Shown here one piece after another: positions 1 through 64,000 of a stretch of 64,000 nt of DNA. Origin of the DNA: Halichondria panicea (Eukaryota; Porifera; Demospongiae; Suberitida; Halichondriidae); assembly GCF_963675165.1 (NCBI RefSeq), contig NC_087377.1:4712042-4776041 (forward strand), read 5' to 3'. Below the pieces are notes generated by a model that was given only the letters and a program-made list of their open reading frames with translations, was not told the origin of the DNA and did not search any database. A program made the position numbers and the translations under genes. Position 1 is the first letter of the stretch, and the number at the start of each line of letters is the position of its first letter.

Positions 1-3000
1 GAAGGTGAGGTCATAATAATAATATTGCATAATACTAATAACCACAATAAGTTGCAAATACAGTATCTTATAAAGGATGCAGTTATAAAGGTTGGTGGTG
101 CATGGTGCATTAGGTGAAACAATAATATAGCGTCCCCTGACCATGGACTACCGTAGAAACTGGATTTATTAGCGCTTATTCGACTATAAGCGTATCTTTA
201 TTTTAAGCTCATGGTCAACTGCAGGCTTTTTATACTCGAATTGAAGCGCTTTTCCAATTATGCGACGGTTATTAGTGAAATTTTAGAATTGATTCATCTA
301 ATTTCGTTTATCTATGAGCTAGTTAGCTTGTACAGTGCAGGATAGCTATGGTGATATCCATCTGGAAGGACTCTCACATGCTGAGAGAATGTGAGACATG
401 GATGAGGTCCTTTTATTCCAAGCTCCTGGTCAATATAAATGTTATTATAATAATATGAATTTCAATGATAATAGTGTGACATGATATAGATCCAGTTAGG
501 GTTGCCTGCTTTCCTTGCTTGCTCACTTTCTAGCCAGCTTGCGAGTCAGCACTCATCACAGACACATCCGGTTGCTGGGTGGGGCTCGAAATGACTGCGC
601 ATTCTCGAATATAAGCGTATAGAGCTCTGCTATTGACCCCAAAAGCGCATGCACAGTTTCTACGGTATGCATGTACCGTATAGGGGGTAATTTTCGGGTG
701 GGCAATGTGGCTGAGCAATATTAATTTTAGTCACTTCGTCGATAATATTTTCGTGGTTGCTGCTTGCACTGCCGGTAAAGGTAGGCAAGGTCGCTTCGTT
801 CGTGGGTAAGTGGTCAGAGCTCCAACCACGAAAACCACCAATATTATTTTTTTCCCCCGGAAATTACCAGCTATATACGGGTATAATTATGTGCATGTTT
901 ATCTAGCAAAATGAAACATTTAGTAGCCATTCCCTCAGTGAACTTTGACTATAGCATATCTGGCAGCCATATAATTCTTAATACTAGCAGCTAGCTATTA
1001 GTGCTTCAAAAAGACTTTCTCATGGCAGAGTTAGTTTAGGTTACAACAAAATAATGTTGTTGGGGCTGATAAACGCCGCTCTTCAACAATGGCCTCTCTC
1101 GAATTGTGTATATATAGCCTCCTCTGCCTGCAAAATTAAACATTTAGTAGCCGCGGCCTCTGATCAAACATATAATTATACGGTATAATTATTATATTAT
1201 AGGAGTCACACGTTACAATTGTACTGAAAATAATTATCATGTCTGCCAGAAGGCATAATACACGATCATACATGTATAGTATGTGTTGATGAATATATAT
1301 ACCGTATAGGAATATATATATTCATGATCGATTGATTGGTTTACACTTATAAGATGTGCATGCATGCATGCAGTCATGCATATAATAATTATGATGTACT
1401 TAATAGGGGCGTTAAGCTTCGTCAAGCAATAACAGAACTTCTACCATTGGCTGCATGCATGGCTAGCTATAGCTGCACCCGGCTTTTATTCGAATTACGT
1501 GCTTACTGTAACAGCTGAAGTGATCCCGTACCAGGAACAATGGAAAAAGGTCACAAAAGTAGAAAGCTAGAGTGCATGGTTGTTACTTCTTTGCTTATCC
1601 TAATCCTATAGCCCCAGAACATTAGCAAGAGCCATGATTATATCTAAGACTCCTCTAAAATTCCATTCTCAAAAGTTTCTAGTATAGCCTCGTTCCCAGG
1701 CCTTACTTTTTCTTGCTGTTGTCATTTACGTCATGATTGCATGTGGGCTACATATCGCCCATGTTCATAAAAATCCTTGTGGATCACGCGATTTCCCGAA
1801 CCAGACCTTATACTTTTTCTTCCATTTCTTTCTTTGCTGCCTCATTTCGTCTATTCTTTTTTGCCTACCTTCTCTATTTATGCATAAACAAGTATTCTCC
1901 CACGCATTCAGAGTTAATACATTGTATAAGACTGTACTGTACTGAGGACTGTGCCGAGACACTGCCAAGGTGTAGCTTGGCCACCTCTGGTGGCAGTAGC
2001 TACCTGCTAGATTGATAATGATAACTTTAGATCAAACATTTAACAAATATTCTATGGTATAGAAGATATAGAATCTAAACACACAATCTAGATTAGTAAA
2101 TCTAGCTAAGGTATAGCTAGCTAGCTTATATAAACTGCTTGCAAACTTCCAGTTCCATCCAAGTCCATGTGGCTAAGGCTGCATGTCGTAGATCTCTGCG
2201 TGGGCAGTCCAACATCTCTTGCTCATCATGCCCACGCTCATTTTCACCCTTCTACCACCCTTCTATCCTCACGCGACTTCCCAATATAGGCTCTCCTTAT
2301 TCCTAACACTATACCTCTATTTCTTTCTTTATTCCTCCAGTATTTTATCTTGTTAAACGATTAATACAGTATTTAATCTTATTGAACGATTGTGATAAAG
2401 AACAGAAAAAGGAGAGCCTGTGTAGAGGCTATGCCTCTAGCTTGAGTTGTATTAGCCTCTTGTATGAGTAATAACATAATGCTGAATAAAGTTCCCCTAT
2501 ATACATACCGTTTGCATTCATGTATAGCGCAACAGAAAAACTCTATTTCGAACGCACCCCGGTTCATTCATATACAATTTGCTTTACGATCATAAAAGCG
2601 GGTGAAACTGTTACAATATCGGGTGGGACACAAAACAAAATCTTTGTAGCTAACCTATAAATTTTTAATAATTATTATTATTATAGCCTAGCCATAACCA
2701 TGCATTGTAAAGCAAGTGAGAATAGTGCATGTATATAATTATATATACATCGAATATAATATAGTATTATCGTATGTTCATAATTGTTATTAGCACATGC
2801 TCATGCACTTTATTGACTGTGAACCATTTCATTCATCACTTGATATCATTGTGTATTATAACAAGATTGCATGTGTGTAGATCTATTCCAGTATCACTTG
2901 AGCATCTCCTCCCCCCCTCACCTATTACCTGCTTGCAGTCATGCTCTCCTCTGGACCTAGGGCTCTACTCATTGAGATTATTTACAGTGCATGTTGTGAT

Positions 3001-6000
3001 ATTTTGCTATTACGCTAATGTAACATATAAGTTACTGTATTGGTATAACGTTGTTACGCCAGCTTGCATTTTTTTTAACGCAACAGGAACTTATCTGGCG
3101 CTACTATATAATTATAATTATGTATATATCGCCAAATAAACCAACAATTATTTACTATGACCTTTGGACGCTTATTGAGCGGTTTTGTTCTGTGGTTTCA
3201 GAAAACCGTGAAATTGGAACCACCGAATTCAGCTCCCGAACCATTGATTATAATTATATGGAATTGTATAGTTATAATTATTACCGTTGATCTATTGCAA
3301 GTGATACAAAATGTGCCAAAAATTTACCACTATATATAATTTTATACTACAATAATTATATGTATGACTGATTGTTTAATCCTTTACAGTCGATATTCAA
3401 AACCAAACCTACTTGAAGAAACTGGACGAGCTGATGGCCGACGAAAGTGGTACCATTGAGCTACACTATCTCAAGACGCACTTTATTGGTCCCTCGGATC
3501 TTGGCAAAACGACCACTCGACAGCGGCTTGTTGGATCCATTACTAACCTGTCTTTGCTGCCCGAAGATCAAAGGAAACGTTGCAGTACATTACTAGCCGA
3601 GTGTGAACAAGTATTGGCCTTTATGGACAAATCTGGAACAAAACTTGAATTTAAAGCATCTTCAAATCTAGAGGAAGAAACACAGTTTATCTTCTCTTAC
3701 CTTATGTCCTGTGAACCTATTGAAGACAGCACTGTCAGCAATACTAGTCCACCTAAGGAACAGCCCACACAAGAAACCACTGACCCAAAGATTGAAGACA
3801 GCACTGTTAGCAATATTAGTCTACCTAAGGAACAGCCCACAAAAAAAACCACTGACCCAAAGAAGCAAACTCAACTCAAGATCGGTGAATCTGCTACTGT
3901 ACCCCAAGAAGCAGTATCACCAATACCAGAACCACCGGAAAAGGTCGTGAAAGTGACCACTGTAGATGTTGAAAAGGTTATCTCGAGACTCCGGAATATT
4001 GTGGGTTCAGGAGAGTACACTAAAGAGCTGCTGAACAAAGTCCTACTCAATCTGGTCGATATAGGTGGGCAGCCTGGATTCGTGGAGATGTTTCCTTTTC
4101 TAAGCAAAGGTGCAGGTATCTTCCTGGTATTCTTTCGACTGGACAAAGACCTCGATGACATGTGTCAAGTCTCCTACGAACGAGGAAAGGACAAAATCAC
4201 ACCGTACGATTCAACATACACAAGCAGAGAAACACTCTCTCAAATCCTCTCAGCTATCAGCCACCATATCAAGATTGACTCGGATATTGACAGAGAGCTG
4301 TGTAGTAAACTGGGAAATCTAGGCTCTGCTAAGCCTGTTGCTACCCTCATAGGCACTTTCAAGGATAAACTGGCAATGCAAATCAAAGTCAATCTTCTGT
4401 ACGAGAAATATTGTGACTTAACAAAAACTGCCTGCAAGAGCGATAGTACCACTGCCAGCAAGAGCGATAGCACCACTGCCAACAAGAGCGATAGCACCAC
4501 TGCCAGCAAGAGCCTAAATGTAAAGAAAGCAATTCAGAACATTTTGACTCATCAGAAAAATGATGAGCATGCTAACGTCAGTGCAGAAGACATGGCTGCC
4601 ATTGAGCAAACAGTCAGCCACCACCTCAACTCAGACGCTTTCAAGAAAGATGTCCAAGACCGTTTAGAGCAAAAGTTGACAGAAAAAAACGAAGGTGTGA
4701 CCAAAATTACCAGCAAGTTTGAGAACTTACTTTCTAACCCAAAAGACACGAAGTTCCAATTCATAGCAGTGGATAACTACGAAGGTACTGATTCTGATAT
4801 GGAACCTCTTCGTGAACATCTTCATGGCTTATTCAGTAGCTATTTCAAACATGCCAAGCTTCGAATTCGCCCACAACAGCTTTTGTTTGGAGTTGTACTG
4901 AGAAAAGAGTTTGACATTGTGTCTATGGAAGAATGCATTCGTATCGGCACCGAGGGGTTAAAGATGAGAGAGGAGGAGGTTCGATTCACCGTTTGGTATC
5001 TGGATCGGTACGTTGGAGCTTTGATCTATCATCCAGAGATCAAGGACAAAGATGGTTGGTTTGGGAACTTTATCATTTGCAACCCCCAAGTGGTATTCAA
5101 CAGCCTCAGTGTTCTCGTTGTCAAGCCGCTACTTGAGCTCCATTCTGAAGATAGCAGTATTCACTTCAAGGATGCTGAGAGAAATAATTGGATACTCAAG
5201 GGACAATTCTCAATGGAAACAATTACTCGATGCCATTCGAAGGAAAACCAGGGTGTGAAGAAAGACCAGTTGATTCCTGTTGAGAAGCTGCTCATACTAC
5301 TCAAGCATTCCCACCTTTTGGCCAAAATCACAACAGTAAAGGAAGACCATACCACAGAAGAGATTGAAACGAGGTATTTCATCCCCGCTATTCTCAAGTG
5401 TGCATCTCGCGAGGAACTAACGAAACCACCCCCCACTGGCATTGATACACCCTCTCCAATCAAGATCACATTCAAACCTCAATACGTTCCCACTGGATTA
5501 TTCTGTGCCATGATCAGTGATTTGGTCTCAAGGGGGAGTAAAGGCAAAGGCATTCTGGGCATGACTTGGAAACTTGCCACTGATACCTCAGTAAAGAGAA
5601 ACCTCGTCTCCTTTCACATTGACGAATCTGCCAATCATTTTGTTACCCTGATTGCTCACGTTGATTGCTACGAGATACGGATTATTCGACAGAACCGGAA
5701 GTATACAATGCACGAGCTTTGTTCCTACATCCTCTCAACCCTCCTGTTGGTGATGAAGGACATTAGTCCACTACTCTCACCAATTCTTGCTTTTGACTGC
5801 TACTGTGGCAAACATGAAGATGCCATGAAACTGTGTCTCCTCACACCTGGAGTGTATCCCTGCTTTAACTGCAACAGTGAAATCTCTCTGAGTCCTCACC
5901 AAGAATGCTGGTTTGCAAAAGTTAGTGAAGTATTTCTATATTGTTGTCATACCTGCATTTATAATACGTTTCGTATTGTTTTGTTTTTTGTGTGTACAGG

Positions 6001-7789
6001 AAGTCAGCCTGGGAGATGATGTTACTCTTCTTGCCTTTCCATATGCTGAGGACCTAGACCCAAGCCTCTCTTTTAAGTGGAAGAAGACAAGTTCGAAAAT
6101 TAAAGGGAGTGAAAATGAATTGGAATTCAAGGCCTCGTTAAATGATCATTTCGAGGGCTTTATCAGTTGTGAGATCTCCAAGAACCAGAAGGATTTCTTT
6201 ACCGTGTACCACTGCCTGAGAAACAGTATCGGTAAGAGCATGCATGCAAACCCACTTACCATTGCATTAATTGTAGTGTAATAATTTTGTGCATCTATAT
6301 ACTGTCTCCCGAATAGTCTCCTTTTAAGTTATTTGCTCAGCTATCAGTGTATATAGTGCCATTCCCATCCCATACACTGTAATAAAGGAAGTGTTCTAAG
6401 CACACTAAATCAATGATCGCATACAGCACACTTTGCAGTGTAATGTTGGACTATTCTCACTGCAGGCATTGCTGTACATGATGATCAAGAAGATGAAGAT
6501 CAATTATACACTAAAGATTTGCAAGAAGTTCTTTCTCAATTAATGGAAGCCATTAATGTTTGGTTTGAGTTGGGCCTCGCTTTAGGGATTCCAGTTGCCA
6601 CGCTTGGAGATATCAAGTGTCATACACATTGCAATAAAGATGGTTTGATTAGAATGCTGGCCCACTGGCTGGAATCTTCACCTTCTCGTACATGGAGTGA
6701 CATTTGCAATGGCCTCAAAAGTTGCACTGTCAAACATGACGTTCTAGCAAATACAATTGAGAAGAAATACAATGGTAAATGTGATTGTGTGAAGTTCACT
6801 ATTATAGCTAAAAATTGTTACAAAAAACTAGGTCGGCTATCAGGGAAGAGAAAGAGACCAAAAAACTGTTCGTGTGTTCCCGGACCCCATGCAGAGGACT
6901 CGTCCCGACCACCCCACATCACTGGTGAGAGGCTCATGCAGAGGACTCATAATTAGCCATTTATTTAATGCCGTTATACGTATTGCTGACATTTCCTACT
7001 GCATACGTCTACAGATCCTCTAGCCCCAGGACACCGTAAAAGATTATTGGGATCAGGTGAAGAAGTTGAAACTCTGTCAAAGCGTCCGAAGAATGATATC
7101 ACTATACAAGGTATGAGATGTCACCACGTATACAGATCAGAACATGATTGTGTGCTTGAAGTGAACTAGAGTATGTATAGAGCTTCAAAATAGTATATAT
7201 ATATATACATGTTGAAAACATCTGGTGTTGGCTTAAATTTAGTATCCAATAATTCCCATTTGTCTATAATGATTACAATCAGGCCGAGCGTTCCATTGTA
7301 GAGACTTGTTCATTGTGTCAATGTCATCAGATCAATTGTGTGACGTTAGGGAATGTGAGAATAAGGTTGTACGTGTTGGACAAGTTAATCAAATAATCTT
7401 GTTTTAAATCCATTTCCTTGTGTGTAGGATCATCACAAGAGGAGCATACTAACAGAAACCAAACAGTACAACGGTCGTCCATTGTTCTGACTGGAGATGA
7501 TGTTCTAACAATTTGTGAGAGTCTGAACAATGCCAGCAATGATTGGTTCAACTTGGGACTGGCTCTTGGAATGAAGTTTGCTGGTTTGAAAAATATCCAA
7601 GATCGATACTCAGATAATAATCGCCGCCTTACGGAGGTGGTGGGCAAGCGTCTTCAAGTCACTGATCCACCCATGACATGGCCTTACATATGTGAATGTC
7701 TAAGGAGGCCTACTATTGAGCGTAACGATGTAGCCGAGGAAATTGAAGACAAGTATGTGACTGCATTTGCTCATAGTGCCACTAATTAA
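1..7789 (+). CDS. Roc-COR/Ig/death-domain gene, 3' part (copy A; 5' exons outside window)
   Basis: Identical to the 3' part of the complete gene at 30184-47731. Positions 1-4 are the last bases of the Roc-COR module 1 exon, followed by a GT donor. Exons by splice sites and phase are 3390-5920 (Roc-COR 2), 6000-6231 (Ig-like), 6466-6774 (death-fold 1), 6895-6924 and 7015-7110 (linker), and 7428-7789 (death-fold 2 and stop). All junctions after the second exon except one are phase 1 and stay in frame. An AATAAA lies at 7924-7929. The product is probably a cytosolic signalling GTPase; its partners are unknown. Confidence 0.8.
744..845. mobile_element. Short inverted-repeat MITE (copy A; second copy at 40686-40787)
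   Basis: The left end, AATATTTTCGTGGTTG, is matched by an inverted right end containing CAACCACGAAAACC and AATATT. There is no coding capacity. It lies inside the Roc-COR intron. The superfamily is unclear. Confidence 0.55.
900..1170. repeat. Dispersed repeat related to a MITE in the nested transposon (second copy 40842-41112)
   Basis: Contains GCGGCCTCTGATCAAACATA and nearby stretches that reappear inverted at about 22130-22520 and in part at 20629-20953, both inside the nested CACTA-like element. It also matches about 36360-36560 in the upstream intron of the same gene. Shared pieces include the end motif, CTCGAGAGAGG-like sequence, and AGTGAACTTTGA with its complement. It looks like an old non-autonomous transposon family. 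Confidence 0.55.
3390..5920 (+). CDS. Exon: Roc-COR module 2 (copy A)
   Basis: A 2,531-nt exon, acceptor CAG at 3387-3389, donor GTTAGT at 5921. It encodes a Ras-of-complex GTPase followed by a COR region. The P-loop GPSDLGKT is at 3488-3511, the switch II motif DIGGQP at 4058-4075, and a TFKD motif in the G4 position at 4354-4365. Two in-frame tandem repeats are present: a roughly 23-residue acidic/threonine unit repeated twice (about 3719-3865), and an eight-residue Lys-Ser-Asp-Ser-Thr-Thr unit (about 4433-4514) just after G4. The exon ends in a C-x2-C-x8-H segment. There is no in-frame ATG at its 5' end, so it is an internal exon. Confidence 0.85.
6000..6231 (+). CDS. Exon: Ig-like domain (copy A)
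   Basis: A 77-residue exon flanked by GTGTACAG and GGTAAGAG. The pattern GDDVTLLAF, then FKWKK, then GFISCEIS fits an Ig-like beta sandwich with the central Trp and second Cys. The first Cys is not evident, so the disulphide may be absent, as in intracellular Ig folds. The exon enters in phase 0 and leaves in phase 1. Confidence 0.6.
6466..6774 (+). CDS. Exon: death-fold domain 1 (copy A)
   Basis: A 103-codon exon in phase 1 at both ends, acceptor TGCAG, donor GTAAAT. The protein has the [11 protein letters not shown] stretch, an [10 protein letters not shown] segment and an ENDING of IEKKYNG, which match the helix 2-3 and helix 5-6 pattern of death-like domains in sponge and cnidarian proteins. 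If the intron were retained, the frame would run on to a stop at 6956. Splicing to 6895 is preferred because the phases match. Confidence 0.7.
6895..7110 (+). CDS. Two short linker exons between the death-fold domains (copy A)
   Basis: A 30-nt microexon (6895-6924) and a 96-nt exon (7015-7110), each with AG/GT borders and phase 1 at both ends, so either can be skipped without breaking the frame. The second encodes a basic segment with clusters HRKR and KRP that could act as a nuclear localisation signal; that role is only inferred. Confidence 0.5.
7428..7789 (+). CDS. Last coding exon: death-fold domain 2 and stop (copy A)
   Basis: After acceptor GTGTAG, the exon encodes a second death-like domain with the same landmarks as the first: [20 protein letters not shown] and EEIEDKY. 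It terminates at TAA 7787-7789. The two domains are clearly paralogous, so the C-terminus carries a tandem death-fold pair, a usual arrangement for homotypic adaptor recruitment. Confidence 0.72.
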
Positions 7790-7923
7790 TCATGAGAACC
7801 TGACAAGGTACGTGTGTTTGTAATCTGATTGTAGTATAATCTTATGTTTTGTTCTCTATAGCTTTGGTTGATTGTGCTGTGCTCATGCTTTCATACAGAT
7901 ACTGGAGTTACTTGAAAGGGACG

Positions 7924-7929
7924 AATAAA
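7924..7929 (+). terminator. Likely polyadenylation signal of the Roc-COR gene (copy A; second copy 47866-47871)
   Basis: AATAAA lies 135 bp after the stop codon in a GT-rich context. A possible 3'-UTR intron (GTACGTGTG donor at about 7808, acceptor CATACAG at about 7899) lies between. Confidence 0.45.
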
Positions 7930-8160
7930 GATGTCAAGTAAAGAAGCATGCAAGGAAGCATGCAAGAATGTCAAGTAAAGAACTAACTCTGTGTTGACTA
8001 TAAGTACTGACTATTATTGCTCTGTGTTCTGTGTTTGTTGATTATACCACCTTCTATTTTTATAACAAATTTCATTTCCAGCTTTCTAGTTTAGTGACCC
8101 TTTACCATTCTTGTTGGGTACAGGATCACTTCAGTTGCAGCTTCTTGTTAACCACATGGC

Positions 8161-8218
8161 TAGCCTCGAATCCAGGCCGATTAAAATACGTATTATAATC
8201 GGCCTGGTCTCGAGGCTA
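8161..8218. mobile_element. 58-bp palindromic insertion with 9-bp target duplication (second copy 48103-48160)
   Basis: A near-perfect palindrome starting TAGCCTCG and ending CGAGGCTA, flanked on both sides by CCACATGGC (8152-8160 and 8219-8227). The 9-bp direct repeat is what Mutator-like elements produce. Related sequence occurs at 35155-35214, and half-sites at about 1686 and 33606. Confidence 0.7.
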
Positions 8219-8269
8219 CCACATGGCGGGCTCCTCATGGTCGGAGAGAGAGCTAGAGCTAGAGTGAGT

Positions 8270-8420
8270 GTCTGCAGGCATGAGCTGGAGGAGCACGCAG
8301 TCCAGTATTACACAGCAAAAACTGCTAACAAATACGGGAATTACGGGATGATCGTTAATGTCACACACACGGTACAGGTCACGGACTTTCACGGGGGAGT
8401 GGTTTAACGGGAACCGTAGA
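8270..8420. repeat. GC-rich repeat, inverted relative to 11000-11215
   Basis: ACACAGCAAAAACTGCTAAC followed by CGGG- and CCGT-rich sequence. A diverged inverted copy lies just left of the CACTA element at 11000-11215. The pair brackets about 2.6 kb that includes the minisatellite and may be the ends of an old element. Confidence 0.45.
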
Positions 8421-8935
8421 CAACCGTTGCCGTGGGGGAGGGGCTGGACGGGCAACCGTATGAAGACCGTGCAGTCTGACCACATTAGCTGACGGACAAT
8501 AAAGAGACACCGTATATCTATAGAGTTTTGCTACTATATAATTATGTGCCCACTTCATCAATGGCTATACTAATAAAAAAAACAGGGTGTAAATCTAGTT
8601 GATCAAGACGAGAGTGGATTAGAGCCACAACCAAAGAGGACCAGATCTAGAGCTGCTAGATCTAGTGTCCTGTGTCCTCACTTGCGATCAGCACATATCC
8701 AAATCTAGTTATTACCGTATTCAGATACAGACCTGAGTGACCATGACTTGCCTGGATAGCTATATTCAACTGGAGTTGTACTGTCGACTTGTTATAATAA
8801 TAATAAACTTGCACTGTTTTATAATAAATTATTATTCTTACTGATAGGAGGAGGAGGAGGAGGAGGAGCTCGTAATTGCGCATGCGTAGTATGAAACCCA
8901 CATTTTAAGCGGGATTTGGAGAAGCTGAGGACTTG

Positions 8936-9057
8936 GATTTTAAGATCAAGAGCCTTCACGTTGACGTTGAGCATGAGAGAGCCGGTTCTCTAGCTTTATG
9001 GAAGGGAAGCCTGTACGTATCTGTTCATGAACCAGCCAAAAAGTGTGTTAAGACAAG
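8936..9057 (+). CDS. Possible isolated exon, unknown product (second copy 48878-48999)
   Basis: An open segment of about 40 codons ending at a consensus donor (ACAA then GTACGT at 9058). The codons look protein-like (acidic N-terminal part, then LALWKGSLYVSV), and an in-frame stop lies shortly upstream. No ATG or confident partner exon was found. It could be a remnant exon or chance. Confidence 0.25.
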
Positions 9058-9084
9058 TACGTATGAAATATTAAATACGTGTGT

Positions 9085-10075
9085 AAAGTACGTGTATTGG
9101 GTCCCTTGTGTCTGTCAGGCCGGATGTTTCATCCTTCGGCAACAGCCTGTCAAGATGTATCATCTTTCGTCAGGTGGCCCGTCCATGTATACACTGTTTA
9201 TGAATATTAATTTAGCCGTGTGTGTGTCACGTAGAGTGTGTGTATAAGTGTATTGGGTCCTTGTGTCTGTCAGGATGTTTCATCCTTCGGCAACAGCCTG
9301 TCAAGATGTATCATCTTTCGTCAGGTAGCCCGTCCATGTATACACTGTTTGTGAATATTAATTTAGCCGTGTGTGTGTCATGTAGAGTGTGTGTGTAAGT
9401 GTATTGGGTCCTTGTGTCTGTCAGGATGTTTCATCCTTCGGCAACAGCCTGTCAAGATGTATCATCTTTCGTCAGGTGGCCCGTTCATGTATACACTGTT
9501 TGTGAATATTAATTTAGCCTTGTGTGTAAGTGTATTGGGTCCTTGTGTCTGTCAGGATGTTTCATCCTTCGGCAACAGCCTGTCAAGATGTATCATCTTT
9601 CGTCAGGTGGCCCGTCCATGTATACACTGTTTGTGAATGTTAATTTAGCCTTGTGTGTAAGTGTATTGGGTCCTTGTGTCTGTCAGGATGTTTCATCCTT
9701 CGGCAACAGCCTGTCAAGATGTATCATCTTTCGTCAGGTGGCCCGTTCATGTATACACTGTTTGTGAATATTAATTTAGCCTGGTGTGTGTCACGTAGAG
9801 TGTGTGTGTAAGTGTATTGGGTCCTTGTGTCTGTCAGGATGTTTCATCCTTCGGCAACAGCCTGTCAAGATGTATCATCTTTCGTCAGGTGGCCCGTCCA
9901 TGTATACACTGTTTGTGAATATTAATTTAGCCTTGTGTGTAAGTGTATTGGGTCCTTGTGTCTGTCAGGATGTTTCATCCTTCGGCAACAGCCTGTCAAG
10001 ATGTATCATCTTTCGTCAGGTGGCCCGTCCATGTATACACTGTTTGTGAATATTAATTTAGCCGTGTGTGGGCAG
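9085..10075. repeat. Minisatellite, seven units of 131 or about 151 bp (second copy 49027-50017)
   Basis: Units start GTGTATTGGGTCC at 9092, 9248, 9399, 9530, 9661, 9812 and 9943. Spacings are 156, 151, 131, 131, 151 and 131 bp. Long units contain an extra piece of about 20 bp (TGTGTCACGTAGAG). 131 is not a multiple of 3, so the open frames across it are by-products. The unit core resembles the minisatellite at 27121-27680. Confidence 0.93.
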
Positions 10076-11251
10076 TTAGGATGTTGCATCGTTTGTGTCA
10101 ATTATTGTGTACTAATGATAATTGTATTGAAATGTGTTCTTTTGTCTGTTTAAATATCTATTTTCTCACTCTAAATGTAGATGCTCATGTGATCAATCAA
10201 TGACAATCGCGTACTGGGCGTGGAATCAAAAATATGATGTGTCATGACAGTGGACATTACAGGTAATGTTTACACATATTAAATACATAATTGATAAAGT
10301 TGCTCACTATATTACAGGCACCCATTAACGTGTTGAAAACGACTCGTTGGACAATCATAATTATTATGATGATTTAATAATAGAATCTCAGGTGAGATAT
10401 TAATGTCAGTGTTCAAACATATAATAATGTGCTTGTGTATTACTAGTACAGTAATGTTGCAGACGTAAACCAACGTCAGTTCTTATGATCGTTCTCAAGG
10501 CCTGGAAACTGCTATTAAATCATAAAGGTACTATTTCTCACAATGTAATTATTGTCTACCGTATACCTCTTGACTAGGTATCGATGTCGATCTCTCAGAT
10601 ATGTCGATTCTGTTAAATTACCGACCGGTAAGCTAAAAGCGAGCTAAGTTTGAAACTCTGTAATGGCATACTTCTTTTCTCATGCAGGCTACCATGATCA
10701 TACAAGTCATTGAAAGTGAACATAATGATGGTAAATAATACAAGTCAACACTAGGTAGCCTTTAAGTCACTCATTTTGTGTCCAGCTAGCTGTTGTCTTG
10801 TGTTTCTTGTCTTGTTTCTTTCTGGTGCATGCTGTATATATAAATTATATTTTTGATTGAACTTTGAACTCAACTCTAAATAATTACAATGACATCATTA
10901 ACTAGTACGATTACATAGCATGAACGGTCGACAGTCTATCAGCTCGTTTGTGTGATTTATACGGTAGCTATCACGGTCCATCACGGTAGGTTGACGGGTG
11001 TAGACGTGTAGCAAACGGGGACTTTGGCGGGTACCGTCTGAGCGTGCCCGTCTAATTGGTCCCAATCCGGGATTACACGGTGCCCGTTTATTGAAACACG
11101 GGATACCGTTTATTGACCCGTTTCATCTAATAGTACGGGCGCACACTGTACCCGCATTTGTCAGTAGTTTTTGCTGTGTTAATTAATGGATAATTATGGT
11201 GGCTAGCCTGCAGAGGGAGCTGTACAATGCTAGGGTGAGTAGGATTGCTTG
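10076..11251. other. Spacer between the minisatellite and the CACTA element
   Basis: AT-rich sequence with several AG/GT pairs (around 10260, 10318-10391 and 10688-10733) but no open frame longer than a few codons between them. The last 270 bp is the GC-rich inverted repeat partner of 8270-8420. The CACTA target site TTG is at 11249-11251. I see no gene here. Confidence 0.6.
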
Positions 11252-11520
11252 CACAGGGCCAGATAGGGTAGTGTACAAGTTGTGGACTATGATGTACACT
11301 AAAGTTTACATCATAACATACAATGTTGTACACTCTTAGTGTTTAGTCTTGTACACTATTGTAGATGAACTAAGTCATATAGACTAGTGTACAAACGCTG
11401 TAATCTTCAAGTATCAGTTATGTAAACTCCATTGTAGACTCACAAAAATGTGGAAACTCCCGTGTAAACTACATTGTAGATTCAGAACTTTTGTGTAAAC
11501 TCGCTTGTAAACTCATTGAT
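11252..11520. repeat. Left terminal repeat and subterminal repeat region of the CACTA element
   Basis: After the 26-bp terminal repeat come repeated GTACAC, TGTAGA and GTGTAAACT motifs in both orientations. These are the expected binding sites for the element's accessory DNA-binding protein by analogy with plant CACTA elements. Second copy at 51194-51462. Confidence 0.8.
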
Positions 11521-11816
11521 AAATTAATTTTTTTAATGACATCATCCAATACTTTTTCACAACCATGCATGTGCACAATAATTATGTTCACAATGTTCAT
11601 GTCACTGGACAGCTTGATCGCGAGCTTGAGCATTATCTGCAGTTGAATAATAAAGTTTGCATAATAAAAATTTGTAAGAGTGTTTGACTTACCATCTGGC
11701 GAGACGTTCTCTTTGTTGCGTGATGTACCTAGTTAAATAAATAGAATTACAACGTGATTTGTGCACTATACTCACTCTGAATAACATCGCTGTTGACAGC
11801 CCATTTAGGAGCATCA

Positions 11817-13014
11817 TCATCCCGGTGGTGTAGTATTGGAAGGTTCACCCAGCTTCCGTACTTTTTTAGCCACTAACCCTGGAGATGCAGGTTGCTTCTT
11901 GGCAATGCGTGAGTCTAGTGTGCTCATGAAAGTGGAAAGTCCTTTAAAACAATAAGCAGGGTGATGTGACGTATTGCCAACAAAAAAAACTTACTCTCAG
12001 AACGCCAGTCAAGTTTGTGTTCAATGATACCATTGGGGTTGTCTGGATCTTCACTCTCTTCCGTGACATAAGCCAGACTGAGCAATTTCCAATACTTATC
12101 CATCTCGTTCTTTGTTACCACAGATGACCGCCTTTGAAATTTCTATAATTAAATAGCAAATAAAATACTACTAGTTTATCATAAAAATTAATACTCACTC
12201 TTTCACGCCGAGAACGATACTTTCTGCGTTTGGACTGTTGCTCAACGAGCTCTTCTTTTCCCGATTGTTGTTCAAGGAATGTCCGCCTTAGGTTTTCATA
12301 ACATCTCCTTACTGCAACTGTGGAAACATTAAATACTAAAGACGGAAAGTATGCAATACCTACGTCTTATATCTTTGTCACTAAATTTGCATTCAGGTTG
12401 ATCTTGTATCTCTTGCACAATTGTTTCTTGAACACCTTTGTTGTGACTGGAAGAGAATCTATTGTTTACAAAGAAGAGTCTTTTAGGCATGGCAGTTAAA
12501 ATGTAAACGTACACTTCAGATGTATCAAACAGAACATCCAGTTGCTGCATATACTTTGCACTGAGGGAGGGGAGAAATACAAAACGTGTTAGCTGTGTAG
12601 TCAATGGGCATGCCTAGCTAGGAGTTTACGTACGGATAATGTGCGAGTGACCACACGTTTTCGTTTCCCATCAGAGCTGCTTGAGGGTGAGGAGTTCATG
12701 TGTTGAGAGAGAAGGATCTGTTCCTGTAAACTAGCCAGTTTGGTATCCATTACACTTTGACGTAATTCCATTGCTTGTTGTCCATCAAGTACTTTTTGAA
12801 GTTGAGCTTGCTGCTGTTGCATCATAGTCATAAGCTGATCAGCATGGGAAGGAGGGGCATCAGAGCGTGTATAAACTTGCTGATCAACGGTATGGAGGCG
12901 GTCTACTACGTCTGGGTCATCCAAATCACCAAAGCGAAAGTCTTCATTGTCAGACATTTCCTCTCTGTCATTCATAGCATCATCAACTAAGTCTTCCAAA
13001 GCCATTCTAGGCAT
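11817..13014 (-). CDS. Transposon accessory protein: coiled coil plus basic region
   Basis: Minus-strand gene; exons 13014-12630, 12560-12515, 12446-12364, 12317-12199, 12142-11995 and 11941-11817, with matching phases (1, 2, 1, 0, 1) and stop TGA at 11819-11817. The N-terminal exon is acidic, then Gln-rich coiled coil (MMQQQQAQLQ onward), then Ser-rich with KRKR. Exon 4 has the very basic run SKRRKYRSRRER; exon 5 ends in LDWRSE. No database family is recognised. By position and character it may be the TnpA-like DNA-binding partner of the transposase. Exon 2 and its phase are the weakest part. The frame may extend upstream of the ATG at 13014. Confidence 0.55.
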
Positions 13015-13352
13015 GTAAGCACTAGATCTAGATCTGTCACGAGGTACAGGTAGTTGTGTCCTTTGGCTTTGGGAAACAGTAGATTTGGATCTTGATGGAG
13101 TTGTGGTAGAATAAAAACAGTGTGGTTGGTAGGCTATCGCACCGCTATAAGCAGAGGTACGTATAATAGACTTCTATAACAATGGCTGAACCACGTGTTC
13201 AATGACTTATAGTTCACGTGCTGATCAGTTATTAGGCCACGCCCATCAATACATTTTGGGAAGAGGGCGAGGCTTGCTATACTGGTCTGAGATCCGACCA
13301 CATGATGTCACTCCGACCACATGGCTGAGGTATTACAACCACACACAAATAC
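13015..13352. promoter_or_regulatory. Divergent promoter region between accessory gene and transposase
   Basis: The accessory gene reads left and the transposase reads right from this 340-bp gap. The frame of the accessory gene stays open for about 130 bp upstream of its ATG, so part of the gap may be coding. No TATA box was assigned. Confidence 0.35.
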
Positions 13353-13806
13353 ATGTACAATACAATGGAAAAGCGATTCCACTGTGAACATTGCAATGAA
13401 AAAATAAGCAAGGCACTCTACTACCAGCACAAACAGCTGTATTATTCATCTGCTGCTAACAGTTGGACGTGTGATTTAACACCAGGACACGACATACACA
13501 GGGCTGAGCAAGAATTTAGCTTCTCGGACGATGAGATGGAGGAGACTTCATGTGAAGGAAATGAATCAACAGCTGACACCGGTATGAATATTTAGATAAA
13601 AAAACATGCCATTTTTAGATTAATCACTGTTTTACAGAAACTGTCTATGAACAAGATCAAGATGACAATATCATGAGTTCGAGTACAAGTGGTGAGGAGG
13701 ACACTGACGATGATTTTGAGGTGGATGCTGACGTGAGTATTTCCTGGTGTATATAAAACACTTAATTAATACCATGATTGTGCATACCCACCAAGAGCTT
13801 TGCATA

Positions 13807-14140
13807 CCGGCAAGAGTTTATGATAGAGAGAGAGTATCGAACGTAGGCATACTGTGTATCAGATGTATGCGGAGAGTAACGTGACTTCCTGTATCTGTCA
13901 CAAGCTTGGAATTTGCACACTGACCAATCCAAGCGTGGGTGATGTAATCTATCAACCCATCCAAGTGTAGGTGATGTAATCTACTTTCTTGATAGATGAC
14001 ATCACCCACACTTGGATTGGTCAGTGTGCAAATTCCAAGCTTGTGACAGATACAAGAAGTCACGTTACTCTCCGCATACATCTGATGTACAGTATGCCTA
14101 CGTTCGATACTCTCTCTGTATCATAAACTCTTGATACCGG
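13807..14140. mobile_element. Long-hairpin MITE in transposase intron 2 (second copy 53749-54082)
   Basis: Two arms of about 150 bp are almost exact reverse complements (for example CAAGCTTGGAATTTGCACAC against its complement), with outer CCGG and AAGAGTTTATGA. The centre is near 13960. It is a foldback-type non-autonomous element with no coding capacity. Confidence 0.85.
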
Positions 14141-15043
14141 TGTTTATCCCAGTATTTGTCAGTTCTGCCCTCGAAAAAAGCGCCCACAAAAATTTCCCCC
14201 ACTATACGGTATACATTTACATGTGGAGCTAGTTGTGTCTGTATATAATAATTCTTATTTGTTTAGGATGATGACACGCAGTTAACAGAACTTTGGTTTG
14301 ATAATGACACTGATGATGATGAAAATACTACTGTAAAAGGTTCTCAAGTAGAGTCAGCAGTCCTACGGATGGCAAGATTATACGCTGTATTCATTCTAAT
14401 GTGGCAGACACTGTTCAACACTGCAAAAAATTTTGGTTGAAACTACATTGCATAGTCGTTTTAACACTATTCTTAAACAGTTGAATCAACTTAATATTTA
14501 GTAAAATAAAAAGACAACGTTAAAATAATCAGTATTTTTTTTATGTGGTTTTAACTTAAAATATTGTAGAATCACACAATGTCTTTTATTTCTACAATAA
14601 TTTACATACAATCTATTATTGATATCTTAAATCAAACTAACAAACTCATTTTGATTAAATTATATTTGAAACTCTATCATGCAGCATGTTAGAATACAAT
14701 ATATAAATTTAGATTTAACAATAATAATATTTGTTCTAACACAGGCACACATATAATTATATACAATCAATATTTTTAACAATCCATTTATAATAGCATG
14801 AGTGATGTGAAATTATATACAGTCATGAACATTGTAAGGAAATGTACAAGTTTGCATAGAACCATAGATATTAGAGGACCTAGAAACTAAAATGAAATTG
14901 TGGGCGTGGCTATGCTAAGTCTAAGATTGCGCATGCTCAGTAGATCTAGAGCTGTGAAACCATGTGCTCCAAGAAAAGAGAAGACGATTACCCTTTCTAT
15001 ATGCTGGACATTTGCTGCTATAAATCTGACTGTGATGATACTT

Positions 15044-15260
15044 CTGTGAGAGGTGAGGGACAGACATGAAGTGTTCTCAACAGTATAATTATAAGACTTT
15101 AATAGGTATGACTGTGACTACACCAAGTGGATGATGATACTTTTAGTTCCGTGAGAGGTGAGGGACAGACATGAAATGTTCTCAACAGTATAATTACAAG
15201 GCTTTAATAGGTATGACTGTGACTACACCAAGTGGATGATGATACTTCTGTGAGAGATGA
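15044..15260. repeat. Tandem direct repeat of about 105 bp (second copy 54986-55202)
   Basis: GTGAGAGGTGAGGGACAGAC with the following 85 bp (ending GTGGATGATGATACTT) occurs twice in a row, with the start of a third unit after it. Confidence 0.8.
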
Positions 15261-17186
15261 GGGACAAACATAAAGTGTCTAGTTTTCTGGTGAACACTGT
15301 CACTGTCCTACAGAAATTCCTTAAACTGGCAAGCTTGACATGCGAGAACGAACGAAACAAACAGACGAATGGATAGAAGTGGCGTCATTGTTGGATATCC
15401 TCTCGGTGATTGATAATACACGGTAATAATTAATATCAATAACAATGATGTATTTACTATTATAGGTGGACTCTGTGTGGTCAAGAGTGATCGGTCTGCT
15501 ATACTTGTGAGTCCAGTATGTTACACCAAGAAGAACTATTCCTTGGGCTAATTAATTTAAAACTAATTTAACATTGTATACCATTGTCTCGGGCATTTTC
15601 GAATCAGTTTTTATTGTTGAATCTGATAGGGCGTCCTTTAAGCTTCAAAATGATACCAAGATCGACCTCCTAGCTACTTTCTTTCCGGAGATATGTTCGA
15701 GGGAACGCTACGAGGTATTGCAACGCCCTGCCCTCTTGAGTAAATGATGCTCAAACGTCATGATAATTGAAGTTCAATTATTGGCTTCCGGGCACTTCCG
15801 TATACTCATAAAGCTTAGTAAAAGATGTTCTGGAGAAGACAAGTTAGTTAGATGAAGGCTAGGCGTTCTAGGACTCTCTAGCTAGCTAGTATAGCTATGT
15901 AGCTGGATTGCTTGGCACCTAGGAAGGATCTTTGAAGAAATAAAGAGACAAAGACTCCTGTCGCTCAAATGGTAAGCTCTCATGTCTTGTTATAAGCTTG
16001 TACTTATTATCTGTGTAATGTATCAGTTTTATAAAAGATCCCTCACTTGTATGGAGCCTACAGAAAGTGTCTCTGTCCTTCATACAGCTTAAAGGAAGCC
16101 TAAGTGATCTATTATAGGTAGTCTTTCACTTAGTATTCGTCCGTATTCGTCCGTATCGATCTAAGGCTTGATCTAACTTATTAGTAGCCTTATAAGAAGC
16201 TTTCCTCCTTTAATTTAGTACTGGTATCACTGCCATTGTGCTTAGTAGTAACAGGCCTGATGGGATGGGTGATCACATCATGGAGGGCCCAGGAAACTGC
16301 GTGGAATTGTCGTATAACATTTATATTGATTGTTCCCCCAGGTGGTGGTAAGTGTCGGAGGCCTGAGAAACGCTAGTCTATTGGCTAGGATGTAAGTGAC
16401 ATTGATATTGTGTCTATCTTAACTTACTACTTATCTGTAGGTTGTTATGGAGTGTTTATGAGGACAAGTGGCACGGGATACGTACATCTAAAGAAACAAG
16501 AGTGGATCTACGCCAAGCTAGCTAGCTAGATAGCTGCTCTTTCTAATCTATTTCTGTTGCTAAATTATGTTTGTTAAGAAGTGGAGCTATAATATACCTG
16601 GCTCCTCTTGATGATTGTAAGTACTGGGCTGATGAAATAGTCCTGTAAAAGTTGTCATCTTTTATTTGTTAAAAATAATTAACAATAATAGGGAAATTCC
16701 CTGGGAATTTCCCCTCACGTAGACAGTTAATTTCATTGTAGAAAATAAACGTTCGGTGAGTTTCTTCAACGTCCGCGCTTGACCTGTTTAAAGCTTCATA
16801 GAGACCCAAATTTTTACAGGTAGGTAGAGGAAGGGTTGAAGTTAGCACCTGTGAAAAGAAAAATTTTTTGCCCATGTTTTTCATTTCTACTAAATTGGCC
16901 TATAGCTTAATTTAATTATTGCCGCGTTAAGGTCTGTTTTCATTGGCCCTGTCACATTTTTGTATTAACATGTTATTTATTGAATTGAATAATAATTGTT
17001 ATACCGATTCATTTGTAAATCGTTGTTTTAGGAATTTATTTAGCTATAATGAGTCTTATTTATTATGATAAGTATTTTCTTAATGGTTGTTTTAATGTAT
17101 GGCTTAAGTAGATTTGACAATAAAACACAATAGTTTTAACCTAGCAATAATAATGTTAAAACTACATTTATACATTAATACTTATA

Positions 17187-17393
17187 CAGTTGAGCCTCGG
17201 TTATCCGAATCCCGGTTATCCGAATCCTCGATTATCCGAATGCTAGAGCATAGTGCAATCTGAGCATGTGCAGTAGGAAATTGCCCACGTGGCTGGCAAA
17301 AAGAAGCCAGCTGGCATGTTTTGATTATCCGAATATTTCACTTATCCAAATGGGCCCGGGGACAAAGGTGTTCGGATAACCGAGGCTCAACTG
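17187..17393. mobile_element. pogo/Tigger-type MITE, unit 1 (second copy 57129-57335)
   Basis: Terminal inverted repeats CAGTTGAGCCTCGGTTATCC are flanked by TA on each side (17185-17186 and 17394-17395). The TIR and TA duplication are those of pogo-like Tc1/mariner elements. No transposase. Confidence 0.88.
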
Positions 17394-17409
17394 TAAGTAT
17401 TTTTAAATA

Positions 17410-17606
17410 CAGTTGAGCCTCGGTTATCCGAATCCCGGTTATCCGAATCCTCGATTATCCGAATGCTAGAGCATAGTGCAATCTGAGCATGCGCAGTAGG
17501 AAATTGCCCACGTGGCTGGCAAAAAGCCAGCTTTTGATTATCCGAATATTTCACTTACCCGAATGGGCCCGGGGACAAAGGTGTTCGGATAACCGAGGCT
17601 CAACTG
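17410..17606. mobile_element. pogo/Tigger-type MITE, unit 2 (second copy 57352-57548)
   Basis: The same TIRs and TA duplication as the neighbouring unit, 14 bp away and very similar. It differs by a few substitutions and two short deletions in the middle, so the two are independent or slightly old insertions rather than an assembly echo. Confidence 0.88.
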
Positions 17607-20600
17607 TAGTTGTTATAATTATTACATAAAAGTTGAATTGACGCTTTTTGTACTTCGTTAAAGCTACATTAATAAAATTAATGTCACCTCAGTTTCAATT
17701 GTTTTGACCATTAAAAAAATTGTTAAATTGATTAATTTTTTTTGTAGTGAAGGTGTCTAATTCAGGAATCAACATAATTTTCATTTTTTTTGCGAAGCTG
17801 CTTTCTCTACTTGTTGTTTCGAGTGCTTCTCTTAGAGAATTAGCACAGATAATCCCCAAAAACCTAGGGCAAGCAAAAACATTGATTGGACAAGAAAAGG
17901 ATTCATTTTCCAAGTACGTCTCTTGTCCTAAATGTCATACCACATATGCTTTAAATGTATGCACTGTCACTCTACCTAATAAGACGAAAGAATCGAAACG
18001 TTGCTCATATGTCAAGTATCCTCACCATCCCCACACTCGACAGAGAAATCCTTGCAATGAACAATTGATGAAAAAGATTCGAACATCAGCCGGAACTATT
18101 TCTTGGTACCCTCGTCAGACATACTGTTATCAAAGTGTTGTTGCTTCTTTAAAAACGTTCCTACTTCGACCACACTTTCATCATTCATGTGAATTGTGGA
18201 GAAATATTGAAACTGATCCAGGCACTCTTCGCGACATATGTGACGGGAAAGTTTGGAAAGATTTTTTGACCCCATCAGGTGTGCCATTTCTGTCTGTGCC
18301 TTACAATTATGCATTGACGATAAATATTGATTGGTTTCAACCCTTCAAGCATAGTCCCTATTCTGCTGGAGCAATTTATATCGCCATTCAAAATCTTCCA
18401 CGGCGTGTAAGATACTTAACTGAAAATGTTCTGCTTGTTGGCGTTATTCCCGGTCCTCATGAGCCAAAAGGAGATATTAATACCTATTTAAAACCTTTAG
18501 TTAATGAGTTAAAGGAACTGTGGACTGGAGTTGTCATGCCAACTGCTTCTGGTACACAAGTGTTGGTACGGGCCGCCCTAATTTGTGTATCCTGTGATAT
18601 ACCTGCAAGTAGGAAAGTGTCGGGATTTGTGGGGCACAACGCATACCGTGCCTGTTCGAGATGTTTAAAACCCTTCCCTACCGAAGTATTTGGACAGAAG
18701 GCTGATTTTACAGGCACTGACCGTAGTAATTGGACTAAACGCTCCACAATCTCACATCGTGATCAGGCACAAGCTCATAAAGAAGCAATAACAAAAGCAC
18801 AACAGAAGCTAATAGAAAGAGAGCATGGATGTAGATACTCCGTTCTACTTGAATTACCATACTTTGACGTTGTTAGGTTCTCAGTTATAGATCCGATGCA
18901 CAATTTGTTGTTAGGCACAGCAAAGCATGTTCTATCTGTCTGGACGTCACTTGGTATACTAGACAAGACACATTATTTGAGTATACAAGAGAAGGTTGAT
19001 AGATTTGTTACACCCCCTGAAATTGGCCTTATTCCTTCAAAGATTGCTTCGGGTTTTTCAAGTTTCACAGCCGATCAATGGCGAAATTGGACTCTTATCT
19101 ATTCACTGTGCTCTTTGAAAGGAGTAATTCCTCACAAAGACTATGACTGTTGGTTGCTGTTTGTTAAAGCTGTTAACATACTATGTCAACGCCAAATTAC
19201 TCTACGTAACTTAGAGAAGGGTGATTCTTTGTTGATGGATTTTTGTAAACTATTTGAACAACTTTATGGACAAAGAAACTACACGATCAACATGCACCTC
19301 CACGCTCATCTGATGGAGTGTGTTTTAGACTTAATTTGGCCTTGTTTATTCTTTTTGGCTATTCAGCTTTGAGCGTCTTAATGGGGTGCTAGGCTCATAC
19401 CACACAAACTGTAAGAACATATCACTTCAGCTCATGCGACGTTTTATGTCAGGCCAATACTATGGTGCCGAAAATTGGCCAATTGAGTTCAGGGAAGAAT
19501 TCTATCCACTACTAGTTCATCACACCTACGATAAAGGCTCCCTGCAAGCTTGTTCTTTGGAGCAAGCACTGGCTCAAACACAACATTCTCGATCGGTCAC
19601 CATTAAACCGTCATTCCCTATTATCGAAAATGCATGCACTGTAAAAACTGGAAAGTGACCGTCACCACCAAAAGGTAGTGAAATACCTGCCACAATAGTC
19701 ACCGCAAATCGACTGGTGACCTTCACCACTTTTTCAAATCACTACATTTAAGTAGTGACGATCACTACATTTAGGTAGTGAACATCACCAGAGCTAGTAA
19801 AAATCACTATACAAAAATTCTGAAAATGTGCACAGAAAATTATAACAAGCATTATGCTTAGCTACTAGCCTAACATAATTATAATAATAACAGTGTCTAA
19901 TGGCTTGAGTTGATCATCAGTTCTTGGCTGTCTTTACATCCCAACCTCCTCCCTCCTCCTGTATATGCATGAAGAAGAAAGTATGTTTATTTTATTGACG
20001 AATAATAGACAAATATAAAGTCATAATAATTAATTATGTAGGTTGGAAGTGTGTACAAATTAGATTATGTGCCGGGGGATATCGCATGATTAACAAAAAA
20101 ACTTTTGCATACCTACTGAGCTTCATTATACGTGCATACGTACCGGTAAACCACGTTTACGTTTTCGTTGGGTAATTACCTGCTATGTTACATAAGCCAA
20201 ATAAAGTAATCCATGATGTCACAAATACTGGAGTATGCGTGAAGCTGAGCCAATTATAGCTACAGAAAATAGCAGGCACAATTATGTTTACAAGAAGAAG
20301 GATCGGCCCGGACTAGTGATATACCTGAACAGCACACTGGAGAGCCAGGGAGACTATGCAAATTCTATATAGAGCAGTAATCTTAGGAATCAATTATTGT
20401 GAGCAGAACAATAACTTTTGGAAGAACTGCTGTACTGCAAGCCTTGTCAGAACAATTAATAGCTTGCTATAAATAATTCAAAATAAATGTTAACAATGGG
20501 TCTGCCTAAAACTCTGAAGAGGAACAGCTATATATACAACTTGCTATCATAATCATACTGAAAATTAAGGTCAATGTGCTATATACAGGTGGCAGATTCA

Positions 20601-20628
20601 ATTGCATACCATAATTATTAATTTTGCG

Positions 20629-20953
20629 TGATCAGAGGCCGCGGTTACTTATTTTCCTGGCAAAAGATGCTACAATTTGTAAGGCCAATGTTTAAATTCA
20701 GGTACAGTTTTCTTTCATCTGCACACATTCAAACTCAGCCATGGGACAGTCTCTTAACTAAAGCACTAGCGATCTGCTACCAAGCTAACTGGCACATATA
20801 GATACCGTGCAGTATCAATATGCAGTATCAATAAGCATGGCTCCCACTGCAAATATGTCTCAGTGAGGGTCAAAGTTCACTGAGGCTACCAATAAAGATG
20901 CAATTGAGATCCTACTATTCAACCTTTATAATTGTAAGAGCGGCCTCTGATCA
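20629..20953. mobile_element. MITE with TGATCAGAGGCCGC ends, inside the nested element (second copy 60571-60895)
   Basis: TGATCAGAGGCCGC at 20629-20642 is inverted at 20940-20953. Related copies are at about 900-1170, 22130-22520 and 36360-36560. Confidence 0.55.
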
Positions 20954-22129
20954 AGCATAATTTATATACATGCAGATTAGGGGGTGTTTAGTAACCAAAC
21001 AAATCTAGTAACAACAATTCTACAAATCTTTTGCTGACTTTATATAGGCTAAGTACAAAGATGTGATACGAAGAGAGGTTGAAGTAAGACAATTATTTTT
21101 TTGGAACAGTTACACTGTCTTGTGTGCAAAAGTAGGACTAACAGAACGAGTGTTGCAAGCGTGCGCTTGCTAATGCCTCTGCCAGACAGACAGACAGACA
21201 GACAGACACACACACACAGTCAGCTTTACCGTATCCCTCGTGCGGCTACGCCTCGAGGCATAACTAACATATTAATCACTGACAACAAATTGTGGCAATA
21301 CGGCAGCAGCACATACCTTGATTTATGCCTATACTTTAGGGTGTCCAGTAGTATAGTTGCTCCACACGTTGTTTTTTTACTTCATATCCTGCAAGTCAAT
21401 TACAACAGTTACTGAACGCAATAAAGTGTGTAACAACAATAACAGTATAAATAAACAGCAGGTGCTGATGCCTTGGTGGGTGTGTCAAAACTATTGTCCA
21501 CTATTTATGGCAGTAAACCTCCGAAGACGAGGGCGAAGTCTCGAGGCCAAGGATGATTTAATGTTACCATAAATTTTATAATTATAATTATACCCACTGA
21601 AATGAAAAATGCTTGCTGTATACCTAAGCTAACTCACCTTGCAAGGACTAGTAAACAGTCTTAAAAACTATTGAAAATGAACAAAAAGCTTGTGTGTATA
21701 TAGCTTGTATAGCCAGTGCTAAACTTCTAGCGCTACGCTCTAACTTGTCCATGTGTGTAACGAGCCTACCCATCTGTCCTGCCATTGCTAACTTATTTTT
21801 GGCTCTTTGTGTATATAGATCTAACAAAATCAGTGCGCCCTTAAGGCAACGGAGTTATGTTAGTGAAACTACACCCAGTTGCTATGATACAAACCCCAAG
21901 CGGGACATAAAGCTACTAGCTATTGCTATAAATACATCATGATGACATGATTGCTGCGACACTTAAAGAGAAAACACTACATGCAACGGCATTCCAAGTA
22001 TTAGAGCAAAATTACCCATAACTCGGGAACGATGCTATAGAGCTTTTACATTATACTTGCACTTCGTGCTCATTGGAACAGCTATGGCAATATACACACA
22101 GACAGACAGTCACATACACACACAAACAC

Positions 22130-22520
22130 AACTACTGTTATGTCGCTCATCTGTATATGTATATGCTTGATCAGAGGCTGTGCATGGCTACTAAATGTTA
22201 CAAAGGAGGCTACAATTCGAGAGAGCCCATTGTTCAAGAGAGGTGTTTATTAGCCCTAGCTAATAAGTAACTATATGTATGCCACAAGAAAGTCTTCTAA
22301 AAGCACTACTTAAACAAGCTGCTACCCTAGCTAGCTGCTACCGTAGATACCAATCAACCATGTGCAGAGACATAGCTACTATTTGAATGCGGCCTTCAAG
22401 CATATAACGGCAATTAAGCTGCAACCGTAGATACCAGTATTAATATGGCTGCCAAGTGCAGAGACATAGCCTCAAAGTTCACTGAGGCTACTATTTGAGA
22501 CCAGCTTCTATTGAAGACTA
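22130..22520. repeat. Dispersed repeat inside the nested element, inverted relative to 900-1170
   Basis: The sequence from TGATCAGAGGC through AATTCGAGAGAG and CATTGTTCAAGAG to CTAGCTAGCTGCTACC is the diverged reverse complement of intron sequence at 900-1170. This links the nested transposon to repeats in the host gene's introns. Second copy at 62072-62462. Confidence 0.5.
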
Positions 22521-24380
22521 CTTTATACGTATAAGCATCAGTAGTTCGAATTCTACAAATTTTGCTGCATTAAAAAAAGAACAAAAGAGGATGGATGATT
22601 TTAGGATGGACGATTATTGTGAGAGTACAGGAATGTAAGCCCTACAATGCTGAGAGGGTTAGCCTGGAGGTATTACAATGTGAAGTCCCTATTTTGCTTC
22701 TGAACTAGTATAATTAATTAACTCACTTGTGTTGTGCATGCTGAATGAAGCTTAGGGCAATGGGCTTTAATTGGTCTCCCCTTCGTTTAAGCCCTATTAA
22801 ATGAGAAGTGTTTACTTGCACTTTGCTTGTCCTTCATGAGAAATTCGGTTCTGCATAAAATATTAATTTAAACTGTGCAGCATGTTGAGGAACTTACCTA
22901 GTTACACAGTTTTGTCAAACAACTCTCAAAGCGTTCTCTAAAAGCTCCACTTGTCTGCTTCTACTCCAGCAAATAAATTATTGTTGATGTGCAGCTGCAG
23001 ATTTGCAGCTGCATAATTGCACGTGCCCTTATTTGGTCATAGGTCTATTCAACAAACAAGAGCGCGCAAGGATTATTCTGAGGATATGGATATGGAAGGA
23101 GCTAGCTAGCTAGCAAGCTATCTAGATCTTCCTATTACAGTTCAATTCAGTGACAAGGAAAGGCATTTGGCAGTCTTATATTGCTGCTACTAAAGGATAA
23201 GGAATAGTAGTGTGTGGATGAATAACAATTTCAGTGTTGAATCATGTAGCTTAGATATTGATGTCGTGTAACATCTTATAGTAAAAGCATTCCATGAACT
23301 GTTTTACTGAGGCAATTATGGTTAACAGTAAGCCGGGTTGCGTGTTGACTATGTCTTGGTGACTCAGTTTCTGTAAAATAGACCACTAAATCTAGATCTA
23401 CCTGGTACGGGTTAGCAGTAAGTCGTGTTGCGTGTTGATCGGCCAGGTACAGAAACCTCTTTTCAAAGATGTTACACAATTAATACATAGCTTCAACTAG
23501 TAATTGTATTTGTAAATTCGTGTGAATCAATTGTTAATTAGTAAAATCTTATTGTGTACTGGCCTTAATAATACGAATGCAGATATGCCATTGTAACTGT
23601 TCAAGCTAGCAGTAACGTTATACGTCTATGGATTGATAATCTCATGCTTCTCTTTCATTGCAGAATATGGAATGCTGCTCAGGCAAAAAAGCTTAGTGAG
23701 ATATCAGGGCACCTGCACCATGGGGCCTCTTTGCAGCCTTTATACTTAGCCAGCAAACTAGATCCATCAAGCATCTGCCTGAGTTTGTCACTCCCTTAGA
23801 TTTAACGGCATAATTATTATTGATACTGATTGCCTTAAAGTTACAACTAAAGCTTACGTCTGTACCTGTGGGGAGTGGTCGGGAATAGTGTATTATTTAT
23901 GTCCCAGTTTGTCATCATTGCCAGTTTGTCATCATTGTTAGGGGAGGAGCAATTGTAATAATAAATAATTATGTACTGCAAATTGTGTACTGCAATGTTA
24001 GGTAAACTTCATGTTGTTTCAACTTTACAGTCAGTGCATGGTGGATATTAAAAAGACACCATTACATGATCGTATAATTATAATTATAGTAAATAGCCGA
24101 CCAAACAGACGTCATGTACTGATAGAAACTTGTAGAATAATTATAGTCTGTTGTATTCTTCTGACTTGGTCTTCGACGGTAGCAGGATCAGGATAGACCG
24201 TAAAAATGATAACTTGTGACTTTCATGAAATATTAAAGTATCACATTGCATGCTGCATGCCTATATATGGAGCTTGTTACACACACATGAGGTATACAGG
24301 GAACAGTAATTAAGTTAAGTGAGAGGTACCATACTGTGATGAACGACTTAGGACAATCGAGTCACCGCGGCGGGTTGAAT

Positions 24381-24415
24381 CATAGATAGTAGAAAGAAAG
24401 ATTTCTACTATCTAT
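24381..24415. mobile_element. 35-bp palindrome with 8-bp direct repeat flanks
   Basis: ATAGATAGTAGAAA is inverted as TTTCTACTATCTAT around a 6-bp loop. GGTTGAAT occurs immediately on both sides (24373-24380 and 24416-24423), as after an 8-bp target duplication. It is too small for any coding function; it could be a minimal hAT-like derivative or a repair scar. Confidence 0.55.
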
Positions 24416-25222
24416 GGTTGAATGTAGTGAGGGACTTTGGTAGTGACCGTCACCACAGTTGGTATTGAGCTATGTGGTGAAGGACTTAGGTAGTGACCGT
24501 CACTGCGATTGGTAGTGAGGATCACCACATACACAAATCACCACCATGTAGTGATTCGCTTAGGTAGTGACCATCACCACATTTGGTAGTGACGGTCACC
24601 ACCCTGTTTTTACAGTGTGGGAATCATATCAGAAAGATATGTTAGATCGTATTATAATGTCGGTAGCTGTAGGTCACAACAATTGCGCTCTTTTGTCCTT
24701 ATATGAAAGCACAGCGAGTCTCACAATAGATGGATTCGTGCTTGGCTCTGCAAACAGTCGCTATGTCACAAAGTCTCATGTGATGGCTTGTCACCCTATC
24801 TATCCAGATCAGCTTCATCTAGCAAGAATTGAACGTTTTTGCAAGATAAACATAAAAGCATATTCCGGTGCATCTCAATGTACAAGTTTCCAAGTTTTGT
24901 CTGAATGGATTGCTTACGTCACTTTTTACGATGAGCATAATTGCAAAGTCTGGTTTGGAGGTCCTACTCAAGTTTGGGCTAGATCATTGTCTACATCTGA
25001 ATATGTTCGATTATCTAGTATAAAGAAAAGAGTGGCTTTTTGTGAAACAGACATTGACTTTGGTAGAGTAATAGGAACACAAAGGGTACTGGTAGTGTCA
25101 CTATTGTCCAACTGAATTTTTATTTTCACATGTATATATATATACGCACGGCACGTACATGCAATGGTGTAATTTTCTTTGCATCGTCCCATAATGAATT
25201 CATGGCATGGATCACTTGCAAT

Positions 25223-25228
25223 TTTATT
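25223..25228 (-). terminator. Likely polyadenylation signal of the kinase gene
   Basis: AATAAA on the minus strand, about 70 bp after the kinase stop codon at 25296-25298. Its position supports the kinase being a transcribed gene rather than a chance open frame. Confidence 0.5.
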
Positions 25229-25295
25229 AATGAGTCATGTGCAAAAGGGTAAATATTAATCACAAAATTAATTATTAATCTAAGCTAAATATAAC

Positions 25296-26482
25296 TTAAA
25301 TCTTACAAATAACATCAATTCCATTTTGCGCAGTAGGCCTGAACAAATATCTTGGAGAACGACATTTGACTGAGAAGTCATCTATGGCTTTCCTTACATG
25401 TACATCACCTCTGAGCATTTTACTCTCTAGCATTCTGATGAGAATACCACCAACAGCATACATGTCACTCATTTTGGACTGTTTTGTTAGTCCTTCGACA
25501 ACTTCAGGTGCAATATGGGAATAGCGACGGATATATTCGGCCTTTTCACTTTCAGAGAGGTGGTATCGTTTTCCTCGTTCTACTGTTGTTGCTTTCCCAA
25601 AGTCTATCACTACTAGCTGCATATACCTCCGACTTGATGAATCAGTTACCGGTGCCTCAGTAAGGCTCTCGCCAATCAAAATGTTGTTGCACTTGAGATC
25701 ATTATGTAGGACGTGAACTTCATCATGCAAATACCGCACTGCTTCCATAAGTTGGGCACAAAGTGTTAAAACTGTTTCTTTAAGCTGTTCAATCATGGTA
25801 GAGAAAGCATCAGTCAGTGTCATCGATGTAGTTCCAAAACCATGAAATTGCATTACAATCCTGAGTGGCTTCGTAGTAGTTAATACACCAAACAAGAAAG
25901 GTAGATGAGGGTGAGAAAAGCGAGCTAAGATATTTGCTTCTTTGTTAAGATCGTCTAGTAATGAGTGGGGGAGCAGTTCTTTCACAGCCACTTTTACATT
26001 ACGAAACAGCTGCATCTTAACAATACCAAATGATCCCCGACCAATATACATTTCAGTACTTTCTGTCACATCTGGTGGATCATGCAGCAAATCTTGATCG
26101 ATTTCGTGTACATGTACATTTACCTCTCTCGTGACGCTTGAGCGTGTCCGATGCAATGCCCTCTCACGTGCCATACTCTCCTTTCTCTGTTGAAGCTCCC
26201 ACCGCCACCTCTCCCAATATGATCTAGACATATTTCTATATAGCACCACATTCTTCTCCGCTTTATTCCTTAAAGCCTTTTCCTGGCTTAAATGGGCCTC
26301 AACAGCTTTTATTCTTGATTTCCTTCGCTTTTTTCTCTCGCTTCTCATTTTTCTCTTCTCTTCGAGGGTGTTAGATCGGCTATATCTTTTTTCCAGCACC
26401 TGTACTGTTCATAGTAGCACTAGAATGTGGCAAAGGAGACTCAAGCTCTGCACTTGGACTTATTGCGACCGTAGCCATTTTT
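25296..26482 (-). CDS. Transposon-borne eukaryotic protein kinase with HND catalytic loop
   Basis: Minus strand, about 25-26 kb inside the CACTA element, converging on the transposase (180 bp between stops). The main frame is 26399-25296 (367 codons from GTG). It starts with a Lys/Arg/Glu-rich, probably coiled-coil region (residues 1-90), then a kinase domain: glycine loop IGRGSFGIV at 119-127, VAVK lysine 140, alpha-C Glu 154, LHNDLKCNN at 231-239 (Asn in place of the Arg of HRD; catalytic Asp 234 kept), DFG 266-268, APE 297-299, and RPTAQ near the end. Ser/Thr specificity is suggested by DLKxxN. An ATG at 26482-26480 opens a compatible N-terminus of about 30 residues, but it meets the kinase frame one base out at an A6 run (26383-26388). 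That is a frameshift, base error or missed intron. Confidence 0.82.
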
Positions 26483-26727
26483 AATTCTAGCAAAATGAAC
26501 TTTGAACCTAAAATAATGTTCAAAAATCAACTTTGAACCTTCTGACCTTTAACACGAGGTACATATCATAACTAGCTAGCTAGCTAGCTGAGACCTTTAT
26601 CTGTACTGCACTGTACTGTATTGTGGTGCTAGTGCAGAGGAGATACTTAGCTATTTAAACTATCTCTTTGCGAGGACAAAACTCTAGGAATGTGAATTGG
26701 CAGGCTAAACCAACCTACATGTACCCC
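26483..26727. promoter_or_regulatory. Divergent spacer upstream of the kinase gene
   Basis: 245 bp between the kinase ATG (reading left) and a possible small exon (reading right). It contains a CTAG-rich palindromic run (26573-26592). Probable kinase promoter by position only. Confidence 0.3.
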
Positions 26728-26784
26728 ATGGCCGACCCAACGATTGCGCAATTGCTGATCCGGACAGGATCCACTGTGAAAATT
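26728..26784 (+). CDS. Possible first exon of a further small transposon gene
   Basis: An ATG followed by 18 more codons (MADPTIAQLLIRTGSTVKI), then a strong GTGAGT donor in phase 0. A plausible 3' part is the open, protein-like stretch at about 27683-27800 (two Cys pairs, C-E-C-C), but no junction could be proven because a MITE and minisatellite lie between. Function unknown. Confidence 0.25.
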
Positions 26785-26842
26785 GTGAGTGATTAATAAT
26801 TATTACTACTATACTATTATACTATACAACAGTTGTTAAGGA

Positions 26843-27090
26843 AGGGCTGCATTGAGGGAATGGAGAAGAGAGTAATTCACCCCCGCCCCCCTACGATCTG
26901 GCAGATTCATTAATAGGCACCTAAATTGCACCAGAATCGATCTAAGGCCCTCAAATTAAGCCCCCAGACCCTTCTAGTTTGGCTTTCACTGTGAAACGTA
27001 CAGTTCGCGGATATCTTAGTTCGCCCCCCTTTCATTTGCCCCCCCCCCCCTGTCCTAAAATCCTCAAATGAAAGTCCTGGATGCAGCCCT
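26843..27090. mobile_element. MITE with AGGGCTGCAT ends
   Basis: AGGGCTGCAT at 26843 is inverted as ATGCAGCCCT at 27081-27090, with C-rich interior runs. No coding capacity. Confidence 0.6.
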
Positions 27091-27120
27091 GTATGCCAAA
27101 CATTACAGCAGTCGTTTTCT

Positions 27121-27192
27121 TTTTGTGTGTGTATGTCCTATCTTTTGGCAGTGCATATTGTCAAGATGTCTCATCTTTTGGCAATCTGTTAA

Positions 27193-27223
<31 letters not shown>

Positions 27224-27680
27224 TTAATGTACTGCAAAGATGTCCCATCTTTTGGCAGTACATATTGTCAAGATGTCTCATCTTTTGGCAATCTGTTAAC
27301 GTTTATGTGTGTGTGTTTTTAATGCACTGCAAAGATGTCCCATCTTTTGGCAGTACATATTGTGAAGATGCTTTTGGCAATCTGTTAACGTTTGTGTGTG
27401 TGTGTGTTTAATGTACTGCAAAGATGTCCCATCTTCTGGCAGTGCATATTGTCAAGATGTCTCATCTTTTGGCAATCTGTTAACGTTTGTGTGTGTGTGT
27501 GGGTGTGTGTCCCATCTTTTGGCAGTACATATTGTCAAGATGTCTCATCTTTTGGCAATCTGTTAACGTTTGTGTGTGTGTGTGTGTGTTTTTTTAATGT
27601 ACTGCAAAGATGTCCCATCTTCTGGCAGCGCATATTGTCAAGATGTCTCATCTTTTGGCAGTTTGTGTGTGTGTTTTGAT
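27121..27680. repeat. Minisatellite with GT tracts inside the CACTA element
   Basis: Six or so units of GATGTCCCATCTTTTGGCAG, a spacer, GTCAAGATGTCTCATCTTTT, then GGCAATCTGTTAACG and (GT)n of variable length. The paired CATCTTTTGGCA core closely parallels the unit of the 9085-10075 minisatellite outside the transposon. Open frames across it are repeat by-products. Confidence 0.9.
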
Positions 27681-27899
27681 ATATACGATTCTTTTGTGAA
27701 TGAATTACCAGCATGCAATTTTCGCCACACCCAGATTGGACTAAAAGATTGTGAATGCTGCCTGCCACAAGCAACAAAAGTAGCTCTCATTATCTCAGTT
27801 AATTTTTATAATGTTAATCCATGTAGATCATTGATCATCTTTATATACTTTTTGTCGTAAACAATTCATCAAGCGCAGACGCATACGTAACTATACACA

Positions 27900-28170
27900 T
27901 AATTATAGATAAATGTAAAACACCCAGTGAAAGTCACGAATTCATTTGCATTGTAAACTTGCTGAAAACTTGCTGTAAACTAGATGTGCCCAGTTTACAA
28001 TCATGTACATCAAATAACAAGTTTACTGTTTGGGAATCTACCTTGTAGTCTTCGTGCCACAGTTTACTTGCATGTAAACTAATCCTATTTGTATATCTCT
28101 GTAAACTATGATGTACATATCAAGTCTACAAAAATGTATATTGCTGTACACTACCCTATCTGGCCCTGTG
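27900..28170. repeat. Right subterminal repeats and terminal repeat of the CACTA element
   Basis: At least eight TGTAAACT or AGTTTAC motifs plus GTACA motifs in both orientations, ending in the 26-bp terminal repeat. The motif set matches that of the left end. Confidence 0.82.
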
Positions 28171-28173
28171 TTG

Positions 28174-28823
28174 TTGTTGACAGTTTCAATCAGCTTGGTA
28201 GTGATTCACACTCCCTAATAAAGTGTTGACATTGTGTCATCTAGTAGTGGGAATCACTATAACACTTATTGTAGCTAATTAGTGATAATTATATTGATAT
28301 TTTTATTTGTTCCTGTATAAATAGCCATGCTGCGCTTCTGCGCAAAAAGTTGATACAGTTTTCCTGGGCTTTGGCTTTTAATAGAATGATCCCTCACATA
28401 CTTATATGCAGATAGTTAGGTACTTCGGTAATAGATTTGCTGAATCAGCGATTATCAGCAGGCACTCGACTGAGACAACGTGAAGTATTGCATATCTTGC
28501 CGTTGCTAGGCTACACCATCAGTATCGTGACCTCAAGGTCAGTGCAATTGAACCTCTTTATAACGGACACGTTTGAGGAACAAAATTTTAGCTGTACACA
28601 AACTGTTCATTTAGGACCTGGTCTTTATTATTATATCATATAGACTATATGATGCACAGTTTGTCTGTTTGATGCAAAAAAAAGAACCTAATAACTGAAT
28701 TTGAAGATAGCTGTTATATACTGTCTCTACTGATCTAAACCCAAACTAATCTCAAGCCTACTCACCAAGGAGCTCGCTTTGTTTCAAGTCTACTCACCAA
28801 GGAGCTCGAGGCTGCACTGAAAG
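28174..28823. other. Right flank of the CACTA element, no gene seen
   Basis: AT-rich sequence with a short direct repeat (CTACTCACCAAGGAGCTCG at about 28758 and 28788) just before the retrotransposon open frame. It may be the 5' untranslated part of that element. Confidence 0.45.
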
Positions 28824-29540
28824 ATGAAGTTGGAGAAATGGACTCTATTTTTGTTTTTTCTGGTATGGCTCTCACGCCTAAGCACGCTCAAGGATGGTCC
28901 ACCAGGCGCATGTAGTATGTTCTCAAGCTGTATGTTAACTCTACCTGCTGGACAGTCCCAGAGATCTACTTTCAGGAGATCAAGTAAAATCTCTCAGTCT
29001 TTGGGCTCTAATTGGAACCTAAACAAAGCACACAAACTCTACTTCCTAGTTATCCTTGTTCTCTCTGGCGATATTCAGTCTAACCCTGGCCCTGTTGTCA
29101 ATTGGAAGTACCCTTGTGGAAAATGCAACTGTTCTGTAAAGACCAACCAAGCTGGAATCATGTGTGAAGTCTGCTATGCATGGCACCACTGCAAATGTGT
29201 CTGCATTGATGATTCTGAGTATCACAGGCTCCAGTTGTCTGATGAAGCATGGTGTTGCTCCTCTTGCTTCAGGACAGCCTTGCCGTTCCATGACTCATCA
29301 ACACTAAACTCTACCATCAGCTCAACCTCTTGCTCTACCTCAGACTCTATTTCTTCCTCACTCGCCAGTTCTCATGGAAGGGACTGCACAATTGTGTACA
29401 CTAACTGTCGCTCCCAAAATGGATATCCTTCGTACCCATGCTGCCTCCTTTTATTTGGAGCACCCCCCTTTAGAGAGGGTTCAAAGGTTACGCCGACAAT
29501 GACAACTGTAGATCAATTTGGAGCAGTTCCTTTTAGCTGA
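28824..29540 (+). pseudogene. Non-LTR retrotransposon 5' fragment: hydrophobic leader, 2A-like motif, PHD finger
   Basis: The 238-codon frame starts at ATG 28824. Residues 1-20 are hydrophobic and a second hydrophobic stretch (71-81) precedes GDIQSNPGP (82-90), a 2A-type ribosome-skipping motif with Gln where the consensus has Glu. Then comes a PHD-type zinc finger (Cys 98, 101, 114, 117, His 121/122, Cys 145, 148 by spacing) and a Ser/Thr-rich linker. VYTNCRS at about 29397 resembles the start of an APE endonuclease domain, after which similarity stops and the frame runs into unrelated sequence. Endonuclease and reverse transcriptase are missing, so it is a truncated, immobile copy. Confidence 0.75.
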
Positions 29541-29646
29541 ATTTTTATATTAATTTTAGTGTTTAGTATTATTATAAGTGTTGTTTTGTGTGTAGTAGGA
29601 TCATAATTATGACTCCGACTATTGACTGTGTGCATAATATACCTTA

Positions 29647-29873
29647 TAGCGCGAAATTTTCGAGGGGCTTAATTTTCGCGGATTTCGTGGGTTAGAATTC
29701 TACAAAAAAATTAAGTCCACAAAAAGTGTTCTTTAATTAGAATTACCTGCTATCATCAAAGATTTAAAGGCGTGGCTTCCGGTAAGCAGTCATTCCGCGA
29801 ACATTGTGCAACGAAATGGTTTTTAGAGGCCAATCCACACTAGAAATATAAGTGCCTCAAAAATTTCGCGCTA
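29647..29873. mobile_element. MITE with TAGCGCGAAATTTT ends and TA duplication
   Basis: TAGCGCGAAATTTT and its inverted partner, with GAGG just inside, are bordered by TA at both ends. The interior has TTTCGCGGATTTCGTGGG. Fragments of the same kind of sequence are scattered through the window, such as near 14163-14210. Confidence 0.75.
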
Positions 29874-29878
29874 TACGG

Positions 29879-30183
29879 TAATATGTAATGCTTAACTTTA
29901 CCGTATTGAAATACAGAAAGAGGGTGTGGCACTTTGCTTGTACTAAGAATGGGGTAAGTGGCCGGAATGTAACACCTCTGAAAAAGGGGAGGATCTGAGC
30001 AATGATTATGTTTACTGAGAAACAAGGAAAGGGGCGAAATTGACAGAGCAATGTTTGTGTGTTTGAACAAAGCTTCGATTGAAGTCACGTTTTTGTGGCC
30101 GGAAGGGCCCTTGATACGAGGTGGCACTTTGCTTTGTACTGAGAAACAAGGGGTGAATTTGACAGAGTTTGAACAAAGCTTCA
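29879..30183 (+). promoter_or_regulatory. Upstream region of the ankyrin/Roc-COR gene with imperfect direct repeats
   Basis: Segment 30013-30077 (ACTGAGAAACAAGG ... TTTGAACAAAGCTTC) recurs at 30138-30183, and GTGGCACTTTGCTT occurs at 29925 and 30120. The second copy runs straight into the ATG at 30184. The region probably contains the 5' UTR and proximal promoter; no TATA box is clear. Confidence 0.4.
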
Positions 30184-32334
30184 ATGGCTACTGAACAAGA
30201 CTCAGAGTGAGTGAACATGTAGACTATGATTACTACTCATGGTAGCACCTTGTGATTGCATGGAGGGAGGCTCATTCCATTAGTAGAGTCAGAGCAGGCT
30301 AGCTATGATCAGAGGTGGAACACTGTACAGCAAAGTGACAGCTGGATATGTGCATGGTGTCACTTGCATAAACTATATACTGACACATAATTTATCAAGT
30401 AATTCTCTGTATGACTGACCCCCCAACCATCTATTTTGTACAGTGCTCTAGCCGAGGACTTACACGAGGCTGTATGCAATAATGACGTCACCCAAGTTAG
30501 GTCCCTGTTGGGACAGGGGGCAGACCCCAACCACCAGCTCTACTGGAGTGATGACGAGTGGGCGTTTAAGTTGCCTCCATTACACTATGCTTGCTATGAG
30601 GGCTACCTTGAGATTGTGAAGACACTTGTTACTCATGGAGCTCGTACTGATAAAGGTGATGGGAGTGACAACAGTACTCCACTTCACTGGGCATGCCGGG
30701 AAGGTCATAAAGAGATAGTGCAGTACTTGATCCAGGAGGTTAGATGCAGCACTGGTAAGTAGTCATTATAATTATTTGTAATTGTTTCTTATGGTATCTG
30801 AATTATATACATGTACTGTGTAGCAGTATCAATTTTATCAGTAATTTAATAATTATTTGCGATGTAGTAGTCGTAGTACTGGTAAGTAGTCGTTGTGTAT
30901 GTGAAGTTTTCATACCATGCATACAGCGGAAAGTATAGTGTTACATTTCAATTTCGAATAATTATTTGCAATGTACGTACACTTGTTTGAAATACATAAA
31001 CATTTTGCTGTACGGTTGCCATAGTAATATCTGTTAAAAATATATGTGTGGTAGTTGAACTGTGTTCCACAACAGATGTGAGGAATAATGATAACGAGAC
31101 TTCTCTTCACTCTGCTTGTGCGGGAGGAAGTAAAGACCTGGTACAGTATCTGGTGGAGGAAGTGAAGATGGATGTTGGTAAGATTTAGTGTGCTCTTCGG
31201 ATATCTGTGTATTTCGTTCCCATGCTTCTCTAAGACAAAGAGTCTACTAACATAATTATTGGTACACCAATAGAGCAAGCCATGCCGGTTCCATTGATAC
31301 CTTTTTTGTTTTCGTAGGACAAATGGTTGTGGTACAATCACGTGTTTTGTAGACCCCAATAATACCTGGAATGTTAGACAAAAAATGAGTATTCTACTTC
31401 TTAGCGTATAAATACTTGTAGTTGTGTAAACTGTTAGTAGAGGGTATGAATGTTCGCGGATGGACCTCTACAAAGGATTTTGCGGATTTTATTTTCGTGG
31501 TCTGAGTTCCAGCCTTCTGGCGCATGCTCACATCAACATGCAGCTGTACCTCCACACCGTTAGCAGGCCTAGAATGTGTGAATGTCCTCCACCTCTAGCA
31601 GAACGTTTGCTGTGCAGGCCATGGTCAAGTAGACGTAGCAAGCTAGCTGGCTCTACCGGCGTCCATGTCTCTCTATTCCTTTTTTATTATCGATAGGTGT
31701 GGTAATAATATTGAATACGCCTATACTATTCAATAAGATATAACATTTCGTGGGTATAAATTTTCGCGATACAGGCTCAATCTGCAAAAACTGCAAACAT
31801 TTATACCCTCGAAATATACGGTACATTACATGTGAGGAAAGTGGATCACTCCCATAATGTTAGGGATATTCCCCTGGCCCCACCCACTAACTTCTATATA
31901 ATGTGCAGTCAATACTACAGTCATAGTTGTGTGACTGAGTATGCAAAGACAACGTATATAAAGCCACCCAGAATTCACGGGGGCACATGTCCTATTTCCC
32001 CGTATAGTGTTCATTATAATATTTCTATTAAATCAGTAATTCTGATTGTCCTGGAGTGTTATAGCTGAAGTCACGTATCACTAGCCAATAATGCACAAAT
32101 GTGACAGTATGTATTCATTTGGTGTTTCTTAAGCTATGTCAACATTGCTGGTTGTGTTTGCAGGCACTCCATTGACTGAGGAAAACTCCGATGCTCTAGA
32201 AAAGATGCTCCTAGACAATAAAATCAAAGGATTTGCTTTGACTGGTGAAAGGACATACAAGGCAGTTGAACGCCACCTTCAGGAGCTCGGACACAGAGAA
32301 CTAGCAGCCAACCTGAGGGCAAACCTCGACAAAG
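30184..32334 (+). CDS. Exons 1-4: start codon, ankyrin repeats and helical segment
   Basis: The 23-nt first exon (MATEQDS) splices in phase 2 to 30444-30754. That exon has ankyrin signatures [18 protein letters not shown] and [19 protein letters not shown], with an earlier partial repeat ending GADPNHQ. Exon 31076-31177 gives a further repeat ([19 protein letters not shown]). Exon 32164-32334 encodes 57 residues of Leu/Glu-rich, probably helical sequence ([19 protein letters not shown]) that I cannot place in a family. If translated past its donor, a stop follows at once, so a short ankyrin-only product is conceivable. Confidence 0.75.
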
Positions 32335-35300
32335 GTGGGTAGTAGTTAGTAAGAGCTGTGGGTAGTAGTACAGTAGCCCTCATATAAAAGTTCTCGTTGT
32401 GTTTCAGTTGCACGTAACGTTCCGTTTTTACGGAGTCAGAAAACGCTAACTAAACGATTGCGTATTATTCATAAACGCACCGTAATTACGTACACCGGTC
32501 TAGGAGAAAAAACGGGTGGAATTTGATGAGTTAGCAATAATAATTTTTATTTATTCTGTACGTACTAAGCAAGCTACAAATGTACTAACTTCTCTAGTGT
32601 AATCCAGGGGCATACAAATAGCACTGGGAATACTGCAGAACTTACATGCAAGGCTGGAAGAAGTAGTAGCAAGTCAACCGGATCTCTCAGTCTGGAATCT
32701 TAGATACAGCTACATTATATTATGATCTGATTGTACTATTACTTTTGTTGAACACTTCATTATAAATTATACACTATCGTATATACAATGTCCTGTATCA
32801 TTAAAACATCATGTCAAATGAAGAATAACAAATTCATGTACAGTGCTATAAATATAAATATAAATGTTCAAACTGAATGTCAGTAATTATTCTAACTAGA
32901 TCTAGCTCTCGCCTTGACCTTGCTTCTTAGGGATTCTGTACTTGCTCCGTAGCTGTTTGTGAAGGATGAGGATTCTTTGTTTAGTAGAACAGTTCACCAG
33001 CTTGATTTCTTGGAACACTATAGCCAGCTAGCTACGGAGCGAATCATGCAGCTACACATGCGAACGTTATTTCAGAATTAAAACGGGTATTTCCATACCG
33101 TATTAAATTTTAATGAGCTGGCTTCCGTTTTCATTCCGTTTCTACGCGAACCGTTGTACGCAAATTGAACGGTACGGAACGGGAACTTTTATATGAGGGC
33201 TACTGTAGGTGGGTTGCTGTATTGAAGTTATACTTGCCTGTGTTGAATATTGCATTGCATGAAGCCCCTCAAGATAAAAGGAGGGACATAATATTTTAAC
33301 ACCATAACTTTCGTACTGTTGATCTAATCTGAAAAAGACTTTCAAATTAATGATGTGCTTATACTTATTTATAGATAAATAGCACGAGGGCATAACGTAA
33401 TAACGAGACTTATATATTAGCCGTGGTTATATTGAGTTCATTCTTTTTGCATTCCCTAGGCCACATTTAATGATTTCATACCTAAATTGATACCACAATA
33501 AAAATTATGTTGTGAATGCAGTATCTTATAAAGGGTAATAGGTTGGTGGTGCATTAGGTAAACACTGCCGACCATGCGTGTGCATGTACAGTATCAGAGG
33601 AGGTGCTAGCCTCGATCCCAATTCTGCGCATGTGTCACATTTTTATTGTATTTGTGGTCGGCAAAAATATTCAATAATCGAAATTTGTACACAGAAAATG
33701 CACAGAGTGAGTACACAACAGAGCACATAGAGAGCTGCTTCACAAGGGCCTAGGGAGTTGTCAGTTGTGCTGCAGCACGATTACAGTGACCCAGGGCAAC
33801 TTCAGGATGATTGAATGCCTTCAAATTACGTTTCAAAAAGATTTAGCAAGCTGCTGGACTTCTCTGATTCTAGGCCCCAACTCGTAACTCAGTTAAATTT
33901 TGCTTTAGAAAACGTAGATTCTCTTGATGCCTCTCAGCTACCCAACAACGCTCGAACGAGCAGGTCATACTCCAGTCCTGTGAGTATAGGACAGATAGCA
34001 GTGACGATAGTTTCACAGACCTGCATGAGGAAAAAGGAGTATTACCAACCAAGCAGACCACCTCTAGAATCAATGGTTCTTACACACAGTAGAACAGAAC
34101 CTCCTCAGAGACAAACACCAGCCAACAAGCCAGCCATAAAGAGATTGAATTTTAAATGTACCTTTGTTTGGGGTGGTGCCTACAAAAGATCAAAAGATTA
34201 TCATGCAATCAATACACACACTAAATTGCCACATAATTATAATTGAATTGCTATTAATAGGACCAAAAATTAGGAATGTACATGTAACACAGCACTAACT
34301 CACAAGCCAACAAACCGTATATTGAGAATGGCCATACACAAAGTACAGTACAAGGGTGCCAAATAATTATTAGAATCATAGACATAATTATGTATAGGCT
34401 CCCACAAGCAAACTTATACATGCAATGGCACTCATAGGCACATATAAAGTAATTGTGATCCTACAACAAACTGGGAGTTCATAAAAAGATTTAACTTTGG
34501 GCACAGAATTACAATGCATATCACAGGCAAACACACAAGCCAAATAATAACAAATTGTGACCTAATCCTAGCTGGGGAGCATAACACAACCAACAAGCCT
34601 ATTATGTTGGGAAGAAAATGTCCTTACACAAGTAGACAGTACACTCATAAACAGTACACTCATAAGCCACAAGCCTTTGCTTTCCCCTGAAAAGGTCAGA
34701 ACATTATTATGCAATCAACCTCTGTACATGTACACAGTGAGCCTAATTGAGTAGTGAGCCTAATTGACCTTGGAAGCAGGCAGGAACTTCACACAAGCCT
34801 AGGCATAACTTTTGGCAGAGCACTGATATATTTAGCATGGTATAAAGTACCTGCTTCTTGCAATTTACAGAGTACCTCTGACAATCTCCCTTCCTGTGTC
34901 GGGCCACAGGCACACACAGATACACGCAAGCGCGCGCGTGTGCACAGATACACATACACACACATACACCCGCGCGGGCACACATAACAGACACATACAG
35001 ACACAGACACAGATACACACACACATACACCCGCGCGGGCACACATACAGACACACACACACGCACGCACGCACATAAAGATACACACACAAGTGCGCGC
35101 ACGCACACACACACACACGCACACCACTTACTGTAAGCAGTTCCACTCCTGGCCTAGCCTCGATCCCAGGCCGCACTTCCCACTTCACTTAGGGAAGTGG
35201 GCCTGGTATCGACTGCTTGCACATGCGCTAATATCCCCCCGGTATCTGGGGGCTTGGAAACATCGTATATGCTCAGTAAAACTATAACATCACAACGAAA

Positions 35301-38300
35301 GGAAGTGGATTGAAGGAAGTAGATAGAAAGTTCGATTGAAGGTTTCTAGCCCATCGGATAGCATTCTCTGATAGCTACCCTTAGCCTGCTATGTTAACAA
35401 AAGACTCACAGCCTGCAACAATGTGGATGACGATCGTCTGAAAGGAGTGAAAGCTGATAGTCTACCTTGATCTTGCCAAACATGAACAAGACTTGATAGC
35501 ATAGGGCCCACATAGGGCCCACACAAAAATATCTGACCTTAACAAGCTTGACAAAGCTTTATACCTCTTCCCTTGTTGTTCAGTCTTCAGAATAATGTTT
35601 TCTAAGCTTCAGAGAAGAGAGAACCTTCAGCTAAGAGCCATTCCAATAATGATAAAACGGGAACTGACTTCTAGTACACGATAGTATACATATATAAATG
35701 TCACGAAAGTGAACGAGAATATCCATTCATCAGAATCTGATGAACGACTGATGCATGCTGCACAGACAACTAGTGCTGGTGTCATAGGCGCGAGTGACTC
35801 CCCCAAATAATGACTCCCGGTCACTCCTACCTAGTCACCAGTGACCCCCGGTCACTCATGCATGCCTAGGAATGAATGACTCCCCCCCGGTCACTAACTC
35901 CTCCTGGAAAAAAAATGACTCCCCCACAAATTGAGATTTCAGCGGATCGAGGGCTGCTAAGTAATCCTCAAAAGACTGTTGCCCATGCATGCATGCAGTG
36001 ACTATACTAGTCTAGTATATACAATCAAGTTCATCACTGTTATCTATGAGAGGCCTGTTACAAGTGTTTGTCTATAGCTAGCTGTTCCTTCACTTAGTCA
36101 GCAATATAATTTTGAAACAACAACATCCATCACAATAATTATTACAGTGAAAATAACGAAAGCCTAAAAATTCTACAACTAGCTATATATATTCTCCAAC
36201 TGAGTGGAGATACTATAATGATACCACGAGTTGAATATCATTTCATCGTAGGAGTCAGGGTGGAGACAAGGGCAGTATAATTAACAATGCTGGGAAATCT
36301 CAGGTCTCTTGCGACTATTCAGAGGTTAATTAAGAGGCATGCATGTGGTACCTCCTCCCTATATGCTTGATTAGAGGCCGCTCTTGTATAAATGCCGCTC
36401 TCAAAAACCTTTGCTAGCATTTAGTAGCCGGTCTCAAATAGTAGCCTCAGTCTCTACAGTATTTCTGCACGTGGCAGCCATATTAATTCTAGCAGCTAGC
36501 TACATATAGCTAGGTATAGCAGCTTGTTAGTGCTTCCCAAAGGCTTTCTCATGGCATATTATTAGGCTTCATGGCACTGCATCAACAGCATGGATAGCCT
36601 TCACACAGCAAGTTATTAGTTATTTAATAGTGGAGTTAAAGCTTCGTTGTTGGATAAACGCAAGCAAAAACTGTGACATCTGTAGAAACTTCTCTGGGAG
36701 CTAGGTCGTATCGGCAGACGCCCTTTTCCCGGGAAATATTTTCTTCACCTACACACAGATTTATAAGTTCAATGGTGGCTCATGATGTCCGTTGCTGTAC
36801 TAACTAGCCTAAATAAAGATATACTGAGGCTATCAAGACTACAGATGCTACTCTAGACTTACCAGATCCAGGAACTTAGTCCATCTCATGCTCAAGAGCT
36901 TCTTCCTCAGATACTTCAGGCTATTTGTAGCTTTTTAGCTAGCTATTATCTCAGTTACTGTCCTTTCACTCAACAAGGCCATAAGCATCGATATTCTCAC
37001 TGTCTAGCAGCTCTATAGAACCTCACTGAGTTGTACTACGAAAATCTTGAAGTACTTATCAAACGTCACTTTTCTTTCGATATTTCTGTACAAAGCCTAC
37101 CTCAATGCAGCATATTAAAGATACTATGTGAAAGAGCAGCTCAATGTGCATGTGCTGGTACCTACAGTGTGGGCATACCTTCAACACAGCAGGCACAATA
37201 AATTTTTGAAAATTACCACTAGCGTGGCCATTATATGACGGCTTCAACGGGGAAAGGGTTAATAAGCATGTTCTCCACTCCACTACTAAACTCAAAAGTG
37301 TCAGCATGCCTCTAGCTTGAGTTGTATTAGCCTCTTACATGAGTAATAACATGATACAGTGGCCGTCAGAATAAAGTTTCCCGTACCATTGCATTCATGT
37401 ATATAGCGTTGCTATTTTTGCGCAACAGAAAAACTCTAATTTTGATTGCACCTGTTGTATTCATAAATTTGTTGTACAATCATAAAAACTTGTGAAACTG
37501 TTACTGAATCAGCAATATCAGGACACAAAGAATCTGAGAACAATGAAAGTAACTTCGTAGCTAGCCTATAATTACAGCCATGCATTGTAAAGCAAGTGTA
37601 CATTATTATTAAATTTGAAGTGAAATGAACAAATATCCATGCGCTCCTGCTATGTATATAATACAGATGACTTGTTTTTTTATATGAACTGTGAGAAAGT
37701 TACTGTTACTGTACATACATAATTGTAGTTGGTACTTTTTCTAGGGAAGTACGCGAATCACACAAGGGTCGAGTATAATACCGTGTTTCAGTCTAGTATT
37801 ATTCCTATTATTTCAGCCCTCAATGAATTCAAGTCTGAGCAAGCTCTTAATGAAGCCATGAAGGCTGGATTTGTCCGTGTGAACACTACCAATATCTTAT
37901 TCTTTGGAATGGCAGGCACTGGTAAAACTTCCACTAAGCATCTCCTTCTGGGACTGCCTCCTCCTGTAGATAGAAATAGCACTCCATTAGCTAGCACAGC
38001 AGAGAGGATATGTATTAGACAAATTCGTGACACTACAAAGATACGAATGGAAACTCAAGAAGATTCCTCTAGAACATGGAAACCAGTATCTAGTGATGAC
38101 CTACAACGCATTGTTGCTGATGCTATTAAATCTCATGTAACCAGCTCAGATTCTGAAGAATACGCTAACCCACAAGAACTCAGTATTGCTCTGAAGCAAC
38201 TTGAACCTAGCAATGAATCCAGTACGCCAGTTGATGCAACTCCTTCGACTTCAAGAGCAACTAAACCATCAGTAGCTGGAGCAAAAATAACTCGTAGTAA

Positions 38301-41300
38301 ACAAGAAAGAAAAAAGATTAAATTTCTTAGCACTGTTTCAAATGTAATGGCGAATATTCAGCGATTTTCTGATGCTGATCGTACTGCCGTTCAAGAAAAG
38401 TTTGGATTTCATTGGATCTACATAATCGATAGCGGTGGGCAACCACACTTTCATAATCTACTGCCTCTCTTCATGCCCAAGATTTCTGTAGCTTTGTACA
38501 CTCTTCGTCTGTCTGATTGCCTAGATGATCATCCGCTAGTTGAATACTACAAGGACAATAAGCCAGTTGGTGAATGTTTCAAGTCACATCTCTCAGTTTT
38601 GGATAACTTTAAGTATCTCGTGCAGTCAATTCAATCTCACAGTGAAAACTGCAAGCTGGTATGCATTGGTACTCACAAAGACCATCAATCTGAATGCAAG
38701 GAAACATTATCCGACAAGAATAAAACGTTATTGAATTTTGCGGAGAAAGACTGCATTAAGAAGTTGACTATGTTTTTCAATTTGGGTATAACGAAAGAGA
38801 TATTATTTCCTGTGGATTGCAAACACTGCGATTCTGACAGTCAGGAAGTGGCAAAGACAATTCGTGAATATGTTCACAAACTATCTCAAGAGCTGAATAA
38901 TATTGAAATCAAGGTTCCTTTTTGGTGGTTTCTTTTGCAAATTATTGTCGAGAAGGTTTCAAACGATGAAAACAGAAAAGTTTTAAGCAAGGATGAATGC
39001 GTAGAAATTGCAAAAGCATTACATAATTTTCACGAAGATGCACTTTGTGAAGCTTTAAAATTCTTCCATGAGCATAACATATTTCACTACTATCCTGCCA
39101 TTCTACCAAATGTTGTATTTTGTGATACTCAAGTGCTTCTCGATAAAGTAACAGAGCTTGTCGAGTATGCTGCATACGTGCGAGCAAGTAATGGGTTTGG
39201 AACGTGGTTAGATTTTACAGATAAAGGAATTATTACAATTCAACTTTTATCTGACAAAAATTTTGAAAAGCACTACGTCGATGAAATCTTTGCACCCACT
39301 CATCTCATTGAAATATTCAAGCACTTGTTGATAGCCACCCCATTTCATTTATTCTCACAAGAAGTCGGGAAAGATAAGCGTTTCTATATGCCATCACTTC
39401 TATCCTTGCTCCCACCAACTCAAGTCAATGACAAACGAGCTGATTTGCTTAAGACCGGTTTAATCCCACTTGTTTTGCACTTTAAAAGCAACTGGCAGTG
39501 CTGTGGAGTGTTTTGCTGTCTCCAAGTGTACCTGATTAAAGAATGTGAATGGGAAATTGAAATGGAAGATCACCAGCCGAGTAGAAACTTTGTACAATTT
39601 GTTCATCGAGAGGAAGATTGTTTTATCACGCTAATTGACGGATTTTCATTCCTCGAAATTCATTCCAGCAATAATCAAAAAGAAATGCTGTCGTTAATAA
39701 GCGAAAATATTTACTCTGGTCTTCGATCTGCTTACAAAGCCCTGAAATACACGTATGAGGATCCTGAAGTCACATTTCTGTGTCCTTTCATTTCGCAATC
39801 CATCTCTAGTCCAAGTCCCCAAGTGCCCCACCACCCAGCTCATGTTCTGGTTGAGGATGATGTTATGAGGTGTACTCTATGCAAGACGACGTATGAGCTA
39901 AAAGACGGTCACAAAGATTGGCTCTCTCCTTGTTGTAAACTGGAAGGTGAGGTCATAATAATAATATTGCATAATACTAATAACCACAATAAGTTGCAAA
40001 TACAGTATCTTATAAAGGATGCAGTTATAAAGGTTGGTGGTGCATGGTGCATTAGGTGAAACAATAATATAGCGTCCCCTGACCATGGACTACCGTAGAA
40101 ACTGGATTTATTAGCGCTTATTCGACTATAAGCGTATCTTTATTTTAAGCTCATGGTCAACTGCAGGCTTTTTATACTCGAATTGAAGCGCTTTTCCAAT
40201 TATGCGACGGTTATTAGTGAAATTTTAGAATTGATTCATCTAATTTCGTTTATCTATGAGCTAGTTAGCTTGTACAGTGCAGGATAGCTATGGTGATATC
40301 CATCTGGAAGGACTCTCACATGCTGAGAGAATGTGAGACATGGATGAGGTCCTTTTATTCCAAGCTCCTGGTCAATATAAATGTTATTATAATAATATGA
40401 ATTTCAATGATAATAGTGTGACATGATATAGATCCAGTTAGGGTTGCCTGCTTTCCTTGCTTGCTCACTTTCTAGCCAGCTTGCGAGTCAGCACTCATCA
40501 CAGACACATCCGGTTGCTGGGTGGGGCTCGAAATGACTGCGCATTCTCGAATATAAGCGTATAGAGCTCTGCTATTGACCCCAAAAGCGCATGCACAGTT
40601 TCTACGGTATGCATGTACCGTATAGGGGGTAATTTTCGGGTGGGCAATGTGGCTGAGCAATATTAATTTTAGTCACTTCGTCGATAATATTTTCGTGGTT
40701 GCTGCTTGCACTGCCGGTAAAGGTAGGCAAGGTCGCTTCGTTCGTGGGTAAGTGGTCAGAGCTCCAACCACGAAAACCACCAATATTATTTTTTTCCCCC
40801 GGAAATTACCAGCTATATACGGGTATAATTATGTGCATGTTTATCTAGCAAAATGAAACATTTAGTAGCCATTCCCTCAGTGAACTTTGACTATAGCATA
40901 TCTGGCAGCCATATAATTCTTAATACTAGCAGCTAGCTATTAGTGCTTCAAAAAGACTTTCTCATGGCAGAGTTAGTTTAGGTTACAACAAAATAATGTT
41001 GTTGGGGCTGATAAACGCCGCTCTTCAACAATGGCCTCTCTCGAATTGTGTATATATAGCCTCCTCTGCCTGCAAAATTAAACATTTAGTAGCCGCGGCC
41101 TCTGATCAAACATATAATTATACGGTATAATTATTATATTATAGGAGTCACACGTTACAATTGTACTGAAAATAATTATCATGTCTGCCAGAAGGCATAA
41201 TACACGATCATACATGTATAGTATGTGTTGATGAATATATATACCGTATAGGAATATATATATTCATGATCGATTGATTGGTTTACACTTATAAGATGTG

Positions 41301-44300
41301 CATGCATGCATGCAGTCATGCATATAATAATTATGATGTACTTAATAGGGGCGTTAAGCTTCGTCAAGCAATAACAGAACTTCTACCATTGGCTGCATGC
41401 ATGGCTAGCTATAGCTGCACCCGGCTTTTATTCGAATTACGTGCTTACTGTAACAGCTGAAGTGATCCCGTACCAGGAACAATGGAAAAAGGTCACAAAA
41501 GTAGAAAGCTAGAGTGCATGGTTGTTACTTCTTTGCTTATCCTAATCCTATAGCCCCAGAACATTAGCAAGAGCCATGATTATATCTAAGACTCCTCTAA
41601 AATTCCATTCTCAAAAGTTTCTAGTATAGCCTCGTTCCCAGGCCTTACTTTTTCTTGCTGTTGTCATTTACGTCATGATTGCATGTGGGCTACATATCGC
41701 CCATGTTCATAAAAATCCTTGTGGATCACGCGATTTCCCGAACCAGACCTTATACTTTTTCTTCCATTTCTTTCTTTGCTGCCTCATTTCGTCTATTCTT
41801 TTTTGCCTACCTTCTCTATTTATGCATAAACAAGTATTCTCCCACGCATTCAGAGTTAATACATTGTATAAGACTGTACTGTACTGAGGACTGTGCCGAG
41901 ACACTGCCAAGGTGTAGCTTGGCCACCTCTGGTGGCAGTAGCTACCTGCTAGATTGATAATGATAACTTTAGATCAAACATTTAACAAATATTCTATGGT
42001 ATAGAAGATATAGAATCTAAACACACAATCTAGATTAGTAAATCTAGCTAAGGTATAGCTAGCTAGCTTATATAAACTGCTTGCAAACTTCCAGTTCCAT
42101 CCAAGTCCATGTGGCTAAGGCTGCATGTCGTAGATCTCTGCGTGGGCAGTCCAACATCTCTTGCTCATCATGCCCACGCTCATTTTCACCCTTCTACCAC
42201 CCTTCTATCCTCACGCGACTTCCCAATATAGGCTCTCCTTATTCCTAACACTATACCTCTATTTCTTTCTTTATTCCTCCAGTATTTTATCTTGTTAAAC
42301 GATTAATACAGTATTTAATCTTATTGAACGATTGTGATAAAGAACAGAAAAAGGAGAGCCTGTGTAGAGGCTATGCCTCTAGCTTGAGTTGTATTAGCCT
42401 CTTGTATGAGTAATAACATAATGCTGAATAAAGTTCCCCTATATACATACCGTTTGCATTCATGTATAGCGCAACAGAAAAACTCTATTTCGAACGCACC
42501 CCGGTTCATTCATATACAATTTGCTTTACGATCATAAAAGCGGGTGAAACTGTTACAATATCGGGTGGGACACAAAACAAAATCTTTGTAGCTAACCTAT
42601 AAATTTTTAATAATTATTATTATTATAGCCTAGCCATAACCATGCATTGTAAAGCAAGTGAGAATAGTGCATGTATATAATTATATATACATCGAATATA
42701 ATATAGTATTATCGTATGTTCATAATTGTTATTAGCACATGCTCATGCACTTTATTGACTGTGAACCATTTCATTCATCACTTGATATCATTGTGTATTA
42801 TAACAAGATTGCATGTGTGTAGATCTATTCCAGTATCACTTGAGCATCTCCTCCCCCCCTCACCTATTACCTGCTTGCAGTCATGCTCTCCTCTGGACCT
42901 AGGGCTCTACTCATTGAGATTATTTACAGTGCATGTTGTGATATTTTGCTATTACGCTAATGTAACATATAAGTTACTGTATTGGTATAACGTTGTTACG
43001 CCAGCTTGCATTTTTTTTAACGCAACAGGAACTTATCTGGCGCTACTATATAATTATAATTATGTATATATCGCCAAATAAACCAACAATTATTTACTAT
43101 GACCTTTGGACGCTTATTGAGCGGTTTTGTTCTGTGGTTTCAGAAAACCGTGAAATTGGAACCACCGAATTCAGCTCCCGAACCATTGATTATAATTATA
43201 TGGAATTGTATAGTTATAATTATTACCGTTGATCTATTGCAAGTGATACAAAATGTGCCAAAAATTTACCACTATATATAATTTTATACTACAATAATTA
43301 TATGTATGACTGATTGTTTAATCCTTTACAGTCGATATTCAAAACCAAACCTACTTGAAGAAACTGGACGAGCTGATGGCCGACGAAAGTGGTACCATTG
43401 AGCTACACTATCTCAAGACGCACTTTATTGGTCCCTCGGATCTTGGCAAAACGACCACTCGACAGCGGCTTGTTGGATCCATTACTAACCTGTCTTTGCT
43501 GCCCGAAGATCAAAGGAAACGTTGCAGTACATTACTAGCCGAGTGTGAACAAGTATTGGCCTTTATGGACAAATCTGGAACAAAACTTGAATTTAAAGCA
43601 TCTTCAAATCTAGAGGAAGAAACACAGTTTATCTTCTCTTACCTTATGTCCTGTGAACCTATTGAAGACAGCACTGTCAGCAATACTAGTCCACCTAAGG
43701 AACAGCCCACACAAGAAACCACTGACCCAAAGATTGAAGACAGCACTGTTAGCAATATTAGTCTACCTAAGGAACAGCCCACAAAAAAAACCACTGACCC
43801 AAAGAAGCAAACTCAACTCAAGATCGGTGAATCTGCTACTGTACCCCAAGAAGCAGTATCACCAATACCAGAACCACCGGAAAAGGTCGTGAAAGTGACC
43901 ACTGTAGATGTTGAAAAGGTTATCTCGAGACTCCGGAATATTGTGGGTTCAGGAGAGTACACTAAAGAGCTGCTGAACAAAGTCCTACTCAATCTGGTCG
44001 ATATAGGTGGGCAGCCTGGATTCGTGGAGATGTTTCCTTTTCTAAGCAAAGGTGCAGGTATCTTCCTGGTATTCTTTCGACTGGACAAAGACCTCGATGA
44101 CATGTGTCAAGTCTCCTACGAACGAGGAAAGGACAAAATCACACCGTACGATTCAACATACACAAGCAGAGAAACACTCTCTCAAATCCTCTCAGCTATC
44201 AGCCACCATATCAAGATTGACTCGGATATTGACAGAGAGCTGTGTAGTAAACTGGGAAATCTAGGCTCTGCTAAGCCTGTTGCTACCCTCATAGGCACTT

Positions 44301-47300
44301 TCAAGGATAAACTGGCAATGCAAATCAAAGTCAATCTTCTGTACGAGAAATATTGTGACTTAACAAAAACTGCCTGCAAGAGCGATAGTACCACTGCCAG
44401 CAAGAGCGATAGCACCACTGCCAACAAGAGCGATAGCACCACTGCCAGCAAGAGCCTAAATGTAAAGAAAGCAATTCAGAACATTTTGACTCATCAGAAA
44501 AATGATGAGCATGCTAACGTCAGTGCAGAAGACATGGCTGCCATTGAGCAAACAGTCAGCCACCACCTCAACTCAGACGCTTTCAAGAAAGATGTCCAAG
44601 ACCGTTTAGAGCAAAAGTTGACAGAAAAAAACGAAGGTGTGACCAAAATTACCAGCAAGTTTGAGAACTTACTTTCTAACCCAAAAGACACGAAGTTCCA
44701 ATTCATAGCAGTGGATAACTACGAAGGTACTGATTCTGATATGGAACCTCTTCGTGAACATCTTCATGGCTTATTCAGTAGCTATTTCAAACATGCCAAG
44801 CTTCGAATTCGCCCACAACAGCTTTTGTTTGGAGTTGTACTGAGAAAAGAGTTTGACATTGTGTCTATGGAAGAATGCATTCGTATCGGCACCGAGGGGT
44901 TAAAGATGAGAGAGGAGGAGGTTCGATTCACCGTTTGGTATCTGGATCGGTACGTTGGAGCTTTGATCTATCATCCAGAGATCAAGGACAAAGATGGTTG
45001 GTTTGGGAACTTTATCATTTGCAACCCCCAAGTGGTATTCAACAGCCTCAGTGTTCTCGTTGTCAAGCCGCTACTTGAGCTCCATTCTGAAGATAGCAGT
45101 ATTCACTTCAAGGATGCTGAGAGAAATAATTGGATACTCAAGGGACAATTCTCAATGGAAACAATTACTCGATGCCATTCGAAGGAAAACCAGGGTGTGA
45201 AGAAAGACCAGTTGATTCCTGTTGAGAAGCTGCTCATACTACTCAAGCATTCCCACCTTTTGGCCAAAATCACAACAGTAAAGGAAGACCATACCACAGA
45301 AGAGATTGAAACGAGGTATTTCATCCCCGCTATTCTCAAGTGTGCATCTCGCGAGGAACTAACGAAACCACCCCCCACTGGCATTGATACACCCTCTCCA
45401 ATCAAGATCACATTCAAACCTCAATACGTTCCCACTGGATTATTCTGTGCCATGATCAGTGATTTGGTCTCAAGGGGGAGTAAAGGCAAAGGCATTCTGG
45501 GCATGACTTGGAAACTTGCCACTGATACCTCAGTAAAGAGAAACCTCGTCTCCTTTCACATTGACGAATCTGCCAATCATTTTGTTACCCTGATTGCTCA
45601 CGTTGATTGCTACGAGATACGGATTATTCGACAGAACCGGAAGTATACAATGCACGAGCTTTGTTCCTACATCCTCTCAACCCTCCTGTTGGTGATGAAG
45701 GACATTAGTCCACTACTCTCACCAATTCTTGCTTTTGACTGCTACTGTGGCAAACATGAAGATGCCATGAAACTGTGTCTCCTCACACCTGGAGTGTATC
45801 CCTGCTTTAACTGCAACAGTGAAATCTCTCTGAGTCCTCACCAAGAATGCTGGTTTGCAAAAGTTAGTGAAGTATTTCTATATTGTTGTCATACCTGCAT
45901 TTATAATACGTTTCGTATTGTTTTGTTTTTTGTGTGTACAGGAAGTCAGCCTGGGAGATGATGTTACTCTTCTTGCCTTTCCATATGCTGAGGACCTAGA
46001 CCCAAGCCTCTCTTTTAAGTGGAAGAAGACAAGTTCGAAAATTAAAGGGAGTGAAAATGAATTGGAATTCAAGGCCTCGTTAAATGATCATTTCGAGGGC
46101 TTTATCAGTTGTGAGATCTCCAAGAACCAGAAGGATTTCTTTACCGTGTACCACTGCCTGAGAAACAGTATCGGTAAGAGCATGCATGCAAACCCACTTA
46201 CCATTGCATTAATTGTAGTGTAATAATTTTGTGCATCTATATACTGTCTCCCGAATAGTCTCCTTTTAAGTTATTTGCTCAGCTATCAGTGTATATAGTG
46301 CCATTCCCATCCCATACACTGTAATAAAGGAAGTGTTCTAAGCACACTAAATCAATGATCGCATACAGCACACTTTGCAGTGTAATGTTGGACTATTCTC
46401 ACTGCAGGCATTGCTGTACATGATGATCAAGAAGATGAAGATCAATTATACACTAAAGATTTGCAAGAAGTTCTTTCTCAATTAATGGAAGCCATTAATG
46501 TTTGGTTTGAGTTGGGCCTCGCTTTAGGGATTCCAGTTGCCACGCTTGGAGATATCAAGTGTCATACACATTGCAATAAAGATGGTTTGATTAGAATGCT
46601 GGCCCACTGGCTGGAATCTTCACCTTCTCGTACATGGAGTGACATTTGCAATGGCCTCAAAAGTTGCACTGTCAAACATGACGTTCTAGCAAATACAATT
46701 GAGAAGAAATACAATGGTAAATGTGATTGTGTGAAGTTCACTATTATAGCTAAAAATTGTTACAAAAAACTAGGTCGGCTATCAGGGAAGAGAAAGAGAC
46801 CAAAAAACTGTTCGTGTGTTCCCGGACCCCATGCAGAGGACTCGTCCCGACCACCCCACATCACTGGTGAGAGGCTCATGCAGAGGACTCATAATTAGCC
46901 ATTTATTTAATGCCGTTATACGTATTGCTGACATTTCCTACTGCATACGTCTACAGATCCTCTAGCCCCAGGACACCGTAAAAGATTATTGGGATCAGGT
47001 GAAGAAGTTGAAACTCTGTCAAAGCGTCCGAAGAATGATATCACTATACAAGGTATGAGATGTCACCACGTATACAGATCAGAACATGATTGTGTGCTTG
47101 AAGTGAACTAGAGTATGTATAGAGCTTCAAAATAGTATATATATATATACATGTTGAAAACATCTGGTGTTGGCTTAAATTTAGTATCCAATAATTCCCA
47201 TTTGTCTATAATGATTACAATCAGGCCGAGCGTTCCATTGTAGAGACTTGTTCATTGTGTCAATGTCATCAGATCAATTGTGTGACGTTAGGGAATGTGA

Positions 47301-47731
47301 GAATAAGGTTGTACGTGTTGGACAAGTTAATCAAATAATCTTGTTTTAAATCCATTTCCTTGTGTGTAGGATCATCACAAGAGGAGCATACTAACAGAAA
47401 CCAAACAGTACAACGGTCGTCCATTGTTCTGACTGGAGATGATGTTCTAACAATTTGTGAGAGTCTGAACAATGCCAGCAATGATTGGTTCAACTTGGGA
47501 CTGGCTCTTGGAATGAAGTTTGCTGGTTTGAAAAATATCCAAGATCGATACTCAGATAATAATCGCCGCCTTACGGAGGTGGTGGGCAAGCGTCTTCAAG
47601 TCACTGATCCACCCATGACATGGCCTTACATATGTGAATGTCTAAGGAGGCCTACTATTGAGCGTAACGATGTAGCCGAGGAAATTGAAGACAAGTATGT
47701 GACTGCATTTGCTCATAGTGCCACTAATTAA
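30184..47731 (+). CDS. Complete predicted gene: ankyrin, double Roc-COR, Ig-like and two death-fold domains
   Basis: Exons 30184-30206, 30444-30754, 31076-31177, 32164-32334, 37745-39946, 43332-45862, 45942-46173, 46408-46716, 46837-46866, 46957-47052 and 47370-47731. Summed length is 6,369 nt, exactly 2,122 codons plus stop, and every junction is phase-compatible (2, 1, 1, 1, 1, 0, 1, 1, 1, 1). Order: three ankyrin-type repeats, a helical segment of unknown family, Roc-COR 1, Roc-COR 2, Ig-like, death-fold 1, basic linker, death-fold 2. It is probably a cytosolic scaffold or switch that signals through death-fold contacts. The 5.4-kb intron joining the ankyrin part to Roc-COR 1 is the least certain link; two adjacent genes remain possible. 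Confidence 0.65.
31440..31810. mobile_element. MITE with GAGGGTATGAATGTT ends in ankyrin-region intron
   Basis: GAGGGTATGAATGTTCGC at 31440 is matched by the inverted end ACATTTATACCCTC at 31797-31810. The interior again has TTCGCGGAT and TTTTCGTGG stretches like the element at 29647. It lies in the intron between 31177 and 32164. Confidence 0.5.
32371..33205. mobile_element. 835-bp MITE with CAGTAGCCCTCATATAAAAG ends and TA duplication
   Basis: The left end CAGTAGCCCTCATATAAAAG is inverted at the right (33173-33205), both bordered by TA (32369-32370 and 33206-33207), as in Tc1/mariner-type elements. Subterminal regions are rich in ACGG/CCGT motifs. No transposase. Confidence 0.85.
34905..35125. 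repeat. CA/GT microsatellite with CCCGCGCGGGCACACAT units
   Basis: Alternating CACA and ACAGACAC runs contain two copies of a CACCCGCGCGGGCACACA block. The open frames in several phases on both strands are low-complexity artefacts. Confidence 0.9.
35155..35214. mobile_element. Palindromic repeat related to the 58-bp insertion at 8161
   Basis: TAGCCTCGATCCCAGGCCG and an inverted GGCCTGGTATCGA enclose a GGGAAGTG/CACTTCCC hairpin. It shares ends with the 8161-8218 element, but I could not identify a target duplication. Confidence 0.55.
37745..39946 (+). CDS. Exon 5: Roc-COR module 1
   Basis: A 2,202-nt exon after acceptor TTTTTCTAG, donor GTGAGG at 39947. The GTPase has P-loop GMAGTGKTS (37906-37932), DSGGQP at 38428-38445 and THKD at 38671-38682; the Lys-x-Asp of G4 is kept. 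The COR region follows, with hydrophobic blocks such as [15 protein letters not shown] and an [13 protein letters not shown] segment. The C-terminal end has C-T-L-C, nine residues, then H-K-D-W, a possible zinc-binding tail. A Ser/Thr-rich loop is inserted between G1 and G3. Initiation at the exon start is unlikely, since the first in-frame ATG (Met in MKAGFV) lies well inside. Confidence 0.85.
39947..43331 (+). other. Intron between Roc-COR modules (complete; identical to 5-3389)
   Basis: GT-AG borders with matching phase 1 (G joined to TC gives Val). Its content is that of 5-3389. It shares collinear blocks with the intron before module 1, evidence that intron plus exon were duplicated together. 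Confidence 0.75.
43332..45862 (+). CDS. Exon 6: Roc-COR module 2
   Basis: Identical to 3390-5920. P-loop GPSDLGKT at 43430-43453, DIGGQP at 44000-44017, TFKD at 44296-44307. The COR region includes the [18 protein letters not shown] and [12 protein letters not shown] segments. The tail has C-F-N-C, eight residues, H-Q-E-C-W, parallel to the tail of module 1. Its sequence is well diverged from module 1, so the two GTPases have probably specialised. Confidence 0.85.
45942..46173 (+). CDS. Exon 7: Ig-like domain
   Basis: Same as 6000-6231: GDDVTLLAF strand, Trp in FKWKK, Cys in FISCEIS. The position between COR and the death-fold domains suggests a spacer or interaction module inside the cell. 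Confidence 0.6.
46408..46716 (+). CDS. Exon 8: death-fold domain 1
   Basis: Same as 6466-6774. An acidic lead-in (DDQEDEDQ) comes before the six-helix fold; [11 protein letters not shown] and [10 protein letters not shown] are the landmarks. Confidence 0.7.
46837..47052 (+). CDS. Exons 9-10: basic linker, frame-neutral microexons
   Basis: 46837-46866 (30 nt) and 46957-47052 (96 nt), each symmetrical phase 1. Same as 6895-7110. Confidence 0.5.
47370..47731 (+). CDS. Exon 11: death-fold domain 2 and stop
   Basis: Same as 7428-7789. Stop TAA at 47729-47731, AATAAA at 47866-47871. Confidence 0.72.
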
Positions 47732-50700
47732 TCATGAGAACCTGACAAGGTACGTGTGTTTGTAATCTGATTGTAGTATAATCTTATGTTTTGTTCTCTA
47801 TAGCTTTGGTTGATTGTGCTGTGCTCATGCTTTCATACAGATACTGGAGTTACTTGAAAGGGACGAATAAAGATGTCAAGTAAAGAAGCATGCAAGGAAG
47901 CATGCAAGAATGTCAAGTAAAGAACTAACTCTGTGTTGACTATAAGTACTGACTATTATTGCTCTGTGTTCTGTGTTTGTTGATTATACCACCTTCTATT
48001 TTTATAACAAATTTCATTTCCAGCTTTCTAGTTTAGTGACCCTTTACCATTCTTGTTGGGTACAGGATCACTTCAGTTGCAGCTTCTTGTTAACCACATG
48101 GCTAGCCTCGAATCCAGGCCGATTAAAATACGTATTATAATCGGCCTGGTCTCGAGGCTACCACATGGCGGGCTCCTCATGGTCGGAGAGAGAGCTAGAG
48201 CTAGAGTGAGTGTCTGCAGGCATGAGCTGGAGGAGCACGCAGTCCAGTATTACACAGCAAAAACTGCTAACAAATACGGGAATTACGGGATGATCGTTAA
48301 TGTCACACACACGGTACAGGTCACGGACTTTCACGGGGGAGTGGTTTAACGGGAACCGTAGACAACCGTTGCCGTGGGGGAGGGGCTGGACGGGCAACCG
48401 TATGAAGACCGTGCAGTCTGACCACATTAGCTGACGGACAATAAAGAGACACCGTATATCTATAGAGTTTTGCTACTATATAATTATGTGCCCACTTCAT
48501 CAATGGCTATACTAATAAAAAAAACAGGGTGTAAATCTAGTTGATCAAGACGAGAGTGGATTAGAGCCACAACCAAAGAGGACCAGATCTAGAGCTGCTA
48601 GATCTAGTGTCCTGTGTCCTCACTTGCGATCAGCACATATCCAAATCTAGTTATTACCGTATTCAGATACAGACCTGAGTGACCATGACTTGCCTGGATA
48701 GCTATATTCAACTGGAGTTGTACTGTCGACTTGTTATAATAATAATAAACTTGCACTGTTTTATAATAAATTATTATTCTTACTGATAGGAGGAGGAGGA
48801 GGAGGAGGAGCTCGTAATTGCGCATGCGTAGTATGAAACCCACATTTTAAGCGGGATTTGGAGAAGCTGAGGACTTGGATTTTAAGATCAAGAGCCTTCA
48901 CGTTGACGTTGAGCATGAGAGAGCCGGTTCTCTAGCTTTATGGAAGGGAAGCCTGTACGTATCTGTTCATGAACCAGCCAAAAAGTGTGTTAAGACAAGT
49001 ACGTATGAAATATTAAATACGTGTGTAAAGTACGTGTATTGGGTCCCTTGTGTCTGTCAGGCCGGATGTTTCATCCTTCGGCAACAGCCTGTCAAGATGT
49101 ATCATCTTTCGTCAGGTGGCCCGTCCATGTATACACTGTTTATGAATATTAATTTAGCCGTGTGTGTGTCACGTAGAGTGTGTGTATAAGTGTATTGGGT
49201 CCTTGTGTCTGTCAGGATGTTTCATCCTTCGGCAACAGCCTGTCAAGATGTATCATCTTTCGTCAGGTAGCCCGTCCATGTATACACTGTTTGTGAATAT
49301 TAATTTAGCCGTGTGTGTGTCATGTAGAGTGTGTGTGTAAGTGTATTGGGTCCTTGTGTCTGTCAGGATGTTTCATCCTTCGGCAACAGCCTGTCAAGAT
49401 GTATCATCTTTCGTCAGGTGGCCCGTTCATGTATACACTGTTTGTGAATATTAATTTAGCCTTGTGTGTAAGTGTATTGGGTCCTTGTGTCTGTCAGGAT
49501 GTTTCATCCTTCGGCAACAGCCTGTCAAGATGTATCATCTTTCGTCAGGTGGCCCGTCCATGTATACACTGTTTGTGAATGTTAATTTAGCCTTGTGTGT
49601 AAGTGTATTGGGTCCTTGTGTCTGTCAGGATGTTTCATCCTTCGGCAACAGCCTGTCAAGATGTATCATCTTTCGTCAGGTGGCCCGTTCATGTATACAC
49701 TGTTTGTGAATATTAATTTAGCCTGGTGTGTGTCACGTAGAGTGTGTGTGTAAGTGTATTGGGTCCTTGTGTCTGTCAGGATGTTTCATCCTTCGGCAAC
49801 AGCCTGTCAAGATGTATCATCTTTCGTCAGGTGGCCCGTCCATGTATACACTGTTTGTGAATATTAATTTAGCCTTGTGTGTAAGTGTATTGGGTCCTTG
49901 TGTCTGTCAGGATGTTTCATCCTTCGGCAACAGCCTGTCAAGATGTATCATCTTTCGTCAGGTGGCCCGTCCATGTATACACTGTTTGTGAATATTAATT
50001 TAGCCGTGTGTGGGCAGTTAGGATGTTGCATCGTTTGTGTCAATTATTGTGTACTAATGATAATTGTATTGAAATGTGTTCTTTTGTCTGTTTAAATATC
50101 TATTTTCTCACTCTAAATGTAGATGCTCATGTGATCAATCAATGACAATCGCGTACTGGGCGTGGAATCAAAAATATGATGTGTCATGACAGTGGACATT
50201 ACAGGTAATGTTTACACATATTAAATACATAATTGATAAAGTTGCTCACTATATTACAGGCACCCATTAACGTGTTGAAAACGACTCGTTGGACAATCAT
50301 AATTATTATGATGATTTAATAATAGAATCTCAGGTGAGATATTAATGTCAGTGTTCAAACATATAATAATGTGCTTGTGTATTACTAGTACAGTAATGTT
50401 GCAGACGTAAACCAACGTCAGTTCTTATGATCGTTCTCAAGGCCTGGAAACTGCTATTAAATCATAAAGGTACTATTTCTCACAATGTAATTATTGTCTA
50501 CCGTATACCTCTTGACTAGGTATCGATGTCGATCTCTCAGATATGTCGATTCTGTTAAATTACCGACCGGTAAGCTAAAAGCGAGCTAAGTTTGAAACTC
50601 TGTAATGGCATACTTCTTTTCTCATGCAGGCTACCATGATCATACAAGTCATTGAAAGTGAACATAATGATGGTAAATAATACAAGTCAACACTAGGTAG

Positions 50701-51193
50701 CCTTTAAGTCACTCATTTTGTGTCCAGCTAGCTGTTGTCTTGTGTTTCTTGTCTTGTTTCTTTCTGGTGCATGCTGTATATATAAATTATATTTTTGATT
50801 GAACTTTGAACTCAACTCTAAATAATTACAATGACATCATTAACTAGTACGATTACATAGCATGAACGGTCGACAGTCTATCAGCTCGTTTGTGTGATTT
50901 ATACGGTAGCTATCACGGTCCATCACGGTAGGTTGACGGGTGTAGACGTGTAGCAAACGGGGACTTTGGCGGGTACCGTCTGAGCGTGCCCGTCTAATTG
51001 GTCCCAATCCGGGATTACACGGTGCCCGTTTATTGAAACACGGGATACCGTTTATTGACCCGTTTCATCTAATAGTACGGGCGCACACTGTACCCGCATT
51101 TGTCAGTAGTTTTTGCTGTGTTAATTAATGGATAATTATGGTGGCTAGCCTGCAGAGGGAGCTGTACAATGCTAGGGTGAGTAGGATTGCTTG
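47732..51193. other. Spacer of copy B: 58-bp palindrome, possible exon, minisatellite, GC-rich repeats
   Basis: Same content as 7790-11251: palindrome 48103-48160 with CCACATGGC flanks, possible exon 48878-48999, seven-unit minisatellite 49027-50017, and GC-rich repeats 48212-48362 and 50942-51157. Confidence 0.85.
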
Positions 51194-51758
51194 CACAGGG
51201 CCAGATAGGGTAGTGTACAAGTTGTGGACTATGATGTACACTAAAGTTTACATCATAACATACAATGTTGTACACTCTTAGTGTTTAGTCTTGTACACTA
51301 TTGTAGATGAACTAAGTCATATAGACTAGTGTACAAACGCTGTAATCTTCAAGTATCAGTTATGTAAACTCCATTGTAGACTCACAAAAATGTGGAAACT
51401 CCCGTGTAAACTACATTGTAGATTCAGAACTTTTGTGTAAACTCGCTTGTAAACTCATTGATAAATTAATTTTTTTAATGACATCATCCAATACTTTTTC
51501 ACAACCATGCATGTGCACAATAATTATGTTCACAATGTTCATGTCACTGGACAGCTTGATCGCGAGCTTGAGCATTATCTGCAGTTGAATAATAAAGTTT
51601 GCATAATAAAAATTTGTAAGAGTGTTTGACTTACCATCTGGCGAGACGTTCTCTTTGTTGCGTGATGTACCTAGTTAAATAAATAGAATTACAACGTGAT
51701 TTGTGCACTATACTCACTCTGAATAACATCGCTGTTGACAGCCCATTTAGGAGCATCA

Positions 51759-52956
51759 TCATCCCGGTGGTGTAGTATTGGAAGGTTCACCCAGCTTCCG
51801 TACTTTTTTAGCCACTAACCCTGGAGATGCAGGTTGCTTCTTGGCAATGCGTGAGTCTAGTGTGCTCATGAAAGTGGAAAGTCCTTTAAAACAATAAGCA
51901 GGGTGATGTGACGTATTGCCAACAAAAAAAACTTACTCTCAGAACGCCAGTCAAGTTTGTGTTCAATGATACCATTGGGGTTGTCTGGATCTTCACTCTC
52001 TTCCGTGACATAAGCCAGACTGAGCAATTTCCAATACTTATCCATCTCGTTCTTTGTTACCACAGATGACCGCCTTTGAAATTTCTATAATTAAATAGCA
52101 AATAAAATACTACTAGTTTATCATAAAAATTAATACTCACTCTTTCACGCCGAGAACGATACTTTCTGCGTTTGGACTGTTGCTCAACGAGCTCTTCTTT
52201 TCCCGATTGTTGTTCAAGGAATGTCCGCCTTAGGTTTTCATAACATCTCCTTACTGCAACTGTGGAAACATTAAATACTAAAGACGGAAAGTATGCAATA
52301 CCTACGTCTTATATCTTTGTCACTAAATTTGCATTCAGGTTGATCTTGTATCTCTTGCACAATTGTTTCTTGAACACCTTTGTTGTGACTGGAAGAGAAT
52401 CTATTGTTTACAAAGAAGAGTCTTTTAGGCATGGCAGTTAAAATGTAAACGTACACTTCAGATGTATCAAACAGAACATCCAGTTGCTGCATATACTTTG
52501 CACTGAGGGAGGGGAGAAATACAAAACGTGTTAGCTGTGTAGTCAATGGGCATGCCTAGCTAGGAGTTTACGTACGGATAATGTGCGAGTGACCACACGT
52601 TTTCGTTTCCCATCAGAGCTGCTTGAGGGTGAGGAGTTCATGTGTTGAGAGAGAAGGATCTGTTCCTGTAAACTAGCCAGTTTGGTATCCATTACACTTT
52701 GACGTAATTCCATTGCTTGTTGTCCATCAAGTACTTTTTGAAGTTGAGCTTGCTGCTGTTGCATCATAGTCATAAGCTGATCAGCATGGGAAGGAGGGGC
52801 ATCAGAGCGTGTATAAACTTGCTGATCAACGGTATGGAGGCGGTCTACTACGTCTGGGTCATCCAAATCACCAAAGCGAAAGTCTTCATTGTCAGACATT
52901 TCCTCTCTGTCATTCATAGCATCATCAACTAAGTCTTCCAAAGCCATTCTAGGCAT
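51759..52956 (-). CDS. Transposon accessory coiled-coil/basic protein, copy B
   Basis: Identical to 11817-13014; exons 52956-52572, 52502-52457, 52388-52306, 52259-52141, 52084-51937 and 51883-51759. Same caveats on exon 2. Confidence 0.55.
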
Positions 52957-53294
52957 GTAAGCACTAGATCTAGATCTGTCACGAGGTACAGGTAGTTGTG
53001 TCCTTTGGCTTTGGGAAACAGTAGATTTGGATCTTGATGGAGTTGTGGTAGAATAAAAACAGTGTGGTTGGTAGGCTATCGCACCGCTATAAGCAGAGGT
53101 ACGTATAATAGACTTCTATAACAATGGCTGAACCACGTGTTCAATGACTTATAGTTCACGTGCTGATCAGTTATTAGGCCACGCCCATCAATACATTTTG
53201 GGAAGAGGGCGAGGCTTGCTATACTGGTCTGAGATCCGACCACATGATGTCACTCCGACCACATGGCTGAGGTATTACAACCACACACAAATAC

Positions 53295-56200
53295 ATGTAC
53301 AATACAATGGAAAAGCGATTCCACTGTGAACATTGCAATGAAAAAATAAGCAAGGCACTCTACTACCAGCACAAACAGCTGTATTATTCATCTGCTGCTA
53401 ACAGTTGGACGTGTGATTTAACACCAGGACACGACATACACAGGGCTGAGCAAGAATTTAGCTTCTCGGACGATGAGATGGAGGAGACTTCATGTGAAGG
53501 AAATGAATCAACAGCTGACACCGGTATGAATATTTAGATAAAAAAACATGCCATTTTTAGATTAATCACTGTTTTACAGAAACTGTCTATGAACAAGATC
53601 AAGATGACAATATCATGAGTTCGAGTACAAGTGGTGAGGAGGACACTGACGATGATTTTGAGGTGGATGCTGACGTGAGTATTTCCTGGTGTATATAAAA
53701 CACTTAATTAATACCATGATTGTGCATACCCACCAAGAGCTTTGCATACCGGCAAGAGTTTATGATAGAGAGAGAGTATCGAACGTAGGCATACTGTGTA
53801 TCAGATGTATGCGGAGAGTAACGTGACTTCCTGTATCTGTCACAAGCTTGGAATTTGCACACTGACCAATCCAAGCGTGGGTGATGTAATCTATCAACCC
53901 ATCCAAGTGTAGGTGATGTAATCTACTTTCTTGATAGATGACATCACCCACACTTGGATTGGTCAGTGTGCAAATTCCAAGCTTGTGACAGATACAAGAA
54001 GTCACGTTACTCTCCGCATACATCTGATGTACAGTATGCCTACGTTCGATACTCTCTCTGTATCATAAACTCTTGATACCGGTGTTTATCCCAGTATTTG
54101 TCAGTTCTGCCCTCGAAAAAAGCGCCCACAAAAATTTCCCCCACTATACGGTATACATTTACATGTGGAGCTAGTTGTGTCTGTATATAATAATTCTTAT
54201 TTGTTTAGGATGATGACACGCAGTTAACAGAACTTTGGTTTGATAATGACACTGATGATGATGAAAATACTACTGTAAAAGGTTCTCAAGTAGAGTCAGC
54301 AGTCCTACGGATGGCAAGATTATACGCTGTATTCATTCTAATGTGGCAGACACTGTTCAACACTGCAAAAAATTTTGGTTGAAACTACATTGCATAGTCG
54401 TTTTAACACTATTCTTAAACAGTTGAATCAACTTAATATTTAGTAAAATAAAAAGACAACGTTAAAATAATCAGTATTTTTTTTATGTGGTTTTAACTTA
54501 AAATATTGTAGAATCACACAATGTCTTTTATTTCTACAATAATTTACATACAATCTATTATTGATATCTTAAATCAAACTAACAAACTCATTTTGATTAA
54601 ATTATATTTGAAACTCTATCATGCAGCATGTTAGAATACAATATATAAATTTAGATTTAACAATAATAATATTTGTTCTAACACAGGCACACATATAATT
54701 ATATACAATCAATATTTTTAACAATCCATTTATAATAGCATGAGTGATGTGAAATTATATACAGTCATGAACATTGTAAGGAAATGTACAAGTTTGCATA
54801 GAACCATAGATATTAGAGGACCTAGAAACTAAAATGAAATTGTGGGCGTGGCTATGCTAAGTCTAAGATTGCGCATGCTCAGTAGATCTAGAGCTGTGAA
54901 ACCATGTGCTCCAAGAAAAGAGAAGACGATTACCCTTTCTATATGCTGGACATTTGCTGCTATAAATCTGACTGTGATGATACTTCTGTGAGAGGTGAGG
55001 GACAGACATGAAGTGTTCTCAACAGTATAATTATAAGACTTTAATAGGTATGACTGTGACTACACCAAGTGGATGATGATACTTTTAGTTCCGTGAGAGG
55101 TGAGGGACAGACATGAAATGTTCTCAACAGTATAATTACAAGGCTTTAATAGGTATGACTGTGACTACACCAAGTGGATGATGATACTTCTGTGAGAGAT
55201 GAGGGACAAACATAAAGTGTCTAGTTTTCTGGTGAACACTGTCACTGTCCTACAGAAATTCCTTAAACTGGCAAGCTTGACATGCGAGAACGAACGAAAC
55301 AAACAGACGAATGGATAGAAGTGGCGTCATTGTTGGATATCCTCTCGGTGATTGATAATACACGGTAATAATTAATATCAATAACAATGATGTATTTACT
55401 ATTATAGGTGGACTCTGTGTGGTCAAGAGTGATCGGTCTGCTATACTTGTGAGTCCAGTATGTTACACCAAGAAGAACTATTCCTTGGGCTAATTAATTT
55501 AAAACTAATTTAACATTGTATACCATTGTCTCGGGCATTTTCGAATCAGTTTTTATTGTTGAATCTGATAGGGCGTCCTTTAAGCTTCAAAATGATACCA
55601 AGATCGACCTCCTAGCTACTTTCTTTCCGGAGATATGTTCGAGGGAACGCTACGAGGTATTGCAACGCCCTGCCCTCTTGAGTAAATGATGCTCAAACGT
55701 CATGATAATTGAAGTTCAATTATTGGCTTCCGGGCACTTCCGTATACTCATAAAGCTTAGTAAAAGATGTTCTGGAGAAGACAAGTTAGTTAGATGAAGG
55801 CTAGGCGTTCTAGGACTCTCTAGCTAGCTAGTATAGCTATGTAGCTGGATTGCTTGGCACCTAGGAAGGATCTTTGAAGAAATAAAGAGACAAAGACTCC
55901 TGTCGCTCAAATGGTAAGCTCTCATGTCTTGTTATAAGCTTGTACTTATTATCTGTGTAATGTATCAGTTTTATAAAAGATCCCTCACTTGTATGGAGCC
56001 TACAGAAAGTGTCTCTGTCCTTCATACAGCTTAAAGGAAGCCTAAGTGATCTATTATAGGTAGTCTTTCACTTAGTATTCGTCCGTATTCGTCCGTATCG
56101 ATCTAAGGCTTGATCTAACTTATTAGTAGCCTTATAAGAAGCTTTCCTCCTTTAATTTAGTACTGGTATCACTGCCATTGTGCTTAGTAGTAACAGGCCT

Positions 56201-59200
56201 GATGGGATGGGTGATCACATCATGGAGGGCCCAGGAAACTGCGTGGAATTGTCGTATAACATTTATATTGATTGTTCCCCCAGGTGGTGGTAAGTGTCGG
56301 AGGCCTGAGAAACGCTAGTCTATTGGCTAGGATGTAAGTGACATTGATATTGTGTCTATCTTAACTTACTACTTATCTGTAGGTTGTTATGGAGTGTTTA
56401 TGAGGACAAGTGGCACGGGATACGTACATCTAAAGAAACAAGAGTGGATCTACGCCAAGCTAGCTAGCTAGATAGCTGCTCTTTCTAATCTATTTCTGTT
56501 GCTAAATTATGTTTGTTAAGAAGTGGAGCTATAATATACCTGGCTCCTCTTGATGATTGTAAGTACTGGGCTGATGAAATAGTCCTGTAAAAGTTGTCAT
56601 CTTTTATTTGTTAAAAATAATTAACAATAATAGGGAAATTCCCTGGGAATTTCCCCTCACGTAGACAGTTAATTTCATTGTAGAAAATAAACGTTCGGTG
56701 AGTTTCTTCAACGTCCGCGCTTGACCTGTTTAAAGCTTCATAGAGACCCAAATTTTTACAGGTAGGTAGAGGAAGGGTTGAAGTTAGCACCTGTGAAAAG
56801 AAAAATTTTTTGCCCATGTTTTTCATTTCTACTAAATTGGCCTATAGCTTAATTTAATTATTGCCGCGTTAAGGTCTGTTTTCATTGGCCCTGTCACATT
56901 TTTGTATTAACATGTTATTTATTGAATTGAATAATAATTGTTATACCGATTCATTTGTAAATCGTTGTTTTAGGAATTTATTTAGCTATAATGAGTCTTA
57001 TTTATTATGATAAGTATTTTCTTAATGGTTGTTTTAATGTATGGCTTAAGTAGATTTGACAATAAAACACAATAGTTTTAACCTAGCAATAATAATGTTA
57101 AAACTACATTTATACATTAATACTTATACAGTTGAGCCTCGGTTATCCGAATCCCGGTTATCCGAATCCTCGATTATCCGAATGCTAGAGCATAGTGCAA
57201 TCTGAGCATGTGCAGTAGGAAATTGCCCACGTGGCTGGCAAAAAGAAGCCAGCTGGCATGTTTTGATTATCCGAATATTTCACTTATCCAAATGGGCCCG
57301 GGGACAAAGGTGTTCGGATAACCGAGGCTCAACTGTAAGTATTTTTAAATACAGTTGAGCCTCGGTTATCCGAATCCCGGTTATCCGAATCCTCGATTAT
57401 CCGAATGCTAGAGCATAGTGCAATCTGAGCATGCGCAGTAGGAAATTGCCCACGTGGCTGGCAAAAAGCCAGCTTTTGATTATCCGAATATTTCACTTAC
57501 CCGAATGGGCCCGGGGACAAAGGTGTTCGGATAACCGAGGCTCAACTGTAGTTGTTATAATTATTACATAAAAGTTGAATTGACGCTTTTTGTACTTCGT
57601 TAAAGCTACATTAATAAAATTAATGTCACCTCAGTTTCAATTGTTTTGACCATTAAAAAAATTGTTAAATTGATTAATTTTTTTTGTAGTGAAGGTGTCT
57701 AATTCAGGAATCAACATAATTTTCATTTTTTTTGCGAAGCTGCTTTCTCTACTTGTTGTTTCGAGTGCTTCTCTTAGAGAATTAGCACAGATAATCCCCA
57801 AAAACCTAGGGCAAGCAAAAACATTGATTGGACAAGAAAAGGATTCATTTTCCAAGTACGTCTCTTGTCCTAAATGTCATACCACATATGCTTTAAATGT
57901 ATGCACTGTCACTCTACCTAATAAGACGAAAGAATCGAAACGTTGCTCATATGTCAAGTATCCTCACCATCCCCACACTCGACAGAGAAATCCTTGCAAT
58001 GAACAATTGATGAAAAAGATTCGAACATCAGCCGGAACTATTTCTTGGTACCCTCGTCAGACATACTGTTATCAAAGTGTTGTTGCTTCTTTAAAAACGT
58101 TCCTACTTCGACCACACTTTCATCATTCATGTGAATTGTGGAGAAATATTGAAACTGATCCAGGCACTCTTCGCGACATATGTGACGGGAAAGTTTGGAA
58201 AGATTTTTTGACCCCATCAGGTGTGCCATTTCTGTCTGTGCCTTACAATTATGCATTGACGATAAATATTGATTGGTTTCAACCCTTCAAGCATAGTCCC
58301 TATTCTGCTGGAGCAATTTATATCGCCATTCAAAATCTTCCACGGCGTGTAAGATACTTAACTGAAAATGTTCTGCTTGTTGGCGTTATTCCCGGTCCTC
58401 ATGAGCCAAAAGGAGATATTAATACCTATTTAAAACCTTTAGTTAATGAGTTAAAGGAACTGTGGACTGGAGTTGTCATGCCAACTGCTTCTGGTACACA
58501 AGTGTTGGTACGGGCCGCCCTAATTTGTGTATCCTGTGATATACCTGCAAGTAGGAAAGTGTCGGGATTTGTGGGGCACAACGCATACCGTGCCTGTTCG
58601 AGATGTTTAAAACCCTTCCCTACCGAAGTATTTGGACAGAAGGCTGATTTTACAGGCACTGACCGTAGTAATTGGACTAAACGCTCCACAATCTCACATC
58701 GTGATCAGGCACAAGCTCATAAAGAAGCAATAACAAAAGCACAACAGAAGCTAATAGAAAGAGAGCATGGATGTAGATACTCCGTTCTACTTGAATTACC
58801 ATACTTTGACGTTGTTAGGTTCTCAGTTATAGATCCGATGCACAATTTGTTGTTAGGCACAGCAAAGCATGTTCTATCTGTCTGGACGTCACTTGGTATA
58901 CTAGACAAGACACATTATTTGAGTATACAAGAGAAGGTTGATAGATTTGTTACACCCCCTGAAATTGGCCTTATTCCTTCAAAGATTGCTTCGGGTTTTT
59001 CAAGTTTCACAGCCGATCAATGGCGAAATTGGACTCTTATCTATTCACTGTGCTCTTTGAAAGGAGTAATTCCTCACAAAGACTATGACTGTTGGTTGCT
59101 GTTTGTTAAAGCTGTTAACATACTATGTCAACGCCAAATTACTCTACGTAACTTAGAGAAGGGTGATTCTTTGTTGATGGATTTTTGTAAACTATTTGAA

Positions 59201-59576
59201 CAACTTTATGGACAAAGAAACTACACGATCAACATGCACCTCCACGCTCATCTGATGGAGTGTGTTTTAGACTTAATTTGGCCTTGTTTATTCTTTTTGG
59301 CTATTCAGCTTTGAGCGTCTTAATGGGGTGCTAGGCTCATACCACACAAACTGTAAGAACATATCACTTCAGCTCATGCGACGTTTTATGTCAGGCCAAT
59401 ACTATGGTGCCGAAAATTGGCCAATTGAGTTCAGGGAAGAATTCTATCCACTACTAGTTCATCACACCTACGATAAAGGCTCCCTGCAAGCTTGTTCTTT
59501 GGAGCAAGCACTGGCTCAAACACAACATTCTCGATCGGTCACCATTAAACCGTCATTCCCTATTATCGAAAATGCA
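53295..59576 (+). pseudogene. CACTA transposase, copy B, N-terminal and central part up to the nested insertion
   Basis: Exons 53295-53523, 53580-53674, 54209-54377 and 57690-59576. It carries the same one-base frameshift before the stop at 59314. A shared lesion means the frameshift predates the duplication, or both copies derive from the same reads. The C-terminal part lies beyond the window. Confidence 0.85.
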
Positions 59577-59578
59577 TG

Positions 59579-62500
59579 CACTGTAAAAACTGGAAAGTGA
59601 CCGTCACCACCAAAAGGTAGTGAAATACCTGCCACAATAGTCACCGCAAATCGACTGGTGACCTTCACCACTTTTTCAAATCACTACATTTAAGTAGTGA
59701 CGATCACTACATTTAGGTAGTGAACATCACCAGAGCTAGTAAAAATCACTATACAAAAATTCTGAAAATGTGCACAGAAAATTATAACAAGCATTATGCT
59801 TAGCTACTAGCCTAACATAATTATAATAATAACAGTGTCTAATGGCTTGAGTTGATCATCAGTTCTTGGCTGTCTTTACATCCCAACCTCCTCCCTCCTC
59901 CTGTATATGCATGAAGAAGAAAGTATGTTTATTTTATTGACGAATAATAGACAAATATAAAGTCATAATAATTAATTATGTAGGTTGGAAGTGTGTACAA
60001 ATTAGATTATGTGCCGGGGGATATCGCATGATTAACAAAAAAACTTTTGCATACCTACTGAGCTTCATTATACGTGCATACGTACCGGTAAACCACGTTT
60101 ACGTTTTCGTTGGGTAATTACCTGCTATGTTACATAAGCCAAATAAAGTAATCCATGATGTCACAAATACTGGAGTATGCGTGAAGCTGAGCCAATTATA
60201 GCTACAGAAAATAGCAGGCACAATTATGTTTACAAGAAGAAGGATCGGCCCGGACTAGTGATATACCTGAACAGCACACTGGAGAGCCAGGGAGACTATG
60301 CAAATTCTATATAGAGCAGTAATCTTAGGAATCAATTATTGTGAGCAGAACAATAACTTTTGGAAGAACTGCTGTACTGCAAGCCTTGTCAGAACAATTA
60401 ATAGCTTGCTATAAATAATTCAAAATAAATGTTAACAATGGGTCTGCCTAAAACTCTGAAGAGGAACAGCTATATATACAACTTGCTATCATAATCATAC
60501 TGAAAATTAAGGTCAATGTGCTATATACAGGTGGCAGATTCAATTGCATACCATAATTATTAATTTTGCGTGATCAGAGGCCGCGGTTACTTATTTTCCT
60601 GGCAAAAGATGCTACAATTTGTAAGGCCAATGTTTAAATTCAGGTACAGTTTTCTTTCATCTGCACACATTCAAACTCAGCCATGGGACAGTCTCTTAAC
60701 TAAAGCACTAGCGATCTGCTACCAAGCTAACTGGCACATATAGATACCGTGCAGTATCAATATGCAGTATCAATAAGCATGGCTCCCACTGCAAATATGT
60801 CTCAGTGAGGGTCAAAGTTCACTGAGGCTACCAATAAAGATGCAATTGAGATCCTACTATTCAACCTTTATAATTGTAAGAGCGGCCTCTGATCAAGCAT
60901 AATTTATATACATGCAGATTAGGGGGTGTTTAGTAACCAAACAAATCTAGTAACAACAATTCTACAAATCTTTTGCTGACTTTATATAGGCTAAGTACAA
61001 AGATGTGATACGAAGAGAGGTTGAAGTAAGACAATTATTTTTTTGGAACAGTTACACTGTCTTGTGTGCAAAAGTAGGACTAACAGAACGAGTGTTGCAA
61101 GCGTGCGCTTGCTAATGCCTCTGCCAGACAGACAGACAGACAGACAGACACACACACACAGTCAGCTTTACCGTATCCCTCGTGCGGCTACGCCTCGAGG
61201 CATAACTAACATATTAATCACTGACAACAAATTGTGGCAATACGGCAGCAGCACATACCTTGATTTATGCCTATACTTTAGGGTGTCCAGTAGTATAGTT
61301 GCTCCACACGTTGTTTTTTTACTTCATATCCTGCAAGTCAATTACAACAGTTACTGAACGCAATAAAGTGTGTAACAACAATAACAGTATAAATAAACAG
61401 CAGGTGCTGATGCCTTGGTGGGTGTGTCAAAACTATTGTCCACTATTTATGGCAGTAAACCTCCGAAGACGAGGGCGAAGTCTCGAGGCCAAGGATGATT
61501 TAATGTTACCATAAATTTTATAATTATAATTATACCCACTGAAATGAAAAATGCTTGCTGTATACCTAAGCTAACTCACCTTGCAAGGACTAGTAAACAG
61601 TCTTAAAAACTATTGAAAATGAACAAAAAGCTTGTGTGTATATAGCTTGTATAGCCAGTGCTAAACTTCTAGCGCTACGCTCTAACTTGTCCATGTGTGT
61701 AACGAGCCTACCCATCTGTCCTGCCATTGCTAACTTATTTTTGGCTCTTTGTGTATATAGATCTAACAAAATCAGTGCGCCCTTAAGGCAACGGAGTTAT
61801 GTTAGTGAAACTACACCCAGTTGCTATGATACAAACCCCAAGCGGGACATAAAGCTACTAGCTATTGCTATAAATACATCATGATGACATGATTGCTGCG
61901 ACACTTAAAGAGAAAACACTACATGCAACGGCATTCCAAGTATTAGAGCAAAATTACCCATAACTCGGGAACGATGCTATAGAGCTTTTACATTATACTT
62001 GCACTTCGTGCTCATTGGAACAGCTATGGCAATATACACACAGACAGACAGTCACATACACACACAAACACAACTACTGTTATGTCGCTCATCTGTATAT
62101 GTATATGCTTGATCAGAGGCTGTGCATGGCTACTAAATGTTACAAAGGAGGCTACAATTCGAGAGAGCCCATTGTTCAAGAGAGGTGTTTATTAGCCCTA
62201 GCTAATAAGTAACTATATGTATGCCACAAGAAAGTCTTCTAAAAGCACTACTTAAACAAGCTGCTACCCTAGCTAGCTGCTACCGTAGATACCAATCAAC
62301 CATGTGCAGAGACATAGCTACTATTTGAATGCGGCCTTCAAGCATATAACGGCAATTAAGCTGCAACCGTAGATACCAGTATTAATATGGCTGCCAAGTG
62401 CAGAGACATAGCCTCAAAGTTCACTGAGGCTACTATTTGAGACCAGCTTCTATTGAAGACTACTTTATACGTATAAGCATCAGTAGTTCGAATTCTACAA

Positions 62501-64000
62501 ATTTTGCTGCATTAAAAAAAGAACAAAAGAGGATGGATGATTTTAGGATGGACGATTATTGTGAGAGTACAGGAATGTAAGCCCTACAATGCTGAGAGGG
62601 TTAGCCTGGAGGTATTACAATGTGAAGTCCCTATTTTGCTTCTGAACTAGTATAATTAATTAACTCACTTGTGTTGTGCATGCTGAATGAAGCTTAGGGC
62701 AATGGGCTTTAATTGGTCTCCCCTTCGTTTAAGCCCTATTAAATGAGAAGTGTTTACTTGCACTTTGCTTGTCCTTCATGAGAAATTCGGTTCTGCATAA
62801 AATATTAATTTAAACTGTGCAGCATGTTGAGGAACTTACCTAGTTACACAGTTTTGTCAAACAACTCTCAAAGCGTTCTCTAAAAGCTCCACTTGTCTGC
62901 TTCTACTCCAGCAAATAAATTATTGTTGATGTGCAGCTGCAGATTTGCAGCTGCATAATTGCACGTGCCCTTATTTGGTCATAGGTCTATTCAACAAACA
63001 AGAGCGCGCAAGGATTATTCTGAGGATATGGATATGGAAGGAGCTAGCTAGCTAGCAAGCTATCTAGATCTTCCTATTACAGTTCAATTCAGTGACAAGG
63101 AAAGGCATTTGGCAGTCTTATATTGCTGCTACCAAAGGATAAGGAATAGTAGTGTGTGGATGAATAACAATTTCAGTGTTGAATCATGTAGCTTAGATAT
63201 TGATGTCGTGTAACATCTTATAGTAAAAGCATTCCATGAACTGTTTTACTGAGGCAATTATGGTTAACAGTAAGCCGGGTTGCGTGTTGACTATGTCTTG
63301 GTGACTCAGTTTCTGTAAAATAGACCACTAAATCTAGATCTACCTGGTACGGGTTAGCAGTAAGTCGTGTTGCGTGTTGATCGGCCAGGTACAGAAACCT
63401 CTTTTCAAAGATGTTACACAATTAATACATAGCTTCAACTAGTAATTGTATTTGTAAATTCGTGTGAATCAATTGTTAATTAGTAAAATCTTATTGTGTA
63501 CTGGCCTTAATAATACGAATGCAGATATGCCATTGTAACTGTTCAAGCTAGCAGTAACGTTATACGTCTATGGATTGATAATCTCATGCTTCTCTTTCAT
63601 TGCAGAATATGGAATGCTGCTCAGGCAAAAAAGCTTAGTGAGATATCAGGGCACCTGCACCATGGGGCCTCTTTGCAGCCTTTATACTTAGCCAGCAAAC
63701 TAGATCCATCAAGCATCTGCCTGAGTTTGTCACTCCCTTAGATTTAACGGCATAATTATTATTGATACTGATTGCCTTAAAGTTACAACTAAAGCTTACG
63801 TCTGTACCTGTGGGGAGTGGTCGGGAATAGTGTATTATTTATGTCCCAGTTTGTCATCATTGCCAGTTTGTCATCATTGTTAGGGGAGGAGCAATTGTAA
63901 TAATAAATAATTATGTACTGCAAATTGTGTACTGCAATGTTAGGTAAACTTCATGTTGTTTCAACTTTACAGTCAGTGCATGGTGGATATTAAAAAGACA
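59579..64000. mobile_element. Nested non-autonomous CACTA-like element, copy B, cut by the window end
   Basis: Starts CACTGTAAAAAC after TG (59577-59578), as at 19637. It contains the single substitution seen between the two copies (C at 63133). Confidence 0.9.

Follow-up and report, generated by a model that had tools for sequence, protein, structure and literature searches.

A eukaryotic protein kinase gene as a probable accessory gene of a CACTA/EnSpm transposon lineage in Halichondria panicea

The element and its genes

The window analysed here is a 64,000-nucleotide stretch of the Halichondria panicea genome (contig NC_087377.1), and it contains a 16.9-kb CACTA/EnSpm element at 11252-28170, a DNA transposon of the same kind as plant En/Spm. 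The element is bounded by a perfect 26-bp inverted repeat, as the first-pass annotation of this DNA had reported: the left copy (CACAGGGCCAGATAGGGTAGTGTACA, 11252-11277, forward strand) pairs with the right copy (28145-28170, reverse strand) at a 100% match. Target site duplications (TSDs) of TTG were read from the sequence on both flanks, at 11249-11251 and 28171-28173, and two related insertions, L018 and L019, are flanked by TTA, all within the 2-3 bp range. The termini have the form CAC..GTG (CACAGGGCC...GGCCCTGTG), with the literal CACTA absent and CACAG in its place (CACAG..CTGTG). Further, the subterminal repeat TGTA[AC]ACT occurs 10 times in the left 350 bp (11252-11601) and six times in the right 350 bp (27821-28170), against means of 0.21 (maximum 3) and 0.11 (maximum 2) in 500 first-order Markov resamplings; the two ends of L018 hold six and six, and those of L019 seven and three. 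The element is assigned to CACTA/EnSpm because of its CACAG..CTGTG termini, 3-bp TSD, clustered subterminal repeats and Transposase_21 protein. Its dispersed copies suggest movement by cut and paste.

Three genes are arranged from left to right as an accessory gene on the reverse strand, a transposase gene on the forward strand and a protein kinase gene on the reverse strand. The accessory gene has several exons (11790-13173, limits approximate), including an open frame at 12601-13173, and homologues (E 5e-10) were found at L017-L020, L024, L026 and L027; the exons tested against Pfam matched no family above its cut-off. The element also contains a fold-back at 13811-14133, with 145-nt arms that are 96% complementary and spaced by 33 nt.

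The main part of the transposase gene (17732-19372) encodes a tnp2-type Transposase_21 domain (PF02992, E 7.5e-20; 1e-16 in L026). Its frame breaks near 19,335, and in-frame similarity to L017 and L026 stops at residue 533. The C-terminal part, which has homologues in L017, L018, L019, L021, L026 and L027, resumes at 24618-25115 on the same strand, behind a nested element of 5 kb (19637-24617; ends CACTG...CAGTG, TSD TG; empty site in L017 and L018) that splits the gene. Another nested element also lies in the transposase gene (14419-17749; ends CACTG...GTAGTG, TSD AA; empty site in L017). The 16.9-kb size is inflated by these two CACTG-ended elements. The window copy is unable to make a normal transposase, because the gene is split by two insertions and its frame is also broken near 19,335. 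A short element is present twice side by side at 17185-17608, and its ends, TACAGTTGAGCCTCGGTTATCCGAA, recall Tigger/pogo-type elements.

The interval between the kinase and the right end holds a tandem array (27133-27660; CATCTTTTGGCA.. and GT runs) that is common to L017 and L018. Outside the right end, an open frame at 28821-29540 carries a PHD-like Cys/His pattern and the sequence SGDIQSNPGP, and Pfam gave no family for it at E<=0.1. SGDIQSNPGP resembles a 2A-like peptide of non-LTR retrotransposons.

The kinase gene

The kinase gene occupies 25296-26348 on the reverse strand, between the transposase and the right end as first described, and lies tail-to-tail with the transposase gene at a distance of 180 bp. 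It encodes 350 aa from the first in-frame ATG (26346-26348) of an open frame spanning 25296-26408, with a basic N-terminus, a predicted long helix and an HND-type kinase domain. The gene end had been placed near 26482 by the first-pass annotation; the ATG there (26476-26478) is in another frame, which stops after 32 residues. The description of a eukaryotic-type kinase with most catalytic landmarks is borne out by Pfam, in which the protein matches Pkinase (PF00069) at E 1.8e-25 and 90.2 bits against a curated cut-off of 31.7. The landmarks are the Gly loop GRGSFGIV (26019-26042), VAVKE (25977-25991), KEANIL with the alpha-C Glu (25926-25943), the catalytic loop HNDLKCNN (25683-25706), DFGKA (25590-25604), APEVV (25497-25511) and RPTAQ (25326-25340). 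The Lys, alpha-C Glu, catalytic Asp, catalytic-loop Asn, DFG Asp and APE are all kept, with Asn in place of the HRD Arg.

The eukaryotic protein kinase family includes non-RD kinases; the missing HRD Arg bears on regulation and leaves membership in PF00069 unaffected. Among 15 aligned rows of transposon kinases, HND was found in nine and HNN in one, the other five being broken or uncovered at the motif. The first 60 residues of the window kinase are basic, and a low-confidence structure model (mean pLDDT 47, built from five sequences) places a helix at residues 2-65, in a part with pLDDT 62-83. By sequence, the best 60 of 961 PDB matches are mostly Tec-family tyrosine kinases (ITK at the top with 9.9e-15; BTK) and also include MST1/2; these matches name no kinase group.

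Copies with related ends

Searching the genome for the end sequence with up to three mismatches gave 10 places, and the reversed control gave none. The window element and its tandem duplicate account for four of the 10: window positions 1-24058 and 39943-64000 are the same with one mismatch in 24,058 bases, which defines a 39.9-kb (39,942-bp) tandem duplication. The identical second copy is part of this duplication and was ruled out as an independent insertion. The duplication itself either arose recently or stems from the assembly, for instance from a haplotype that was left unmerged.

The kinase is present in two other copies. L018 (C2) is a 4.6-kb element with ends that differ by one and two mismatches, TTA/TTA flanks and a broken kinase inside. 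L017 (C3) retains one exact end, the other being eroded, and its kinase is 99% identical to that of the window over the 336 codons compared, with a broken frame. Between L017 and the window, the stretch covering the transposase C-terminus and kinase C-lobe (24618-25824) is 99.75% identical and the right end 99%, while other long stretches show 93-95%, a pattern possibly left by gene conversion between the two copies.

Other relatives lack the kinase. No kinase match was found in L019 (C1), which has ends with two and three mismatches, TTA/TTA flanks and a transposase, nor in L026 (one related end seen) and its near-copy L027 (no end seen). At the kinase place, L026 and L027 have a coiled-coil gene instead (211 residues in L026). 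This gene was considered as a remnant of the kinase N-terminus and rejected, as sequence and profile scans gave no significant similarity; a loss of the kinase domain from the same gene in L026/L027 would be without support. The first-pass annotation had regarded a consistent lack of the kinase among same-end elements as the mark of a one-off capture. The lack is real in L019, L026 and L027 and is not consistent, with the kinase found in L017 and L018. The kinase is not a one-off capture, being carried by two independent insertions whose ends equal or nearly equal those of the window element.

Association of kinase and transposase across the genome

Genome searches with the window kinase and transposase returned at least 110 and at least 95 matches, respectively. 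For the kinase, 43 of the 110 rows (E<=1e-8) were condensed to 39 loci; for the transposase, 78 of the 95 rows were used to define 49 loci, the other 17 rows being at loci already present. Of the 39 kinase loci, 12 have a related transposase at a distance of at most 6 kb, compared with 0.21 on average and never more than 4 in 5000 circular shifts, for which two contigs without kinase loci were entered with approximate size. Eleven of these 12 adjoining pairs are convergent; the 12 include the tandem duplicate. Because the shift control breaks up the zonal clustering of transposons, orientation deserves more trust as an argument. Judged by position, a second transposon described below accounts for 19 of the 39 kinase loci and a kinase array on C9 for five; outside these, 12 of 15 adjoin a transposase. 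The transposases of the kinase-bearing relatives have identities down to 34% (34-66% between families), and the claim that a CACTA element carries the kinase is strengthened by its recurrence in these related families as well as in the second transposon type.

Seen from the transposase, a kinase neighbour is present at 13 of 49 loci, two of the 13 being pieces near one C14 kinase. Eight of nine further transposase tails (L058-L066, 4-4.9 kb each) gave no kinase match, and L063 has a kinase remnant. At two C9 loci, kinase and transposase run in the same direction. In L020, L022 and L024, accessory-gene fragments are found on the far side of the kinase instead of the far side of the transposase, with kinase and transposase still tail-to-tail. 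Scans with the kinase alignment gave no confirmed relative in viral_contigs and genome_contigs, a result of little weight given that these collections are viral and prokaryotic.

A second kinase-bearing transposon

The second element is 6.7 kb long with ends CATTGCCAGC..GCTGGCAATG (10 bp matching), for example at L028:2604-9326, and is present as 14 full-length copies with 99-100% identity, which shows that it moved recently. Its products are a spliced protein of 727 residues, a protein with a chromodomain (PF00385, E 1.4e-12) and a kinase of the transposon clade with the HND motif. The 727-residue protein, its putative transposase, matched no Pfam family above cut-off, and no similarity to the CACTA transposase was detected (E 0.42). 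Among 12 copies inspected for TSDs none was consistent, one having TGT on both sides and one lying in a CA repeat.

The kinases of the second element and the window are 34% identical (E 3.3e-24), and a profile comparison of the two kinase types with the L028 row excluded gave E 1.5e-26. A value of E 1.5e-53 from a profile that contained the L028 row itself was discarded as inflated. The 312-residue kinase frame is intact in 10 of the 14 full-length copies and broken in four; three of these four, and one split copy, share a break at the identical place. The kinase is not needed in cis, because young copies of the second element carry a broken kinase.

Descent and selection

A tree of 26 kinases, built without the short sequences L025, L033 and L034, unites 12 transposon kinases and L079 (HND) in one clade (100/99), separate from the 13 other kinases sampled from the match list. 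Of these 13, 11 carry HRD and one HRN, and in the last the motif could not be recognised. Among the 13 others sampled in this genome, no host gene is nearest to the window kinase; greatest similarity to a unique host gene was an outcome that the first-pass annotation had named as pointing to a one-off capture.

Agreement between kinase and transposase trees, also raised at the outset, is partial. The comparison included 10 kinase and 13 transposase rows. The group of window, L017 and L018 has 100/99 in both trees, and the group of L022, L037 and L024 is present in both the transposase and the kinase tree (86/88 and 93/91). The other nodes are mostly weak, with no supported conflict, and pairwise identities of transposases and kinases are uncorrelated (rho 0.16, p 0.32, 42 pairs), which we attribute to saturation and decay and which yet counts against tight co-divergence. 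In the transposase tree, the window groups with L019, L021, L026 and L027 (100/100). The kinase-bearing L020, L022, L023, L024 and L037 lie outside this group, and the simplest history would therefore be that the ancestor had the kinase and that it was later lost or replaced in L019 and L026/L027.

Ratio tests covered the window kinase against eight loci and L028 against three, with L023, L025 and L035-L037 outside the sample. Against L020, L021, L022, L024 and L034, the window kinase has pN of 0.38-0.44 with pS of 0.80-0.88 in five of five comparisons; pS is saturated, as is dS, so that no ratio is given, and because the copies compared are mostly broken and enter with nothing but their alignable segments, pN is lowered. 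The kinase protein was kept while synonymous sites became saturated, as far as the alignable segments tell. Closer comparisons gave w of 0.66 (0.51-0.87) for L018, 0.55 (0.32-0.99) for L033 and 0.84 (0-1.66) for L017, which is too alike, and the L028 kinase against its older relatives gave 0.51 (0.29-0.73) for L030, 0.74 (0.54-0.97) for L031 and 0.54 (0.23-1.21) for L032; these values include neutral decay after copy death. Purifying selection on the kinase, which had been suggested for testing, thus finds support in pN at about half of saturated pS and in w below 1, tempered by the neutral decay and by the 0.66 of L018. The intact kinase copies of the second element are too alike for a selection test. 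The kinase can also diverge faster than the transposase in some pairs, with pN of 0.44 and 0.20, respectively, between L021 and the window.

A kinase frame that is open across the whole domain is confined to the window copy, together with its duplicate, and to copies of the second element, and for this reason the CACTA family is mostly dead in this assembly. The kinases of L017, L018 and L021-L024 are broken, and in L020 the open frame starts where the Gly loop ends. All listed catalytic residues are kept in the window copy and, from the Gly loop on, in L020.

Possible functions of the kinase

We consider the kinase likely to be a selected accessory gene of the transposon, and, judging from sequence comparisons, it is somewhat probable that one CACTA/EnSpm lineage of this genome has long kept it as an accessory gene with a role in trans. 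The protein would act in trans, probably in the nucleus, where its basic, helical N-terminus may provide nuclear entry (suggested by the basic stretch) and pairing of the protein. Kinases of the non-RD type need no activation-loop phosphorylation for activity, and the same would be expected of this kinase from its missing HRD Arg. Its most likely substrate would be the transposition complex, that is, the transposase or the accessory protein, and phosphorylation could then control when or how strongly the element moves. This choice of target is tentative and is made because of the steady place of the kinase beside the transposase. A wider reading, to which we give slightly less than even weight, is that a clade of HND kinases has resided in DNA transposons since before the CACTA families split, has passed between elements with unrelated transposases, and serves the transposon by phosphorylating transposition or host-silencing proteins.

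Alternatively, the kinase may act on the host by phosphorylating a putative silencing, chromatin or cell-cycle factor and so make the cell permissive, a reading to which we give only slightly less weight than to the transposition complex as target. A host target is suggested because a matching kinase of the same clade is present in a transposon with an unrelated putative transposase, and a shared host target suits two carriers better than a shared transposase target. The chromodomain protein of the second element and the spread of copies with broken kinases, as expected of an effect in trans, are in line with it; the steady place beside the CACTA transposase, however, fits a transposase partner as well. 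It is improbable that the gene descends from an old host kinase which an ancestral CACTA element picked up a single time and which has since been borne along without selection. Most CACTA kinase copies are indeed broken, some relatives have none and the w of 0.66 between window and L018 is close below 1, but the protein is still recognisable, with pN about half of saturated pS, across transposases that are 34-66% identical, catalytic residues persist in the window copy and L020, and the frame is kept in most copies of the second element, though these are too alike for a selection test.

Two further explanations were considered. A host kinase family might adjoin transposons by chance in repeat-rich regions, and many loci do share contig zones (near 3-4 Mb) that circular shifts do not fully reproduce. 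We hold this to be very improbable: the kinase lies within matching ends and a TSD in both the window and L018, which contradicts it, the neighbouring pairs are almost all convergent, and the other sampled kinases form a separate clade that is mostly HRD. The kinase might instead have arrived on a separate mobile element nested in the CACTA element, given that nested insertions exist in the window copy. This is hardly credible, as the kinase occupies the same position in L017, which has neither insertion, in L018, which is free of the second, and in the more distant families. An accessory gene under selection is the reading that we carry forward.

Relation to known systems

According to excerpts of a study of fungal transposons, TET-positive IS3EU elements carry transposase and alpha-kinase genes in opposite orientations (PMC12730594), and a kinase-carrying DNA transposon therefore has a precedent. 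The likeness extends to a DNA transposon with a kinase gene opposite to its transposase; the superfamily, the fungal host and the alpha-kinase are different (PMC12730594). In our Pfam scans at E<=0.1, no alpha-kinase family appeared and PF00069/PF07714 were found instead. The same excerpts describe TET/JBP dioxygenases in fungal EnSpm elements, TET/JBP genes that pass between transposon lineages, and a proposal that the transposon-borne enzymes make the cell permissive (PMC12730594). The earlier description of known CACTA accessory genes, limited to DNA-binding partners and Ulp1-like proteases, is therefore incomplete. As in the present case, an enzyme gene thought to favour the transposon is common to unrelated transposon lineages; unlike it, the enzyme is a dioxygenase thought to act on DNA methylation and not a kinase (PMC12730594). 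CACTA/EnSpm elements, among them plant En/Spm and the fungal EnSpm elements of these excerpts (PMC12730594), share with the window element the 5'-CAC..GTG-3' ends, 3-bp TSD, Transposase_21, subterminal repeats and a second gene beside that of the transposase. The window element has, in addition, a gene for a eukaryotic protein kinase, placed tail-to-tail with the transposase gene.

Among the titles and abstract beginnings listed in literature searches, none describes a eukaryotic protein kinase gene in CACTA/EnSpm. To our knowledge, a eukaryotic protein kinase as a recurrent CACTA gene is new, as is a kinase clade common to unrelated transposons in one genome. If the interpretation is correct, a eukaryotic DNA transposon would bring its own signalling enzyme, one kinase clade would be a mobile module used by unrelated transposons, and control of transposition or silencing by phosphorylation would become open to test in a natural system. 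The interpretation would also be a warning that part of the kinome of such a genome may consist of transposon genes.

The FunK1 kinases are similarly an expanded and unusual kinase family; they are fungal, and the excerpts of their description do not place them inside transposons (PMC3203195). Against the corresponding Pfam model (Pkinase_fungal, PF17667), the window protein gave no match at E<=0.1, and L020 gave E 0.014 and 14.6 bits, below the cut-off of 24.1. Expansion of another kind is apparent in two regions of the sponge genome, C9:541351-1333102 and C3:104355-1710818, where many single-frame kinase genes lie close together. All four kinases sampled from these clusters (L068, L070, L071 and L078) have HRD, and the clusters apparently represent a host kinase expansion.
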